Part shown: piece by piece, positions 1 through 64,000 of the stretch | Position numbering within the stretch: position 1 is the first letter of the stretch | How the letters are laid out: the number at the start of each line of letters is the position of its first letter | Assembly: GCA_012719235.1 (NCBI GenBank) | Contig: JAAYAR010000063.1 | Location: 1 to 64,000 of the forward strand | Direction of reading: 5' to 3' | From: Clostridiales bacterium | GTDB taxonomy: Bacteria; Bacillota; Clostridia; Oscillospirales; Oscillospiraceae | Length of the DNA stretch: 64,000 nt | The notes under the pieces: model-generated | The model's database searches: none | Seen by the model: the letters and a program-made list of their open reading frames with translations, nothing else | What the model was told of the DNA's origin: nothing | Made by a program: the position numbers and the translations under genes

Positions 1-28
1 AGGTACACTCTCTCGCTGAGGGACTGCT

Positions 29-58
29 ATTCTATCACGTCCGGGGTCCTCTTGTCAA
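29..58 (-). promoter_or_regulatory. Strong sigma-A promoter pointing left, promoter-proximal copy
   Basis: Read on the minus strand there is a perfect TTGACA (53-58), an 18-nt spacer and TAGAAT (29-34), with TG one base upstream of the -10 (extended -10). The transcript would leave the window after about 20 nt. No gene lies between it and the edge. Together with the similar promoter at 95-123 it has the tandem look of rRNA operon promoters, which is inference. Confidence 0.75.
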
Positions 59-94
59 CCCCTTCAGCCTCGCCGCCCTCGCGACAGCTTTGAC

Positions 95-123
95 ATATTA
101 ACATCCGCTACCCTTCTTGTCAA
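95..123 (-). promoter_or_regulatory. Strong sigma-A promoter pointing left, upstream copy
   Basis: The minus strand has TTGACA (118-123), a 17-nt spacer and TAATAT (95-100). Directly upstream (124-147) the minus strand is A-rich with G runs, like an UP element. It lies 65 bp behind the promoter at 29-58 and shares the GGGGTTGACAAGA context with it. Confidence 0.7.
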
Positions 124-147
124 CCCCCTTTTTTCTCTTTTTGTCCA

Positions 148-330
148 CCTTTTTCCCGTTTCGTTACAAACCCAGATGAAATGAGCTTATCAATCGCTTG
201 TCGGACAACATCATATCGTGCTCCCGGCATACGGCTCCGGCACATTTTGTGTCCGCACGGCATAAATAAGCGTTTTATTATCATTCCCCGGGAAACGCTC
301 CCGTATGCGGGCCGGGCCTCCTGACGCAAA
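148..330. other. Intergenic stretch without a supported gene
   Basis: This lies between the leftward tandem promoters and the hairpin behind the UPF0210 gene. A short minus-strand reading frame ends here with a winged-helix-like tail, but I do not accept it as a gene. A CCCGGG palindrome at 283-296 matches the Noc-site consensus at 12 of 14 positions. Confidence 0.4.
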
Positions 331-354
331 GATCCCGTGCGAGGGCACGGGATC
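331..354 (-). terminator. Hairpin behind the UPF0210 gene, weak terminator
   Basis: A perfect 10-bp stem (GATCCCGTGC at 331-340 with GCACGGGATC at 345-354) closes a GAGG loop 30 bp past the stop of the minus-strand operon. In the minus direction only TTT follows, so its strength as an intrinsic terminator is doubtful. Confidence 0.5.
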
Positions 355-383
355 ATACTCAGCCGGGACGGTTTTTCGGTTTT

Positions 384-1742
384 TCAGTTCCTCAGACTTT
401 GTATGGGCGCCGGTATCCTGCCTCCGCGCTCAACGAAACGCTCCGCCGACCCGCTGTGTACGGGCATTACGGGCGCGCTGCCGAGCAGACCGCCGAAATC
501 GACCCTGTCGCCGACTTTCTTTCCGTGCGCGGGGATCAATCGAACAGCAGTCGTTTTGTTGTTGATAATACCGATAGCCGCTTCATCCGCGATGATCGCG
601 GCGATTGTCTGCCAGGGAGTATCTCCGGGCACGGCGATCATATCCAGGCCTACAGAACAAACGCAGGTCATTGCCTCAAGTTTGTCGAGAGTGATCGCGC
701 CCGACTCGGCAGCCGAAATCATTCCTTCGTCCTCGCTGACAGGTATAAAAGCTCCGGACAGTCCGCCCACGCTGCCGGAAGCCATCACTCCTCCTTTTTT
801 CACCGCGTCGTTCAGAAGAGCCAGCGCGGCCGTCGTACCGTGGGTTCCGCAGACTGACAATCCCATTTCCTCAAGGGTCGCCGCAACACTGTCGCCGACC
901 GCAGGTGTCGGAGCAAGCGAGAGATCCACGATGCCAAACGGCACGCCGAGCCGCTCCGAGGCTTCCTTGGCCACCAGTTGCCCCATCCTCGTAATTTTAA
1001 AAGCGGTTTTCTTGATCGTCTCGGCCAGAACGTCGAACGGCGCGCCCGGTACTCCCCGGATCGCCGCCTGCACGACACCGGGTCCGCTCACTCCCACGTT
1101 TATGGCCGATTCCGCCTCTCCCACTCCGTGGAACGCACCCGCCATGAACGGATTGTCTTCTACGGCGTTGGCGAACACCACAAGCTTTGCACAGCCCAGG
1201 CTGCCCCGGGAAGCAGTCAGGAGTGCCGTCCTGATTATCGCCTTCCCCATATCGGCTACCGCTTCCATGTTGATCCCCGCTTTTGTCGACGCAACATTGA
1301 CGCTGGAGCAGACAATATCGGTCTGAGCGAGCGCTTCCGGTATGGCGGCTACGAGGGCCCTGTCCGCCTGAGTCATGCCTTTGTGTACGAGTGCGGAAAA
1401 ACCGCCGATAAAATTCACGCCCACCGCCTTTCCCGCCCGATCAAGTGTCCGCGCGAAAGGTGTGAAGTCGTTCGTTCGGCAGCCCGCGCCGACGAGAGCG
1501 ATCGGCGTGACCGAGATCCTCTTGTTGACAATCGGGATCCCGTATTCCCTTTCTATCTCCTCTCCGACTCCGACAAGGCGCTCGGCACGTGTCGTGATCT
1601 TGTCGTAGATGCGCTCGCAGCAGCGCTCCGTTGAGGAGTCCGCGCAGTCAAGGAGGGATATTCCCATCGTAATCGTCCGGATATCAAGGTTTTGACGATC
1701 TATCATTTCGATCGTTTGAAGAATTTCTCTTGAGCTTATCAA
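384..1742 (-). CDS. UPF0210 (PFL, DUF711) family protein
   Basis: The 452-aa product matches the UPF0210/PFL family end to end, including the N-terminal stretch [14 protein letters not shown] (residues 20-33) and the Gly/Ala-rich core. The biochemical function of the family is not established; a structural relationship to pyruvate-formate-lyase-like folds has been proposed. The start is TTG at 1742, chosen because it restores the usual family N-terminus and has AAAGGA about 12 nt upstream. It is the last gene of a minus-strand operon, 126 bp after an ACT-domain gene. That pairing is common in Firmicutes and suggests the ACT protein regulates it by binding a small ligand, which is inference. 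Confidence 0.9.
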
Positions 1743-1868
1743 GTGTAACCATTCCTTTCCGCCCGAGCGTGCACAGCCGCCTGCAGAGCGGTCATTTACA
1801 GCTTCGCTTTCGGCCTGATTCTATCGGACATTCGGCGACTCGAACGACCGGAATTCCGCCGCCTCGCG

Positions 1869-2138
1869 CTATATACGGTGCATAGCGTTAAAAATATCTT
1901 CACGCTGAATGCGGATCGACAGGCCCTCCCGCTGCCCTGTTTCATCCAGCTTGCGGGCAAGCTCGTCAAACGGCGTGGCGGACGCAGAGGTATCCACAAG
2001 CATTATCATTGTGAAATACTCCTGCATCACTGTCTGGCTGATATCCAGAATGTTGACGTCATCGGCGGCCAGCAACGTGCAAACCTTCGCGATGATGCCG
2101 ATCCTGTCCTTCCCGATAACAGTTAGGATCGCTCTCAT
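1869..2138 (-). CDS. ACT-domain protein, UPF0237 family
   Basis: An 89-aa single-domain protein that is one complete ACT fold. It starts MRAILTVIGKDRIGIIAKV, the usual beta strand and ligand-loop region with DRIGI, and continues with the second strand-helix unit VNILDISQTV. ACT domains bind amino acids or similar small molecules, usually as dimers. No catalytic domain is attached. It sits 23 bp after the HD nucleotidase gene and before UPF0210, its habitual partner. The ligand cannot be read from the sequence. Confidence 0.9.
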   Translation of the reverse strand: MRAILTVIGKDRIGIIAKVCTLLAADDVNILDISQTVMQEYFTMIMLVDTSASATPFDELARKLDETGQREGLSIRIQREDIFNAMHRI

Positions 2139-2161
2139 ACCCTTGTTCGCGCCTTCTTTCT

Positions 2162-2737
2162 TCAGTCGTTTAGCTCATCCAGCGTCAGGCTGAACGCGCC
2201 CAAAAAATGCTCCATAAAATAACGCAGCTCAGGCAGATCGAACTTGTCAAGTTTGCTCCTGGTCTGCACCATCGCGCTCTTAAACTCGCTGTTGCCCGAT
2301 TTCAGCTCCTCAATACACTTTATATACGCGCACAGCGTATCCGCGGCTTTTACGAATGTTTTTACATCCCCCTGCGGAAACATCAGCGGCTCGTATGTTT
2401 TTTTCATCTCTTCCGGGAGCATGTCCAGCAGCTTGTTCGCGAATATATCCTCAATATCTTTATAGGCGCCCGTAAGTTTTTCGTTGCGGTACTTAACCGG
2501 CGTCGGCATATCGCCCGTGAAGATCTCGGACACATCGTGATACAGCGCTGCCGCGGCTGCTTCGCCGGGATCGATGGCGCGCCCGAAGATATCTCTGCCT
2601 ATTGCCGCAAGCGCATGCGCGATCACGGCTGTCATGTGGGAGTGCTCCTGCACGTTCTCTTTGTGCACGTTGTGCATCAGACCCCACCGGTATATAAAGC
2701 GAACACGGGAAATGAGCGCAAAAAACGGACTGCTCAC
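2162..2737 (-). CDS. HD-domain protein, YfbR-type 5'-deoxynucleotidase
   Basis: A 191-aa HD-superfamily hydrolase. The metal ligands are visible in order: His in NVQEHSHMTAV (about residue 33), the HD pair in LYHDVSEIFTGD, and Asp in KAADTLCAYIK. The layout and the phrase SEIFTGDMPTPVKY are typical of YfbR-like 5'-nucleotidases, which dephosphorylate deoxyribonucleoside 5'-monophosphates in dNTP turnover. The start is GTG at 2737, overlapping the end of the upstream ATPase gene by 4 bp, so the two are translationally coupled. A nucleotide-pool role beside helicase-loading genes is plausible but inferred. Confidence 0.85.
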   Translation of the reverse strand: MSSPFFALISRVRFIYRWGLMHNVHKENVQEHSHMTAVIAHALAAIGRDIFGRAIDPGEAAAAALYHDVSEIFTGDMPTPVKYRNEKLTGAYKDIEDIFANKLLDMLPEEMKKTYEPLMFPQGDVKTFVKAADTLCAYIKCIEELKSGNSEFKSAMVQTRSKLDKFDLPELRYFMEHFLGAFSLTLDELND

Positions 2738-3732
2738 ATTCTTTCCTTTCTTTTCATGCGGATGTCGTCCCCGAAAAACGCCAGATTACGGAACTCGCCC
2801 TCAAGGCGGGACATGATCTGCGGCGTATATCTTGTTCTCAGATCCTTAATGTTGAGGTTTGACGTTATTATCGTCTTCTTGCCGCCCATCAGCCTTGAGT
2901 TGAGAAGATTATAAAGAGCCGATACCGTGAATTGAGTGGTCATCTCCGTACCGAGATCGTCAAGTATCAGCAAGCTGCATTGCGTGTATCGCGACGCGCT
3001 TGCAGTCGAGTCTTTGTCGCGGGAGAATTTTTCCGATTCATAATCGGAGAAGATCTCGCCGGCGCTGCCGTATATGACAAAAAAACCGCTCTCGGAGACA
3101 ACCTTGGCGATACATGCGGACAAGAACGTCTTTCCCAGCCCCGTGTCTCCAAAGAATGCCAGGTTGCTGCTTCGGGAACCGAAGCCCAGGGCATACTCTT
3201 TACAGATCTCAAGGTTGTTTTTCATGTTTTCTCTCGGAGAGATCCCGCGTTTCCTGTCTTCGACAGGCGAATACAGGGACAAATCGAATTTCTCAAAATT
3301 GCGGACGGAAAAATCGAGCTTTTTATCGAGCTGACGTGTCTGCAGTTTCGCGTAGATCTTGCGCACGCATGAGCATACCGACGTGCCGTCCAGTCCGGAA
3401 TCCGAACAGACCTGACATTCGGGGCTGTTCTGCAGATAATCCGGTCTGTATCCGTAGCTCGCGAGAAGGTCAACTTCCCGTGCCTGAAGCTCAAGGTTCT
3501 CGTCCCGCAGAGCTTCGGCGGCGGCTTTCGGGTCTGTACCGCTTTTCAGCGCGGTCAAAACTGCTTCCGCGGCGGTCTTTCTCATGAGCCTGTCATTCTC
3601 GGCGAGTTCGGGTATCTGCCGGAACACTTTCTTTCGCCTTTCTTCCAAGAGCAATTCCCTTCGGCTCCTGTCCCGGGCCTTTTTCTCGAACGCCTGAGCC
3701 AGAAGGTCGGCATCAAAGGTCATTTGCCTCAC
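2734..3732 (-). CDS. DnaC/DnaI-like AAA+ ATPase, probable replicative helicase loader
   Basis: A 332-aa protein with an N-terminal charged helical region (1-100), a Cys cluster that probably binds zinc (C106, C109, C120, C122) and a C-terminal AAA+ domain. Walker A is GDTGLGKT (195-202) and Walker B LLILDDLG (254-261), followed by the sensor-1 region TIITSNLN. This is the layout of DnaI/DnaC loaders, which deliver the DnaB/DnaC hexameric helicase to DNA during initiation. It overlaps the DnaD-like gene by 4 bp, which supports the assignment. The start is GTG at 3732; ATG at 3723 is an alternative giving 329 aa. Confidence 0.88.
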   Translation of the reverse strand: MRQMTFDADLLAQAFEKKARDRSRRELLLEERRKKVFRQIPELAENDRLMRKTAAEAVLTALKSGTDPKAAAEALRDENLELQAREVDLLASYGYRPDYLQNSPECQVCSDSGLDGTSVCSCVRKIYAKLQTRQLDKKLDFSVRNFEKFDLSLYSPVEDRKRGISPRENMKNNLEICKEYALGFGSRSSNLAFFGDTGLGKTFLSACIAKVVSESGFFVIYGSAGEIFSDYESEKFSRDKDSTASASRYTQCSLLILDDLGTEMTTQFTVSALYNLLNSRLMGGKKTIITSNLNIKDLRTRYTPQIMSRLEGEFRNLAFFGDDIRMKRKERM

Positions 3733-4667
3733 CCCTGCACTTCCTCACCGGATGCTTTTCTCCGGTTGTACTTCTTAGCCCACTCGATTGCCTCAAGCTC
3801 ATAACGATCCACTTCGCTCCGGCCCTGAACAGGCCTGCGGTCCCCGAGCCTGATCTCCTCAAGAGTGTGCAGATTTTTCTCGTGCCAGTTCTGTAAAATC
3901 GTGTTCAGATATTTCCAGCTGAGTTCCCCGGTCTTGAGGACCGTCTTGTCGTACGCCGCCTCGATCTCGTCGGGTCCGAAGCCCCACTCGATCCATCTTG
4001 TTATATAGTTTTCCTCGGAACGCGAAAGCCGCCTCGCGCCTATGCCCAGCACCTCCGCAGCCGAACCGGCCTTGCTCAGCGCGTCTTTCCTGTATTGTAT
4101 GTATTTCGCCGCTTTCTCCGGTGTGTCAAGTTCAAGCCTGGCCCAGTGATATGCCTCTTTCTCAAGCTGTCTGATCGTCGGCTTGCGGCCTGTGCCGTAA
4201 TATCGCTGGGCGTCTTCAACGCAATACGTCAACAGCAGATAAAGAACCTCCGTCGGCAGGCCGAGGTTGCTGTAAATGTTCATCAAAATCACAAGCGCGG
4301 CGGTGGACAGCTTCGACCCGAGCCTCCGCTCAGTCTCGGCAACCAGGTGGGCAAAATCTCCGTTGCTCTCTATTTCCTGCGCAATATCCGAAACGCTGAT
4401 GCTCTCTTTATCCATCTCCGGGGCTTCGGACTCCGGGGTTTCGGCGATCCCGCCGACTTCATCCAGTCCCATTTTCCTGAGCGCGGCAAGGGCTCCGGCC
4501 GCTCTCTCCTGCGTGAAGCCGAGCCCCTGAAGGCCGGCGGTTTGAGCGCATACGTCAGGATCGATCCGGCGCGCCAGATAGAGCAGGGCTGCATCACCGC
4601 AGCCCGAAGCAACAAGTTTTTTTACCGCCTCACGCGACATTTCCACAACTGATTTTTCTGTTTCCAC
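3729..4667 (-). CDS. DnaD-domain replication initiation protein
   Basis: A 312-aa protein with DnaD/DnaB_2-type segments. The C-terminal one ends in WKYLNTILQNWHEKNLHT (about residues 253-270), matching the Y-x3-I-x3-W motif with which DnaD-family proteins bind DNA. A second helical repeat lies around 115-195. In Firmicutes DnaD and DnaB remodel the origin and help the loader place the helicase, and the loader gene follows directly with a 4-bp overlap. The start is GTG at 4667, with AAGGGG upstream. It is the first gene of the minus operon, 27 bp or so behind a good promoter (4701-4730). Confidence 0.87.
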   Translation of the reverse strand: METEKSVVEMSREAVKKLVASGCGDAALLYLARRIDPDVCAQTAGLQGLGFTQERAAGALAALRKMGLDEVGGIAETPESEAPEMDKESISVSDIAQEIESNGDFAHLVAETERRLGSKLSTAALVILMNIYSNLGLPTEVLYLLLTYCVEDAQRYYGTGRKPTIRQLEKEAYHWARLELDTPEKAAKYIQYRKDALSKAGSAAEVLGIGARRLSRSEENYITRWIEWGFGPDEIEAAYDKTVLKTGELSWKYLNTILQNWHEKNLHTLEEIRLGDRRPVQGRSEVDRYELEAIEWAKKYNRRKASGEEVQG

Positions 4668-4700
4668 GCGCGCACCCCTTCTTTCGACCGAATCGGAGAC

Positions 4701-4730
4701 ATTATATCAGCAAAGCTCGGGCGCTGTAAA
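4701..4730 (-). promoter_or_regulatory. Promoter of the dnaD-dnaI-HD-ACT-UPF0210 operon
   Basis: On the minus strand: TTTACA (4725-4730), an 18-nt spacer and TATAAT (4701-4706) with TGA directly before it, an extended -10. It lies about 35 bp upstream of the GTG start of the DnaD-like gene. Confidence 0.7.
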
Positions 4731-4825
4731 GTGCGTATGCCGCAAATTGTCTTTACCTTGAATTTGGGCGTGAGGAGAAAAAATCCCGTACGACTCAAAT
4801 AACGATATCCATATATATAAAAATG

Positions 4826-4834
4826 TGATACAAT
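4826..4834 (+). promoter_or_regulatory. Extended -10 promoter of zapA
   Basis: TGATACAAT (4826-4834) fits an extended -10; I see no good -35. It is divergent from the promoter at 4701-4730, about 95 bp away, and 80 bp upstream of the zapA start. Confidence 0.5.
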
Positions 4835-4915
4835 ATGATAACAGAGAAAGCATGCCTTGCGGCGATCTGTTCCTGCCGCCCGGGCCGACAATCTGGTTAT
4901 CTGGAGGGGTACCGC

Positions 4916-5230
4916 ATGAAAAACAGGGTCGTTGTCAGTATAGGCGGCTGCCCGTACACCATACTTGCCGACGAAAGCGAGGAGTACGTCAAGAAGATCA
5001 GCGCGTATGTGAACGGCAAAATATCGGAAATAACATCAGGCAGCCGGATCCCGAGCCTCGACGCCACGGTTTTGGCCGCCCTCAATGTCGGCGACGAGTA
5101 TTTCAAGGCTCTGGAACTGAACGACTCTTTGCGTGCGCAGCTGAAAGCAAGCATCGACGAGAACGCAAAGCTTAAGTCGCAGATCGCCGAACTCCGACGC
5201 GCGTCTGCAAGATATGAGAAAGGGTCCTGA
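4916..5230 (+). CDS. zapA: Cell division protein ZapA
   Basis: The 104-aa protein begins MKNRVVVSIGGCPYTILADE, the two-strand N-terminal ZapA domain. A long C-terminal helix (about residues 60-100, coiled-coil-like) follows, through which ZapA forms antiparallel tetramers. ZapA crosslinks FtsZ filaments at the division ring. The reading frame is open further upstream to 4835, but that ATG directly follows the -10 hexamer. ATG 4916 has TGGAGGGG at a proper distance, so I use it. It leads a plus-strand series through the U32 protein, dut, maf and mre genes. Confidence 0.9.
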   Translation: MKNRVVVSIGGCPYTILADESEEYVKKISAYVNGKISEITSGSRIPSLDATVLAALNVGDEYFKALELNDSLRAQLKASIDENAKLKSQIAELRRASARYEKGS

Positions 5231-5262
5231 CCGGGGGTCGCACCGTCCCCGCGCTTTAACAA

Positions 5263-7374
5263 ATGCTTGAACTTGTCACATATGCCGCTTCCAGCGCTCA
5301 GCTTGAAGAAGTCGTAAGCTGCGGTGCGGATGCCGTATGTCTTCTTTACAGATCCGAAACATCAAAAAAGACCTTACACGCTTTCACACGCCGGGAACTC
5401 ACGGCGGCCGTCAGATACTGCCGCGTAAGGGGCGTCCGGGTATACGCCTCTTTTGAATCTCTGTATTCAGACTCAGAACTGCGCGAGCTCGGCGATGACT
5501 TCGTCAGTGTGGCGTCGGCCGGCGTAGACGCGGTACGGCTCGGCGATCCCGGCGCAGCCATTGTCGCTCGCAACGTGATACCCGGCGTGCTTTTGCACGC
5601 TTCTCCCTCTTTTTGCGCCCGCACGCCCGGCGGGATAAAGCTTGCGGCGTCTTTGGGTTTTTCACGTGTCGCTTTGGGCAGCGGCATAACCGCCGATGAT
5701 CTGTCGGCTCTTAAGAACACCCTTAAAGCGGAAACGGAGGTCACGGTTCTGGGCTCCGGCTGTGCGTCGGTACCGGGAAGGTGCTACCTCTCTTCTTTTC
5801 TATCCGGGGCGAGCGCCGCGAGGGGCAAATGCAGCCACCCCTGCCGCGATCCTTTCGGGCGGGATCGCTGCGGTTATGATTACCCGCTCTGCGCCAATCC
5901 CGTTTCAATGATCGACCGGCTGGACCTTCTGGAATCTTTCGGTGTTACGGCCGCATTGCTCGACACACGGGAGATCAGGCCAGACCTCGTGTCGGGAGTT
6001 GTCGGGGCATTTTACGGCGCGCTGCACGGTACCTCTCCACCCCAGCGGGATACACAGAAAAAAATCGCGGCAGCTTTCGGATCGGACGACATTTTCGGGG
6101 GTACGCCGGGCGGCGACGGCGCTTACTATTTCGCGAAAACTCCTCCGCGACCCGCCGGGCGGCCCGGAAAGACAGCGGCCGCAAAAATGCCGGAACTGCA
6201 AAGAGTTCCAGTTTCGTTCGTCCTGCAGGCATCCGCGGGAAAACCTATCGTGTTGTCTGTAAAGGACGGCGACGGCAACACCGCCTCGGCGGAGGGGCCG
6301 ATCGCGGACGACTCCCGACGTCCGGACACGGCGGAAAGGGCGGAACTTCGCACACTGCTCTACCGCACAGGCGCGACCCCTTACCGCTGTGAGAGCGCAA
6401 GGCTCATGATCCGGGAGGGCCTTAACATATCTCCGGGCGATCTGGCGGATCTGCGCGACCGCACCCTTCTCCAGCTTACGGCCATTCGAGGGAATCCTTC
6501 CGTGAAACAGACCGGTTCTTTCGATTTCGGTGAACACCCCCGGGCTCCCACAGAACAGGTCCGTTTCTCCGTGGAGCTCTCGGGAAAAGCGCAGCTCTCG
6601 GAGGAGCTTGCCAGACTCGGTCCCGCGCGCGTGTATCTGCCTTTGAGCGATATCTCAACAAGCGGGGAACTGCTTAAGCCCTTTTACGGTACAACAGAGA
6701 TCTGCGCCGTGATGCCTCAGGCTCCGGCCGCCGGCGACGCGGAAACACTCCGCGCCCGCCTTTCCGTTGCATATGACCTCGGAATATCCACAGCCCTTGT
6801 GGGAGACCCGGACAGCGCTGCCATTGCCCTTTCAGAAGGTTTCCGCGTGCGGGGGGATTGGGGACTGAACATATGCAATTCTCTCGCGCTGCGCGCATAT
6901 GCCGGCTGCGGATTTATCTCCGCAACCGTTTCATTCGATCTGACGGCCGATAAAATATTCCGGCTTTCCGACGAGCTTGAAACAGAGATGCTCGTATACG
7001 GCCGGCTGCCGCTGATGGTCACCGAGCGCTGCATAATAAAGCAAAAAAGCGGAGTATGTAACTGTTCCTCGACTCCGATGATGCTCAAAGACCGCCGCAA
7101 CGCGCTTTTCCCGGTTCTGAAGGACGCGATCGGGTGCCATAATATCCTGTATGACAGCAAAAAGCTTTTCCCGCGTGATCTCACCGAATTCAAAAACCTC
7201 GGCGTTCATACTCTGCGCATCCGCTTTACGGCGGAGAATGCGCGCGAATGCGCCGATACGGCTGCCGCGTTGATGAACGGGCAGCTCAAAACACCGAACG
7301 AGGGCACATACGGGCATTATTTCAAGAAAGAGCGCAGCCTTCTCTCCCGGCTGCGAAGAGGTCTTTTTCAATGA
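5263..7374 (+). CDS. U32 family protein (peptidase U32 / RNA hydroxylation type)
   Basis: A 703-aa protein. The N-terminal half is a TIM-barrel-like U32 domain with the signature C-x4-G-x-C-x-L-S at C167-C174, followed by RGKCSHPCR, the usual second Cys pair. The C-terminal half resembles the extended DUF3656-type part of long U32 proteins such as RlhA. Characterised members (RlhA, TrhP) are needed for hydroxylation of rRNA or tRNA bases; peptidase activity is doubtful for most. The residue before the first Cys, usually in a HGA-I-C context, is GSG here. The gene is 32 bp after zapA and overlaps dut by 4 bp (ATGA). Confidence 0.85.
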   Translation: MLELVTYAASSAQLEEVVSCGADAVCLLYRSETSKKTLHAFTRRELTAAVRYCRVRGVRVYASFESLYSDSELRELGDDFVSVASAGVDAVRLGDPGAAIVARNVIPGVLLHASPSFCARTPGGIKLAASLGFSRVALGSGITADDLSALKNTLKAETEVTVLGSGCASVPGRCYLSSFLSGASAARGKCSHPCRDPFGRDRCGYDYPLCANPVSMIDRLDLLESFGVTAALLDTREIRPDLVSGVVGAFYGALHGTSPPQRDTQKKIAAAFGSDDIFGGTPGGDGAYYFAKTPPRPAGRPGKTAAAKMPELQRVPVSFVLQASAGKPIVLSVKDGDGNTASAEGPIADDSRRPDTAERAELRTLLYRTGATPYRCESARLMIREGLNISPGDLADLRDRTLLQLTAIRGNPSVKQTGSFDFGEHPRAPTEQVRFSVELSGKAQLSEELARLGPARVYLPLSDISTSGELLKPFYGTTEICAVMPQAPAAGDAETLRARLSVAYDLGISTALVGDPDSAAIALSEGFRVRGDWGLNICNSLALRAYAGCGFISATVSFDLTADKIFRLSDELETEMLVYGRLPLMVTERCIIKQKSGVCNCSSTPMMLKDRRNALFPVLKDAIGCHNILYDSKKLFPRDLTEFKNLGVHTLRIRFTAENARECADTAAALMNGQLKTPNEGTYGHYFKKERSLLSRLRRGLFQ

Positions 7375-7823
7375 CACCGATACTTAAAATAAAAACCCTT
7401 GCAAACGCGGCCGAGGACTTCCCCCTGCCCGCTTACCAGAGCGACGGAGCGGCCGGAATGGACCTTCACGCCTGTCTTTCCGGGCCTCTCACTCTTGAGC
7501 CGCGCACTCCCGTGATCATCCCCACCGGAATAGCCATCGCCCTCCCCTCCGCGGAGTATGTCGCCCTGGTTTTCGCCCGGAGCGGGCTTGCGGCGCGCTA
7601 CGGGATCGCTCTTTCCAACGGTGTAGGCGTTGTCGACAGCGATTACCGCGGCGAAATAAAGGTCGGCCTTATAAATCTGACTGACGAGCCTTACACCGTG
7701 CGGCCCGGCGACAGAATAGCCCAGCTGGTAGTCGCTCCGGTGTGCCGCGCGCGGATACTCCGGGTAACGGAGCTGGACGGTACGGAGCGGGGCAGCGGCG
7801 GTTTCGGGTCGACAGGGCTTTAA
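7371..7823 (+). CDS. dut: Deoxyuridine 5'-triphosphate nucleotidohydrolase (dUTPase)
   Basis: A 150-aa trimeric-type dUTPase with all five motifs: AGMDLHA (motif 1), ARSGLAARYGI (2), NGVGVVDSDYRGEI (3), PGDRIAQLVV (4) and the C-terminal RGSGGFGSTG (5). It hydrolyses dUTP to dUMP and pyrophosphate, keeping uracil out of DNA and supplying dTMP synthesis. I use ATG 7371, which overlaps the U32 stop as ATGA; the frame extends further upstream but the protein family starts here. It is 5 bp before maf, another nucleotide-hygiene gene. Confidence 0.97.
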   Translation: MTPILKIKTLANAAEDFPLPAYQSDGAAGMDLHACLSGPLTLEPRTPVIIPTGIAIALPSAEYVALVFARSGLAARYGIALSNGVGVVDSDYRGEIKVGLINLTDEPYTVRPGDRIAQLVVAPVCRARILRVTELDGTERGSGGFGSTGL

Positions 7824-7828
7824 TATCC

Positions 7829-8404
7829 ATGAAGTTTATTCTCGCATCAAACTCCCCCCGAAGACAGGAACTGCTTCGCCTTTGCGGCGTCACCAACTTT
7901 ACCGTATGCCCTGCGGACGTGTCCGAGGAATTGTCTGACAACCTGTCGCCCGAGATCTCGGTCGTGCTGCTATCGCAAAGGAAGGCGGAAGCCGCCGCCC
8001 GAAACGCCTCTTCCGAAGACGTCGTTTTATCGGCGGACACGCTGGTTTTTCTTGACCGTATACCCTTGGGAAAACCAGCGGACGAAAACGACGCCTATAT
8101 GATGCTGAAAGCTCTGTCCGGCAGGTCACATGACGTATACACCGGGTACACGCTTCTTTTCCGGGGAAATAAATACTCTCACTCGGAGCGGACAACCGTT
8201 TATTTTCGCGATCTGGAGGACTATGAGATACGGGAATACATCCTTTCGGGCGAACCGATGGATAAAGCGGGCGCGTATGCGGTGCAGGGTGCGGGCAGTG
8301 TTTTTGTCAGCAGGATCGAAGGGGACTATTACAACGTCATGGGGCTGCCCGTTTGCAGCCTGTTTATGAAGCTGCGCAGCCTCGGTCTGGAGCGGAAATT
8401 TTGA
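7829..8404 (+). CDS. maf: Maf-like nucleoside triphosphate pyrophosphatase
   Basis: A 191-aa Maf/Ham1-superfamily enzyme. Residues 4-13 read ILASNSPRRQ, the substrate-binding S-x-S-P-R-R motif, and SADTLVFLD carries the catalytic Asp. Family members hydrolyse dTTP/UTP or modified nucleotides to monophosphates, and maf overexpression blocks septation in Bacillus. I use ATG 7829, 5 bp after dut. It overlaps the mreC start by 4 bp; maf is often next to mreBCD in Firmicutes. Confidence 0.95.
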   Translation: MKFILASNSPRRQELLRLCGVTNFTVCPADVSEELSDNLSPEISVVLLSQRKAEAAARNASSEDVVLSADTLVFLDRIPLGKPADENDAYMMLKALSGRSHDVYTGYTLLFRGNKYSHSERTTVYFRDLEDYEIREYILSGEPMDKAGAYAVQGAGSVFVSRIEGDYYNVMGLPVCSLFMKLRSLGLERKF

Positions 8405-9243
8405 AAAGACGGGCGAAAAAAAAGAATATCTGGCTGGTCGCTCTCGCTGTGGCAGCAGCTCTGGTCATGGCGCTGATGTCCCACCTTTCCGGAAATGAAG
8501 CGAGCATCCTGGAAAAGGCGGTAAAGGGTTTTTACTACCCTGCCGAGCGCGCGGCCGCCCGCGCAGCAGAAGCGATCGGCGATCTTCGCGATTACATCAG
8601 CATGGTCGACGAGCTCAAAGAGGAAAATACCGAGCTTAAAATGGAGATCGCTAAGCTGAAACTGGAACTCAGACAAGCCGAAGCGGCCGTTAAGGAGAAC
8701 GAGAGCCTGAAGACGCTGTTGAAGTTGACGCAGACCATGACGCAATTCAATTATGCCGCCGCCGACGTTATCTCCGGCAGTTCCAGCAGTTTCAGCTCGG
8801 ACTTTACAATCGGTTCCGGCAGCTCCGCCGGGCTTGAGGTCGGAATGTGCGTCGTGTCCTGGGACGGCCACTTAATAGGCTCAATAACGAGCCTGGGGTC
8901 AGAGTGGGCAACAGTCACCACGATCCTGGATCCCACGTCGCGCATAAGCGCCGTTATAGACGAGACAAACGACGTCGGTATTGCCGGCGGAGACTATGCT
9001 TACATGAGCAGCGGAAAGCTGATCATCAGGTATCTGCAAAGCGACGCTGCCCTTCGCTCGGGCAACACAGTAACAACGACCGGTACCGGAGGCAAATACC
9101 CGCCGGGACTCATCGTCGGATACATCGAAAAGATTATCCCCGACCCTTCCGGCCTGTCATACAGCGCCGTGCTGCGCCCCGCCGCCGACCTGGATGACCT
9201 GACGCAGGTCTTTATCATCGTATCAAACGCAGATAAGCAATAA
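8401..9243 (+). CDS. mreC: Rod-shape determining protein MreC
   Basis: About 280 aa. A short basic N-terminus precedes one membrane helix (about residues 8-28), then a coiled coil rich in E/K/L (about 60-105) and the extracytoplasmic beta domain with GIAGGDYAYMSS and GKYPPGLIVGYIEKI. MreC bridges MreB, MreD and PBP2 in the elongasome. The start is TTG at 8401, overlapping the maf stop (TTGA) with GGAG upstream; an ATG in frame at 8353 lies deep inside maf and is less likely. No mreB precedes it. Confidence 0.93.
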   Translation: MKRRAKKKNIWLVALAVAAALVMALMSHLSGNEASILEKAVKGFYYPAERAAARAAEAIGDLRDYISMVDELKEENTELKMEIAKLKLELRQAEAAVKENESLKTLLKLTQTMTQFNYAAADVISGSSSSFSSDFTIGSGSSAGLEVGMCVVSWDGHLIGSITSLGSEWATVTTILDPTSRISAVIDETNDVGIAGGDYAYMSSGKLIIRYLQSDAALRSGNTVTTTGTGGKYPPGLIVGYIEKIIPDPSGLSYSAVLRPAADLDDLTQVFIIVSNADKQ

Positions 9244-9296
9244 ACCCGAGCCCGCGGCCCGGTCGCGCATATGAGCCCTCAAAGGAATGGTCTTTT

Positions 9297-9827
9297 ATGA
9301 GCCTTAGGAACAAAACGAAATTCTACAAATGGCTGAGCTACTCCCTCTACCTCGTTTTTTTTACCGCGCTGCAGCTGTCCGTCTTCAGCCGCTTTCCTCT
9401 GTTCGGTGCGGCACCCATGCTGGCTCCATGCATAATAACCTTCGTGTCGATGCTTGAGTGCGGTACGGGTGCGGTCGTTTTCTCTTTATGCACGGGCATT
9501 ATGACGGACGCTCTGGCGGGTTCTGACGGATTTTATACGATAACGCTGACGGTACTGTCCGTTTTGCTGATACTTCTTGTTGAGCGTATCGTAGTGAGAA
9601 GCAAATTCGTTATGATCATGCTCGCCGCGCTTTCGCTCGTTATCACTCATTTGCTGCGCATACTATTATATCTGTTTTTCTCGGGCGCCTCCTCCGCCGG
9701 TTCGCTGTGGTCGATCACGCTGCCCATGCTGCTGTATTCAACCGTTTTATCTATTCCCATACTGCTGCTTCTGTCACGTGTCGACGCGCGGTTCAACCGG
9801 AACACGCGGCAGCGGTTCAGATCGTAG
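9297..9827 (+). CDS. mreD: Rod-shape determining protein MreD
   Basis: A 176-aa membrane protein with about five hydrophobic segments and very few charged residues outside the loops. It is recognised mainly by its hydrophobic profile and its position between mreC and the class B PBP gene. MreD is a membrane subunit of the elongation complex. The start ATG 9297 follows AAAGGAATGG. It ends 10 bp before the PBP gene. Confidence 0.88.
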   Translation: MSLRNKTKFYKWLSYSLYLVFFTALQLSVFSRFPLFGAAPMLAPCIITFVSMLECGTGAVVFSLCTGIMTDALAGSDGFYTITLTVLSVLLILLVERIVVRSKFVMIMLAALSLVITHLLRILLYLFFSGASSAGSLWSITLPMLLYSTVLSIPILLLLSRVDARFNRNTRQRFRS

Positions 9828-9837
9828 GAGAGGCTGT

Positions 9838-11883
9838 ATGGACGAAAGAAAACTCTCCTCACGCACGGTCATTATTGCGGTTATCATTTTTATCTGTATC
9901 AGTATATGTGTGCTGAATCTCATCAATCTTCAGGTAGTAAACGGCGCGACCTACCTATCGGAAGCGGAAAAAGTGGTGATAACCACCTCTTACACCACCG
10001 TTAACGCCGCACGCGGCGAAGTTTTCGACCGAAACGGAGTACCGCTGATCACGAACAGGACGGTCTATTCCCTCGGTTTTAAGGATATCCGCCAGGCTGA
10101 AGACGACGTGATCAACTCGACTATCTTCGAACTGCTGAAGCTGTGCGATCTGTATGGCGCACAATACAATGACACTCTGCCGCTCAGCGCCGGGGCTTAT
10201 TACTTATCCGGCGCCTCCGTAACAAACCGGGAACGATTTGACAGCTACAAAGCTTACTTTGGCTGGGACCAGGACCTGTCCGGCCCGGAAGTCATGAAAA
10301 AAATGCTCTCGGTATACGGCCTCACGAACTCTTCGTACGATAAGGATACTCTGCGGAAGATCCTCGGGGTACGATATGAACTGACGCTGCGAAATGTCCT
10401 GAATATAGCTCCCTACATCTTTTGCGAAGACGTCGGCACGCAGATGATAGCGGCGGTGCAGGAACGGGGATTTAGTCTTGTTTCGGTGATTGCCGGTTCC
10501 GAACGGGTCTACAACACGAAGTACGCGGCACACATCCTGGGCAGGCTCGGCCATATGACAGCGGAGGATTACGAGAGACTCCGCCCTCTCGGCTATGATA
10601 TGGATGAGCTCATCGGAAAGGGGGGTATCGAAGAGGCTTTTGAAGAGTATCTTCACGGCAAAAGGGGTCTGTTGGAGACAAAAACAAACGCGAACGGAGA
10701 AATAGTATCAGAGCGGTACGTAAAAGAACCGCAAGCGGGATCGGACGTATATCTGACCGTTGATATCGGTATGCAGGCTGTCGCGGAAGATTCGCTGAAG
10801 GCGTGTATAGAAAAGCTGCGAGAGACTGCGGACAGCGGAGCCGGCCAGGAAGCGGGGGGCGGAGCCGTCGTTGCAATCGATGTGAACACGTTCGAAGTAC
10901 TGGCCCTGGCCTCGTATCCGACGTACGACCTCGCGTCCTACAGCGAAAACTACAATGATCTCGTTGAAGACCCGCTCAAACCCCTGCTAAACCGGGCTAC
11001 GCAGGGAACTTATGAACCGGGTTCCACATTCAAAATGGTCACCGCCACAGCTGCGCTGGAATCAGGCGCAATAAAGCTGGACACCCATATAACCGATAAC
11101 GGTGTTTACATGTATTACGCTCCGTCATATACTCCGGTATGCTGGATCCATACCAAGACCGGCGGGACTCACGGGACGATCAACGTTATCGACGCGCTGA
11201 AAGTCTCTTGTAACTATTTTTTCTATGAATCGGCCAGACTCACCGGGATCCAGACTATTGACCGCTACGCGGCCGCGTTCGGCCTCGGTCAGAAAACCGG
11301 CATAGAGATAGACGAGAGCCTCGGCATACTCGCGGGGCCCGAGGCAAGGCAGGGGTCAGGGAGAGCCTGGACCGGCGGTGATACGATCCAGGCCGGGATC
11401 GGCCAGAGCGATAACGCCTTCACCCCCCTGCAGCTCGCGTGCTACGTGGCCTCCGTTTCCAACGGCGGCAACCGCTACGCGGCACACCTTATGAATTTCA
11501 TCACGTCCCGCTCCTCTCCACGCTTAGTTCAGGAACATCAGAGCAGCCTGCTGAGCAAAACCGAAATAAGCGACGAGACATATCAGGCGGTAATGGACGG
11601 CATGCTTGAAGCATCCGTTTCGGGTACGGCGTCGGCAGTATTTGCCAACTATCCGATCAAGGTCGCTTCAAAGACCGGCTCGGCTCAGACAAGTCTTCGA
11701 TTTGACAACGCTGTGTTTGTTTGCTGCGCACCGCGCGAAAACCCTGAAATTGCGATCGTCGTGATCGTCGAAAAAGGCGGACAGGGCGGACTGATCGGGT
11801 CTGTTGCGAAGGATGTTCTCGACTATTACTGCTTTTCCCCGGACGCGTCCGCCGTACAACCGGATAATTCCCTTGTCAGATAG
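9838..11883 (+). CDS. mrdA: Class B penicillin-binding protein, PBP2-type transpeptidase
   Basis: A 681-aa bitopic membrane protein. One membrane helix (about 10-30) is followed by the pedestal, which starts with ARGEVFDRNGVPL (about 60-72). In the transpeptidase domain the catalytic motifs are S396-T-F-K399, S457-C-N459 and K612-T-G614. It crosslinks peptidoglycan. Its place after mreC-mreD makes it the elongation (PBP2/MrdA) rather than division (FtsI) enzyme; this part is inference. I use ATG 9838 because TAGGAGAGG precedes it, although the frame is open to 9778. RodA is not in the window. Confidence 0.88.
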   Translation: MDERKLSSRTVIIAVIIFICISICVLNLINLQVVNGATYLSEAEKVVITTSYTTVNAARGEVFDRNGVPLITNRTVYSLGFKDIRQAEDDVINSTIFELLKLCDLYGAQYNDTLPLSAGAYYLSGASVTNRERFDSYKAYFGWDQDLSGPEVMKKMLSVYGLTNSSYDKDTLRKILGVRYELTLRNVLNIAPYIFCEDVGTQMIAAVQERGFSLVSVIAGSERVYNTKYAAHILGRLGHMTAEDYERLRPLGYDMDELIGKGGIEEAFEEYLHGKRGLLETKTNANGEIVSERYVKEPQAGSDVYLTVDIGMQAVAEDSLKACIEKLRETADSGAGQEAGGGAVVAIDVNTFEVLALASYPTYDLASYSENYNDLVEDPLKPLLNRATQGTYEPGSTFKMVTATAALESGAIKLDTHITDNGVYMYYAPSYTPVCWIHTKTGGTHGTINVIDALKVSCNYFFYESARLTGIQTIDRYAAAFGLGQKTGIEIDESLGILAGPEARQGSGRAWTGGDTIQAGIGQSDNAFTPLQLACYVASVSNGGNRYAAHLMNFITSRSSPRLVQEHQSSLLSKTEISDETYQAVMDGMLEASVSGTASAVFANYPIKVASKTGSAQTSLRFDNAVFVCCAPRENPEIAIVVIVEKGGQGGLIGSVAKDVLDYYCFSPDASAVQPDNSLVR

Positions 11884-11943
11884 TTATCCTCCGCGCAAGG
11901 CACAAAATTCTAAAATACCATAACACGAAAGGGCTGTTTCAAA

Positions 11944-12900
11944 ATGATACCACACGGAAAAGAAATAAAGGTCTTCACCGGCAACTCGAACCGGCAACTG
12001 GCTGAGAGCATTTGCAAAGAACTGGGTATAAAGCTCGGCAGCAACGAAATAAAGACCTTCTCGGACGGGGAAGTCTCCGTATCCATATATGAAACCGTGC
12101 GGGGCACCGACGTGTTTGTCGTACAGTCTACATGCAATCCTGTAAACGATAACCTTATGGAACTTCTTATCATGATCGACGCTTTTAAGCGTGCGTCCGC
12201 CGGCCGTATTACAGCCGTGATCCCGTATTTCGGCTATGCAAGGCAGGACAGAAAGGCAAAGGCCCGCGACCCTATATCCGCGAAACTCGTAGCCGACATG
12301 CTGACAGTCGCAGGGGCGAACAGAGTCCTTACGATGGACCTCCACGCGGCTCAGATCCAGGGCTTTTTCAATATCCCGGTGGACAACCTTCTGGGGAGTT
12401 CTCTGTTCGTGCGCTACTACAAAAGGAAGTTCGGAGAGGATATATGTAATATGATCGTCGTCGCTCCGGACATCGGCTCCGTGTCAAGAGCAAGGACGTT
12501 CAGCCAGCGGATGGGAATGGGCCTCGCAATAGTCGATAAGCGCCGCCAGAAGGCAAACTCCTCGGAGGTCATGAACATCATAGGCGATGTGAAGGGAAAA
12601 CGCGTCATTCTTCTTGACGACATGGTCGACACCGCGGGAAGCCTCTGCGGCGCAGCAAAAGCCCTCGTTGAGATAGGCGGCGCTGAAGAAATATATGCCT
12701 GCGCCTCGCACGGTGTGCTCTCGGGCCAGGCATTAGACCGCATAAACGAAAGCGTAATAAAAGAGCTTCTGCTCCTTGACACTATCCCGCTCCCCGCAGG
12801 CGCCGACACAAACCGCATTAAGGTGATCTCCGTCGCTTCACTTTTTGCCGAGGCGATCGAGCGTATTTACGAAGAGATCTCCGTATCAACTCTGTTTTGA
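11944..12900 (+). CDS. prs: Ribose-phosphate pyrophosphokinase (PRPP synthetase)
   Basis: A 318-aa class I PRPP synthetase, full length. Visible are the ATP-binding region IPYFGYARQDRK, the flag MDLHAAQIQGFF, and the PRPP-binding loop LLDDMVDTAGS. It makes PRPP from ribose 5-phosphate and ATP for purine, pyrimidine, His, Trp and NAD synthesis. It follows the PBP gene by 60 bp and touches pth (TGATG), so it is co-transcribed with pth. Confidence 0.97.
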   Translation: MIPHGKEIKVFTGNSNRQLAESICKELGIKLGSNEIKTFSDGEVSVSIYETVRGTDVFVVQSTCNPVNDNLMELLIMIDAFKRASAGRITAVIPYFGYARQDRKAKARDPISAKLVADMLTVAGANRVLTMDLHAAQIQGFFNIPVDNLLGSSLFVRYYKRKFGEDICNMIVVAPDIGSVSRARTFSQRMGMGLAIVDKRRQKANSSEVMNIIGDVKGKRVILLDDMVDTAGSLCGAAKALVEIGGAEEIYACASHGVLSGQALDRINESVIKELLLLDTIPLPAGADTNRIKVISVASLFAEAIERIYEEISVSTLF

Positions 12901-13508
12901 TGAATATCCGGCTGTTTCCCGGGAAAAAAGCCGGCCCCGAATGGTTAGTCGTTTTTTTAGGAAACCCGGGGCGAAGTTACGAACATACCCGCCACAACGC
13001 GGGTTATCTCGCCGGAGACATCCTTTCCGCCGAGCGCCATGTCGAGCTGAGCCGCGAGAAATTCAGAGGTCTTTACGGCCTTACCGTTATCGGCGGAAAA
13101 AAGGTCTGTCTGCTCAAGCCCACGACATACATGAATCTGAGCGGCGAGTCCGTCCGTGCCGCCGCGGATTTTTATAAGATCGGTCCCGAGCGGATAATCG
13201 TCGTTCTTGACGATATCAATCTTGAGCCCGGGCGGCTGCGCGTGCGCCCGAACGGCTCTTCCGGGGGACATAAAGGCCTGCAAAGCATAATCGATCATAT
13301 GCGCACGGACGCTGTCGCCCGCGTGCGCATCGGAGTGGGCAAGCCCGATACTCCCGGTTTCGATATAGCCGACTGGGTCTTGTCGCGCATGACCCGCAGC
13401 GAGCTCGAGCGGCTGCACCCCGCGCTGGAAAAGGCCGGCAAGGCCGTAGAAGAGATAATCCGCAGCGGCGTGCCGGCCGCGATGGAGATATTCAACCGGG
13501 CCGAGTGA
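12900..13508 (+). CDS. pth: Peptidyl-tRNA hydrolase
   Basis: A 202-aa Pth. The N-terminal motif FLGNPGRSYEHTRHNAG contains the catalytic His (H32) and its partner Asn; DDINLEPGRLR and GSSGGHKGLQSI follow. It releases peptides from peptidyl-tRNA dropped off by ribosomes. Start ATG 12900 shares one base with the prs stop; TTG 12897 is possible. The residues before LVVFLGN are about ten longer than in the E. coli protein. A 182-bp gap to mfd follows. Confidence 0.95.
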   Translation: MNIRLFPGKKAGPEWLVVFLGNPGRSYEHTRHNAGYLAGDILSAERHVELSREKFRGLYGLTVIGGKKVCLLKPTTYMNLSGESVRAAADFYKIGPERIIVVLDDINLEPGRLRVRPNGSSGGHKGLQSIIDHMRTDAVARVRIGVGKPDTPGFDIADWVLSRMTRSELERLHPALEKAGKAVEEIIRSGVPAAMEIFNRAE

Positions 13509-13690
13509 CCGTCACTCCCCGAAAACATTATTTCAGCTGCCTGCCGGGAAAGTTTTGTCTTTTTTTGTTTGTCGACGCGCTCCGCGGTTTTTCACGCATA
13601 ATATAATCGTACACAGGCAGTAATACCGGTAATACAGCGAACGCAACCCCTCCCGGCGAAGGTATTGCGCTTATTCAGAAAGGTTCCCGT

Positions 13691-16600
13691 ATGAGGGTCT
13701 TATCCACAGCGATGCGGGCTATGCCCGATTTTAAAGACATAACAGCACTTATCGATATGGGCAAGCCCTCGGGTGTGACGGGGCTTGCTCCGGTACATCG
13801 CGCTCTGATATCCGCCGCTCTGCACGTGGAAACGGAGCGGCCCGTTTTTGTCATCTGCGCGGACGAAGCCGAAGCCGGCCGTTTTGCATCCGACATTGCC
13901 TCTCTTACGGGAGAGGAGCCGCTTCTTCTTTCGGGCAGGGATTTTGTGTTCCGCCAGACTGAGGCGGCCTCCCGGGAGTGGCAGCAAAAACGTCTGGCTG
14001 TTCTGTATCGGATGGCTCGAAAAAGCGCCCCGATCGTCGTAGCAACTCCCGACGCCGTCCTGCAGCGCACTCTGCCGCCGCAGAAGCTGCTGTCGGCCTC
14101 CTTTACGTTAAATCTGGGCGATGACTACGACCTGACACAGCTGACCTCCCGTTTGACAGCCGCGGGCTACTCAAGATGCGATCAGGTCGAGGGCCAGGGG
14201 CAGTTCTCCCTGAGGGGGGGTATCCTCGACTTCTTTTCGCCGTCCTCCGATTACCCTGTGCGGGCGGAGTTTTTCGGCGATACACTCGACTCTATGGGCA
14301 TTTTCGATCCGGCCACGCAGCGCCGGATCGAAAACATCAAGACAGCCGGGATGCTGCCTGCGGCGGAAGTCCTCCCGGGAATGCACGACGGTTCGTTCCT
14401 CGGGCTCTCAAGAGAACTGAGCGCTTTCGCCTCCCGCGTGGAAAAAAGGAAAACCGCCAACCCCAAACTGGTCCAGACCCTCAGGCAGGACGCGGAGCGG
14501 ATCGGACAAAATCTGAATTTCCCCGCGGCAGACAGGTACGCGGCGCTGATCTATCCGGAGTTTTCGACGGCACTCGATTATATCTCGGACGACTCGATCG
14601 TTATCATATGCGAACATTCCAGTACTGCCGAGAGAGCTTCTTCATGGTTGTGGCAGCTCGGCGAGGACATCGAGTCCCTGCTCGTGTCGGGTGAGCTTGC
14701 CGGAGAGTTTTCGGATCTCGCATGTACCTGGGAGACGGCGCTCGGCAATATGGCGCGGCATCCCGTCGTATATCTGGACTCGTTTACATCTGCTTACCCG
14801 GATGAACTTGCTCCGAAAGGCCTTTTCGACGCCAGCCCCAAACAGCTCTCCTCTTACGGCGGCAGCCTGGAGACCGCAGTGGCTGATATCGCTCATTACA
14901 CCGGGTCAGAGTACTCTGTTGCAGTCCTGTGCAGCAGCGAACACCGTGCCCGCGCTCTGTCGCAGGCTCTGTTTGAGCGCGGAATAAGCGCGATCATGGA
15001 CAGGGAACTGGATAAGCTGCCGCCCAAAGGCCGCGTCAGCATAGCTGTCGGCGCACTCTCGTCGGGCTTTGTACTTCAGGAAATAAAGCTGGCCGTTATC
15101 ACGGAAGACCAGCTCATCGTCTCCCCTTCCCGCCGCCCGCGCAGAAAAAAAACCTCCCGTGAACATATACAGAGTTTCACCGACCTGGCCCCCGGTGACC
15201 TCGTCGTCCACGTCCATCACGGCATAGGCCGTTTTGTGAAAATGGAGAAGATCACGCTTGACGGGATCGAACGCGACTATATAAAGATCGCATACAGGGG
15301 CACCGACTGCCTGTATGTGCCCGCCACAAGTCTTGATCTGATCTCAAAATACATCGGGTCTGCCGACGACTCCCCTGTCAAGCTCAACAAACTTGGCGGT
15401 GACGCGTGGGCAAAAAGCAAATCCCGGGCAAAGAAAGCGGCAAAAGATCTTGCCCGCAGCCTGATCGACCTGTATGCGAGAAGACTTCGCACACCTGGGT
15501 ACGCTTTCTCTCCCGATTCCGAATGGCAGAAAGAATTTGACGAGAGCTTCGAGTATTCGGAGACGGACGATCAGCTGCGCTGTATAGAAGAGATAAAACG
15601 CGACATGGAGTCTCCGCACCCTATGGACCGCCTCCTGTGCGGTGACGTCGGCTTCGGAAAGACCGAGGTCGCCATGCGCGCGATCATGAAATGTATCCTG
15701 GACGGAAAGCAGGCTGCAATACTGGTCCCCACGACCGTACTGGCTCAGCAGCACTTCATCACCTCCGCAAAACGCTTTTCACGCTACCCGGTCCACATCG
15801 AGCTCCTGTCCCGCTTCCGCTCCCAGGCACAGATCAAAGCCTCTATAAGGAGGATCGCAAACGGCACGGCCGATCTTGTTATCGGCACTCACCGCCTTCT
15901 GCAAAAAGACGTGCTGTTCAAAGATCTCGGGCTGTTGATCGTAGACGAGGAGCAGCGGTTCGGTGTCGCCCACAAGGAGCGGCTCAAGGAACTCTCCGCC
16001 ACCGTCGACGTTCTGACGCTGACGGCAACGCCCATCCCGCGCACATTGAATATGGCGCTGTCCGGGATAAGGGATATGTCCACGATCGAGGAGCCCCCGA
16101 GCGACAGGCAGCCCGTACAGACCTACGTGCTGGAGTACTCCCCCGCGGTTGTCGCAGAGGCGATAAGAAGAGAGACAGGGCGCGGCGGCCAGGTGTATTA
16201 CCTCCACAACCGTGTCGAATCTATCGACCGGACAGCGTCCCGCCTTGCCCGCCAGTTCCCGGATCTTGTTATCGACGTAGCGCACGGACAGATGCCTGAA
16301 GAGGATCTGTCAAACGTCATGCAGAGAATGTTTGAAGGAGAGATCCAGGTCCTGGTCTGCACAACGATCATTGAGACGGGCCTTGACATACCCAACGTCA
16401 ATACGCTCATAATCGAGGATGCCGATCACCTGGGCCTTGCGCAGCTGCACCAGCTTCGCGGCAGGGTCGGGCGCAGTTCACGCAGGGCGTTCACATACCT
16501 GACATACCGGCCAGGAAAAGCGCTCTCCGACGTGGCGACCAAGCGCCTGGCCGCCATACGCGAATATACGGAATTCGGCAGCGGATTCAAGATCGCAATG

Positions 16601-17203
16601 CGCGACCTCGAATTGCGCGGTGCGGGAAACGTGCTCGGCGCGGAGCAGTCGGGCAACCTCATGAGCGTCGGCTACGATATGTATCTTCAGCTGCTCGAAG
16701 AAGCTGTCCTGGAGGAGCAGGGCAAACTGCCGCGTCCGAGATCCGATTGTACCGCCGATCTCCTTGTCTCCGCCAGCATACCCGACTCATATATCACCTC
16801 GGCAGAGCAGCGAATCGACTTTTACAGGCGTATCGCCGCCATACGCGACGAGCAGGACAGAGACGACATTATCGATGAGATGGTCGACCGGTACGGAGAC
16901 CCTCCGGCAAATGTCCTGACTCTTTTGTCTGTCGCACTCATGAGATCTATCGCGGCCTCCTGCATGATCAGCGAGATATCGCAGAAAGATAACGCCCTTA
17001 TGCTGAAGCTGGCGCAGCACGACTTCAGGGCTGTCTCCGCGCTTTGTTCAGAGCCCTCGTACAAGGGGCGTATCCGTTTTTCGGCCGGCGACGCGGCCTG
17101 CATCACTCTCAGGCTGAGTCCGGGCGAGAGCGTCGTAAAAGCAGCAGACAAGCTCGTCAGGCAGTATTCTGCCGCGCTTGCCGCGTTGAAGGAGGAGCAA
17201 TGA
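13691..17203 (+). CDS. mfd: Transcription-repair coupling factor Mfd
   Basis: A 1170-aa SF2 translocase of normal length. The N-terminal UvrB-like region spans roughly 1-450. The RNA polymerase interaction domain begins near FTDLAPGDLVVHVHHGIGRF (about 490). In the motor, GDVGFGKTEVA (about 650) is Walker A and VDEEQRFG (about 750) the DEAD-type box; the TRG region is LRGRVGRSSRRAFTYL. Mfd removes stalled RNA polymerase and recruits UvrA to template-strand lesions. A TATAAT at 13602-13607 may drive it. Its last 4 bp overlap the isomerase gene. Confidence 0.97.
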   Translation: MRVLSTAMRAMPDFKDITALIDMGKPSGVTGLAPVHRALISAALHVETERPVFVICADEAEAGRFASDIASLTGEEPLLLSGRDFVFRQTEAASREWQQKRLAVLYRMARKSAPIVVATPDAVLQRTLPPQKLLSASFTLNLGDDYDLTQLTSRLTAAGYSRCDQVEGQGQFSLRGGILDFFSPSSDYPVRAEFFGDTLDSMGIFDPATQRRIENIKTAGMLPAAEVLPGMHDGSFLGLSRELSAFASRVEKRKTANPKLVQTLRQDAERIGQNLNFPAADRYAALIYPEFSTALDYISDDSIVIICEHSSTAERASSWLWQLGEDIESLLVSGELAGEFSDLACTWETALGNMARHPVVYLDSFTSAYPDELAPKGLFDASPKQLSSYGGSLETAVADIAHYTGSEYSVAVLCSSEHRARALSQALFERGISAIMDRELDKLPPKGRVSIAVGALSSGFVLQEIKLAVITEDQLIVSPSRRPRRKKTSREHIQSFTDLAPGDLVVHVHHGIGRFVKMEKITLDGIERDYIKIAYRGTDCLYVPATSLDLISKYIGSADDSPVKLNKLGGDAWAKSKSRAKKAAKDLARSLIDLYARRLRTPGYAFSPDSEWQKEFDESFEYSETDDQLRCIEEIKRDMESPHPMDRLLCGDVGFGKTEVAMRAIMKCILDGKQAAILVPTTVLAQQHFITSAKRFSRYPVHIELLSRFRSQAQIKASIRRIANGTADLVIGTHRLLQKDVLFKDLGLLIVDEEQRFGVAHKERLKELSATVDVLTLTATPIPRTLNMALSGIRDMSTIEEPPSDRQPVQTYVLEYSPAVVAEAIRRETGRGGQVYYLHNRVESIDRTASRLARQFPDLVIDVAHGQMPEEDLSNVMQRMFEGEIQVLVCTTIIETGLDIPNVNTLIIEDADHLGLAQLHQLRGRVGRSSRRAFTYLTYRPGKALSDVATKRLAAIREYTEFGSGFKIAMRDLELRGAGNVLGAEQSGNLMSVGYDMYLQLLEEAVLEEQGKLPRPRSDCTADLLVSASIPDSYITSAEQRIDFYRRIAAIRDEQDRDDIIDEMVDRYGDPPANVLTLLSVALMRSIAASCMISEISQKDNALMLKLAQHDFRAVSALCSEPSYKGRIRFSAGDAACITLRLSPGESVVKAADKLVRQYSAALAALKEEQ

Positions 17204-18243
17204 ACAGAAAGATTCTCATTATCCTCTTCGCTGTCGCCGCCGTTATCGTGATCGGGCTGACCGTATTTTTCACGCTGCGCGATCCCGCTCCGGAGGATGC
17301 CGTACCGGTCGAGACGCCTTCCGTTTACGACATGAACGCCGTATATATAAACGGCAAAGCCATGACTCTCGAGGAATTGAAACCTTATTTTTCCCTGAGC
17401 GTCAACAACCTCATGTCCGAGCTCGATATTGACGAACCGGACTGGAACACCGTGTTCCTGGATACGGGCATTTCGGATTATGTCAAGAAGGACGCGCTCG
17501 AAATATTGAGGTTGTACGCGGCAATTGAGAAAAAGGCTGCCGAACTGAAAACCACACTGTCCGACGAAGAACTTAAGAAGCTTGATTCCTGGCATAAAGA
17601 CGCGGTGAGCAAACTGGGCAGCGAGGAGGCCTACGAAACATACCTGCTTGAAAACCGGATGACCGAAGCCGCGTACAAGCACATTTACGCCGTCAATTTA
17701 CTGTACAAGCATCTGTACGACTATTATTACGGTGAAGAGGGCGCGGCCGTGCCCACGCAGGAGGAGACGGACGCATGGGGCGACGCGAACAAACTTTATC
17801 ACATAAAACACATCTTTCTCGCCACGCAGGACAATGAGGGCAACCCTATTGACGCTGACGACAAGGAACTGCAGCTCGCCCTTGCGAAAAACCTCGAAAA
17901 ACGCATTATGGAGGGAGAGGATTTCGACCGGCTGTCGATAGAGTACAGCAGCGACGGGGGCCTGAAAAACGAGTATTTGTTCCTGGACGAAGCGGAAGAA
18001 ACGTTTCGCGACGCTCTTTCGGCGCTTGAGGTCGGCTCGGTGAGCGGCATCATAGAGTCTGATTACGGGTATCACATACTGAAGCGGGAGCCGCTCGACG
18101 TCAGATACGTACTTGACAATTATCCGCAGATCGTGACAGACAGTTTCAACGAGCTTATCTCGCAGTGGACAAAGGACGTTGAGATACATACCACCGACGT
18201 TTTTGACGGCTTCGACGTGTCGGTGCTCTATATCGAAAAATGA
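17200..18243 (+). CDS. Membrane-anchored parvulin-type peptidyl-prolyl isomerase
   Basis: A 347-aa protein with one N-terminal membrane helix (about 4-26) and no lipobox Cys, so it is a signal-anchored exported protein rather than a PrsA-type lipoprotein. A SurA/PrsA-like helical chaperone part spans about 45-190. The parvulin domain (about 200-310) runs from YHIKHIFLAT to GYHILKREP. It probably helps fold secreted proteins outside the membrane. The start is ATG 17200, overlapping the mfd stop (ATGA) with GGAGGAG upstream. The frame is open further upstream inside mfd, but the family begins at MNRK. Confidence 0.88.
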   Translation: MNRKILIILFAVAAVIVIGLTVFFTLRDPAPEDAVPVETPSVYDMNAVYINGKAMTLEELKPYFSLSVNNLMSELDIDEPDWNTVFLDTGISDYVKKDALEILRLYAAIEKKAAELKTTLSDEELKKLDSWHKDAVSKLGSEEAYETYLLENRMTEAAYKHIYAVNLLYKHLYDYYYGEEGAAVPTQEETDAWGDANKLYHIKHIFLATQDNEGNPIDADDKELQLALAKNLEKRIMEGEDFDRLSIEYSSDGGLKNEYLFLDEAEETFRDALSALEVGSVSGIIESDYGYHILKREPLDVRYVLDNYPQIVTDSFNELISQWTKDVEIHTTDVFDGFDVSVLYIEK

Positions 18244-18321
18244 TTTTGCGGGCATAAAGCCCTCCGGCATGAGGACATAATATAGTCGTGAAAAATCCTG
18301 ATCCGCTCGGAAATATATTAC

Positions 18322-18350
18322 TTTACAACAGCTAAGTCCTGTGCTAGAAT
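18322..18350 (+). promoter_or_regulatory. Promoter of rpsO
   Basis: TTTACA (18322-18327), a 17-nt spacer and TAGAAT (18345-18350) give a near-consensus promoter with a start expected near 18357. This leaves a leader of about 100 nt before rpsO. Confidence 0.75.
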
Positions 18351-18352
18351 CT

Positions 18353-18459
18353 ATGGGCTAACTATGCGAACCGGCGCCCGGCATGCGGAGATACGCCGAC
18401 AGGCGAATTCACCTGGCCCATGCTCAGCGCCCGGAGATTAAAAGAAAGGTGAAACCAGT
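18353..18459 (+). promoter_or_regulatory. Structured leader of rpsO, possible S15 autoregulatory element
   Basis: The leader has internal complementarity: CGGCG near 18373 with CGCCG near 18395, and ATGGGC (18353-18358) with GCCCAT near 18417. S15 represses its own mRNA through structured leaders in several bacteria, so a regulatory role is plausible. The 5' arm of the longest pairing falls partly upstream of the predicted start site, which weakens the case. Confidence 0.35.
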
Positions 18460-18726
18460 ATGCTTCTAAAAGAAGAAAAAACCGCAGTCATCGAGCAAAA
18501 CCGCACTCATGAGAGTGACACCGGTTCCCCCGAGGTCCAGATCGCGATCCTCACTGAACGTATTACGCGCCTTACCGAGCATCTTAAGGTCCATCACGGC
18601 GACGATCATTCCCGCCGCGGCCTGTTTAAGATGGTGGGAAAGAGACGTAATCTCCTGGACTACTTAGCAAAAAAAGACATCAACCGCTACAGAGAGTGCA
18701 TCGCGAAACTCGGAATACGTAAATAA
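18460..18726 (+). CDS. rpsO: 30S ribosomal protein S15
   Basis: An 88-aa protein of exact family length, with the signature [16 protein letters not shown] at about residues 20-35 and the C-terminal [13 protein letters not shown]15 binds the 16S rRNA central-domain three-way junction early in 30S assembly. AGAAAGGTG precedes the ATG. It has its own promoter and precedes pnp, the same gene order as in many bacteria. Confidence 0.98.
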
Positions 18727-18734
18727 AAAACAGC

Positions 18735-18769
18735 TGCGTCCGGTGTCGGCAGTGCCGGTACCGGACGCA
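18735..18769 (+). promoter_or_regulatory. First stem-loop in the rpsO-pnp gap
   Basis: TGCGTCCGGT (18735-18744) pairs perfectly with ACCGGACGCA (18760-18769), and CGGC (18747-18750) with GCCG (18754-18757) forms an inner stem. No T run follows on the plus strand, so it is unlikely to be a simple intrinsic terminator. An RNA-processing site is more likely. Confidence 0.6.
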
Positions 18770-18795
18770 AACACGTAAAAGGGATTGACGGCATT

Positions 18796-18846
18796 TTTAG
18801 CAGTTGAAACTGCGCTCGATTTTCGAACCCGGTTTCAAATGCTAAA
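18796..18846 (+). promoter_or_regulatory. Second stem-loop in the pnp leader
   Basis: The 15-nt arm at 18796-18810 (TTTAGCAGTTGAAAC) pairs with 18832-18846 (GTTTCAAATGCTAAA) at 14 of 15 positions, and an inner TCGA-TTT-TCGA hairpin sits at 18816-18826. It ends 35 nt before the pnp start. A long double-stranded pnp leader is what RNase III cuts in E. coli; the parallel here is inference. Confidence 0.6.
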
Positions 18847-18880
18847 CTGCCGCTGTCCCGGATTCAGAAAGGACAAGATA

Positions 18881-21019
18881 ATGAAACGCAAAGAATACCC
18901 CGGTCACAGAATTTTCGAAACCGAATTTGCCGGCCGGAAACTGACTATCGAGACAGGAAAGCTCGCCGAACTCGCAAACGCATCCTGCACCGTCCGCTAT
19001 GGCGACACGATGGTACTGGCAACCGCAACCGCTTCCGACCTGCCAAGAGAGGGTATAGATTATTTCCCTCTCACTGTGGACTTTGAAGAGAAGCTTTATG
19101 CCGTGGGGCGTATACCGGGCTCTTTCCTGCGAAGAGAAGGCCGCCCCTCTCTGAGAGCCGTGCTTGCCTCCCGTCTCATCGACCGGCCAATGCGCCCGCT
19201 TTTTGACAGTTATCTCAGAAATGACGTTGTTGTGAACACCACAGTGCTGTCGGTCGATCCAGACTGTCTGCCCGAGATCCCCGCAATGATCGGCGCGTCG
19301 TGCGCGGTCGCCATCTCGGATATTCCCTGGAACGGCCCGATCGCCGGCTGCTTTTGCGGCTACGTCGACGGGGAACTGGTCCTGAACCCAGATAAAGAGC
19401 AAAGAAGCCGTTCCCAGATGCAGATCACTACCGCTTCTACCGCCGAGAAGGTAGTAATGATCGAGACGGAAGCCAACGAAGTCCCCGAAGAGATAATTTA
19501 TGACGGCATCATGCTCGCTCACGAGGAATCAAAAAAGATCGTACGGTTCATAAACGAAATCGTCAGCCAGGTCGGTAAGCCTAAGTTCTCGTTTGTCAGA
19601 GGTTCGATCGACCCGGACATGCTCGAAGAAATAAAGGATTACTGCCTCGACAGGATCCGCTACGCGCTTGATACGGATGACAAGAACGTTCGTGAAGAGC
19701 GGTTGACCCCGATCAAGGTAGACTTGATCGAAAAATTCGAGGGAAAATACCCCGACATCAGGATGCTGATGGACGAATTGATGTACAAGCTTCAAAAAGT
19801 CGTCGTGCGCAAATGGCTTCTTGAGGGTAAACGCGTTGACGGACGGGCAATGGACGAGATCAGGCCTCTCGACGCGGAGGTCGGCGTTGTCCCCAGAGTC
19901 CACGGCTCGGGCCTTTTCACACGCGGTCAAACTCAGGTCCTCTCGATCGCCACTCTCGATACGGTCGATGCCGCCCAGAAGCTCGACACGATCTGGGAAG
20001 AGCAGTCGAAGCGTTATATGCACCACTATAATTTCCCCGCATATTCGACTGGCGAGGCGCGCGGCTCACGCAGCACGAGCAGGCGCGAATACGGCCACGG
20101 CGCGCTGGCAGAGAAAGCCCTCGTGCCTGTCCTCCCGCCGATGGAGGTCTTTCCGTATACGATCCGGGTAGTCTCCGAGGTCCTCTCCTCGAACGGCTCC
20201 ACCTCCCAGGGCTCCATCTGCGGTTCGACACTGGCGCTGATGGATGCGGGTGTTCCCATCAGCGCCCCCGTTGCTGGTATTTCCTGCGGCCTCATAGACA
20301 ACGACGACGAGTGGACCACCTTCATCGACATTCAGGGCGTGGAAGATTTCCACGGCGACATGGACTTTAAGGTCGCCGGCACCAAAAAAGGCGTCACCGC
20401 AATCCAGATGGATCTAAAAAACGACGGCCTGACCGGCGAGATCATCAAATCCGCCCTTGAAATCACACGGGATGCGCGCTATAAGATCCTGGACGAGGTG
20501 ATGCTCCCCTGCATAGCCGAACCGCGCAAAGAGGTGTCGCAGTACGCGCCGAAAATGATCACCATGAAGATCGACGTGGAAAAGATCCGTGAAGTTATCG
20601 GCTCGGGCGGGAAGACGATCCAGAAGATCGTGGCCGACACCGGAGCAAAAATTGACATTGAAGACGACGGCAGCGTATACATCTCCTCCGTGGACCTGAG
20701 CGCGTGCCAGGCGGCAAAGCAGGCTATCGAGAACATCGTATTCGTTCCTGAGGTCGGAAAACTGTACCACGGCAAAGTCGTGCGCGTCATTCCGATAGGG
20801 GCGTTCGTGGAACTCGTACCGGGCAAGGACGGGATGGTCCACATTTCAAAGCTTGAAAACCGCCGCGTCGAGAAGGTTGAAGACGTGCTTAACGTCGGAG
20901 ACATGACCTGGGTCAAGGTCACCGATATTGATGAGAAGGGCCGCATAAATCTCTCCAGAAAAGACGCCCTCCGGGACATGAGCGCAGCGGGCTCCAAAGG
21001 ACCCATCCAGAGCCGCTGA
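18881..21019 (+). CDS. pnp: Polyribonucleotide nucleotidyltransferase (PNPase)
   Basis: A 712-aa protein with two RNase PH-like domains, a KH domain (IREVIGSGGKTIQKIVADTG) and a C-terminal S1 domain (GKLYHGKVVRVIPIGAFVEL to GRINLSRKDAL). It degrades RNA 3'-to-5' using phosphate and acts in mRNA turnover and quality control. I use ATG 18881, preceded by AGAAAGGA; an upstream in-frame start at 18785 would lie inside the leader stem-loop. The two leader hairpins suggest autoregulation. It converges on the htrA-like gene. Confidence 0.97.
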   Translation: MKRKEYPGHRIFETEFAGRKLTIETGKLAELANASCTVRYGDTMVLATATASDLPREGIDYFPLTVDFEEKLYAVGRIPGSFLRREGRPSLRAVLASRLIDRPMRPLFDSYLRNDVVVNTTVLSVDPDCLPEIPAMIGASCAVAISDIPWNGPIAGCFCGYVDGELVLNPDKEQRSRSQMQITTASTAEKVVMIETEANEVPEEIIYDGIMLAHEESKKIVRFINEIVSQVGKPKFSFVRGSIDPDMLEEIKDYCLDRIRYALDTDDKNVREERLTPIKVDLIEKFEGKYPDIRMLMDELMYKLQKVVVRKWLLEGKRVDGRAMDEIRPLDAEVGVVPRVHGSGLFTRGQTQVLSIATLDTVDAAQKLDTIWEEQSKRYMHHYNFPAYSTGEARGSRSTSRREYGHGALAEKALVPVLPPMEVFPYTIRVVSEVLSSNGSTSQGSICGSTLALMDAGVPISAPVAGISCGLIDNDDEWTTFIDIQGVEDFHGDMDFKVAGTKKGVTAIQMDLKNDGLTGEIIKSALEITRDARYKILDEVMLPCIAEPRKEVSQYAPKMITMKIDVEKIREVIGSGGKTIQKIVADTGAKIDIEDDGSVYISSVDLSACQAAKQAIENIVFVPEVGKLYHGKVVRVIPIGAFVELVPGKDGMVHISKLENRRVEKVEDVLNVGDMTWVKVTDIDEKGRINLSRKDALRDMSAAGSKGPIQSR

Positions 21020-21064
21020 ACAGGCGCCGCGCTTAGTCCTTAACTCTTCTGAATACAGAAAAAT

Positions 21065-21097
21065 GATCACGGCAAGGCTTTACGCCCTGCCGTGATC
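21065..21097. terminator. Bidirectional terminator between pnp and the HtrA-like gene
   Basis: GATCACGGCA (21065-21074) pairs perfectly with TGCCGTGATC (21088-21097), with an inner GGC/GCC. On the minus strand the stem is followed by ATTTTTC, a good tail for the htrA-like gene. On the plus strand CATATTTGT follows, a weaker tail for pnp. Confidence 0.8.
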
Positions 21098-21118
21098 CAT
21101 ATTTGTGATAAGCCGTTG

Positions 21119-22453
21119 TCAGTCTCTCAGCGCGGCCTCTTCCATAAGACGCACCGAAAGCTGATAGTAGTTTCCTTTTCTGTATATCGTGAGAGCAACT
21201 TCATCGCCGGCCTTGTATCTGTTCCTGATCCTGCACAACTCGGAGACGGTGTATATATCCTCGCCCGCGGCCTTGACGATGACGTCCCCTCTCCTGATCC
21301 CTTTTTCATACGCGTCCGCACGCACGTCAACAGACGAGATTATTACCCCGCCTGGCGTACCGTAAAAGATGGTGGCGGAAATCGGAAGATCGTAATCCAG
21401 CGCCTCGAATCCGAAAGTCGGCCGCCCGGATACGCAGCCGAAAGCAATAAGCTCGTCAATAACGGGTTTTGCGCTCCGAACCGGTATTGCAAAGCCGATG
21501 CCCTCGACCGGGGAGTCTGCCGCCGTCGTCTTTATCGTGTTGATCCCAATAACCTGTCCGTACATATTGATCAGCGGCCCGCCGGAACTGCCCGTGTTTA
21601 AAGCGGCATTTGTCTGAATGAGCGACATTATATTGCCGTTGATCTCTACGTCGCGGTTTACCGCGGAGATGATCCCGTCCGTCAACGTGCCCGCAAGCGC
21701 CGCGCCCAGCGGGTTTCCGATGGCCAGAACGGTGTCTCCCACCCGAGTATTATCCGAATCTCCAAACTCGGCGCTGACGCAATCATTCTTATCGATTTTA
21801 AGAACCGCGAGATCGGTGACCGAATCTTTGCCGACTAACGCGGCTGAGAATACTTCTCCGCTGTGCAGTATCACCCTTATCGTGTACGCGTTTTCCACCA
21901 CATGCTCGTTCGTTATTATATAGCCCGAAGAAGACATGATAATACCGCTTGCGCTTACCGCGGAGGATGGGCCCGCCGCTTCGATACATACGACGCTGTC
22001 GATCAGCTTGAGATATATCTCCTGAAAACTCAATTCGCTTTCTTTGTCCGTGCCGGTCGAAATCACCATCCTGCTGCCGTCGTCATCCCCTGCGCTGACC
22101 GGGACCGCATAGGCGGTCTTGCTGCCTGCTGCCGGCTCAAAATCCGGCGCTTCCGGTACTTCCTCTTTGATCGCCCTGTTTGTAAACGACAGGGTTATTT
22201 TCCCCTCTTCGGATATGATGCCGACAGAAAAATTCATAAGAAAAATAAATATGAACGAGCATAACGCAAGAACGGCGCACAGGAGAAATACCGCTCTTTC
22301 ACGTTCTTTGACAGAAACTCTGCGCTCCTCCGGTCTTTCACCTTGCGCAGAGGCGCTCTCCCCGGTCTTTATTTCATTTTCGGCTCCGGAGTCAATGACC
22401 CTGTCGCCGGCACCCCACAGCCGCCTTGTGATCTGATAACGTCTTTTTCCCAT
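21119..22453 (-). CDS. HtrA/DegP-type membrane-anchored serine protease with PDZ domain
   Basis: A 444-aa protein. A cytoplasmic N-terminus (1-53) is followed by a membrane helix (about 55-78). The trypsin-like domain has the triad H184 (TNEHVV), D214 (VTDLAVLK) and S290 (NTGSSGGPL), and a C-terminal PDZ domain spans about 345-440. HtrA proteases degrade or refold damaged exported proteins. I use ATG 22453 because GGAGG lies about 9 nt upstream; the frame continues to 22537. It is the last gene after the response regulator and kinase, 126 bp behind the kinase, recalling the WalRK operon of Bacillus, which also ends with htrC. Confidence 0.92.
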   Translation of the reverse strand: MGKRRYQITRRLWGAGDRVIDSGAENEIKTGESASAQGERPEERRVSVKERERAVFLLCAVLALCSFIFIFLMNFSVGIISEEGKITLSFTNRAIKEEVPEAPDFEPAAGSKTAYAVPVSAGDDDGSRMVISTGTDKESELSFQEIYLKLIDSVVCIEAAGPSSAVSASGIIMSSSGYIITNEHVVENAYTIRVILHSGEVFSAALVGKDSVTDLAVLKIDKNDCVSAEFGDSDNTRVGDTVLAIGNPLGAALAGTLTDGIISAVNRDVEINGNIMSLIQTNAALNTGSSGGPLINMYGQVIGINTIKTTAADSPVEGIGFAIPVRSAKPVIDELIAFGCVSGRPTFGFEALDYDLPISATIFYGTPGGVIISSVDVRADAYEKGIRRGDVIVKAAGEDIYTVSELCRIRNRYKAGDEVALTIYRKGNYYQLSVRLMEEAALRD

Positions 22454-22579
22454 AAACCGTGCCTCCGGCACTCGGATGTGCTCAAGATATTCCGTTTTCG
22501 CAAAATTTGTGTCTGATTCAATAATAAAAATAAACAAAATAAAAGTTTCGAGCCGCCGGTCCAGTTCCCGGGCGGCGGC

Positions 22580-24034
22580 CTATGCTTTCGAACCCTGCTC
22601 CTGAGGGGACAGCGCAAGCGTGATGGTGACCGTGGTAAGGCCGTCTTTACTCGTTACAAGAATGTCTTCGCCGTGTGCCTTTATTATGGATTTGACGATG
22701 TAGAGCCCCAACCCCAGCCCCTCTTTGTCCGCACTGCGCGACGGATCAGTCTTATGAAACCTTTCGAAGATCGCGTCGAGTTCCTCGGAAGGGATAGTCG
22801 GCCCCTGGTTTGAAAAGGATACTACAGCCTTCCCGCCGCTCTTTTGAAGCGAAAGCGTCAACCGGGTCCCCTTGTCTGCGAATTTTACGGCGTTTCCGAG
22901 CAGATTATATACGACCTGTACGATCCCGTCCTTCTCGCCGACTACTATGACTTCCTCATCACCGATATTGGTTTCCACCTCGAGGGACTTGCTGTTTATC
23001 TTCTGCTCCATACCGAGGAGCGTAATACGCAGGACTTCCGATATATCAAACTCAGTCTTTTTCAGCGCTCCGTCGGGCGAGGCAAGTTTTGCCTGAAGCC
23101 TTGATAATTCAAGCATCTTCACTACGAGCCTTGAGAGCCTGTGTACCTCCTCTGAGACGGTTTTCAGGCAGGCTTCACGCATATCTTCAGGCACTGTCCC
23201 GTCCAGCAGTCCGTCGACAAAACCCGAGATCGTCGTCATAGGAGTGCGAAGTTCGTGCGAGACGTTGGCTATAAACTCCTGCCTGAGCTTTTCGGAGCGC
23301 TCTATACTGTCCGCCATTGCATTGAACGCCCGTGTCAGTTCTCCGATCTCATCTTTTCTGTAGTCTCCCTCAGCTCTCACGGAATAGTTGCCGCGTCCGA
23401 AGTTCCGGGCGATCTGGGCCATATCTATAAGCGGCTTGACCTGGCTTCGCGTTGTAAGGGTCGTTACGACCAGCGTCGTTGTAAGCGTGATCACGCACAC
23501 AATCAGAAAAGTATATATAAGCCGCAAAAAAAGACCGATAACGTCCTCCGCGCTGGATGAGGCAAATACAAGGCCGATCGTATCTCCGGCGTCGGAGAGT
23601 ATCGGGCTGCCGTGTATATATCTTGTCTCGTCAAAAAGACCGCCAAAGTCTCCGAACGACGTGAATCTCCCGGTCTGTTTTATTGCCGCGACCGCCCCGT
23701 CCGGCACGGTTTTTCCGATAAGATCACTGATGTACTGAAAGTCAGACGTGAGCACCACTTCACCCAGTTTATCGCAGATGATGATGTTCGTGCCGGAAAT
23801 CTGGGCCGACAGGGAAATAGCAATCTGCAAATTCCAGTCCGTCTCCAGATTTCCCGTCAATGAATACGCCTTTGTCAGCTTTGCGGCAGATTCCGCCGTG
23901 GTCTCGAGCTGCGACTGCGCTCTCGCGACAAAATGGTTGTATGTAGCAACCATCATGACGACAGCCAGCAGAAAGAAGCTCGCCAGCAATATGCCTGCCG
24001 TTATCAGGATCTGTTTTTTATACAGGGACTGCAT
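22580..24034 (-). CDS. Sensor histidine kinase
   Basis: A 484-aa kinase with two membrane helices (about 8-31 and 168-193) flanking an extracytoplasmic sensor of about 135 residues. Then come HAMP (about 194-250), HisKA with the phosphoacceptor H260 in NVSHELRTP, and the HATPase domain with the N box LLGNAVKFAD and GLGLGLYIVKSI. No PAS domain is visible, unlike WalK. It phosphorylates the adjacent response regulator. The start is ATG 24034, preceded by CAGGGGGC; TTG 24055 overlaps the regulator stop but has no Shine-Dalgarno. The signal sensed is unknown. Confidence 0.93.
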   Translation of the reverse strand: MQSLYKKQILITAGILLASFFLLAVVMMVATYNHFVARAQSQLETTAESAAKLTKAYSLTGNLETDWNLQIAISLSAQISGTNIIICDKLGEVVLTSDFQYISDLIGKTVPDGAVAAIKQTGRFTSFGDFGGLFDETRYIHGSPILSDAGDTIGLVFASSSAEDVIGLFLRLIYTFLIVCVITLTTTLVVTTLTTRSQVKPLIDMAQIARNFGRGNYSVRAEGDYRKDEIGELTRAFNAMADSIERSEKLRQEFIANVSHELRTPMTTISGFVDGLLDGTVPEDMREACLKTVSEEVHRLSRLVVKMLELSRLQAKLASPDGALKKTEFDISEVLRITLLGMEQKINSKSLEVETNIGDEEVIVVGEKDGIVQVVYNLLGNAVKFADKGTRLTLSLQKSGGKAVVSFSNQGPTIPSEELDAIFERFHKTDPSRSADKEGLGLGLYIVKSIIKAHGEDILVTSKDGLTTVTITLALSPQEQGSKA

Positions 24035-24051
24035 AATAAAGCCCCCTGCAC

Positions 24052-24732
24052 TCAAAGAAGCTCAAACTTATACCCCACGCCCCACACTGTCTTAAGTGAC
24101 CACTTGTCGCTGACGCCCTCAAGTTTTTCGCGCAGTCTCTTCACGTGTACGTCCACCGTGCGAGAGTCTCCGAAATAGTCGAAACCCCAGACTTCATCCA
24201 GCAGCTGGTTGCGGGTATAGACCCGATTCGGGGAAGAGGCCAGAAAATACAGGAGCTCCATCTCCTTCGGCGGAGCGTCGGTTTTCTTCCCGTCAATAAT
24301 CAGTTCAAAAGACTCCATGTCAACTGTCAGCTTGTCATAGTGCAGCTTTTTGGGAGCCTGCTCCGCCGGCTCGGCCCGGCGCAGAACCGCGTCGACACGA
24401 GCCAGAACCTCTTTCATCTCAAAGGGCTTGACGATATAATCATCCGCTCCCATCTGGAGCCCGGAGACCTTATCCTGTGTCTCCCCTTTTGCCGTGACCA
24501 TGATTATCGGCGTTTTTGAACGGGAACGGATCTCCTTTAATACCGCCCAACCGTCCATACCGGGCAGCATAATATCAAGAATCACGATAGTAGGATTCAC
24601 GGAGTCGAATACGTCAATCGCAGTGCGGCCGTTACCTGCTATGGAAACGTCATATCCGGCTTTCTCGAAATACATTTTCATCAGTTCTGCGATATTCTCA
24701 TCGTCCTCCACTATCAATACCCGCCTGACCAT
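24052..24732 (-). CDS. OmpR/PhoB-family response regulator
   Basis: A 226-aa regulator. The receiver domain (about 1-118) has acidic residues E9-D10-D11, phosphoacceptor D53 (ILDIMLPGMDG), T in MVTAKG and K in IVKPF. The winged-helix DNA-binding domain (about 128-226) ends VWGVGYKFELL. It is the first gene of a minus-strand operon with its own promoter (24794-24821), divergent from dnaA. Its position next to the origin with a kinase and an HtrA-like protease recalls WalR, but orthology cannot be settled by eye. Confidence 0.94.
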   Translation of the reverse strand: MVRRVLIVEDDENIAELMKMYFEKAGYDVSIAGNGRTAIDVFDSVNPTIVILDIMLPGMDGWAVLKEIRSRSKTPIIMVTAKGETQDKVSGLQMGADDYIVKPFEMKEVLARVDAVLRRAEPAEQAPKKLHYDKLTVDMESFELIIDGKKTDAPPKEMELLYFLASSPNRVYTRNQLLDEVWGFDYFGDSRTVDVHVKRLREKLEGVSDKWSLKTVWGVGYKFELL

Positions 24733-24793
24733 TTCCTGACCCCCTTACCTCTGAAACATGCCGGGCGCTCCGGCTCAATAGACTGCTGATATC

Positions 24794-24821
24794 ATTATAG
24801 AGTAACTATCGGTATCTTCAA
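24794..24821 (-). promoter_or_regulatory. Promoter of the response regulator operon
   Basis: On the minus strand: TTGAAG (24816-24821), a 16-nt spacer and TATAAT (24794-24799), about 60 bp upstream of the regulator start. Confidence 0.6.
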
Positions 24822-25022
24822 TGAATTTTTTGTAAAAAACCTGTGCGATATTGTGGCCGATCGGTTAACTTTTCAAATGTGCGCCAGCCCGACCGATAAA
24901 CGCAGCATCTTCCCGCTCGTTGCCCGTATCCGGATCAGTCCGTCTTGATGAGGTTTTTCACCGGAAACAAAAAACGGCGGAAAACCGCTGCCGGCATGGT
25001 CTGAAGAATAAACAATTCACAT

Positions 25023-25065
25023 GGTTTTTTATGCCTGCAAAGCTAGCCGCAAAGCATAAAAATCC
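25023..25065. repeat. Inverted repeat upstream of dnaA
   Basis: GGTTTTTTATGC (25023-25034) pairs with GCATAAAAATCC (25054-25065) with one mismatch across a 19-nt loop. The arms are AT-rich. It may be a terminator isolating dnaA or part of the origin; 24822-25104 otherwise holds no gene or recognisable site. Confidence 0.5.
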
Positions 25066-25104
25066 TTTGCTTGTTAATTTAATTGTTTATTTAGATGTAT
25101 ACCG

Positions 25105-25132
25105 TTGCAAATCGTGCGGGATGTGGTATAAT
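25105..25132 (+). promoter_or_regulatory. Promoter of dnaA
   Basis: TTGCAA (25105-25110), a 16-nt spacer and TATAAT (25127-25132) with TGG before it (extended -10). The predicted transcript has a leader of about 185 nt that contains DnaA-box-like sites, which suggests autorepression. Confidence 0.75.
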
Positions 25133-25178
25133 ATCTATATAATTCTGCATGTGTATGCTCTTCGCTCTCTGCTCAAAT

Positions 25179-25281
25179 TTATCCATTCGGGCACAGAAAA
25201 GATATACCATGGCCGGCACGCGCTATGGGATATTTTTCTTTATGCACAAAAGACGTCGGCTCGAATTCCCGCTTATCCGCA
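25179..25281 (+). promoter_or_regulatory. DnaA-box-like sites between the dnaA promoter and gene
   Basis: Compared with TTATCCACA: TTATGCACA (25240-25248) and TTATCCGCA (25273-25281) match at 8 of 9 positions, and TTATCCATT (25179-25187) at 7 of 9. This is consistent with the upstream half of a bipartite Firmicute oriC and with dnaA autoregulation. Confidence 0.55.
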
Positions 25282-25324
25282 GATAGCTGCTCACCGTCGA
25301 TTTTTTTCGTAAAGGCTGGTCGAA

Positions 25325-26632
25325 ATGAATACGAAAGATGAGATCTGGATCCGCATAAAAGACCTTCTTGCTTTGCAGCTCACGACAACGGCTGTGGACA
25401 CCTGGTTCGATGACGCAGAGCTGCTCAGTCTCGCCGATGATAAAGCAGTCATATATTCCCCTTCTGATTTTAAGAGGGACGTGATCAGGAAACGTTATTC
25501 GGAAAATATCCTTTCCGTTCTTCACGATCTGTTCGCGGCGGATTTCGAGCTTACCATACTCGGACAGAATGACCGCCTGGACCAGATCAAGAATGATGAA
25601 CCCCGAAACGACACTCTGCACGACGAATTCACGTTCGAGAATTACATCGTGGGCAACTCCAACCGCATCGCCCACGCTGCCGCCTCTTCGGTTGCGGAAA
25701 ACCCGGCCAGCGCATACAATCCTCTGTTCATCTACGGAGAATCCGGCCTCGGTAAAACCCATCTGCTGTGCGCGATATCAAACGCGGTTAAAAAAAGGTT
25801 TCCGAAGTTCAGGATTGTCTATATGAAAGGCGACGAATTCACAAACGAGCTTGTCGCCGCGATACGCAGCGGCAAGAATACAGAGTTTCGTGAGAAATAC
25901 CGCAGCGCCGATCTGTTTTTAATGGACGACATACAGTTCATAGCCGGCAAAGACAGCACCCAGGAGGAGTTCTTCCATACATTCAACTCGCTGTATGAAG
26001 CCAAAAAACAGATAGTTCTGACTTCCGACAGACCTCCGAACGACATGGCAAGACTAGAAAACCGTCTACGCACGCGCTTTGAAGGAGGTTTGATAGTGGA
26101 GATCACTCCTCCCGATTTTGAAATGCGCTCTGCAATCATCCGAAAAAAGTCCGAACAGCTGGGGCTGTACCTGAACGATAAACAGGTCAATTATATCTCG
26201 GAAAACATAACAAACAACGTCCGCCAGCTTGAGGGCACCGTTAAAAAGATCCTGGCGTATCTGCAGCTCGGCGACAAAGACCTTTCCGGAGACGCCGTTA
26301 CGAGGGCCGTCGATGAAATGAGAAAGGATAAAGGCAAGGAAATGCCGCCTCCCGCTCTCATAATCAGCGAAGTATGCAGATACTACTCAGTTTCCGAGAA
26401 TGAGATCAAAGGGCAGCGCAAAGTCGCAGAGCTTGCAATGGCAAGGCAGATCGCCATGTACCTTTTAAGAAAAATGACGAATCTCTCCTTCAGCGACATC
26501 GGCAAACTGTTCCAGGACAGGGATCATACAACCGTCATGCACGGTGTTACAAAAATCGAAAAAAAGATGTCCGACGCCACGTTCAAGAACACCCTGGAGG
26601 AGATCATCGAAAACATCAACGCCAGAATCTGA
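25325..26632 (+). CDS. dnaA: Chromosomal replication initiator protein DnaA
   Basis: A 435-aa initiator with a rather short linker. Domain I (about 1-80) includes TTTAVDTWFDDAEL. The AAA+ domain begins at FTFENYIVGNSNRIAHAA, with Walker A GESGLGKT (138-145) and Walker B LFLMDDIQF. Domain IV carries the DNA-binding signature DRDHTTVMHGVTKIEKK. ATP-DnaA binds the DnaA boxes and melts the origin. AAAGG precedes the start. It is divergent from the response regulator and followed 237 bp later by dnaN, the standard pair at a Firmicute origin. Confidence 0.98.
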   Translation: MNTKDEIWIRIKDLLALQLTTTAVDTWFDDAELLSLADDKAVIYSPSDFKRDVIRKRYSENILSVLHDLFAADFELTILGQNDRLDQIKNDEPRNDTLHDEFTFENYIVGNSNRIAHAAASSVAENPASAYNPLFIYGESGLGKTHLLCAISNAVKKRFPKFRIVYMKGDEFTNELVAAIRSGKNTEFREKYRSADLFLMDDIQFIAGKDSTQEEFFHTFNSLYEAKKQIVLTSDRPPNDMARLENRLRTRFEGGLIVEITPPDFEMRSAIIRKKSEQLGLYLNDKQVNYISENITNNVRQLEGTVKKILAYLQLGDKDLSGDAVTRAVDEMRKDKGKEMPPPALIISEVCRYYSVSENEIKGQRKVAELAMARQIAMYLLRKMTNLSFSDIGKLFQDRDHTTVMHGVTKIEKKMSDATFKNTLEEIIENINARI

Positions 26633-26869
26633 CCTCTTGTTTTCAACATTCCCCGTGGACATATTTCTTCTCTGCTGTTGATATTTTTCCGGCGCAAAAC
26701 CCTGTGGATTTCTCTCTACGGTTATTCACATCCCGTTGTTAATTGTTTTTCCGTCTTTTGCAGTGCTTTTTCGAACTTGTCCACCGAAATAATCAACTAC
26801 GGCTATTTACTTCTAAAAATTCTTCTATCATCTGTAATATATACAGCAAAGACAGAAAGGAAAAGAAAA
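26633..26869. other. dnaA-dnaN intergenic region, probable oriC core
   Basis: A 237-bp AT-rich gap. Compared with TTATCCACA it holds TTATTCACA (26722-26730, 8 of 9), TGTGGATTT (26703-26711, reverse, 7 of 9) and TTGTCCACC (26777-26785, 7 of 9). An AT-rich tract at 26787-26869 could be the unwinding region. In Bacillus the unwinding element lies in this same gap. Only the position, the AT richness and the boxes are seen; origin function is inferred. Confidence 0.65.
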
Positions 26870-27979
26870 ATGAGGTTTTCATGTGAAAAAGCCCTCCTTT
26901 TGAACGCCGCCGCGTTAGCATCGAGAGCTGTAACGCAAAAGAATGCGATCCCGGCGCTTGAAGGCATTCTTATCGAAGCTGCAGATACACTGACTCTCAC
27001 AGGTTATAACCTTGAAACGGGCATCCGCTCTGTCACACCCGCAGACATATCCCGAAAAGGGGCCGTCGTAATAAACGCGAAGGTTTTTGTGGACATCCTG
27101 AGGCAAATGCATGACGATATCATAACGGTCGACGTCGATAATAATCTGCACATCAGTCTGCGGTGCAGAAAGAGCCATTTCAATATCATCGGAATCGAGG
27201 CGGGAGAGTATCCCGAGTTCCCGGGCCTTGACAGGAAGAACACGTTTTCGATCGAACAGAGCAAGTTTAAGACTCTTGTCTCACAAACGATATTTGCAGT
27301 AAGTGATAACGAGTCGAGGCCTGTTTACTCGGGTGAACTTTTTGAGATACAGGGTAATTCTCTGACAGCCGCAGCTCTTGACGGTTTCCGTGTAGCTATC
27401 CGCAAAGAGACGGTCAAAAATGAAAACGGCGGCTCATTTTCGTTTATCGTGCCGGGCTCCGCCCTTAAAGAGGCTGAGAAGATAGCCTCGGATACGGATG
27501 ACCTGCTCGAGATCAGCCGCGGCAGCAAACATATCACATTTCAGTTCGGTTCCACGATGCTTATTTCACGCCTTCTTGACGGGGATTTCCTCGACTATAA
27601 GAACGCCATACCAAGGACAGACAAAAAAATATGCGTGCTGGACAGCCAGCAGATAAGAAAATGCGTTGACAGAGTCTCGACAATCATATCGGATTCTACC
27701 AAAACGCCCATCCGATGCACATTCGGATTCGGTGAAGTAAAACTCCAAACGCAGACCGCTCTGGCCTCGGCGTATGACGAGTGCCAGATGGACGGGGACG
27801 GCGGAAATGTCGAGATCGGTTTTAACTACAGTTATTTACTTGACGCTCTGCGCGCGGTACCCACGGAGAGGATCATAATCGAACTTGGCGGCAGCGTTAC
27901 TCCTGTCGTTATCGTTCCGGCTGAGGGCGAGGAGATTTTCCTTTATATGATTTTGCCGGTGAGGCTTAAGACGACATGA
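26870..27979 (+). CDS. dnaN: DNA polymerase III subunit beta (sliding clamp)
   Basis: A 369-aa clamp protein with three repeated clamp domains and the usual N-terminus MRFSCEKALLLNAAALASRAV and C-terminal ILPVRLKTT. It encircles DNA and tethers Pol III and other partners. I use ATG 26870, preceded by AGAAAGGAAAAG; the frame is open upstream through the origin region but that part is not clamp-like. Its last 4 bp overlap yaaA. Confidence 0.97.
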   Translation: MRFSCEKALLLNAAALASRAVTQKNAIPALEGILIEAADTLTLTGYNLETGIRSVTPADISRKGAVVINAKVFVDILRQMHDDIITVDVDNNLHISLRCRKSHFNIIGIEAGEYPEFPGLDRKNTFSIEQSKFKTLVSQTIFAVSDNESRPVYSGELFEIQGNSLTAAALDGFRVAIRKETVKNENGGSFSFIVPGSALKEAEKIASDTDDLLEISRGSKHITFQFGSTMLISRLLDGDFLDYKNAIPRTDKKICVLDSQQIRKCVDRVSTIISDSTKTPIRCTFGFGEVKLQTQTALASAYDECQMDGDGGNVEIGFNYSYLLDALRAVPTERIIIELGGSVTPVVIVPAEGEEIFLYMILPVRLKTT

Positions 27980-28197
27980 GCCGCACGATAAAACAACCGA
28001 TCCAAACAGATTTCATCAGGCTGGACTCGCTGTTAAAGCTTTCCGGAATGGCGCAGACCGGCGGAGAGGCAAAGATCCTGATCCGGGAAGGCTTTGTCAG
28101 CGTTAACGGGGAAGTCTGCTTAATGCGCGGGAAAAAGATAGTCCCCGGTGATACGGTCGCCCTGCCTGAAGAAGACACGGTCCTTACTGTGGAATAA
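27976..28197 (+). CDS. yaaA: S4-domain RNA-binding protein YaaA/RlbA type
   Basis: A 73-aa protein, one S4-like domain: FIRLDSLLKLSGMAQTGGEAKILIREGFVSVNG followed by RGKKIVPGDTV. It is the small S4 protein always found between dnaN and recF in Firmicutes; in Bacillus YaaA has been linked to 50S ribosome assembly. Its start overlaps the dnaN stop (ATGA) and it ends 3 bp before recF. Confidence 0.92.
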   Translation: MSRTIKQPIQTDFIRLDSLLKLSGMAQTGGEAKILIREGFVSVNGEVCLMRGKKIVPGDTVALPEEDTVLTVE

Positions 28198-28200
28198 CGA

Positions 28201-29320
28201 ATGTTTATTAAGGATATTGCTCTGTATAACTTCAGAAATTATGAAGAAGCCTTTGTGGAATTCAGTTCCGGAATAAACATAATGGGCGGAATGAACGGCC
28301 AGGGGAAGACGAATCTCCTGGAGGCGGTAGCCTTTTTGTCGACCGGCAAAGCCTTTCGTACCAGAAAAGATGCCGACGTGATAATGTTCGACCGCGATGA
28401 GGCCTCGATACGCGCAACGACCTGCAGCGACGGAACCTGCGACCTCATAGAAGCCAGGCTTTATGCCAAAGAAAAAAGAAAGCAGATCTTCATTAACGGT
28501 GTAAGACAGAAAAACGCGGCGCTGCTCCCCGGAAAACTCGGGACTGTTCTTTTCTGCCCGGAGGACCTATATCTGGCGCGCGACGGGTCTTCGATAAGGA
28601 GATCGTTTCTAGACCGGGCCATCGAGCAGCTGAGGCCGCGTTACGGAGGAGCGCTGCGGGAATATAACAGGCTTCTGGAACACAAAACGCGGATCCTGCG
28701 AGACTGGAAAGAAAAGCCGTCGCTTCTGGACATGCTTGACGATTTCAGCCTGAGAATGGTCCATTACGGCGCCGTAATTGTCAGCTACAGGGCAGCCTAC
28801 GTCGAGAAGCTGAATCCTGTGGCAGCGCGTATTCACGGGGAAATTTCAGGCGGAACGGAAGAGCTGGAGCTGAAGTACAGGACAGTCTCGAATATCGATA
28901 ACCCGAACCTGACGGCCGAAGAGCTCAGGCCGCTGCTTGAAGAGCACTATTTTATGAGAAAGCAGTCCGAGATCGACAGCAGATCATGCCTTTCGGGGCC
29001 GCACAAAGACGACCTGGAGATAAAACTGTCGGGCCGCGCAATAAAAGACTTTGGTTCTCAGGGGCAGGTCAGAACAGCTGTTCTTTCAATGAAGCTTGCC
29101 GAGCGGGATATGTATAAAAACGATACGGGAACATGCCCGGTAATGCTGCTTGACGACGTTTTGAGCGAACTGGACGCGGTGCGGCAGAACTATATCCTGA
29201 ACAGAATCGAAGACGGTCAGGTGATAATTACCTGCTGCACCGATCCGGAAGATATCAGAAGCGTCAGGGGAAAAATGTTCAGAATTTCGCAGGGATGCGT
29301 TTACGAAAGGCGAGATGAAG

Positions 29321-29346
<26 letters not shown>
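28201..29346 (+). CDS. recF: DNA replication and repair protein RecF
   Basis: A 381-aa SMC-like ATPase. Walker A is GMNGQGKT (30-37), the signature region is LSGPHKDDLEIKL, and Walker B is MLLDDVLSELD near the C-terminus. RecF helps load RecA at gapped DNA with RecO and RecR. The start follows yaaA by 3 bp, and the end overlaps remB by 26 bp, the conserved tight cluster. Confidence 0.96.
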
Positions 29347-31601
<2,255 letters not shown>

Positions 31602-31666
31602 ATTCCGGCAGGAATACGATCTTCACGGTCGGTGTTCCTCGAATGATATAAACGGAGTGTAGCTTA

Positions 31667-34159
31667 ATGTCCACAAGAAATAACGGCGGAGAGGACCTGT
31701 CCTTTCCGAACCAAAAAATACTAAACGTCCCCCTTGAGGAGGACATGAAGAAGGCCTATATAGACTATGCGATGTCGGTCATTGTCGGAAGGGCTCTGCC
31801 CGATGTGCGCGACGGCCTGAAGCCCGTACACAGGCGCATCCTTTACACAATGTACGAGAGCGGCCTGACTCCCGATAAAAAATTCTCAAAATCCGTTGCG
31901 ACCGTTGGCGACGTTCTGAAAAAATACCACCCGCACGGTGATCAGAGCGTTTACGATGCTCTGGTCCGCCTGGCCCAGGATTTTTCCATGCGATACACTC
32001 TGGTGGACGGGCGCGGCAACTTCGGCTCGATAGACGGCGACCCTGCCGCCGCGTACCGCTACACGGAGGCCAGACTGGCGAAACTCGCAAACGAGATGCT
32101 CCGGGATATCGAAAAAGAGACGGTCGACTGGATCCCCAACTTTGACGAGACGCTGAACGAGCCCGTAATTCTCCCGTCACGCTTTCCAAATCTTCTTGTA
32201 AACGGCTCCTCGGGGATCGCGGTCGGTATGACCACGAACATCCCGCCTCACAATCTGCGGGAAGTTATTGACGCTGTTATATGCGTCATCAACAACCCGG
32301 AAGCAGAACTTGACGACATCATGGAACACCTGAAAGGGCCGGATTTTCCGACCAGAGGTATTATCATGGGTCAAGCGGGCATACGAGCCGCCTACGCTAC
32401 GGGAAAAGGGCGTATAAAAGTGCGCGCAAGGACCGAGATCGAGGAGTTCGGTCAGGGGCGTTTAAGGATCATCGTCACGGAGATACCTTATCAGGTGAAT
32501 AAGGCCAGACTGGTCGAGGCTATAGCCGAACAAGTAAAGAATAAGAAGCTTGACGGTATCAGCGGCCTGAGGGACGAGTCTGACCGTGAAGGAATGCGTA
32601 TCGTAATAGAACTAAAGAAAGACGCGAACGCTCAGGTCGTCCTGAACCGCCTGTTCGCTTCGACGCAGATGCAGATCACGTTTGCGATCGTTATGCTTGC
32701 TCTTGTCAACAATCAGACCCAGCCGAAGATCCTTTCGCTGAGGGAGACGCTGGATGAATACGCCGCGTTTCAGGAATCGGTAATCAGAAGGCGTACGGTA
32801 TATGACAGGAAGAAAGCTCTGGAGAGAGCTCATATCCTCGAAGGTCTGAGGATCGCCGTCGACAACATTGACGAGATAATCCGGATAATACGTTCAAGCT
32901 ATGACAACGCAAAAGAGCGGCTCATGAAGCGGTTCGAGCTGTCTGAAGTACAGGCGCAGGCCATCCTCGAAATGCAGCTTCGCCGTTTGCAGGGGCTTGA
33001 GCGGGAGAAGATCGAAAAAGAATACAACGAACTTATGGAGCACATCGCGTATTATGACAGGCTGTTGTCGGACGATGCGCTGCTTAAGTCGACGCTCATA
33101 GAGGAACTGGAACAGATCCGTGACAAATACGGTGACGACAGGCGTACGGAGATAATCCAGGACGAAGACGAGATAGATATTGAGGATCTGATCGACGAAG
33201 CCGACTGCGTCTATACGCTCACTGCCGGCGGATACATCAAGCGTGTTCTGGCGGACACATATAAAGCGCAGGGGCGCGGAGGCAAGGGCATAAAGGGCAT
33301 GGCCACAAAAGAAGAGGACTATGTAGACACGATTTTTGTGGCGTCCACCCATGATTATCTGCTCTTTTTTACGAGCCGGGGGCGAATACACAGGGTCAAA
33401 GGATTCAGGATCCCTGAGTTCGGCCGCAATTCAAAGGGGAAAAACATCGTCAACATATTGCCTCTTGAGCAGGGCGAGCGTGTTACTGCAATGATACCCG
33501 TCAGGGAGTTTTCCGAGAATATATTCCTTTTCATGGTCACAAAGTTCGGAGAAGTGAAGCGCATCAGCCTGAAGGATGTGTATACTGTCAGAAAAGCCGG
33601 TATTCGGGCTTTCAACCTCAGAGAAAACGACGAACTGATAGCCATCCTGAAGACGGACGGAGAGCAGAATATCTTGATCGCAACTAGAAACGGTATGGCG
33701 ATCTGCTTTAAGGAGACCGACGTCCGTCCCACGGGGCGCGGAGCCGGAGGCATGCGCGGCATTAAGCTTGAAAAAGGCGATTGTGTTATCGGGGCATCCT
33801 GCGCAACAGAGGGAGTTGCTCTGTTATCTGTTACCGAAAACGGTTACGGAAAGCGCACTGCGATTGAGGAGTATCTCAGGGGGAATGACGACCGGAAGGA
33901 TCCGCAAAGGCGCGGTGGAAAAGGTCTGAAAAACTATGTGATAACTGAGAAGACCGGGAAAGTCGTTGCGGCCAGGACCGTCAGCGAAAACGACGACGTT
34001 CTGATTATTTCGGACGACGGAACGATCATAAGGACGGCGGTCTCCGATATAAATCTTTACGGCCGGGCTGTGCAGGGCGTTCGTGTGATGAAAGTCGAGG
34101 AAGGCGTAAAGGTTATATCGATGGCTTCCACGGCAAAGGAAGAAGAACAGGGGAGCTGA
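31667..34159 (+). CDS. gyrA: DNA gyrase subunit A
   Basis: An 830-aa cleavage-rejoining subunit. The active-site Tyr is in [11 protein letters not shown]. The C-terminal pinwheel carries the gyrase-specific box QRRGGKG near residue 747, so this is GyrA, not ParC. In the quinolone region it reads HGDQSVYD: the position equal to E. coli Ser83 is Gln (Q93), while the Asp87 equivalent is kept. It continues the gyrB transcript and is 1 bp from rnhA. Confidence 0.97.
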
Positions 34160-34160
34160 T

Positions 34161-34613
34161 ATGGCCGGAGATATGCCCGTCGTCGAGATATATACAGACG
34201 GGGCCTGTTCGGGGAACCCCGGCCCCGGAGGCTGGGCTGCGGTTCTGCTTTTCGGTGAGCACAGAAAGGAGCTGTCCGGCGGAGAGCCGAGCACGACCAA
34301 CAACAGGATGGAACTTCTTGCCGCTATACGGGCGCTTGAAGAGCTGCGCGTGGCCTGCAAGGTCAAGTTGTACACAGATTCCCGCTATCTCGCGGACGCT
34401 ATGACAAAGGGATGGGCGGAGCGCTGGCGGCGCAGCGGCTGGATGCGGACAAAGACAGAGCATGCGAAAAACCCCGATCTCTGGCAGAGACTTCTCGACC
34501 TGTGCAAGATACATGAAGTGGAGTTTATCTGGCTGCGCGGACACGGCCAAAGCAAGCACAACAACCGCTGCGACGAGCTTGCTGTTGCAGAGAGCAGACG
34601 GTTTATCGTTTAG
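34161..34613 (+). CDS. rnhA: Ribonuclease HI
   Basis: A 150-aa RNase H type 1 with the catalytic carboxylates in order: D13 (IYTDGACSGNPGPGG), Glu in NNRMELLAAI, Asp in LYTDSRYL and Asp in CDELAVAESRR. It cuts the RNA strand of RNA-DNA hybrids such as primers and R-loops. The start follows the gyrA stop by one base with GGGGAG upstream. An intrinsic terminator follows. Confidence 0.96.
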   Translation: MAGDMPVVEIYTDGACSGNPGPGGWAAVLLFGEHRKELSGGEPSTTNNRMELLAAIRALEELRVACKVKLYTDSRYLADAMTKGWAERWRRSGWMRTKTEHAKNPDLWQRLLDLCKIHEVEFIWLRGHGQSKHNNRCDELAVAESRRFIV

Positions 34614-34652
34614 CCCCCTCCGCACACTTACGAAATACAGTCATTTATACTG

Positions 34653-34694
34653 AGATCCGGATAAGGAGAAAGACGGCCTTAACCGGATCTTTTT
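34653..34694 (+). terminator. Intrinsic terminator after rnhA
   Basis: AGATCCGG (34653-34660) pairs with CCGGATCT (34683-34690), extended inward by TAAGG (34662-34666) with CCTTA (34677-34681), then TTTTATT. It ends the gyrB-gyrA-rnhA transcript. Confidence 0.85.
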
Positions 34695-34861
34695 ATTGCC
34701 GTAAGGTGGAGAGTTGATAAACATTATTTCCCGACATTGCTATGAGACGTGCTCCGTGCGGAATAGTATATAGTAAAAAAACAAACACTTATATGGCCTG
34801 ACAGGAGGAATATACCGTATCCTCAATCGGCATATTGAGTTTTCTCGAAGGGTGTGACGGA

Positions 34862-35947
34862 GTGAAGGAGACGGAAGATCTTCAAGCAGTTAAAAGGGTT
34901 CTGCTCCATCTGCCGGAGCCGGCCATCCTTGTGCAGGGCGGTCGCGTAACAACTTGTAACGAGTCCGCAAAGACGCTCCTTCATCGCTCAGATGAGAACG
35001 GAGAACCGGGACTGCCGTATTCGATCTCGTTGCCTCAAAAGGACGGAGTGTCGTTTTCAGAGATCTCATTCGGTGACGAGCGCTACGGAGCAACTGCATG
35101 GGACATCGGAGAAGCGGTCGTAGTCACACTTCATAGGGAGTACAACAGATCAAAAAGCGCGGATCTCGGGCTGCTGCCAAAAGGAATACGCCGGCCGCTG
35201 TCCAATCTTCTGGCCTGCGTCAAGCTGCTGCTTGACAGACTGGAGAAAGTCGCGGATAGGATGGTCGCGGAGAATACCGCCGAAATGATAAAGAATCTGT
35301 ATCAGATAATATGGATGCTCGGGAACGCGGACGCACTCGTCGAGTGTTCCGGGGAAGGAAAACTCCGGTGGCACAGTTTAGTCGATATTTCTTCCCTTCT
35401 GAGGAAAACCGTCGAGGAGAGCCTCCCCTACGCGTCTGTCCTGGGGATATCGATAGTATATGAAGGGCCGGCAAAAAATGTAAAGTCATATTGCAGCAAA
35501 CGTCTGATAAGACGAGCCCTCCTTAATTTGATCGCAAACGCATTGGAATATGCAGACAGAGGAGGAACCGTCCGGGTCAAGCTGTCGGTCCTCGGAAAGA
35601 TCCTGGCCATATCCGTTATCGACGATGGAGCAGGTATTTCGCCGGAGAAGCTGCAGATGATCTCCGAGACGCGTCTGCAGACGCGCGGTGCGGATATTGT
35701 GTCTGCGAATGCGGGTATCGGTTTGCCGCTCGTCCGCTGCGTCGCGCGGCTGCACGGCGGAACGCTGATGATACAGAGCCGCATAGGCCATGGTACGATG
35801 GCGACTATGACAATCAAAGCGCATGCGGAGGAAACGGACGTTCTTAGCGGGTCATCGAAGGAGCTTGTCAGAGAGGAATTTCTTGTTCCGCCGGCGGCTT
35901 ATTCCAGGCTGCTCCCGATCGAGTGTTATATGTACGAGAATCTGTAG
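34862..35947 (+). CDS. Histidine-kinase-like ATPase lacking the phosphoacceptor His
   Basis: About 361 aa, no membrane helices. An N-terminal PAS-like part (about 1-95) precedes a DHp-like helix whose H-box reads LPKGIRRPL, with Lys (K107) where the phosphorylated His should be. The C-terminal HATPase domain is intact: N box NLIANALEYAD (222-232), DDGAGIS (254-260) and NAGIGLPLVR (283-292). A tail of about 50 residues follows. It probably binds ATP, but autophosphorylation on the usual residue looks impossible. The start is unclear: GTG 34862 has GAAGGG 9 nt upstream; TTG 34835 would add nine residues. It sits alone between rnhA and noc with no response regulator nearby. Confidence 0.8.
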   Translation: MKETEDLQAVKRVLLHLPEPAILVQGGRVTTCNESAKTLLHRSDENGEPGLPYSISLPQKDGVSFSEISFGDERYGATAWDIGEAVVVTLHREYNRSKSADLGLLPKGIRRPLSNLLACVKLLLDRLEKVADRMVAENTAEMIKNLYQIIWMLGNADALVECSGEGKLRWHSLVDISSLLRKTVEESLPYASVLGISIVYEGPAKNVKSYCSKRLIRRALLNLIANALEYADRGGTVRVKLSVLGKILAISVIDDGAGISPEKLQMISETRLQTRGADIVSANAGIGLPLVRCVARLHGGTLMIQSRIGHGTMATMTIKAHAEETDVLSGSSKELVREEFLVPPAAYSRLLPIECYMYENL

Positions 35948-35963
35948 CCGTCCCCCGGCCGGG

Positions 35964-36034
35964 ACTCCTGAAAACCCGGAGGCCTCCCCCCTGCCGTATC
36001 CTGAGGGCCAACGCGGTCTTCAGGAGTTTTGTTA
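35964..36034 (+). terminator. Terminator with a long branched loop after the kinase-like gene
   Basis: ACTCCTGAA (35964-35972) pairs with TTCAGGAGT (36019-36027), followed by TTTGTTATT. The 46-nt loop contains its own pairing (GGCCTC with GAGGGCC, one bulge). The closing stem and T-rich tail suggest a terminator; the elaborate loop is unusual. Confidence 0.6.
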
Positions 36035-36317
36035 TTACGGAGGCAGCATATTTCCCGGTAATTAAGCGGCTCAGGGTATCCCGGGCCGACGGAAATAAAC
36101 AGGTAAATGATTATCATACGACCCGGCGTTTACAAGCCGGCACACACCCCGACATCATCTCCGTGACAGTCGTGTGAAGGGTACCGACATTGTTCTATTT
36201 CCTGCAAATTAATGAGCCATTTAAGGCACGGACGACAAAAAAGACTTTTTTCCGCAGTGGGAAATGGTATTAAATGGTAGCACAAGAAACACTGCGTTGC
36301 AGAAAAGGAGGACAATG
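36035..36317 (+). other. Leader and promoter region of noc
   Basis: About 280 bp without a gene. A weak extended -10, TGGTATTAA (36265-36273), has no good -35. ATTTCCCGGTAATT at 36050-36063 resembles a Noc site at 12 of 14 positions. I see nothing else convincing. Confidence 0.4.
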
Positions 36318-37154
36318 ATGCAAAACGCAAAAAAGAACAGCTGTTACGAGAATCAAAAAGTGGTGTTCGTTAAAATTACTGACATAAAGCCAAACCCGGC
36401 GCAGCCAAGGAAAGTTTTTGAGAAAGACAGTCTGCAGGAGCTCGCGACAAGCATCGCACAGCACGGGATACTGCAGCCGCTTTCCGTACGCAGGACTGAG
36501 GACGGCATAATCCTTATCGCCGGGGAGAGGCGCCTGAAAGCGGCAAAACTCGCCGGGTTGTCGGAAGTGCCCTGTATCTGCATGGATGTGGACGGACAGC
36601 AGGCCAGCCTGTTCGCGCTGATCGAAAACCTGCAGAGACAGGATCTTGACTACATAGAAGAAGCCGAAGGGATCGCGCGACTGATGCGCCTTTACGGCCT
36701 GTCACAGGACGAGGCGGCAAAGAAGCTCGGAAAAGCCCAGCCCACTGTCGCCAATAAGCTGAGACTGCTCAAGCTCTCCCCTGCTGTTCTTCTGATTCTG
36801 AGAGAGCAAAAGCTGACAGAGAGACATGCCCGGGCGCTGCTCCGGCTCGAAAAGGAACAGGACAGGCTCGATGTGCTGCAGTACGTCATAAAGAACAAGC
36901 TGAGCGTGGCGAAGACAGAGAGCTACATCGACAGGTTTCTTCAGAGCGAGGCGGAGAAACGTGAAAAAAGCCGTTGTACGTACATAATAAAAGACATACG
37001 CATTTTTCTGAATACGATATCGCATTCACTGGAAGTGATGCAGGATGCGGGTGTGGGCGCGTCGATGGTGCGGCATGAGAATGATGAAGAAATTGAGCTG
37101 ACGATAACAATACCGAAACTGCCCTCCGCGATGGCAGAGGGCAAAGGAGCGTAA
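36318..37154 (+). CDS. noc: Nucleoid occlusion protein Noc (ParB paralogue)
   Basis: A 278-aa ParB-family CTPase. Visible are the N-terminal CTP-binding region with GERRLKAA (69-76) and ENLQRQDL (103-110), the helix-turn-helix around LGKAQPTVANKLRLLK, and a C-terminal dimerisation part. The four residues known to set Noc rather than ParB specificity are all of Noc type: Q141, K147, K152 and R169, with the published spacing of 6, 5 and 17. Noc prevents Z-ring assembly over the nucleoid. I use ATG 36318, 6 nt after AAAAGGAGG; ATG 36315 is possible. parS lies 3 bp past its stop. Confidence 0.93.
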   Translation: MQNAKKNSCYENQKVVFVKITDIKPNPAQPRKVFEKDSLQELATSIAQHGILQPLSVRRTEDGIILIAGERRLKAAKLAGLSEVPCICMDVDGQQASLFALIENLQRQDLDYIEEAEGIARLMRLYGLSQDEAAKKLGKAQPTVANKLRLLKLSPAVLLILREQKLTERHARALLRLEKEQDRLDVLQYVIKNKLSVAKTESYIDRFLQSEAEKREKSRCTYIIKDIRIFLNTISHSLEVMQDAGVGASMVRHENDEEIELTITIPKLPSAMAEGKGA

Positions 37155-37157
37155 ATT

Positions 37158-37173
37158 TGTTTCACGTGAAACA
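37158..37173. promoter_or_regulatory. parS site 1, perfect match
   Basis: TGTTTCACGTGAAACA, identical to the Bacillus parS consensus and part of a 20-bp palindrome (37156-37175). It lies directly behind noc and is the loading site of ParB for the segregation complex. Confidence 0.95.
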
Positions 37174-37399
37174 AACACCGTACAGACAGCGCGATCTCTC
37201 CCCTGCCCCGCCGACAGTTTTCACTGCGTTATGTCACAGGAGATGTTCGGGAATTATTCATCGGCAAATCATCGGCGCACCTGCAAGCGGTTGTTCAAAT
37301 GGCAGCAGCAGATAAATGGACATATACACGGGCTGCCGAGAAATACATTAAGTAAGGTAGAAACATTGTTATTCGGGTCATTGACAACATATCTGCGCA

Positions 37400-37449
37400 T
37401 GTCCGAAAGTCGGGTTCCCGGTACTTAGCCGGGACCTTTCTTTCGGACA
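37400..37449. repeat. Long hairpin between the two parS sites
   Basis: TGTCCGAAAG (37400-37409) pairs perfectly with CTTTCGGACA (37440-37449). Nested inside, TCCCGG (37416-37421) pairs with CCGGGA (37429-37434). No T run follows, so simple termination is not obvious. Nothing else recognisable lies in 37176-37517. Confidence 0.7.
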
Positions 37450-37517
37450 CATTTTATAGTACATCAGATGCAGAACTTAAATGACAAACAGGCGCTGTCA
37501 CCCGCTTTTACCCGGTA

Positions 37518-37533
37518 TGTTTCACGTGAAACA
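37518..37533. promoter_or_regulatory. parS site 2, perfect match
   Basis: A second exact TGTTTCACGTGAAACA, 360 bp after the first and 21 bp upstream of the parA promoter -35. Occupancy by ParB could also affect parA transcription. Confidence 0.95.
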
Positions 37534-37553
37534 TGAGAAACTATGAAATTATG

Positions 37554-37581
37554 TTGAATTCACTCCCTTTTGTGGTATAAT
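37554..37581 (+). promoter_or_regulatory. Promoter of parA-parB
   Basis: TTGAAT (37554-37559), a 16-nt spacer and a perfect TATAAT (37576-37581). Transcription would start near 37588, with the Shine-Dalgarno GGGGGGG just before the parA ATG. Confidence 0.75.
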
Positions 37582-37612
37582 TCAGGTTACATATGAAGCT
37601 GGGGGGGTCGAT

Positions 37613-38392
37613 ATGGGGAAAGTTCTGGCTGTCTATCACCAGAAAGGTGGAGTCGGCAAGACTACGACTGCGGTAAACCTCACCGCCGCCATGAGACTCA
37701 GGGGCCGGAAAACGCTTCTGTGCGATATTGATCCGCAGGGCAACGCGACGTCCGGAATGGGCGTCGACAAATCGCTCCGCCCGAATGTCTATGACGTTCT
37801 GCTCGGGGACGTCGATGCTGGCGATGCCGTTGTGAAGACCGAAAGCGGCGACGTGCTGCCGGCAAATTCCTCGCTCTCCGGCGCTGCCGTGGAACTTGTA
37901 TCCGCCGAGAGAAGAGAGCTTATCCTGAAAGACGCATTGAGCAAGCTTCGCGACAGTTATGACTATATATTCATTGATTGCCCTCCCCAGTTCGGTCTTC
38001 TCTCGCTGAACGCGCTTTGCGCTTCAGACTCGATTATCGTGCCTTTCCAGTGCGAATACTATGCGCTTGAGGGTTTGGGCGATCTGCTCGTGGAATTGCG
38101 CGCTATCAATAAGAACCTTAACCCGGCGTTGTATATTGAAGGCGTAGTATTGACGATGTACGACGGGAGAACAAAACTGACGCAGCAGATAACAAGAGAA
38201 ATAGAAGAATACTTCGGAAAAAAGCTATTCAAGACCCAGATACCGAGAAATATAAGGCTTACCGAGGCTCCGAGCCACGGGATGGATATATTCCGTTACG
38301 ACAAGCGCTCAAAGGGAGCCAAGGCTTATCTTTCTCTAGCGGAAGAATTGCTGAAATCACAGAAGAAGAGGGGGCTCGAAATTGGCCGATAA
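37613..38392 (+). CDS. parA: Chromosome partitioning ATPase ParA/Soj
   Basis: A 259-aa Walker-type ATPase with the deviant Walker A KGGVGKTTT (11-19), the switch region LCDIDPQGNATSG and IDCPPQFGLLSLNAL. ATP-bound dimers bind DNA non-specifically and pull or relay ParB-parS complexes; in Bacillus Soj also regulates DnaA. There is no N-terminal DNA-binding extension, as expected of a chromosomal ParA. It overlaps parB by 11 bp. Confidence 0.97.
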   Translation: MGKVLAVYHQKGGVGKTTTAVNLTAAMRLRGRKTLLCDIDPQGNATSGMGVDKSLRPNVYDVLLGDVDAGDAVVKTESGDVLPANSSLSGAAVELVSAERRELILKDALSKLRDSYDYIFIDCPPQFGLLSLNALCASDSIIVPFQCEYYALEGLGDLLVELRAINKNLNPALYIEGVVLTMYDGRTKLTQQITREIEEYFGKKLFKTQIPRNIRLTEAPSHGMDIFRYDKRSKGAKAYLSLAEELLKSQKKRGLEIGR

Positions 38393-39239
38393 AGGATTAG
38401 GCCGGGGACTGGGCGCGCTACTGGGGCTGCAGGACGACGTCGGTGAAGAGTTGACACAGATGCTCCCGATAGCGAAAATCGAGCCGAAAGCCGATCAGCC
38501 TCGAAGGCAGTTTGATGAGGATGCTCTTGAAAAACTCTCCGAGAGCATAAAACAACACGGGATGCTTCAGCCTCTGACCGTGCGCCCGCGCGAGGGCGGT
38601 TATTACCAGATAATACTGGGAGAGCGGCGGTGGCGTGCTGCGCGTATGGCGGGGCTGGCGGAGGTCCCGGCCATGATCATCCAGGCGGACGACAAAAAAG
38701 CAATGGAGCTCGCGCTGATCGAGAACCTCCAGAGGGAGGATCTCAATCCGTTGGAGGAGGCGGAGGGTTATCGTTCACTTATAAATGTTTTCGGTCTCAC
38801 ACAGGAGGAAGTGTCGCGGAGAGTCGGGATATCAAGACCGGCTGTCGCAAACACACTGAGGCTTCTTAGCCTGCCCGACGGTGCAAAAAAACTTCTTGAG
38901 GAAGGAAAACTCACGAGCGGCCATGCCAGAGCGTTAATGCAGATCGAGGATCCTCAACAACTTGAAGCCGCAGCCGCAAAGGTGGCGGCCGAAAGGCTTT
39001 CCGTCAGACAGGCTGAGCAGATCGGCAAGCGCCTATCCTCAAAGCCGGGCAGGACGGACAGCGGTAATAAAAATCTGCCGGATTACATTGCACCCATCGA
39101 GGAACAGCTCACTGCACGACTCGGCCGCAGGGTCAGGATCAAGCACGGACGCATGTCGGGCCGTTTTGAGATCGATTATTACGGCCCCGAGGATTTTGAA
39201 CTGCTTCGTGAAGCCCTTGCAAAGCTGGAACTTGGCTGA
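38382..39239 (+). CDS. parB: Chromosome partitioning protein ParB/Spo0J
   Basis: A 285-aa parS-binding CTPase clamp. It starts MADKGLGRGLGALLG, the ParA-stimulating N-terminus, followed by GERRWRAA (80-87), ENLQREDL (114-121) and the helix-turn-helix. Its specificity residues R152, T158, S163 and G180 follow the ParB pattern (R-T-A-G in Caulobacter) except Ser at the third. The start is TTG at 38382 inside the parA end. The genomic parS sites lie 0.8-1.2 kb upstream. Confidence 0.96.
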   Translation: MADKGLGRGLGALLGLQDDVGEELTQMLPIAKIEPKADQPRRQFDEDALEKLSESIKQHGMLQPLTVRPREGGYYQIILGERRWRAARMAGLAEVPAMIIQADDKKAMELALIENLQREDLNPLEEAEGYRSLINVFGLTQEEVSRRVGISRPAVANTLRLLSLPDGAKKLLEEGKLTSGHARALMQIEDPQQLEAAAAKVAAERLSVRQAEQIGKRLSSKPGRTDSGNKNLPDYIAPIEEQLTARLGRRVRIKHGRMSGRFEIDYYGPEDFELLREALAKLELG

Positions 39240-39318
39240 GTGTCGGTTCTGAACACTGTGTGTTCGGAATGGCTTCGGAAGAAAGAAAGACGATAGCGGC
39301 GACCATATAACTGTAAAT

Positions 39319-39327
39319 TGCTATAAT
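39319..39327 (+). promoter_or_regulatory. Extended -10 promoter of serS
   Basis: TGCTATAAT (39319-39327) is a perfect extended -10, about 30 bp upstream of the serS start. No clear -35. The leader is too short for a T-box riboswitch. Confidence 0.6.
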
Positions 39328-39355
39328 TCGCGCAAACGCGACATGGGAGGCACAC

Positions 39356-40630
39356 ATGCTTGGTATAAAGGAGATCCGGGAAAACGCCGAGTCGATATTG
39401 ATGCGGCTAAGGAAGCGTCCGGGTCCGTGGGAAGAGAATATACGGCGGGTTCTTGCCCTCGATGAATCCCGTCGTGAGTTTACGGCCGAGACGAATAATC
39501 TGAGAGCAAAACAAAACCTCTTGTCAAAAGAAGTTCCGCAGATGAAAAAGCGCGGTGAGGATCTGACTTCGGCATTCGAAGAGATGAAAGATATCTCCAG
39601 GCGCGTAAAGCTGCTTGAAGACCGGCTGAAAGATGTCGAGCAGGAGCAGGTCCGGATCCTGATGAACACCCCCAACGCACCCGCAGATATCGTTCCCGAC
39701 GGGATCGACGACCGGGATAATGTGGAGATCAAGCGCTGGGGAGAGCCGAAAAACTTCGATTTTGAGGCGAGACCGCATTGGGAAATCGGAGAAAAGCTCG
39801 GAATTCTGGACCCGTCGACCGCAGCCAAGGTGACAGGCGCCAGGTTTCATTTTTACCGGGGGCAGGGTGCCGCGCTTGAGAGGGCGATAATAAGCTTTTT
39901 CCTCGACTGTCACACAAAAAACGGTTATCTGGAGGTGCTTCCCCCATATCTGGTAAACAGGGCATCAATGACAGGAACCGGCCAGTTGCCGAAATTCGAA
40001 GAGGACGCGTTCAAAGTTACCGGCACCGACTATTTTCTGATCCCTACCGCAGAGGTCCCGGTAACAAACATGCACAGGGACGATATTCTTGACGGGGATA
40101 TTCTGCCGCTCAGCTATTGTGCATACTCAGCCTGCTTCAGAGCGGAGGCCGGCAGCGCAGGAAGGGATACAAGGGGCTTGATCAGGCAGCATCAATTCAA
40201 CAAAGTTGAACTTGTTAAGTTTTGCAGACCGGAAACTTCTTTTGATGAACTGGAGAAGCTTACACTCAGCGCCGAATCCGTTCTTGAGGCTTTGGATCTT
40301 CCGTACCGCCGTGTCCTGCTCTGCGCGGGGGATCTGGGATTTTCCAGCGCCGTCACCTACGACCTTGAGGTCTGGATGCCATCCTACGGCCGGTATCTGG
40401 AGATATCCTCATGCTCGAATTTCCTGGATTATCAGGCAAGACGGGCAAACATACGGTACCGGGAGGAGAAGGGCGCAAAGCCCGCATACGTGCACACGCT
40501 CAACGGAAGCGGAGTGGCGGTAGGGAGGACGGTGGCTGCTATTCTGGAGAATTTCCAGAACGAGGACGGAACAGTCACAATACCCGAAGTCTTAAGGAAA
40601 TATCTCGGTGACAGAACGTTAATTGAATAA
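39356..40630 (+). CDS. serS: Serine--tRNA ligase
   Basis: A 424-aa class IIa synthetase. The N-terminal antiparallel coiled-coil arm (about 25-110) grips the long variable arm of tRNA-Ser. Catalytic motif 2 is around [30 protein letters not shown] and motif 3 [15 protein letters not shown]. It charges Ser to tRNA-Ser and also supplies selenocysteine synthesis where present. serS lies right of gyrA in Bacillus too; here noc-parA-parB is placed between them. Confidence 0.97.
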
Positions 40631-40750
40631 GCGCCCGCACAGCCTCATATTGCACAGCAGGGGCAGGCCGGGTGATGGCAGCAGGTTCACCTGGGGAAAC
40701 GGATAATAATTACGAGAGGAACGTCAGTTCACGGGGAGAGGGTAGAAAAG

Positions 40751-41158
40751 ATGAATATTGCTTTGCTGAGCCATGACAGTAAAAGAGAGCTGATGGTGCA
40801 ATTTTGTATTGCGTACAAGGGGATTCTGGCAAAACACAGCATCTGCGCCACTAACACGACAGGAAGGCTGGTCATGGAGGCCACAGGTCTACCTGTGACG
40901 CTTTATCTGTCCTGCGCGCAGGGAGGAAATCAGCAGATCCAGGCCAAGATCGCCTATGATGAGCTTGACATGGTCATCTTTATGGCCGATCCTCTTTTGA
41001 ATGACGCTGAGAGGATCAAGGAAGTCTCGGACATTCGGCGCGAGTGCGATAAATACACTATTCCGTTCGCTTCAAATATCGCGACGGCTGAACTTCTTAT
41101 TATGGGCCTTGACAGAGGCGATCTTGCATGGCGTGAAGTGCTGCGAATGCGAGGATAA
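40751..41158 (+). CDS. mgsA: Methylglyoxal synthase homologue with altered active site
   Basis: A 135-aa protein aligning along its whole length with methylglyoxal synthase, which turns dihydroxyacetone phosphate into methylglyoxal and phosphate. H8 matches the family His. However, GGDQQ with the catalytic Asp (E. coli D71) reads GGNQQ (N60); the phosphate-loop ATGTTG reads ATNTTG (N35); SGP reads SCA (C55). By my alignment the E. coli H98 and D101 positions carry Arg and Glu. It may be inactive, or use another substrate. It sits between serS and hisS, not near the glycolytic genes. Confidence 0.8.
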   Translation: MNIALLSHDSKRELMVQFCIAYKGILAKHSICATNTTGRLVMEATGLPVTLYLSCAQGGNQQIQAKIAYDELDMVIFMADPLLNDAERIKEVSDIRRECDKYTIPFASNIATAELLIMGLDRGDLAWREVLRMRG

Positions 41159-41276
41159 TGATCATCCCTCTGGAAATCAGCGCGCTTCCGTCTGGAACAG
41201 AATGGAAGAGCGTGCTTTGTCCACGCTCAAAAAGCACACCGCGGACCGTATCCGGCCCGCGGCAGGAGGTATGGCA

Positions 41277-42539
41277 ATGGCAAAGATAACAGCGCCGAGA
41301 GGCACGAAGGACATATTGCCTTCGGAAAGTTATAAATGGCAATATATAGAAAATGTTCTGCGGACAGAAGCTGCCGCTTTCGGATACAAAGAGATACGCT
41401 TTCCTACGTTTGAGCATACTGAGCTTTTTCTTCGGGGCGTCGGTGAAACGACGGACGTCGTCCAGAAAGAGATGTATACGTTCCGGGACAAAGGCGGCAG
41501 ATCGATAACTCTCCGCCCGGAAGGTACGGCGTCTGTCGTGCGCAGTTATATCGAAAACTCGATATTCTCGAGCGGATTACCGGTGAAGGTGTACTATATA
41601 GCACCTAATTTTCGTTATGAAAAACCTCAGGCCGGGCGCTTGCGTGAGCACCACCAGTTCGGCGCAGAACACTTCGGTTCGACCGACGCCTCAGCCGATG
41701 CGGAACTTATCGCACTGGCGGATGCGTATCTGAAAAGACTCGGCATAAAGGATTACAAGCTTGAGATCAACTCAATAGGCTGTCCCGAATGCAGGCCGGC
41801 ATATCATGCCGCTCTGAAAAGTTATTTTTCATGCAGAAAAGAAGAATTGTGCGGAACCTGCCTGGAGCGGCTGGAGAAAAACCCTCTGCGCATCCTCGAC
41901 TGCAAGAGCCCCGTGTGCGGAAATATCGCGAACAACGCTCCGAAATGCATAGACTCTCTTTGCGCCGACTGCTCAGAACATATGGAAAAGGTGCGGTCAT
42001 ATCTGGAGGCCCTGAATATCCCGTATACCGTAAATCCCCGAATCGTTCGCGGGCTTGACTATTACACGCGCACGGTTTTCGAGTTTTCCTCGGGCAGTCT
42101 GGGCGCACAGTCCGCGATCTGCGCAGGCGGCCGCTATGACGGCCTCGTCGAGACGCTCGGCGGAGAGCCGACAGCCGGACTCGGTTTCGGAAGCGGAATC
42201 GAAAGACTGCTGATGGTTATGGAAGCGCAGGGCATCCGCATCCCTGATTCGGACAGGCTTGACGTATTCCTGTGTGCCCTCGGTGACGAGGCTTTTCTTG
42301 AGACATTCAAGCTCACAAACGCGCTCAGAGAACTGGGGATACGAGCAGAGAGGGATACGCTGAAGCGCTCACTAAAGGCACAGATGAAATACGCCGACAA
42401 ACTCGGCGCAAGATATACGATAGTGCTGGGCAGCGAAGAACTTGAAAAGGGCATAGCTGTGCTTCGCAATATGGAAAGCGGAGAAAAGAAAGAGATCATG
42501 ACGCTGCCCGAGGCGATTGCCCGGGAAATCAACGGGTGA
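41277..42539 (+). CDS. hisS: Histidine--tRNA ligase
   Basis: A 420-aa class II synthetase. Motif 1 and the N-terminus APRGTKDILPSES are typical, motif 2 is YYIAPNFRYEKPQAGRLREHHQFGAE, and the His-binding motif VRGLDYYTRTVFEF is intact. The C-terminal anticodon domain follows from about 325. I use ATG 41277, 6 nt after AGGAGGT; ATG 41271 directly abuts it. It is 13 bp from aspS, a common Firmicute pair; no T-box is present. Confidence 0.97.
   Translation: MAKITAPRGTKDILPSESYKWQYIENVLRTEAAAFGYKEIRFPTFEHTELFLRGVGETTDVVQKEMYTFRDKGGRSITLRPEGTASVVRSYIENSIFSSGLPVKVYYIAPNFRYEKPQAGRLREHHQFGAEHFGSTDASADAELIALADAYLKRLGIKDYKLEINSIGCPECRPAYHAALKSYFSCRKEELCGTCLERLEKNPLRILDCKSPVCGNIANNAPKCIDSLCADCSEHMEKVRSYLEALNIPYTVNPRIVRGLDYYTRTVFEFSSGSLGAQSAICAGGRYDGLVETLGGEPTAGLGFGSGIERLLMVMEAQGIRIPDSDRLDVFLCALGDEAFLETFKLTNALRELGIRAERDTLKRSLKAQMKYADKLGARYTIVLGSEELEKGIAVLRNMESGEKKEIMTLPEAIAREING
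42516..42529. promoter_or_regulatory. Noc-binding-site-like sequence in the hisS end
   Basis: ATTGCCCGGGAAAT differs from the Bacillus Noc consensus ATTTCCCGGGAAAT at one position. It lies in hisS codons, as many Noc sites lie in genes. Confidence 0.45.
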
Positions 42540-42552
42540 AAGGACACGGAAA

Positions 42553-44340
42553 ATGGATTCGATCAGAGGTTTTAAGAGGTCTTCCTACTGCGGGGAGTGC
42601 TCAGCGGATTTCCTGGGCAAAGAGGTGAGCGTATGCGGCTGGGTGCAGAGTATACGAAATCTGGGCGGGCTGATCTTTATTGATCTTCGTGACAGATCGG
42701 GTATCGTGCAGCTGGCTTTTGATGAAAAGACCCCCGAAGAGGTTTTCAGGAAGGCTTCCGGTTTGCGCAGCGAGCACGTCGTTGCGGCGGTCGGGACAAT
42801 TCGGGAAAGAACGTCGAAAAACAAAGATATTCCGACAGGTGATATCGAAATCGAAGTTACAAAGCTCCTGCACCTTGCAAAATCGGAGACGCCGCCGTTT
42901 GAGATCGACGATGACACCAACGTTAACGATGCTCTGAGGCTGAAGTACCGATATCTCGATCTGCGCCGCCCGTCCATGCAGAGGGCTATCTCGCTGCGGC
43001 ACAAGATCGTGAAGGCGGCGCGGGATTACTTTGATGAGCAGGGATTTCTCGAGATCGAGACACCGATGCTTACGAAATCGACGCCCGAGGGGGCGAGAGA
43101 CTATCTGGTGCCGAGCAGGCTCCACCACGGTTCGTTCTACGCGCTGCCCCAGTCGCCGCAGCAGTATAAGCAGCTGCTGATGATCGCCGGGTTTGACCGG
43201 TATATGCAGATCGTGCGCTGCTTCCGGGACGAGGATCTGCGCGCCGACAGACAGCCGGAGTTCACACAAATAGACCTCGAGATGTCCTTCGTAGAGGAGG
43301 ATGACGTAATTGAGGTCAACGAGGGCTTTCTTAAGAGAGTATGCCGCGATGTTCTGGGGCAGGAGATCGAGACGCCGTTCCTGCGCCTGACATGGAAAGA
43401 GGCTATGGAACGATTCGGCTCGGACAAGCCGGATATGCGTTTCGGATACGAGCTCAGGGATATCACCGATATCGCTGCGGCCTGCTCGTTCGACGTTTTC
43501 TCCTCGCCCTCCGCATCGGGCGGGAGCGTCCGTCTGATAAATGTAAAGGGCGGAGCAAAAATGAGCCGCAGGGAGATCGACAGCCTGGCGGAATATGTCA
43601 AGACATACGGCGCTAAGGGATTGGCTTGGATAAAAGTTTCGGAGAACGTAACGGCGAGCTTTTCGAAATACATGAAAGATTCTGAGATGGCCGATATTCT
43701 TGAAAGGGCGCAGGCAGAAAAGGGCGACCTCGTGCTCATTGTTGCCGACAACGACAACAGCGTGGTTTTTGCGGCGCTCGGGGCGCTTCGCTGCGAATGT
43801 GCACGGCGCATGGGCGTTATCCGGGAGGGTGAGCTGAAGTTCCTGTGGGTCACACAGTTTCCGCTTTTTGAGTACAGCAAAGAAGAGAACCGCCTTGTGG
43901 CCATGCATCATCCGTTCACGTCGCCGATGGACGAGGATATCGAATTTCTTAACACAGACCCGGCTGTCTGCCGTGCAAAGGCATACGATATCGTGCTCAA
44001 CGGTACGGAACTCGGCGGCGGGTCGATCCGTATCTCCAGAAACGATGTGCAGGAGCAGATGTTCAAGGCCCTTGGTTTTACTCCCGAGGAGGCAAAGGCC
44101 CGCTTCGGCCATCTGCTCGAGGCGTTCAGGTACGGTGCTCCGCCCCACGGAGGTCTCGCTTACGGACTAGACAGGCTTGTTATGCTGCTGGGCGGGAAAG
44201 ACAGCATAAGAGACGTTATAGCTTTCCCGAAAGTACACAACGCAAGCGAGCCGATGACGGCCTGCCCCGCGCCTGTCGATAAGAAACAGCTGGATGAGCT
44301 GGGCATCAGACTTGCCGATGAAAAAGAAGAAAGCGTCTGA
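42553..44340 (+). CDS. aspS: Aspartate--tRNA ligase
   Basis: A 595-aa bacterial-type AspRS with an N-terminal OB-fold anticodon domain (GWVQSIRNLGGLIFIDLRDRSG), class II motifs ETPMLTKSTPEGARDYLVPSR and CFRDEDLRADRQPEFTQIDLEMSF, the bacterial GAD insertion domain, and motif 3 GLAYGLDRLVMLL. It charges Asp to tRNA-Asp. Whether it also charges tRNA-Asn cannot be decided here; no gatCAB is in view. I use ATG 42553, with AAAGGA 8 nt upstream. Confidence 0.96.
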   Translation: MDSIRGFKRSSYCGECSADFLGKEVSVCGWVQSIRNLGGLIFIDLRDRSGIVQLAFDEKTPEEVFRKASGLRSEHVVAAVGTIRERTSKNKDIPTGDIEIEVTKLLHLAKSETPPFEIDDDTNVNDALRLKYRYLDLRRPSMQRAISLRHKIVKAARDYFDEQGFLEIETPMLTKSTPEGARDYLVPSRLHHGSFYALPQSPQQYKQLLMIAGFDRYMQIVRCFRDEDLRADRQPEFTQIDLEMSFVEEDDVIEVNEGFLKRVCRDVLGQEIETPFLRLTWKEAMERFGSDKPDMRFGYELRDITDIAAACSFDVFSSPSASGGSVRLINVKGGAKMSRREIDSLAEYVKTYGAKGLAWIKVSENVTASFSKYMKDSEMADILERAQAEKGDLVLIVADNDNSVVFAALGALRCECARRMGVIREGELKFLWVTQFPLFEYSKEENRLVAMHHPFTSPMDEDIEFLNTDPAVCRAKAYDIVLNGTELGGGSIRISRNDVQEQMFKALGFTPEEAKARFGHLLEAFRYGAPPHGGLAYGLDRLVMLLGGKDSIRDVIAFPKVHNASEPMTACPAPVDKKQLDELGIRLADEKEESV

Positions 44341-44421
44341 CTTCATACCGAACGATGCTGCGCGCCTGCTCGCTTGATCCGGGGTTTGGCGGAGCCTGAT
44401 ATTCGAAGGGAGAATATGGAT

Positions 44422-45018
44422 ATGAACGACCCGGCTGCGGTCGGCTTTAAAGACCAGACGATTTTTGCTCAGGCGGTATGGTTTGCCGCTGAAGCGCATT
44501 GCAATGCGTTGCGCAAGGGAACAGACACCCCGTATCTGATACATCTTATGGAGACGGCCGTTATCGCGTCGGGCATGACCTCAGATCCCGTTATACTTGC
44601 CGCAGCAATGCTCCACGATTCCGTGGAGGACACTCAGGCGCAAATCGAAGACATTGAGAGGGCCTTCGGACCGGAGGTTGCGAAGATAGTGGCTGCGATG
44701 ACAGAGGACAAACGATCGCACTTGCCTCCCGAGGAGACGTGGCTGCTCAGAAAGCGCGAATATATCGATCATCTGCGCCGGGAGGCGGGCGAGGGCGCGA
44801 AGATCGTGGCTCTTGCGGACAAGCTGTCGAATATCCGTGCGATCGCTGCGGACTGTAGAAAAATCGGAGAAGAGGTCTGGCTGCGGTTCAACCAAAAGGA
44901 CAAGGCGATGCACGAATGGTACTATCGGAGCGCTCTTGACGCTCTTCGGGAATTCAGAGAACAGGATGCCTGGAAGGAACTCTCTTCGCTAATAGACACG
45001 GTATTCGGGCATGCCTGA
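44422..45018 (+). CDS. Single-domain HD hydrolase of the RelA/SpoT type, possible small alarmone hydrolase
   Basis: A 198-aa protein with the HD arrangement of SpoT/Mesh1: AHCNALRKGTDTPYLIHLMETA with H41, MLHDSVEDT with H65-D66 and E69-D70, and VALADKLSNIR with D133. No synthetase or TGS domain is attached. Mesh1-type enzymes hydrolyse (p)ppGpp, and some act on NADPH; which applies here is not visible. The start is uncertain between ATG 44416 and ATG 44422; the latter has better spacing from AAGGGAG. It lies 81 bp after aspS. Confidence 0.83.
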   Translation: MNDPAAVGFKDQTIFAQAVWFAAEAHCNALRKGTDTPYLIHLMETAVIASGMTSDPVILAAAMLHDSVEDTQAQIEDIERAFGPEVAKIVAAMTEDKRSHLPPEETWLLRKREYIDHLRREAGEGAKIVALADKLSNIRAIAADCRKIGEEVWLRFNQKDKAMHEWYYRSALDALREFREQDAWKELSSLIDTVFGHA

Positions 45019-45359
45019 TACGGGAAGATCCTGACGGCAACAGCGGGACTGTACCGTTGGGGACATGAGCCCGCAAAACCATGCGCAAAAACCGCGGCAA
45101 AAGGCAGATCGCACCGGGAAAAGCCCGGCGATGGCAAGAATTTCCCGGGAAAACCGTTATCTTGTTTTTATAGAAAGATCCCGGGAGATAATATAGAGAA
45201 GTTCGCTTAAGCCGGACTTACGATGTTATTTTTTGAGTCACCGAATGTGTTTCATCGGCAAATTGCCGGGCAGTGCCGAAAACAAAACGGCGCTGCCGGA
45301 TGCCTGCGGACAAAAAGTGCGGGAGCCGGTTCTGCGACGCGGGAAGTAAGAGGTGAGAC
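45019..45359. other. Gap before trmL holding a Noc-site-like palindrome
   Basis: A 341-bp stretch without a supported gene. It contains the Noc-like site at 45140-45153 and another CCCGGG palindrome at 45184-45189. I found no clear promoter or terminator. Confidence 0.5.
45140..45153. promoter_or_regulatory. Noc-binding-site-like sequence
   Basis: ATTTCCCGGGAAAA matches the Noc consensus at 13 of 14 positions. It is the only one of the four best matches that lies between genes. Confidence 0.55.
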
Positions 45360-45842
45360 ATGCTGAATATCGTGCTGGTGGAGCCGGAGATCCCCCAGAA
45401 TACCGGTAATATTTCTCGCACCTGTTCCGTTACCGGAACGGCTCTTCATCTTATCAGGCCTCTGGGCTTTGATATAAGCGACAGCGCGGTAAAACGAGCG
45501 GGACTTGACTACTGGGAATACCTGGACCTGCATGTCTATGACAGTGTGGACGAGTTTTTTTGCTTAAACCCGGCGTGCAGTTTCTGGCTCTGCTCGACAA
45601 AAGCTCCGAAATGTTACAGTGAGACCGTGTTTAAAGACGGAGACTTTCTTATATTCGGAAAAGAGACGGCAGGACTCCCCGAGGCGCTGCTGCGAGCTAA
45701 CCCGGAAAGAAGCATTCGCATCCCGATGCTCGCCGGGCGTCGAAGTCTGAATCTGTCGAACAGCGCGGCAATTGTCTTGTACGAGGCGCTCAGACAGCTG
45801 CGCTTTCCGGGTATGGAGACAAAGAGCGCATATTTTGCGTAA
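45360..45842 (+). CDS. trmL: tRNA (cytidine(34)-2'-O)-methyltransferase, TrmL family
   Basis: A 160-aa SPOUT methyltransferase. LVEPEIPQNTGNISRTC (motif 1), DFLIFGKETAGLPEALL (motif 2) and RSLNLSNSAAIVLYEALRQ (motif 3) form the knotted SAM site. TrmL methylates the ribose of the wobble base in tRNA-Leu isoacceptors. The length fits the family, which has no extra RNA-binding domain. GTAAGAGGTGA precedes the ATG. Confidence 0.94.
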   Translation: MLNIVLVEPEIPQNTGNISRTCSVTGTALHLIRPLGFDISDSAVKRAGLDYWEYLDLHVYDSVDEFFCLNPACSFWLCSTKAPKCYSETVFKDGDFLIFGKETAGLPEALLRANPERSIRIPMLAGRRSLNLSNSAAIVLYEALRQLRFPGMETKSAYFA

Positions 45843-46015
45843 GTTATTTCCCCGGACACGAATTTCCACCGGGGGAATAATGGCTGCACGATCCGCGTTC
45901 CGGCCGGGATATCATATAAATACACAAACGTATCAGGCGATGCGCTGTCCAAGAGGGGTCACACAGTCAGTTTCCCGCGTTAGCTGCTTTATTTTCAGCC
46001 GAAAGGATGTTTTGA

Positions 46016-47209
46016 ATGAATTACAAAAAGAAATCGATCAAAGACATTGACCTTCAGGGAAAAAAAGTTATTGTGCGCTGCGACTTCAACGTGCCGCTCA
46101 GCAAGGACGGGACCGGGATAGTATCCGACAAGCGCATTGTGGAGACGCTGCCGACTATCAAATATCTGCTTGATCAAAACGCAGCTATAATTCTTTGTTC
46201 CCACCTCGGGAGACCGAAAGGTGAACCTAACCCGAAGTACACACTCGCGCCTGTGGCAGAGCGGCTGTCGGAACTGCTGAAGATGCCCGTCACTCTGGCA
46301 AAAGACACCGTGGGCCCCGATGCTCAGGCAAAAGCGGCTGCGCTGAAGAGCGGTCAGATCATGCTTCTGGAAAATCTGCGTTTTGAGCCCGGTGAGGAGA
46401 AAAATGACCCGGTGTTCTCGAAAAAACTTGCGGATCTTGCTTCCGTATATGTCAGCGACGCCTTCGGAACAGTGCACAGAGCCCACGCTTCGACGGTCGG
46501 AGTCACCGAATATCTGCCGGCAGTATGCGGCCTGCTGATCGAAAAAGAACTCAATAACATGATAGCCGCTATAGAAGTACCCGTTCGGCCTTTTGTGCTT
46601 GTCCTCGGCGGGGCGAAGATATCGGACAAACTGCCGGTCATTCGGAACCTGATGGATAAAGTAGACGTGATATTGATCGGCGGCGGTATGGCTTACACGA
46701 TGATCAAATCGCTCGGGGGCGAGATAGGAACATCCCTGTGCGAAACGCCCCTTATTGAGCAGGCGCACGACATCTACCACGAGTGCCAGGAAAAAGGCAT
46801 CAAGATCCTTCTGGCGAGCGACTGCCTGGCGGCCGATACGTTTACCGCGGATTCTCCGTATGAGATCCTTTATGCCGACCGTATCCCCGAAAACAAGATG
46901 GGCCTTGATATCGGGCCCAGGACCCGCGAGATGTTTTCCCGGGAAATCGCAAAAGCCGGAACGGTCGTATGGAACGGACCGATGGGCGTCGCCGAGTTCG
47001 ACGCCTTTGCGGGCGGTACAAAAGCGATCGCGAAGGCATGTGCCGAAAGCGGCGCGGCAACGATCGTCGGCGGCGGCGACTCTGCAGCGGCCGTCGAAGA
47101 TCTCGGTTTTGCAGACAGGATAACACACATCTCCACCGGAGGGGGGGCCACACTTGAGTTCTTAGCGGGCAAACCTCTGCCGGGCATTGAGAGTTTGCTG
47201 GATAAGTAG
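46016..47209 (+). CDS. pgk: Phosphoglycerate kinase
   Basis: A 397-aa monomeric kinase. The N-terminal substrate domain has VRCDFNVPLSKDG and SHLGRPKG, the hinge and ATP domain GGAKISDKLPVIRNL and FDAFAGGTKAIAKA, and the C-terminal HISTGGGATLEFL. It makes ATP from 1,3-bisphosphoglycerate. GAAAGGA precedes the ATG. It leads a glycolytic run with tpiA and gpmI; gap and eno are not in the window. Confidence 0.98.
   Translation: MNYKKKSIKDIDLQGKKVIVRCDFNVPLSKDGTGIVSDKRIVETLPTIKYLLDQNAAIILCSHLGRPKGEPNPKYTLAPVAERLSELLKMPVTLAKDTVGPDAQAKAAALKSGQIMLLENLRFEPGEEKNDPVFSKKLADLASVYVSDAFGTVHRAHASTVGVTEYLPAVCGLLIEKELNNMIAAIEVPVRPFVLVLGGAKISDKLPVIRNLMDKVDVILIGGGMAYTMIKSLGGEIGTSLCETPLIEQAHDIYHECQEKGIKILLASDCLAADTFTADSPYEILYADRIPENKMGLDIGPRTREMFSREIAKAGTVVWNGPMGVAEFDAFAGGTKAIAKACAESGAATIVGGGDSAAAVEDLGFADRITHISTGGGATLEFLAGKPLPGIESLLDK
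46934..46947. promoter_or_regulatory. Noc-binding-site-like sequence inside pgk
   Basis: TTTTCCCGGGAAAT matches the Noc consensus at 13 of 14 positions. Confidence 0.45.
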
Positions 47210-47317
47210 CAGCCCGGACGGCCGTATCAAACCGGGTAATACGGCGCAGCGGACTGGAGCACCCGCGCCGCATCGGTTCTGGCAAAATTCACATGCAGTA
47301 ACATCAGGAGGTTTGAT

Positions 47318-48124
47318 TTGGGTACAAAAAAAAGGCGCAAATTAATTGCGGGGAACTGGAAAATGAATAAAACGCCTTCGCAGACGAAAGTTTTTGTTGA
47401 AGAACTGAACAGAAGGCTGGAGGGTGTCCGTGGATGTGACACGGTTATATGCGTACCATTTGTTGATATCCCCGCCGCAGTCAGGACCGCGAAAGCCCGG
47501 TGCATAACCGTCGGCGCTCAGAATATGCACCATGAGCCCTCGGGCGCATACACCGGTGAAATATCTTCGCAGATGCTGCAGGATCTGGGTGTCAAATACG
47601 TGATCGTCGGACACAGCGAGCGGCGCCGCGACTTCGGCGAGACGGACGTCATCGTCAATAAGAAGCTCCGTGCCGCCCTCGGCGGAAACATGATCCCCAT
47701 TCTCTGCGTAGGGGAGAGCATTGAACAGCGGGAACGCGGAGTCACCGAAGAACTCATATGTTTGCAGATAAAAGAAGCGTTGAGCGGAGTCGAAGCCCGT
47801 CAGGTACGCAGGATCGTTATCGCGTATGAACCGATATGGGCGATAGGGACAGGCATGACGGCCACGGTCGAAGATGCCCGGGAAGTATGCGCACTGATAC
47901 GGGCTCAGATACGCAGAGTGTTCGGGGCCGCCGCAGCAAGATCGGTACGCATTCTCTACGGAGGCTCAATGAATGCAAAGAACGCAAAGGGGCTCCTCGC
48001 GTGTCCCGATATTGACGGTGGTCTTATCGGCGGAGCGTCTTTGTCGGCCGACGAGTTCATAACGATAATTGAAGAGGCCGTACAGGCAGGCGGCGATGAC
48101 GAAAAGCCTGTCCCCGTCGAATAA
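47318..48124 (+). CDS. tpiA: Triose-phosphate isomerase
   Basis: A 268-aa TIM barrel with the catalytic Lys in AGNWKMN (K15), His in IVGHSERR and Glu in AYEPIWAIGTG, plus the phosphate loop YGGSMNAKN. It interconverts dihydroxyacetone phosphate and glyceraldehyde 3-phosphate. The C-terminus is slightly longer than usual. The start is TTG at 47318 with AGGAGGT at good spacing. It is 108 bp after pgk and 21 bp before gpmI. Confidence 0.97.
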   Translation: MGTKKRRKLIAGNWKMNKTPSQTKVFVEELNRRLEGVRGCDTVICVPFVDIPAAVRTAKARCITVGAQNMHHEPSGAYTGEISSQMLQDLGVKYVIVGHSERRRDFGETDVIVNKKLRAALGGNMIPILCVGESIEQRERGVTEELICLQIKEALSGVEARQVRRIVIAYEPIWAIGTGMTATVEDAREVCALIRAQIRRVFGAAAARSVRILYGGSMNAKNAKGLLACPDIDGGLIGGASLSADEFITIIEEAVQAGGDDEKPVPVE

Positions 48125-48145
48125 TACCGCTTTAAGAGGAGATTC

Positions 48146-49720
48146 ATGACAAGACCGGTAATCCTTATAATAATGGACGGCGTCGGCATCGGAGACGGCG
48201 GCCCCGGCGACGCTGTCGCCAGGGCCGATATGCCCGGACTGCGCGCATTGATGGAAAATAACCCGCACACTTTTTTAAAGGCCCACGGGACAGCGGTCGG
48301 CCTGCCAACAGACGAGGACATAGGCAACAGCGAGGTCGGGCACAACACCCTGGGCAGCGGACAGATATACAGCCAGGGAGCATCTCTCATAAATGAAAGC
48401 ATCGAGTCCGGCAGTCTGTGGGAGGGAAAGACCTGGCGGCAGCTTGTCGACAACTGCCTTGAAAAAGATTCGGTGATGCACTTTATCGGCCTTCTTTCAG
48501 ACGGGAACGTCCACTCCAACATTGCTCATTTGTTTGCGATGCTTGATCGCTGCATGCTCCACGGCGTGAGAAGGTCGCGGGTCCACATACTGCTTGACGG
48601 CCGTGACGTGCCGCCGTATTCGTCGCTGGACTACGTAGACAGGCTTGAAGCGAAACTCAGCGAATGCCGCGCCGCCGGATTTGACTACAGGATCTCGACC
48701 GGCGGCGGGCGCATGGTGATCACGATGGACCGCTACGAAGCCGACTGGGGGATGGTGGCTCTCGGCTGGAGAACACACGTCCTCGGCGAAGGCCGTCGGT
48801 TCGCGTCCGCCCGGGAGGCCATCGAAACATATCGACGTGAAATACCGGGTGTGACAGATCAGAATCTTCCGCCGTTTGTTGTCGCGGAAGATAGTTCACG
48901 TGTTGAAAAGATGACCGCAGACGACAGCGTGATACTCTTCAATTACAGGGGCGATCGGGCTATAGAGCTGAGCCAGGCTTTTGATGATGAGGAATTCGAC
49001 AAGTTTGAAAGAGGGCCGGAGTACCCCCGGATGTATGCGGGCATTCTCGAATACGACACCGATAGAAAGGTGCCGAAAAGGTATTTGCTTGAGCCGCCCC
49101 AGATAAAGAACACGCTTACAGATCTGCTGAACTCGGCCGGTATAGCCCAGTTCGCCGTCTCGGAGACACAGAAGTTCGGCCATGCGACATACTTCTGGAA
49201 CGGAAACAGGAGCGGGGTTCAGTGCGCGGATCTTGAGACTTACTGTGAGATCCCGTCGGATAACGTCAGTTTTGATCAGGCGCCGAGGATGCAGAGCGAA
49301 AAGATCGCCTCCGCTTTGATCAAAGCGCTTGAGACAGGGCGCTACGGGTTCCTTCGCTGCAATTTTCCGAACGGTGACATGGTAGGCCATACCGGAAACT
49401 TTCGGGCAACGGTGGAGGGGCTTCAGGCTGTCGATGCCGCCATCAGGAGAATACAGGAAGCTGCGAAAAAAGCGAACGCCGTTTTGATAGTTACCGCAGA
49501 CCACGGCAATGCCGAGGATATGCTGTCGGTACAAAAAGACGGTACGGCAACCGCAAGAACGTCGCATTCACTTAATCCGGTGCCTTTTGTTATATATGAC
49601 CCGGAGCGCGTATGGAAGATCAAGGAAGGCCTGCATACGCTTGCAAACGTTGCGCCGACTATTGCGGCGCTGCTGGGACTGAAGCCCTATGACTGTTGGG
49701 AGGAAAGCCTGCTCGAATAA
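48146..49720 (+). CDS. gpmI: 2,3-bisphosphoglycerate-independent phosphoglycerate mutase
   Basis: A 524-aa alkaline-phosphatase-fold enzyme. The metal site has MDGVGIGDGG, the phosphorylated Ser is S62 in GNSEVGHNTLGSG, and TADHGNAEDM near the C-terminus supplies further metal ligands. It interconverts 3- and 2-phosphoglycerate with Mn2+. AGAGGAG precedes the ATG. It is co-transcribed with tpiA and followed by a hydrolase 19 bp later. Confidence 0.97.
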   Translation: MTRPVILIIMDGVGIGDGGPGDAVARADMPGLRALMENNPHTFLKAHGTAVGLPTDEDIGNSEVGHNTLGSGQIYSQGASLINESIESGSLWEGKTWRQLVDNCLEKDSVMHFIGLLSDGNVHSNIAHLFAMLDRCMLHGVRRSRVHILLDGRDVPPYSSLDYVDRLEAKLSECRAAGFDYRISTGGGRMVITMDRYEADWGMVALGWRTHVLGEGRRFASAREAIETYRREIPGVTDQNLPPFVVAEDSSRVEKMTADDSVILFNYRGDRAIELSQAFDDEEFDKFERGPEYPRMYAGILEYDTDRKVPKRYLLEPPQIKNTLTDLLNSAGIAQFAVSETQKFGHATYFWNGNRSGVQCADLETYCEIPSDNVSFDQAPRMQSEKIASALIKALETGRYGFLRCNFPNGDMVGHTGNFRATVEGLQAVDAAIRRIQEAAKKANAVLIVTADHGNAEDMLSVQKDGTATARTSHSLNPVPFVIYDPERVWKIKEGLHTLANVAPTIAALLGLKPYDCWEESLLE

Positions 49721-49739
49721 TCCATAAAGGAGGAACCCT

Positions 49740-50666
49740 GTGACGACCCATGAATTTTATTACCCTTCATCAGACGGGGAGCACTCGATCCGTGCGAAAG
49801 AATGGCTGCCGGCCGGGGAACCTCGCGCAGTGGTTCAGCTTTCCCACGGCATCGCGGAGCATATCGGGCGATATGAGCCGTTCGCGCAATTTCTCAGCGA
49901 TAACGGAATAATCCTGGCCGCAAACGATCACCTGGGGCACGGACGGTCAGTCTCTTCAAAAGAGGAGCTGGGACACTTCGCCGACATCGGCGGCTGGCTC
50001 CTGGTCCTGGAGGACATGCGCACGCTGACGGACATGCAGGTGCATCTGCATCCGGATATCCCGTTCTTCATGTTCGGTCACAGCATGGGCTCCTTTCTTT
50101 TGCGATGCTATGCCTCCCTTCACCCTGAAGCCGAAATAGCGGGTTATATCCTCAGCGGTACCGCGCACCACTCAAGATTCACATCAGGGGCCGGCGCGCT
50201 TCTGTGCGACGCCGAAATCCGAAGAGAGGGCCCGAGAGGCCGAAGCGACAGGCTGTATGAGCTCTGTTTCGGCAGGTTCAACAGAAGATTCCGTGGCCCG
50301 ACACATGTCGGATGGCTGTCCAGGGACGAGGCAGTCACCGAACGCTACGCCGGCGACCCGTTATGCGGGTTTCATGCCACGAACGCCATGTACCGGGATC
50401 TTTTTGCGATGATACGCTTCATGTCTGAGCGGCAGAGCATCGAAAAGACGAACAAGAGGACGCCGGTCCTCCTTATATCCGGTTCCGAAGACGCTGCGGG
50501 GGGCTATGGCAGAGATGTTGTGAAACTTTATGAGATCCTCGGTAAGGCCGGCATAGAAGACCTGACTTATATTCTGTATGAAGGTGCACGCCATGAAATC
50601 CTGAACGAATTGCAGAAAGAGGATGTAATGGCGGACGTGCTTGAGTGGATCGTAAAGCGTATATAG
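49740..50666 (+). CDS. Alpha/beta hydrolase, lysophospholipase/monoacylglycerol lipase type
   Basis: A 308-aa serine hydrolase. The oxyanion-side motif is SHGIAEHIGRY, the nucleophile S115 lies in FGHSMGS, the probable Asp in ISGSEDAAGGYG and the His in GARHEILNE. The layout matches Hydrolase_4 lysophospholipases, which cleave acyl esters of lipids; the substrate is unknown. No signal peptide, so it is cytoplasmic. The start is GTG at 49740 after AAAGGAGGA. It probably shares the glycolytic transcript without an obvious functional link. Confidence 0.85.
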   Translation: MTTHEFYYPSSDGEHSIRAKEWLPAGEPRAVVQLSHGIAEHIGRYEPFAQFLSDNGIILAANDHLGHGRSVSSKEELGHFADIGGWLLVLEDMRTLTDMQVHLHPDIPFFMFGHSMGSFLLRCYASLHPEAEIAGYILSGTAHHSRFTSGAGALLCDAEIRREGPRGRSDRLYELCFGRFNRRFRGPTHVGWLSRDEAVTERYAGDPLCGFHATNAMYRDLFAMIRFMSERQSIEKTNKRTPVLLISGSEDAAGGYGRDVVKLYEILGKAGIEDLTYILYEGARHEILNELQKEDVMADVLEWIVKRI

Positions 50667-50737
50667 GAGCGCCCGCTCCGGCAGCACGGGGACGGACAAG
50701 CTTCAAAGGACTCCGGGAGGACTCGTTGTCATAACAC

Positions 50738-50760
50738 AGGGAGGGCGGCAGCCCTCCTTT
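50738..50760 (+). terminator. Terminator between the hydrolase gene and hrcA
   Basis: GGAGGGC (50740-50746) pairs perfectly with GCCCTCC (50751-50757) around GGCA, extended by A38-T59 and G39-T58 pairs, then TTTA. A small GC hairpin (50666-50679) also overlaps the hydrolase stop. The rest of 50764-50909 shows nothing recognisable. Confidence 0.65.
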
Positions 50761-50909
50761 ACGATTATATTCGACGAGCGCATACAGAACGCCGGAAAAA
50801 AGCGCAGGGTGGTGGCATACCGCGATTTGCCTTTCGGCTGCCGGGAATATCCCCGGAATAAATTTATATAATATTCACAAAAAGCTGGAAAAGAAGTGTG
50901 ACAAGAGTA

Positions 50910-50938
50910 TTGACAATCAGGCGATCAGGTGATACATT
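50910..50938 (+). promoter_or_regulatory. Heat-shock operon promoter
   Basis: A perfect TTGACA (50910-50915), a 17-nt spacer and TACATT (50933-50938). The CIRCE operator begins 11 bp after the -10, over the start site, so HrcA binding would block transcription. Confidence 0.75.
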
Positions 50939-50948
50939 ATGTTTGATG

Positions 50949-50975
50949 TTAGCACTCGATACCATGGAGTGCTAA
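50949..50975. promoter_or_regulatory. CIRCE operator
   Basis: TTAGCACTC (50949-50957), exactly 9 nt, then GAGTGCTAA (50967-50975): a perfect consensus CIRCE element, the binding site of HrcA, 32 bp upstream of hrcA itself. Confidence 0.98.
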
Positions 50976-51007
50976 GATCGTGACAGCGGAAGCTGAGGTG
51001 ATAGAGA

Positions 51008-52054
51008 ATGGAGATGTCGGAACGCAAGCGCAGGATCCTGCGGGCAGTGGTTGAGACTTATATAAACACGGCGGAGCCTGTCGGATCGAAGACGCTGGCG
51101 CAGATGTCCGGTTTTCAGTTTTCCTCCGCGACGATAAGAAATGAGATGGCGGATCTGGAGGCGTTGGGTTATCTTGAGCAGCCTCATACCTCCGCAGGAA
51201 GGATCCCGACGCCGCTTGGTTACCGATTCTACGTAAACGAACTGATGAATGCGTACCGCCTGACTGTCGAGGAAGCCGAGCGCATGCGGAGATTATTGCA
51301 CGCCAGGATACGCGAACTCGACAAAATGGTCTCGGAGGCCGGGCGCATGCTGTCCCAGATGACGCGATTTCCTGTCTACGCAATGAGCCCCGCGAGCAGG
51401 ACACTGCCCACCGTGCGCCGTTTTGAGATTGTCCCTTTTGATTCGCGCTCTTTTATTGTCATGGTGGTGACGAGTACCGACGAAGTCTATAACAAGCTGA
51501 TAAAACTGCCGTTTGAGCACAGACCGGAAGACCTGCGCCGCCTGGCGGGTTTGCTCAATTCTTATTTTACAGACAGGTCGGTTCGGGATATATCAGAGGA
51601 GATGATACTGGAGTGCGCGTCGCTCGCCGGGAGCGAGGGGGCGCTGGTATCGCTTATACTGGACTTTACCGTTAATACGATCGAGGCCCATGCCGACAGG
51701 GACGTGTTTTTGACGGGGACTTCGAACATACTGAATTATCCCGAGTATCAGAACGTCGAAAAAGCGCGCGAGTTGATGGATTTCCTGACCGAAGAGAACT
51801 CGGAGAAGCTGCCGGAACCCGACGAAGATGAGGACATGAAGATACTGATCGGTCCCGAGAACGTCGAAAAGGAGCTGCGAGCGGCAAGCGTTGTCGTTGT
51901 GAGCTATAATATGGGCGGCGGACAAAGGGGTATCCTGGGAGTCGTAGGGCCAACGCGCATGAACTATGCCAAGGTTGCGGCCAACCTGGCGACAATTGCC
52001 GAAGGTCTCAAACGGTTTTTTTCGGGGGGGTTGCTGCCGCCGTTTGACGGCTAG
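51008..52054 (+). CDS. hrcA: Heat-inducible transcription repressor HrcA
   Basis: A 348-aa repressor. The N-terminal winged helix contains ERKRRILRAVVETYINTAEPVGSKTLAQ and SSATIRNEMADLEALGYLEQPHTSAGRIPT; the rest is the GAF-like dimerisation domain ending with GVVGPTRMNYAKV. HrcA represses by binding CIRCE and needs GroE chaperones to stay active. The ATG at 51008 has GAGGTGA 6-7 nt upstream. The perfect CIRCE upstream shows autoregulation. Confidence 0.97.
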   Translation: MEMSERKRRILRAVVETYINTAEPVGSKTLAQMSGFQFSSATIRNEMADLEALGYLEQPHTSAGRIPTPLGYRFYVNELMNAYRLTVEEAERMRRLLHARIRELDKMVSEAGRMLSQMTRFPVYAMSPASRTLPTVRRFEIVPFDSRSFIVMVVTSTDEVYNKLIKLPFEHRPEDLRRLAGLLNSYFTDRSVRDISEEMILECASLAGSEGALVSLILDFTVNTIEAHADRDVFLTGTSNILNYPEYQNVEKARELMDFLTEENSEKLPEPDEDEDMKILIGPENVEKELRAASVVVVSYNMGGGQRGILGVVGPTRMNYAKVAANLATIAEGLKRFFSGGLLPPFDG

Positions 52055-52129
52055 CGCCGGAGCGGACCGGTAAGCGGCTGTGCATAAGGCAGCCCCCTAT
52101 CATTACATCTGCGAAAGGAACAGTATTAA

Positions 52130-52732
52130 ATGGCAAAGAACAGTAAAGACAAGCCGATGCAGGATCCTGTACCAAACTCCGGAGAAGACGCTCAGAAGCA
52201 GGAGACCGAACAATCGGCGCAGATAGAACCGGAAGCTGCCTCGGAAGCGGTCACATTGACGGCTGAGCAGATGGCCGAGGTCAGGAAACTGTATGAAACG
52301 GTCGAGGCACAAAAAGCAAAACTGGAAGAAAGTCAGGACCAGTATCTGCGCTTGCTGGCTGATTACGATAACTACCGAAAACGCTGCGCCCGTGAAAGAG
52401 AGACGCTCTACACCGACATCAAGGCGGAAACGATCGCGGCGTTTCTGCCAATATATGACAATCTTGAAAGGGCGCTGAAGCAGCCCTGCAGCGATGAAGC
52501 CTACAGCAAAGGCGTACAGATGACGATGAGTCAGTTCGACGAGATACTAAAAAAACTGGGAGTCGAAGAGATCGCCGCACTGGGTCAGCCGTTTGATCCG
52601 AATCTGCACAACGGTGTCCTGCACGAGGAAAACCCTGAGCTGGGCGAGGGCATAGTATCGGAAGTGCTGCAAAAGGGCTTCATGCTGGGAGAAAAAGTTT
52701 TACGTTTTGCAATGGTTAAAGTAGCAAACTGA
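52130..52732 (+). CDS. grpE: Nucleotide exchange factor GrpE
   Basis: A 200-aa protein: acidic unstructured N-terminus, a long paired helix (about 45-100, LRLLADYDNYRKRCARE), then the beta domain ending GFMLGEKVLRFAMVKVAN. It drives ADP release from DnaK. It lies 75 bp after hrcA and 68 bp before dnaK in the CIRCE-controlled operon. Confidence 0.97.
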   Translation: MAKNSKDKPMQDPVPNSGEDAQKQETEQSAQIEPEAASEAVTLTAEQMAEVRKLYETVEAQKAKLEESQDQYLRLLADYDNYRKRCARERETLYTDIKAETIAAFLPIYDNLERALKQPCSDEAYSKGVQMTMSQFDEILKKLGVEEIAALGQPFDPNLHNGVLHEENPELGEGIVSEVLQKGFMLGEKVLRFAMVKVAN

Positions 52733-52800
52733 CGGCTCTGCCGTTTGTTATCAGATTACGACAATTACAATATTCATAAACCGTTAAGGAGGAACCGGAT

Positions 52801-54645
52801 ATGTCAAAAATCATTGGTATAGATCTTGGAACAACAAATTCATGCGTCGCTCTGATGGAGGGCGGAGAGCCGACGGTTATCCCCAATGCGGAAGGCAACC
52901 GCACGACCCCTTCAGTAGTCGCGTTTTCCAAAACAGGTGAGCGTATGGTGGGACATGTGGCAAAGCGCCAGGCCATAACGAATCCCGAAAGAACGATCTC
53001 ATCCATCAAACGCGAGATGGGGACCGATTACAAAGTCACGATCGACGGAAAGAAATATTCGCCGCCGGAGATCTCCGCTATGGTCCTGCAGAAGCTCAAA
53101 GCGGACGCTGAAGCTTATCTCGGCGAGCCCGTTACACAGGCTGTTATCACAGTCCCTGCCTATTTCACGGACAGTCAGCGGCAGGCTACAAAAGACGCGG
53201 GAAAAATCGCCGGCCTGGAAGTACTGCGTATCATCAACGAACCCACAGCCGCGGCTCTCGCATACGGCATTGATAAGGAGTCGGACCAGAAGATCATGGT
53301 CTACGACCTCGGCGGAGGCACATTTGACGTCTCCGTGCTTGAGATCGGCGACGGCGTGATCGAGGTTCTGGCGACAGCGGGCAACAACCGCCTCGGCGGG
53401 GACGACTTCGACAAATGCATCATGGATTACATGGTAAGCACCTTCAAGAATGAGACCGGCATCGACCTCAGCCAGGACAGAGTCGCCATGCAGCGGCTTA
53501 AAGACGCGGCGGAGAAAGCTAAGATAGAGCTGTCGGGCGTAACGTCAACGTCGATCAACCTGCCCTATATCACAGCGGATGCGAGCGGCCCGAAGCACCT
53601 CGACATGACGTTGACGAGGGCAAAATTCAATGAACTGACCGCGCATCTGGTCGAGAAGACGATGGGTCCTGTCCGCCAGGCTCTAAGTGATTCCGGCCTC
53701 AGCGCAAAAGATCTGAACAAGGTCCTGATGGTAGGCGGCTCAAGCCGTATACCGGCCGTGCTCGACGCTGTTAAAAACCTGACCGGGAAGGATCCGTTCC
53801 GCGGCATAAACCCGGATGAGTGTGTCGCGATCGGCGCGGCAGTGCAGGCGGGCGTTCTCGGCGGTGATGTGACCGGTATTCTGCTCCTGGACGTCACACC
53901 GCTGTCCCTTGGTATCGAGACGCTCGGAGGGGTCTTCACAAAGCTCATTGAGCGCAACACCACTATCCCGACAAAAAAGAGCCAGATATTCTCCACGGCC
54001 GCCGACAACCAGACGTCGGTCGAGGTCCACGTACTTCAGGGAGAGCGGGAGATGGCCGCTTACAACAAATCGCTGGGGCGTTTCCACCTTGACGGCATCG
54101 CGCCCGCCCGCAGGGGAGTGCCTCAGATAGAGGTAACGTTTGATATAGACGCCAACGGTATCGTCAACGTCTCGGCAAAAGATAAGGGCACGGGTAAAGA
54201 GCAGCATATAACGATCACGGCCTCTTCGAATCTCAGCAAAGAAGATATCGAAAAAGCGGTGCGGGAAGCGGAGCAGTATGCCGCGGAGGACGCAAAGCGC
54301 AAAGAGGAGGCGGAGACCCGCAACAACGCCGACCAGATGGTCTACCAGAGCGAGAAGACGCTCTCCGAGATGGGAGACAAGATCGACCCCGCGGACAAAG
54401 AGAAGATCGAAAAAGCCGTTGCGGCTGTCAAGGATGCCATCAACAGCAATGACATTAACCGTATGAAGACCACGACGGAAGAGCTTACGAAGGCCTTCTA
54501 TGCGGTATCGGAGAAGATATATTCAAATCAGGCGCCGACAGGCGGCGACCAGTATCAGCAAGCGGCGGAGCAGCACACGTCGGATGACGGCGGCCAGCAG
54601 TACTACGACGCGGACTATAAGGTCGTGGACGATGACGAGAAGTAA
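52801..54645 (+). CDS. dnaK: Chaperone DnaK (Hsp70)
   Basis: A 614-aa Hsp70. The ATPase domain has [13 protein letters not shown] and [16 protein letters not shown], the linker is [12 protein letters not shown], followed by the substrate domain and a Gln/Tyr/Asp-rich tail. Its length is of the Gram-positive type, lacking a segment of the nucleotide-binding domain found in proteobacteria. AAGGAGGAACC precedes the ATG. Confidence 0.98.
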
Positions 54646-54672
54646 AAAAACAAAAATCCGCTGCAAAAAACT

Positions 54673-54708
54673 ACCTCAAGCCGCTTCCTGACAGGGGCGG
54701 CTTGAGGT
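54673..54708 (+). promoter_or_regulatory. Hairpin between dnaK and dnaJ
   Basis: ACCTCAAGCCGC (54673-54684) pairs perfectly with GCGGCTTGAGGT (54697-54708), with CCT/AGG inside the loop. There is no T tail, so full termination is unlikely; mRNA stability, processing or partial attenuation would lower DnaJ relative to DnaK. Confidence 0.6.
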
Positions 54709-54726
54709 GTGGGACAGTGAGTGCTT

Positions 54727-55893
54727 ATGGCAGAAAAACGAGACTACTATGAGGTGCTGGGCGTCAAGAAGGACGCTTCAGACGATGAGATAAAAAAAGC
54801 TTACAGGAAGATGGCCAAGGAGTGTCACCCGGACCTTCACCCGGACGACAAGGCAGCCGAGGCTAGATTCAAAGAAGTCAACGAAGCATACGAGGTTCTT
54901 TCCGACCCGGAAAAGAAACAGAACTACGACGCCTACGGATTCGCCGGAGTGGATCCCAGCTACGGAGCCGGCGCGGGGGGCGGGTTCGGCGGCTTCGGAG
55001 GATTCGGCGGCTTCGGAGGATTCGGCGGCGGCATCGATTTCGACCTCGGCAGCATTTTCGACTCTTTCTTCGGGGGCGGAACTCAGGCTAGAGACCCCAA
55101 CGCACCCAGACAGGGGGAGAGCATCCGGGCTTCGATCACCATCAACTTCGAGGAAGCCGCGTTCGGCTGTGAAAAGGAGATCAGGCTGAACCGGATCGAA
55201 GAGTGTGATGAATGCGGCGGTTCCGGGTCCGCAAAAGGCACTACGGCGGAAGTATGCCCCGATTGCCGGGGAACGGGCACGACACGCACAGTCCGCCAGA
55301 CCGCGCTGGGCTCGTTTGCCTCGACTTCGCGCTGTGCGAGATGTTCCGGTAAGGGCAAGATCATCCACACTCCCTGTCCTGAATGCAGAGGTTCCGGTTT
55401 GCAGCGCAGGGAGCGCAAAATAAATGTCAGCATTCCGGCCGGGATAGATAACGGTCAGGCTATCTCACTGCGCAGGCAGGGGAACAGCGGCATAAACGGA
55501 GGACCGGCAGGCGATCTGATCTTGACCGTCAATGTGCGGCCGCACGCGATTTTTGAGCGGAGCGGCACCAAGGTGCTCCTTGATATGCCCGTGAGTTTCG
55601 CGCAGGCCGCTCTCGGCGCCGAGATTGAGGTTCCGACACTCGACGGGCGCGTCAAATACACTATGCCCGCGGGAACGCAGACGGGGACGGTTTTCAGGCT
55701 GCGCGGCAAAGGAATTCCCGAACTTAACTCAAAAACCAGGGGCGACCAGTTCGTTACCGTGTACATCGAAGTTCCCCGCAACCTGACGGCGCGTCAAAAG
55801 GAACTGCTGAAAGAATTCGAAGGAACGTTTGAAAGCAGCGAAAACCGCGGAACGGGGGAAGGGCGAATCAAGGGCAAAAGAACAAAGAAGTAA
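54727..55893 (+). CDS. dnaJ: Chaperone DnaJ (Hsp40)
   Basis: A 388-aa type I Hsp40. The J domain has HPD in [10 protein letters not shown], followed by a Gly/Phe region with perfect GGFGGF repeats and four zinc-binding CxxCxGxG motifs ([32 protein letters not shown]). The C-terminal substrate-binding domains complete it. It presents substrates to DnaK and stimulates ATP hydrolysis. I use ATG 54727, giving the usual [16 protein letters not shown] 54721 is possible. Confidence 0.97.
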
Positions 55894-55898
55894 TAAAG

Positions 55899-55930
55899 GT
55901 TCCTGTCGCGGGATATCCCGCGACAGGAAC
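55899..55930. terminator. Perfect 32-bp palindrome after dnaJ
   Basis: The 16-nt arms (GTTCCTGTCGCGGGAT and its exact complement) leave no unpaired loop in DNA; in RNA a very stable GC-rich hairpin forms. TGTTTGC follows, a poor T tail. Most likely the end of the heat-shock operon transcript. Confidence 0.65.
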
Positions 55931-55968
55931 TGTTTGCGAAGGGGAGTTTTTTTCTGAACGGTTATGTC

Positions 55969-57804
55969 TTGTTTTTTCCCGCATTCCTTATAGTACTTAT
56001 CGTTCTTTATTACTGCGGATATTCCGGAGCCGCAAAGACCCTGGCGATGGGGCAGCTGCGTTCAGAAAAAGGGCTGTCCGAAAGGACCGGCTTTTCTTTT
56101 GCCCGTAAGCGTTTCCCGATGGAAAGAAAAGACGTTGTTCCTCTTCTTGTTCTCCTGGCTGTTTATTCGGTCGCGGCATTCTGGGGGCTCGGTCAGCGTG
56201 CTGCTCCCGAGACATATTTCGAAGCCGGTCCCGTGCGTGATTCCTGTGTCATAGATCTGGGTTCCGAACATTGGATCTCGTCTATATCATATTTCAGCGA
56301 GATCAATACGGGCAGTTACAGAATAGAAGGCTCCAGGGACTCGGAGCACTGGAGTTCTATTGTTGTGCTGGAGCAGCCGTATGACGAGGTCCTGAAATGG
56401 CACATAAAAGAACTGGACGGCGCGCCGTTTCTTGTCCGCTATATCAGGATCTATTCGAACAGAGGGGCGCCCCGGATGGGAGAGCTGGCTGTGTTTGACC
56501 GGGACGGGGCCATGGTCAGACCCATTTCCTCAACGGTGCTCACGGACGAACAGGAGATGGTGCCCGAGGCCGCAACGTATCTGAACGGCGCCTATTTTGA
56601 CGAGATCTACCACGTCCGTACAGCACTTGAGTTCCGGTACAAATTCCCCGTGTACGAAACGTCGCACCCCCCGCTGGGCAAGCTCATCATTCTTATTGGC
56701 ATGCTGCTGTTTGGGGAAAACCCGTTCGGTTGGCGTTTTATGGGGACCCTTATCGGGGTCGTGATGCTTTTTCCGCTCTATGTGCTGTTAAAAAACCTTT
56801 TCGGAAAGACGTGGATAGCTGTCTGCGGAACAGCGCTGTTCGCGTTTGATTTCATGCACTTTGTTCAGACCCGAATAGCAACCATTGACTCGTACGCGGT
56901 TTTCTTTGTTATCTGCGCGTATCTGTTCTTTTTCAGGTGGCTGACACGCGGACCCGATGAGCTGAAACAGGCGAAGTCGCAGCTTTTCTTGTCCGGACTG
57001 TTCTTCGGGCTGGGCGCGGCGTCAAAATGGACAGTTGTTTTCGGCGGGACAGGCCTGGCGGTCCTGTTCATCGCGGACATCATACTGCGCAGAAAAAACG
57101 TGAAGCGGGAAGAAGCCGTCCCTTATTACGCGGGGCTCCTGTCGATGGGTGCGCTGTTTTTCGTTGTGATCCCGGCAGTGATTTACTGTTTGTCATATAT
57201 CCCGTTTGCCGCCTGCAGCGGTGTAGACGGCGGTTGGAAGATGGTCTTCAGCGGTGATTTTTACAAAGTGATCATAAAGAACCAACAGTTTATGTTCTCC
57301 TACCACAGCGATCTCGTGTCGGATCATCCCTATGCTTCCAAATGGTGGGAGTGGATATTCAATATAAGGCCGATCCTTTACTGGCTTGAGTACTACGGAG
57401 GAACAAAATCGGCGTTCGGAGCATGGGGAAATCCTCTTGTCTCATGGGCCGGACTCGCAGCTCTCGCAGCTATGGTCTACAACCTTGTCCGCAGAAAGGA
57501 CCCGGCGGCTCTGTTTATTATTGTCGGGTATCTGGCGCAGCTCGTACCCTGGATGTTTGTCTCCAGGGAGACCTTCGCATATCACTATTTCCCCGCGACG
57601 GTGTTTCTCGTACTTGCGATAGCCTGCACGTTCAGAGATCTTGTGCGGTTCAGACAGAAAGGCGGAACTATAGTGATGGCGGTATTCACGGCGCTCGGGA
57701 TAGGGCTGTTTGCCCTGTTTTATCCCGTTATGACCGGTGTGGTGGTCTCCCGGAATTTTTGCCTGGATTTTCTTAAGTGGTTTCCGTCCTGGCCGTTCGG
57801 CTGA
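55969..57804 (+). CDS. Dolichyl-phosphate-mannose-protein mannosyltransferase-like (GT39) membrane protein
   Basis: A 611-aa polytopic protein. After two membrane helices (about 1-16 and 57-73) comes an extracytoplasmic discoidin (F5/8 type C)-like domain (about 78-178: CVIDLGSEHWISSISYFSE to RYIRIYSNRGAPRMGELAVF). The GT39 motif FDEIYHVRTALEF (about 210) with the catalytic Asp-Glu follows, then about nine more helices. It would transfer mannose from a polyprenyl phosphate to exported proteins. TTG 55969 is the first conventional start, but GGGGAG (55941-55946) is placed ideally for CTG 55954, which would add five residues. Confidence 0.85.
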   Translation: MFFPAFLIVLIVLYYCGYSGAAKTLAMGQLRSEKGLSERTGFSFARKRFPMERKDVVPLLVLLAVYSVAAFWGLGQRAAPETYFEAGPVRDSCVIDLGSEHWISSISYFSEINTGSYRIEGSRDSEHWSSIVVLEQPYDEVLKWHIKELDGAPFLVRYIRIYSNRGAPRMGELAVFDRDGAMVRPISSTVLTDEQEMVPEAATYLNGAYFDEIYHVRTALEFRYKFPVYETSHPPLGKLIILIGMLLFGENPFGWRFMGTLIGVVMLFPLYVLLKNLFGKTWIAVCGTALFAFDFMHFVQTRIATIDSYAVFFVICAYLFFFRWLTRGPDELKQAKSQLFLSGLFFGLGAASKWTVVFGGTGLAVLFIADIILRRKNVKREEAVPYYAGLLSMGALFFVVIPAVIYCLSYIPFAACSGVDGGWKMVFSGDFYKVIIKNQQFMFSYHSDLVSDHPYASKWWEWIFNIRPILYWLEYYGGTKSAFGAWGNPLVSWAGLAALAAMVYNLVRRKDPAALFIIVGYLAQLVPWMFVSRETFAYHYFPATVFLVLAIACTFRDLVRFRQKGGTIVMAVFTALGIGLFALFYPVMTGVVVSRNFCLDFLKWFPSWPFG

Positions 57805-57860
57805 CGTATCGGAGCGAGAGAGGCCCGTGTCATTTTCGACTTTAATTCCGAGGGCTGCTG

Positions 57861-57869
57861 TGCTATAAT
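57861..57869 (+). promoter_or_regulatory. Extended -10 promoter of secA
   Basis: TGCTATAAT (57861-57869), a perfect extended -10, with TTTAAT (57841-57846) as a poor -35. The leader of about 70 nt has two copies of CCCCGAT (57880-57886, 57888-57894), either of which can pair with ATCGGG (57915-57920). Confidence 0.6.
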
Positions 57870-57945
57870 CAGCGGTATGCCCCGATGCCCCGATTGAACG
57901 TACTGCACAAATCGATCGGGAGGCATTGACGAAAGGAGGTGCCGG

Positions 57946-60705
57946 ATGAGTATTGCTTCAAAAATCTTCGGCACGCACAGCGAGCGTGAGCTGAAAAAGA
58001 TAAGAAACCTGGTTCGCGCGGTCGAGGAGCTTGAGGAACCGTATAAGAAACTGACGGATGCGGAACTCAAGGCTAAAACCGGAGAATTTAGAAGAAGGCT
58101 AGCCGAGGGAGAGACCCTGGACGACATATTGCCCGAGGCCTTTGCCGCCATGCGTGAAGCGGACTGGCGGGTCCTCGGGATGCGCCCGTACCCCGTGCAG
58201 ATCATCGGAGGAATCATACTCCACCAGGGGCGCATAGCCGAGATGCGTACCGGGGAGGGCAAAACGCTGGTCGCGACACTGCCGGCGTACCTTAACGCGC
58301 TGACGGGAAAAGGCATGCACATAGTAACGGTGAACGATTACCTTGCCAAGCGCGACAGTGAATGGATGGGCAAGGCGTACAGGTTTATGGGGCTCGACGT
58401 TGGGCTTATCATACACGACAAAAGCTCCGCGGAGCGCAAAGCCGCATATGACGCGGACATTACTTACGGCACGAACAACGAGATGGGCTTTGACTATCTG
58501 CGCGATAACATGGCCATCTACAAATCGGGCACCGTCCAGAGAGGACACGTGTACGCGATCGTCGACGAGGTGGACTCCATACTCATCGACGAGGCGAGAA
58601 CGCCTCTGATAATTTCCGGCAAGGGAGAGGAGTCGACCGCGCTGTATCAGCAGTGCGACACTTTTGCGGCCTCGTTGAAACGGATGACGTTTGCGGCCCT
58701 TGACTCAAAACAGGATCTGGGCGAGTACGATTGCGACTACATCGTCGACGAAAAAGCCCGCAGCGCTACTCTTACGCCTCAGGGCGTCAGGAAGGCCGAG
58801 CAGTATTTCTCTGTCGAAAACCTCTCGGACCCCGAGAACTCCACTCTTAACCACCATATCAACCAGGCGCTCAAGGCCAGGGGCGTCATGAAGCGCGACA
58901 TAGACTATGTCGTCAAAGACGGCCAGGTCATTATAGTCGACGAGTTTACAGGCAGGTTGATGTTCGGCCGCCGGTACAACGAGGGTCTCCACCAGGCGAT
59001 AGAGGCAAAAGAAGGAGTAGACGTCGCGAACGAGAGCAAGACCCTTGCCACGATAACTTTCCAGAACTACTTCCGGCTTTACAAGAAGCTAGCCGGTATG
59101 ACGGGCACGGCCCTGACCGAGCAGGAAGAATTCTCGCTTATCTACAACCTTGACGTCATTGAAATACCGACGAACAAGCCGATGATCCGCAAGGATAACA
59201 CCGACGTGGTCTATAAGACCGAAGCGGCGAAATACCGGGCGATCATTGAGCAGATCAAAGCGTGCAATGCGGCGGGCCAGCCGGTGCTCGTCGGTACGAT
59301 CTCTATCGAGAAGAGCGAGCACTTATCGTCGCTGCTGCGCAAGCAGGGAATAAAGCACGTCGTGCTCAATGCCAAGCACCATGAAAAAGAAGCGGAGATT
59401 ATCGCTCAGGCGGGTAAGCTCGGGGCTGTTACGATAGCGACAAATATGGCCGGGCGCGGCACGGATATCGTTCTTGGCGGCAACCCGGAATTCATGGCTA
59501 TGAGCGATATGCGAAAGGCCGGAGTGGATGAATCCCTTCTCGCGGAAGCGACCGGTTTTGCCGAAACAGATGATCCGGAGATCCTTGAAGTGCGGGCGCG
59601 TTACGCGCAGGCACTGGCAAAGTATAAAGCGGAAACTGCTGTCGAAGCGGAGCGTGTAAAGGCTGCGGGGGGGCTTTTCATTATCGGGACCGAGCGGCAT
59701 GAGAGCCGCCGCATTGATAATCAGCTGCGGGGACGCGCCGGCAGACAGGGCGACACGGGAGAATCGCGGTTCTATATCTCCATGGAAGACGATATCATGC
59801 GCCTTTTCGGCGGAGAGCGTATACACAACATGATGGAGACGCTCAAGATCGATGAGGATATGCCTCTTGACTTTAAGGTTCTGTCGACCGCGATCGAAAA
59901 CGCGCAGAAGAAAGTGGAAAGCCGCAACTTCCAGACAAGAAAGACAGTTCTCGAATACGATGACGTGATGAACAAGCAGCGCAGCATTATTTACGGGCAG
60001 CGCCTGCGAGTGCTTGACGGGGAGGACGTGCGCTCAAATATCGAGGGCATGATAACCGGGTCTATCTCCAGCGGTGTGGCCGAGGTATTTTCGCGTGAAG
60101 AGCGATTCACGACCCCGGAGGAGTTGGAAGCCGCCTTCTCGGGCTATATCGGTGTCTGTATTGCCAAAGGGGAACTCGCCCGCGCGTTCCCCGACCCATC
60201 GAAAGCCACAGCCGCGGAAGTTACGGATTTTCTGACAAAGAGGGCGTTCGCCGCATATGATCGAAAGGAAAAGGAGATAGGTCCGGATAAGATGCGCGAG
60301 ATAGAGCGTGTCATTCTGCTCCAGACTGTCGACGAGTACTGGATGGACCATATCGACGCTATGCACGAACTGCGCCAGGGCGTGTCACTCAGAGCATACT
60401 CACAGATCAATCCGATAGATGAGTACAAGCGCGAAGGGTTCGACATGTTCGAACAGATGACAAACGGCATAAGAGAGACCACATTCCGCCGCGTCCTGAC
60501 CGTGCGGCTTCGCACAGGGGAGGAGATCAAGCGCAAGAGCGTCGCCAGGGCGATGTCTGCCAACGCCGGCGGAGACAGCACCGTTAAGAGACAGCCTGTC
60601 CGAACAAAGGGGCAGAAAGTCGGAAGGAACGACCCCTGCCCTTGCGGCAGCGGGAAAAAATATAAAAAATGCTGCGGCTTTAACACCGCATCCCCACAGC
60701 AGTGA
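57946..60705 (+). CDS. secA: Protein translocase ATPase SecA
   Basis: A 919-aa SecA. Walker A is MRTGEGKT (about 102-109), the DEAD-type box [20 protein letters not shown], and the second motor domain has [16 protein letters not shown] and [14 protein letters not shown]. The scaffold and wing domains follow, ending in the zinc-binding tail [14 protein letters not shown], which binds SecB or ribosomes and phospholipid. It drives exported proteins through SecYEG. AAAGGAGGTG precedes the ATG. It overlaps pgeF by 4 bp (GTGA). Confidence 0.98.
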
Positions 60706-61505
60706 CTGAGTTTTTTGACGAAACGGCCGGAATTCTGACGATTCGGCGAACCGGTCTGCTGATGCGGCCCGGTGTCGTCCATGCCTTTACGACGCGACGC
60801 AGCGGATTCGGAGAGGGGCCGTGCAGCGGGCTCAACCTTGATTTCGGAAAAGACATACCTCCCGGCAGCGTCTACAGGAACCATTTTTTACTTGCAGCGG
60901 CGTTGGGATACTCGCCCTTTAAAGCGGTGCGGACCCGGCAGGTGCATGGTGACAGTGTGCGCGAAGCGAAGCCGGAGGACTCGGGGCTCAGGGAACACAC
61001 GGCATATGAGTGCGACGCGCTTATAACGGACAGACCCGGTGTACCGCTTCTTGTATTCAGCGCGGACTGCATTCCGGTTTTGCTTTACGACCCCGTAAAA
61101 GGTGCGGCCGCAGCGATCCACTCGGGCTGGCGCGGCACCGCGGCAGGGATAGCGGCAAAGGCCGTGCGGGCTATGCGCGGCCGTTACGGTACTTTCCCGG
61201 GAAATCTGCTGGCCGCGATCGGGCCGGGCATCGGTCCGTGCTGCTTTGAAACGGGTGAAGAGGTCGTCCGGGCGATCGGAGCCCTGGGCTTTGACGTCAG
61301 CGGATTTATCAGAAAAGTGCCCGGAGAAAAATGGTATGTAGACCTCAAGGGCATTATCGCAAGAACGCTGGAGGAGGAGGGGCTCGCCGGCGGCAACATA
61401 TGCGCGGACCCCGAGTGCAGCCGCTGTTTACCGTCAAAGTACTGGTCACACAGGCGGTCAGGACAAAGCAGAGGAGTTCAGGCCGCCGTTATAATGCTTA
61501 AATAA
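60702..61505 (+). CDS. pgeF: Peptidoglycan editing factor PgeF (YfiH/laccase-domain family)
   Basis: A 267-aa protein of the DUF152 family. Conserved metal ligands and active-site residues appear in [21 protein letters not shown] and [13 protein letters not shown], with [22 protein letters not shown] at the end. Members remove mis-incorporated L-Ser from UDP-MurNAc in E. coli, and homologues act on purine nucleosides. The start is GTG at 60702, inside the secA stop. The coupling to secA is unusual but the product is standard. Confidence 0.9.
61192..61205. promoter_or_regulatory. Noc-binding-site-like sequence inside pgeF
   Basis: CTTTCCCGGGAAAT matches the Noc consensus at 13 of 14 positions. 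Confidence 0.45.
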
Positions 61506-61533
61506 CTATGCTTTTAAGCTATGAGGACACCCG

Positions 61534-63114
61534 ATGGCCACTGGAAATAAAAAATTAATAGTTTCATTGCTGATAGCGGCTTCCGTGCTGTTCGGGGCAG
61601 CGGGATGCTCCATGTCGGGTATTTCACCTCCGGCGGCGCCGGAGGCAAGTCAGACAGACAGTCCCGAGGTGCCTGAGACCGCAACACCGGCTCCGGAGGC
61701 CGAAGCGCCTCCGGAGGGCGTCGGCCTGGCGTATTATACGTCCTCACCGTTGAATCCGTATCAATGCGACAACACCTTCAACCGTCTGATCGGATGCCTT
61801 ATATACGAAGGGCTGTTCGAGCTGACTCCGGAATTTGAGCCGGTTCCCCGGCTGTGCGAATCCTATGAAACGAGCGATAACCTGAGCTGGAAATTCACGC
61901 TGAAAAAAGATGTCAGATTCAGCGACGGAAGACTTCTGACCGCTCGTGACGTTGCCTATTCATACGGCCTCGCCTCTGCGGCAAACAGCGCGTTTGCCCC
62001 GCGTTTTGAAGATGTCATGTCTATCGTTCCCGCGGATGATGAGACGGTAGTGATAACGCTAAAAAAGGCAAACGTATTTTTCCCGCGGCTTCTTGACATC
62101 CCCGTCATTCCCGACGGCTCCGGAGATGAAGCAGCCCCTCCCGGAACAGGACCGTATGTTTTTTCCGAAGGGGCGGAAGGCCGGTCTCTCGTGAAGAATC
62201 GGTATCGGCCGTCGCCGCAGGGTGCAGACTCGATCGCTCTGATAGAGACGAAATCGCAGGAACAAACGCTTTATGATTTCCAGACAGGCAGGGTGAATAT
62301 CGTCGTATACGACAGGACGAGACCCGGAACAGTGGTTTACCGCGGCAACAGTGAAAGAGCGCGGGTCGGGACCACGACGATGCAGTATATCGGATTCAAT
62401 ACGGACAGGTTTTTCACGGGTGAGACCGGCGTTCGCGCCGCTCTGTCGCTGGGTATCGACCGCAAAGCGATCGCCGATAATTTTTTCGAAGGCTTTGCCG
62501 ACGCTGCTGTTCTTCCGGTCAGTCCGCTGAGCGCGGCATACGACAATGAGCTCGCAGACAGCTATGCATACGAAGAAGGAGCCATGTTCAGCGCCCTGTA
62601 TGAAACAGGTTTTCGCGACACCGACGGCGACGGTATCCTTGAGCGGTATAAAACCAAATTTTCGCTGGATTTCATAGTCAATAACGATAACAGGAACAAG
62701 GTCTCGGCCGCGCAGATGATCGCGGATACGATGCGCGAGGCCGGAATCGACGTCACGCTTCGGGTCCTTGAATGGGATGATTATATGCGCGCTCTCAATG
62801 CGCGTAATTTTGACCTTTATTACGGGGAGATCAATCTTAAGAGCGATTTTGACCTGCGAAGCCTTCTTTACAGTTACGCGCCTTTGAATTACGGCAATTA
62901 CTCAAACGCGACCGCCGACGAAATGCTGTCGGGCTATATGGAAGGGACTGTGGATGCCCGTGAATTCTATACATTTTTGGCGCAGTCCGCACCGATCGTG
63001 CCGATTTTGTTCAAAGCGGAACACGTTCTGTATACCAGAGGCCTTGTCAAACAGATGTATGCCACATCTTCCAACCCGTTCTACCGGTTTTCGGATTGGA
63101 TTTTCACGGATTGA
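61534..63114 (+). CDS. Solute-binding lipoprotein, ABC transporter family 5 (oligopeptide-binding type)
   Basis: A 526-aa exported lipoprotein: signal peptide 1-24 with a lipobox-like LFGAAGC and modified Cys C25, a Pro/Glu/Ala-rich linker to about 67, then the SBP_bac_5 fold (LTPEFEPVPRLCESYETSDNLSWKFTLKKDVRFSDG is the classic first segment). Such proteins deliver peptides, nickel or sugars to an ABC permease. No permease or ATPase gene is next to it, so its partner and ligand are unknown. Confidence 0.88.
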   Translation: MATGNKKLIVSLLIAASVLFGAAGCSMSGISPPAAPEASQTDSPEVPETATPAPEAEAPPEGVGLAYYTSSPLNPYQCDNTFNRLIGCLIYEGLFELTPEFEPVPRLCESYETSDNLSWKFTLKKDVRFSDGRLLTARDVAYSYGLASAANSAFAPRFEDVMSIVPADDETVVITLKKANVFFPRLLDIPVIPDGSGDEAAPPGTGPYVFSEGAEGRSLVKNRYRPSPQGADSIALIETKSQEQTLYDFQTGRVNIVVYDRTRPGTVVYRGNSERARVGTTTMQYIGFNTDRFFTGETGVRAALSLGIDRKAIADNFFEGFADAAVLPVSPLSAAYDNELADSYAYEEGAMFSALYETGFRDTDGDGILERYKTKFSLDFIVNNDNRNKVSAAQMIADTMREAGIDVTLRVLEWDDYMRALNARNFDLYYGEINLKSDFDLRSLLYSYAPLNYGNYSNATADEMLSGYMEGTVDAREFYTFLAQSAPIVPILFKAEHVLYTRGLVKQMYATSSNPFYRFSDWIFTD

Positions 63115-63166
63115 TCTGCCGCTTTGAGCGCGGATCATGAGACAGAACGAAGAAAGGGACGTATAT

Positions 63167-63598
63167 ATGATTGCTCTGGGTTCAGACCACGCAGGGTACC
63201 GTTTAAAACAGGAAATCATTAAATATCTCGACTCGCACGGATTCGACTGGAAAGACTACGGCACATTCTCGGAGGAGAGCTGCGATTACCCCGTCTACGC
63301 GCAGGCGGTTGCGAGAGCGATCCTTGACGGAGATTGCGACAGAGGACTCCTTTTTTGCGGTACGGGGGTGGGCATCGCGATGGCCGCCAACAAAGTCCCG
63401 GGAATAAGAGCCGCCTCCTGTTCCGACGTGTTCTCGGCGGAGATGTGCCGCCGTCATAACAACGCGCAGATCCTGGCGCTCGGAGGCCGCGTCGTGGGAA
63501 CGGGGCTCGCCGAAAAACTGGTCGAGGTTTTTTTGGCTGCTGAGTTTGAAGGCGGGCGTCACGCGAGGCGCGTCGAGATGATTGACGGGATAAAATGA
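63167..63598 (+). CDS. rpiB: Ribose 5-phosphate isomerase B
   Basis: A 143-aa RpiB/LacAB-family isomerase: ALGSDHAGYRLKQEI, the active-site Cys and anion loop in LLFCGTGVGIAMAANKVPGIRAA, and CRRHNNAQILALGGRVVG. It interconverts ribose 5-phosphate and ribulose 5-phosphate; close relatives act on other sugar phosphates. I use ATG 63167, with GAAAGGGA upstream; the frame is open to 63137. Confidence 0.93.
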   Translation: MIALGSDHAGYRLKQEIIKYLDSHGFDWKDYGTFSEESCDYPVYAQAVARAILDGDCDRGLLFCGTGVGIAMAANKVPGIRAASCSDVFSAEMCRRHNNAQILALGGRVVGTGLAEKLVEVFLAAEFEGGRHARRVEMIDGIK

Positions 63599-64000
63599 AC
63601 GCGCTGATAACAGGAGGGTCCCGCGGGATCGGCGCCGCTGCAGTCCGCCTGTTTACCTCGAAAGGGTGGAATACGGCGTTTACCTATCTTAATTCCGAGC
63701 GGGAAGCGCTGGCGCTTGAAGAGCAGATCGGAAGCTCTGCGTTCGCGTTCAGGGCCGACGCCGCCTCGCGTAAGGAGACGGAGAATTTTGTACGCGCCGC
63801 AAGGGCACGATTCGGACCGGAAGACCTTCTCATATGCAACGCGGGAATCTCATACTGCGGCTTATTTCAGACGATGAAGGAAGAGGACTGGGACCGCGTG
63901 ATCGACGTGAACCTGAAAGGCGCCGCAAATGCCTGCATGGCCGTTATTCCCTCTATGGTGCAAAGAAAAGCGGGGTGTATCCTGCTTGTATCGTCAATGT
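63595..64000 (+). CDS. Short-chain dehydrogenase/reductase, FabG-like (partial, runs off the window)
   Basis: The first 135 residues are visible, open to the window end. The NAD(P)-binding motif is TGGSRGIG (6-13), followed by NAG in LLICNAGISYCG and VNLKGAANACMAV; the sequence breaks at LLVSSM, where the catalytic Ser would be expected soon after. The start ATG 63595 overlaps the rpiB stop (ATGA), so the two are coupled. Most SDRs of this type reduce 3-oxoacyl-ACP, but the substrate cannot be fixed from this fragment. Confidence 0.88.
   Translation, partial: MNALITGGSRGIGAAAVRLFTSKGWNTAFTYLNSEREALALEEQIGSSAFAFRADAASRKETENFVRAARARFGPEDLLICNAGISYCGLFQTMKEEDWDRVIDVNLKGAANACMAVIPSMVQRKAGCILLVSSM

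Follow-up and report, generated by a model that had tools for sequence, protein, structure and literature searches.

A predicted RNA hairpin upstream of pnp in gut Clostridia suggests an off-switch that PNPase could work on its own message

The rpsO and pnp genes lie next to each other on the forward strand of the window, the 64,000-nt stretch of Clostridiales bacterium DNA (contig JAAYAR010000063.1) that was analysed here. The gap of 154 nt between them contains two predicted hairpins, designated hairpin 1 and hairpin 2, and the Shine-Dalgarno (SD) region of pnp. The features of the locus are as follows.

18460–18726, + strand: rpsO (ribosomal protein S15), the upstream gene of the pair; an open reading frame whose protein finds the rpsO genes of relatives by tblastn
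18735–18769, + strand: hairpin 1, with 16 predicted pairs including G-U and a 3-nt loop, without a T tail and variable in relatives (fold)
18781–18859, + strand: hairpin 2, the conserved pnp leader element, composed of basal stem, core and apical stem-loop (fold; models R1 and R2)
18781–18793, + strand: 5' strand of the hairpin 2 basal stem, predicted to rival the SD for the 3' strand (fold)
18798–18808, + strand: 5' arm of the core, UAGCAGUUGAA, near invariant (conservation, alignment)
18803, + strand: purine-purine mismatch in the core, G versus A at 18839 (fold, alignment A1)
18834–18844, + strand: 3' arm of the core, UUCAAAUGCUA (consensus UUCAAGUGCUA; conservation, alignment)
18854–18858, + strand: anti-SD segment UGUCC, with four of its five bases forming basal-stem pairs when the predicted fold is intact (complementarity, fold)
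18868–18875, + strand: SD region of pnp, AAAGGACA (complementarity, fold)
18881–21016, + strand: pnp (PNPase), the coding part from the ATG used here (open reading frame)

The gap region (18700–18880) has a predicted folding energy of -69.7 kcal/mol, compared with -46.8 kcal/mol (sd 4.4) for shuffled sequences (z -5.20), and none of 200 shuffles was as stable, which bears out the claim of a first-pass annotation of this DNA that two strong hairpins occupy the rpsO-pnp gap. That annotation gave the extent of the element as 18735–18846, which takes in both hairpins but ends too early: hairpin 2, with 32 predicted pairs, extends to 18859, and an end at 18846 loses its basal stem, in which 18781–18793 pairs with 18848–18859. 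Two models of the element, R1 and R2, both match 18776–18864, their source alignments including this locus. The SD region of pnp begins 8 nt past hairpin 2, and the GGACA within it (18871–18875) is the complement of the UGUCC at 18854–18858. The pnp reading frame is open 5' of the ATG (18785–18880) as far as a TTG at 18785, within hairpin 2, and automatic annotation could therefore put the start wrongly.

The region upstream of rpsO has features of its own. A sigma-70-like promoter, TTTACA-17-TAGAAT, whose second hexamer is preceded by TG, lies at 18322–18350, and its TTTACA and TG..TA boxes recur among aligned relatives. The rpsO leader at 18357–18459, which is conserved in an alignment of 21 relatives with arms of the GCUUAGUUUCGGGA ... 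CCCGAUACUCAGC type, gave no Rfam match at E ≤5 and is possibly an S15 autoregulatory leader.

From these sequences, it is scarcely to be expected that the rpsO-pnp gap contains a transcription terminator or attenuator. Support for one comes from the first hairpin: a hairpin of -10 kcal/mol or lower precedes hairpin 2 in 79 of 92 leaders, at a median distance of 5 nt from the rpsO stop codon, and at least four T residues occur in the next 8 nt in 19 of these 79 cases (at least five in 6 of them). The first-pass annotation held that neither hairpin of the window is a T-tailed terminator, and this is confirmed, as no T run follows either one; hairpin 2 ends beside the SD. An intrinsic terminator or attenuator was rejected on the grounds that no T tail directly follows either G+C-rich stem. 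A consensus scan listed one terminator-like match on the forward strand, a 5-pair sub-hairpin at 18800–18813 within hairpin 2, and the number of such matches in the region was at chance level (two on both strands, compared with 1.0, sd 1.1, in shuffles). Hairpin 1 is common but variable, and its role is perhaps protection of the rpsO 3' end.

The conservation of hairpin 2 was explored in pnp loci of the same family. A PNPase search of 200 same-family genomes matched 176, and the leader set was drawn from the best 111 of these matches, minus one at a contig edge; of the resulting 110 loci, L094 had no pnp start, leaving 109 for analysis, the window included. The core, UAGCAGUUGAA...UUCAAGUGCUA with at most two changes per arm, was present in 92 of the 109 loci. 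Among the remaining 17 of this best-match set, which were read by eye, 12 had a recognisable core variant, and several of these variants carried either two-sided changes that preserve pairing (e.g., UUCGCGUUUGAA with UUCAAGUGCGAA) or a long loop insert. The element was doubtful in L105, and no recognisable element was seen by eye in four loci (L007, L048, L073, and L088); L007 has the top PNPase score outside the genus. The rpsO-pnp gap of L007 (genome G018) contains a different long inverted repeat around AATGGGAAG. Long apical-loop inserts in hairpin 2 were observed in L070, L078, and L092, both core arms being retained, as if the apical loop were tolerant of insertion.

Two alignments were used to assess pairing. 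A1 contains 78 rows selected for the core and a short loop, a selection that favours the core pairs and leaves the apical pairs unaffected, while A2 contains 50 rows and adds other families and core variants. Pairing was found in 95.8% of the cells of A1, compared with 82.9% in shuffled and 28.6–47.6% in slid controls, and in 93.8% of the cells of A2. The covariation score was 0.386 in A1 (0.137 shuffled, 0.055–0.101 slid) and 0.505 in A2 (0.170 shuffled, 0.063–0.152 slid). The count of pairs changed on both sides discriminates little (11 of 18 in A1 versus 7–9 slid; 13 of 19 in A2 versus 8–11), and 10 of 500 shuffles in each alignment reached the observed number of further pair types; it is the percentage of paired cells and the covariation score that carry the case for covariation. 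By these two measures, the predicted pairing of hairpin 2 is supported by covariation.

The association of the element with pnp emerged from searches of genomes. When the core pattern was scanned across the genome collection, taking no account of genes, it yielded at least 118 loci, and among the matches listed, 115 were at rpsO/pnp: 111 between the two genes and four adjoining one of them, with the other out of reach or unplaced by the rule applied. The three listed matches found elsewhere (L145, L162, and L221) came from Flavobacteriaceae, Lactobacillus, and Chitinophagales. At E ≤0.001, model R1 had matches in 17 of the 245 class genomes; one of these was the window's own, and the best R1 locus in all 16 of the other genomes lay between rpsO and pnp. 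Model R2, which was built with most of the R1 class loci, had matches at E ≤0.01 in 42 of the 291 class genomes and 69 of the 147 order genomes, and at E ≤0.001 in 3 of 299 genomes in the phylum, all three being from the same order. Sixty of the further R2 matches were examined. A script placed 54 of them upstream of pnp; three shortened by contig ends (L261, L267, and L271) carry both rpsO and pnp, and three others (L299–L301, E 0.0024–0.0075) lie away from pnp and are probably chance matches. Because the large scans were strictly filtered, class genomes without a match may still carry divergent copies. The element was found in further families of the class besides its own, and its named carriers include Flavonifractor plautii ATCC 29863 (L203) and Papillibacter cinnamivorans DSM 12816 (L222). 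By these searches, many gut Clostridia carry a conserved RNA hairpin upstream of pnp. Within the window's own genome, the core pattern and R1 found this locus alone, except for the reverse-strand shadow of R1. A repeated or mobile element was rejected, since one own-genome locus plus the reverse-strand shadow was obtained at E ≤10, with 150 of 431 first-look candidates scored. The first-pass annotation had proposed conservation of the pairing in near relatives as a check on its reading, and hairpin 2, being conserved, covarying and tied to pnp, passes it.

Control of pnp by its own product is a textbook case in E. coli, and to our knowledge little is known of how PNPase autocontrol works outside that species. 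At the E. coli rpsO-pnp leader, as Jarrige is said to have described in 2001, RNase III cuts and PNPase degrades the duplex. The present locus resembles that leader in its rpsO-pnp gene order, in the hairpins within the gap, and in the long stem before the pnp SD; hairpin 2 occupies part of the rpsO-pnp gap, on the 5' side of the SD, and provides a long, evolutionarily maintained double-stranded stem. The processing logic is likely shared. The E. coli leader is unlike hairpin 2: it has no conserved core, nor does the 3' strand of its stem contain a strong anti-SD. A search for homology with R2, run without filters on the K-12 rpsO-pnp region (L323), gave a best E value of 1.6. Hairpin 2 may function like the E. 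coli circuit, yet by model R2 it is no homologue of the E. coli leader. The first-pass annotation had envisaged a double-hairpin pnp leader and a circuit similar to those of E. coli. A conserved, covarying and pnp-linked hairpin 2 is what stands of that proposal; hairpin 1 is variable in sequence, which leaves a single hairpin, and not a pair, as the conserved unit, and the model finds no match in the E. coli leader.

Other pnp leaders offer further points of comparison. The window gave no Rfam match, and none was found in 18200–19000 at E ≤5. Actino-pnp RNA lies in pnp leaders. Its Rfam family (RF01688) is named for pnp and is classed as cis-regulatory in a table of the report concerned (PMC2864571). 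Actino-pnp differs in belonging to Actinomycetales, and its model finds nothing at this locus; the best score in the genome was 20.3 bits, on a different contig, relative to a gathering score of 47.7 bits. Membership of an Rfam family, RF01688 included, was rejected for want of a match at the locus. In Streptomyces coelicolor, RNase III is described in passages of one report as cutting an rpsO-pnp intergenic hairpin, and the arrangement given there, with one hairpin close to rpsO and another near pnp, resembles the one seen here (PMC5872136). The first hairpin in those passages is a terminator accompanied by an intergenic promoter (PMC5872136), and consensus scans find neither at this locus; no T tail follows 18769, the T tail being the single criterion applied for a Streptomyces-type terminator. 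For Streptococcus pyogenes, parts of another report give an RNase III site in the pnp 5' UTR and suggest E. coli-like retro-regulation (PMC6431027). This Gram-positive pnp leader is likened to hairpin 2 by its description alone, and the same parts of the report mention no anti-SD (PMC6431027). The element is not described in the literature covered, chiefly freely available main texts and including a term search within PMC2864571, PMC8040213, PMC7247131, and PMC11109978.

What is new here is that two partners, the 5' strand of the basal stem and the SD of pnp, are each complementary to the stem's 3' strand, and that the match to the SD covaries; in the same-genus relative L003, for example, CUUUUCC lies opposite GGAAAAG. 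This relationship was assessed in 140 non-redundant leaders out of 164 (92 from the family search and 72 from the pattern scan, among the matches listed). The duplex of the 3' strand with its own SD-to-start segment averaged -10.44 kcal/mol, compared with -8.06 kcal/mol (sd 0.18) when segments were swapped among leaders, a difference reached in 0 of 10,000 permutations, and -5.81 kcal/mol for shuffled strands. The 5' strand, used as a control, had no such effect in the same 140 leaders (own -6.83, swapped -6.69, sd 0.16). A count of perfect runs in the 92 leaders gave 4.74 for own and 4.22 for swapped segments (0 of 5000), while the longest perfect anti-SD run was three or fewer in 21 of the 92, some leaders being almost without one. 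When each leader was compared with its three nearest relatives having a different SD, the match to its own SD was stronger in 98 cases and weaker in 41, and with one nearest neighbour these numbers were 80 and 35. The possibility that any leader would by chance complement the SD that follows it was rejected, rpsO starts at 135 of the same loci serving as the null (z 0.5). Of the anti-SD bases, 82% fall within the basal stem, compared with a 60% background. From 65 loci considered in other families, 24 were dropped for having no start/SD or core by simple rules and three as near duplicates; the remaining 38 leaders gave -9.29 for own and -7.19 for swapped segments (0 of 5000). Other families of the same order contributed 23 of these (z -4.8, 0 of 5000), and the signal outside the order comes from the other 15 (z -3.8, 1 of 5000). 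The nearest-relative and other-family comparisons reduce the scope for shared ancestry as the source of the SD match. Across these sequences, the complementarity of the 3' strand to the SD covaries.

A passive processing or stability hairpin, which would separate the rpsO and pnp mRNAs or shield the 5' end of pnp mRNA with no feedback, would be compatible with a conserved hairpin inside an operon gap for which the consensus scan lists no promoter-like site. Such a hairpin is improbable, as it explains neither the anti-SD covariation nor the restriction of the element to pnp. Two features absent from the first-pass annotation, the basal stem and the anti-SD pairing that competes with it, point to translational control, beyond the E. 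coli scheme alone.

Folding models illustrate how the two pairings might compete. For the 140 leaders, the models expect 1.39 pairs joining the 3' strand or spacer to the SD/start region when the leader is intact and 6.76 once the 5' strand is removed, with a gain of at least two pairs in 110 leaders and a loss of at least two in one. Leaders with swapped SDs also gained pairs (0.88 to 4.39), indicating that only part of the gain is specific. With alternative cut points, 95–117 of the 140 leaders had at least three anti-SD pairs. A fall in SD accessibility on truncation was the initial prediction, to which pair counting was added as a second, later test, and this fall was weak: upon removal of the 5' half, mean accessibility shifted from 0.45 to 0.39 (0.448 to 0.423 in chimeras), with a drop of more than 0.3 in 17 of 140 leaders and an increase of more than 0.3 in five. 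That the mean hardly changes reflects an SD that is often paired elsewhere in the models regardless. The window's own leader gave 0.05 expected pairs intact and 0.12 after the standard cut. With a cut at or after the 3' core, it gave 5.3–5.9 pairs if the fold ended 3 or 15 nt from the start codon's first base; with 33 nt from that base folded, it gave 0.04–5.3 pairs. In these models the window's leader is therefore borderline for the switch, depending on how much coding sequence is included in the fold.

The weak mean shift in accessibility would also fit decay-only control as in E. coli, in which an RNase III cut and the removal of the 5' fragment by PNPase would be followed by mRNA decay, the anti-SD being irrelevant. 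The shared gene order and the long stem before pnp agree with such control, and passages of one report state that RNase III cuts the E. coli pnp leader and that the cut destabilises pnp mRNA (PMC8708148). Decay alone gives no reason why the basal 3' strand should covary specifically with the SD. No SD complement of that strength occurs in the E. coli leader, whose best 14-nt duplex (-6.9) lies outside the 3' strand of the stem. Decay-only control is an unlikely account of hairpin 2.

The reading preferred here, which is given about an even chance, is that hairpin 2 is a conserved cis-acting pnp leader and a two-state translational switch, most likely triggered by RNase III cutting and PNPase trimming. 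In the intact hairpin, the basal 3' strand would be held by the 5' strand, leaving the SD unblocked. By analogy with known leaders, RNase III would cut the long stem, and PNPase would then degrade the released 5' piece in the 3'-to-5' direction. With the 5' strand gone, the 3' strand could pair with the SD and start codon, turning pnp translation off; PNPase, by releasing the anti-SD in this way, would limit its own synthesis. The stem length of hairpin 2 suffices for RNase III, of which long stems are the typical substrate, and an RNase III gene is present in the genome (TIGR02191, 251.5 bits). It is from the stem length, the encoded RNase III and the cutting of pnp leaders reported for E. 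coli and S. coelicolor and suggested for S. pyogenes that we infer a cut-then-trim switch and its direction of control, the enzymatic steps being modelled on those systems.

The main rival to this switch is that PNPase, by way of its KH/S1 domains, or some other RNA-binding protein would bind the mismatch core and shift the balance of pairing without cutting. It is the main rival because the core sequence is conserved beyond what the cutting of double-stranded RNA alone would need: columns 23–33 and 72–82 of A1 are 94–100% conserved, apart from 86% and 82% at the mismatch, although these figures are inflated by the selection of rows with at most two changes per arm. The mismatch position itself (28/77) is purine-purine in 68 of the 78 rows (G.G in 53, G.A in 13, A.G in 2), U.G in nine and G-C in one. 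The competition between pairings fits such putative recognition equally well. A median of 15 predicted basal pairs outside the 11-position core is typical of an RNase III substrate and counts against binding without cutting, which is possible but somewhat doubtful.

The presence of a hairpin strand able to cover the pnp ribosome-binding site suggests a built-in off-switch that PNPase could work on its own message. More tentatively, the Clostridia may possess a family of nuclease-set translational switches, in which RNase III would open the hairpin, PNPase would erase the 5' strand, the 3' strand would become an anti-SD, and the mismatch core would serve as the site of recognition or cutting. 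If this is true, an exonuclease would be both the sensor and the switch of its own translation, and RNA decay would be tied directly to translation of the decay enzyme. The element offers a defined, searchable RNA family in gut bacteria, together with a concrete and testable mechanism in which the 5' strand would restrain the anti-SD.
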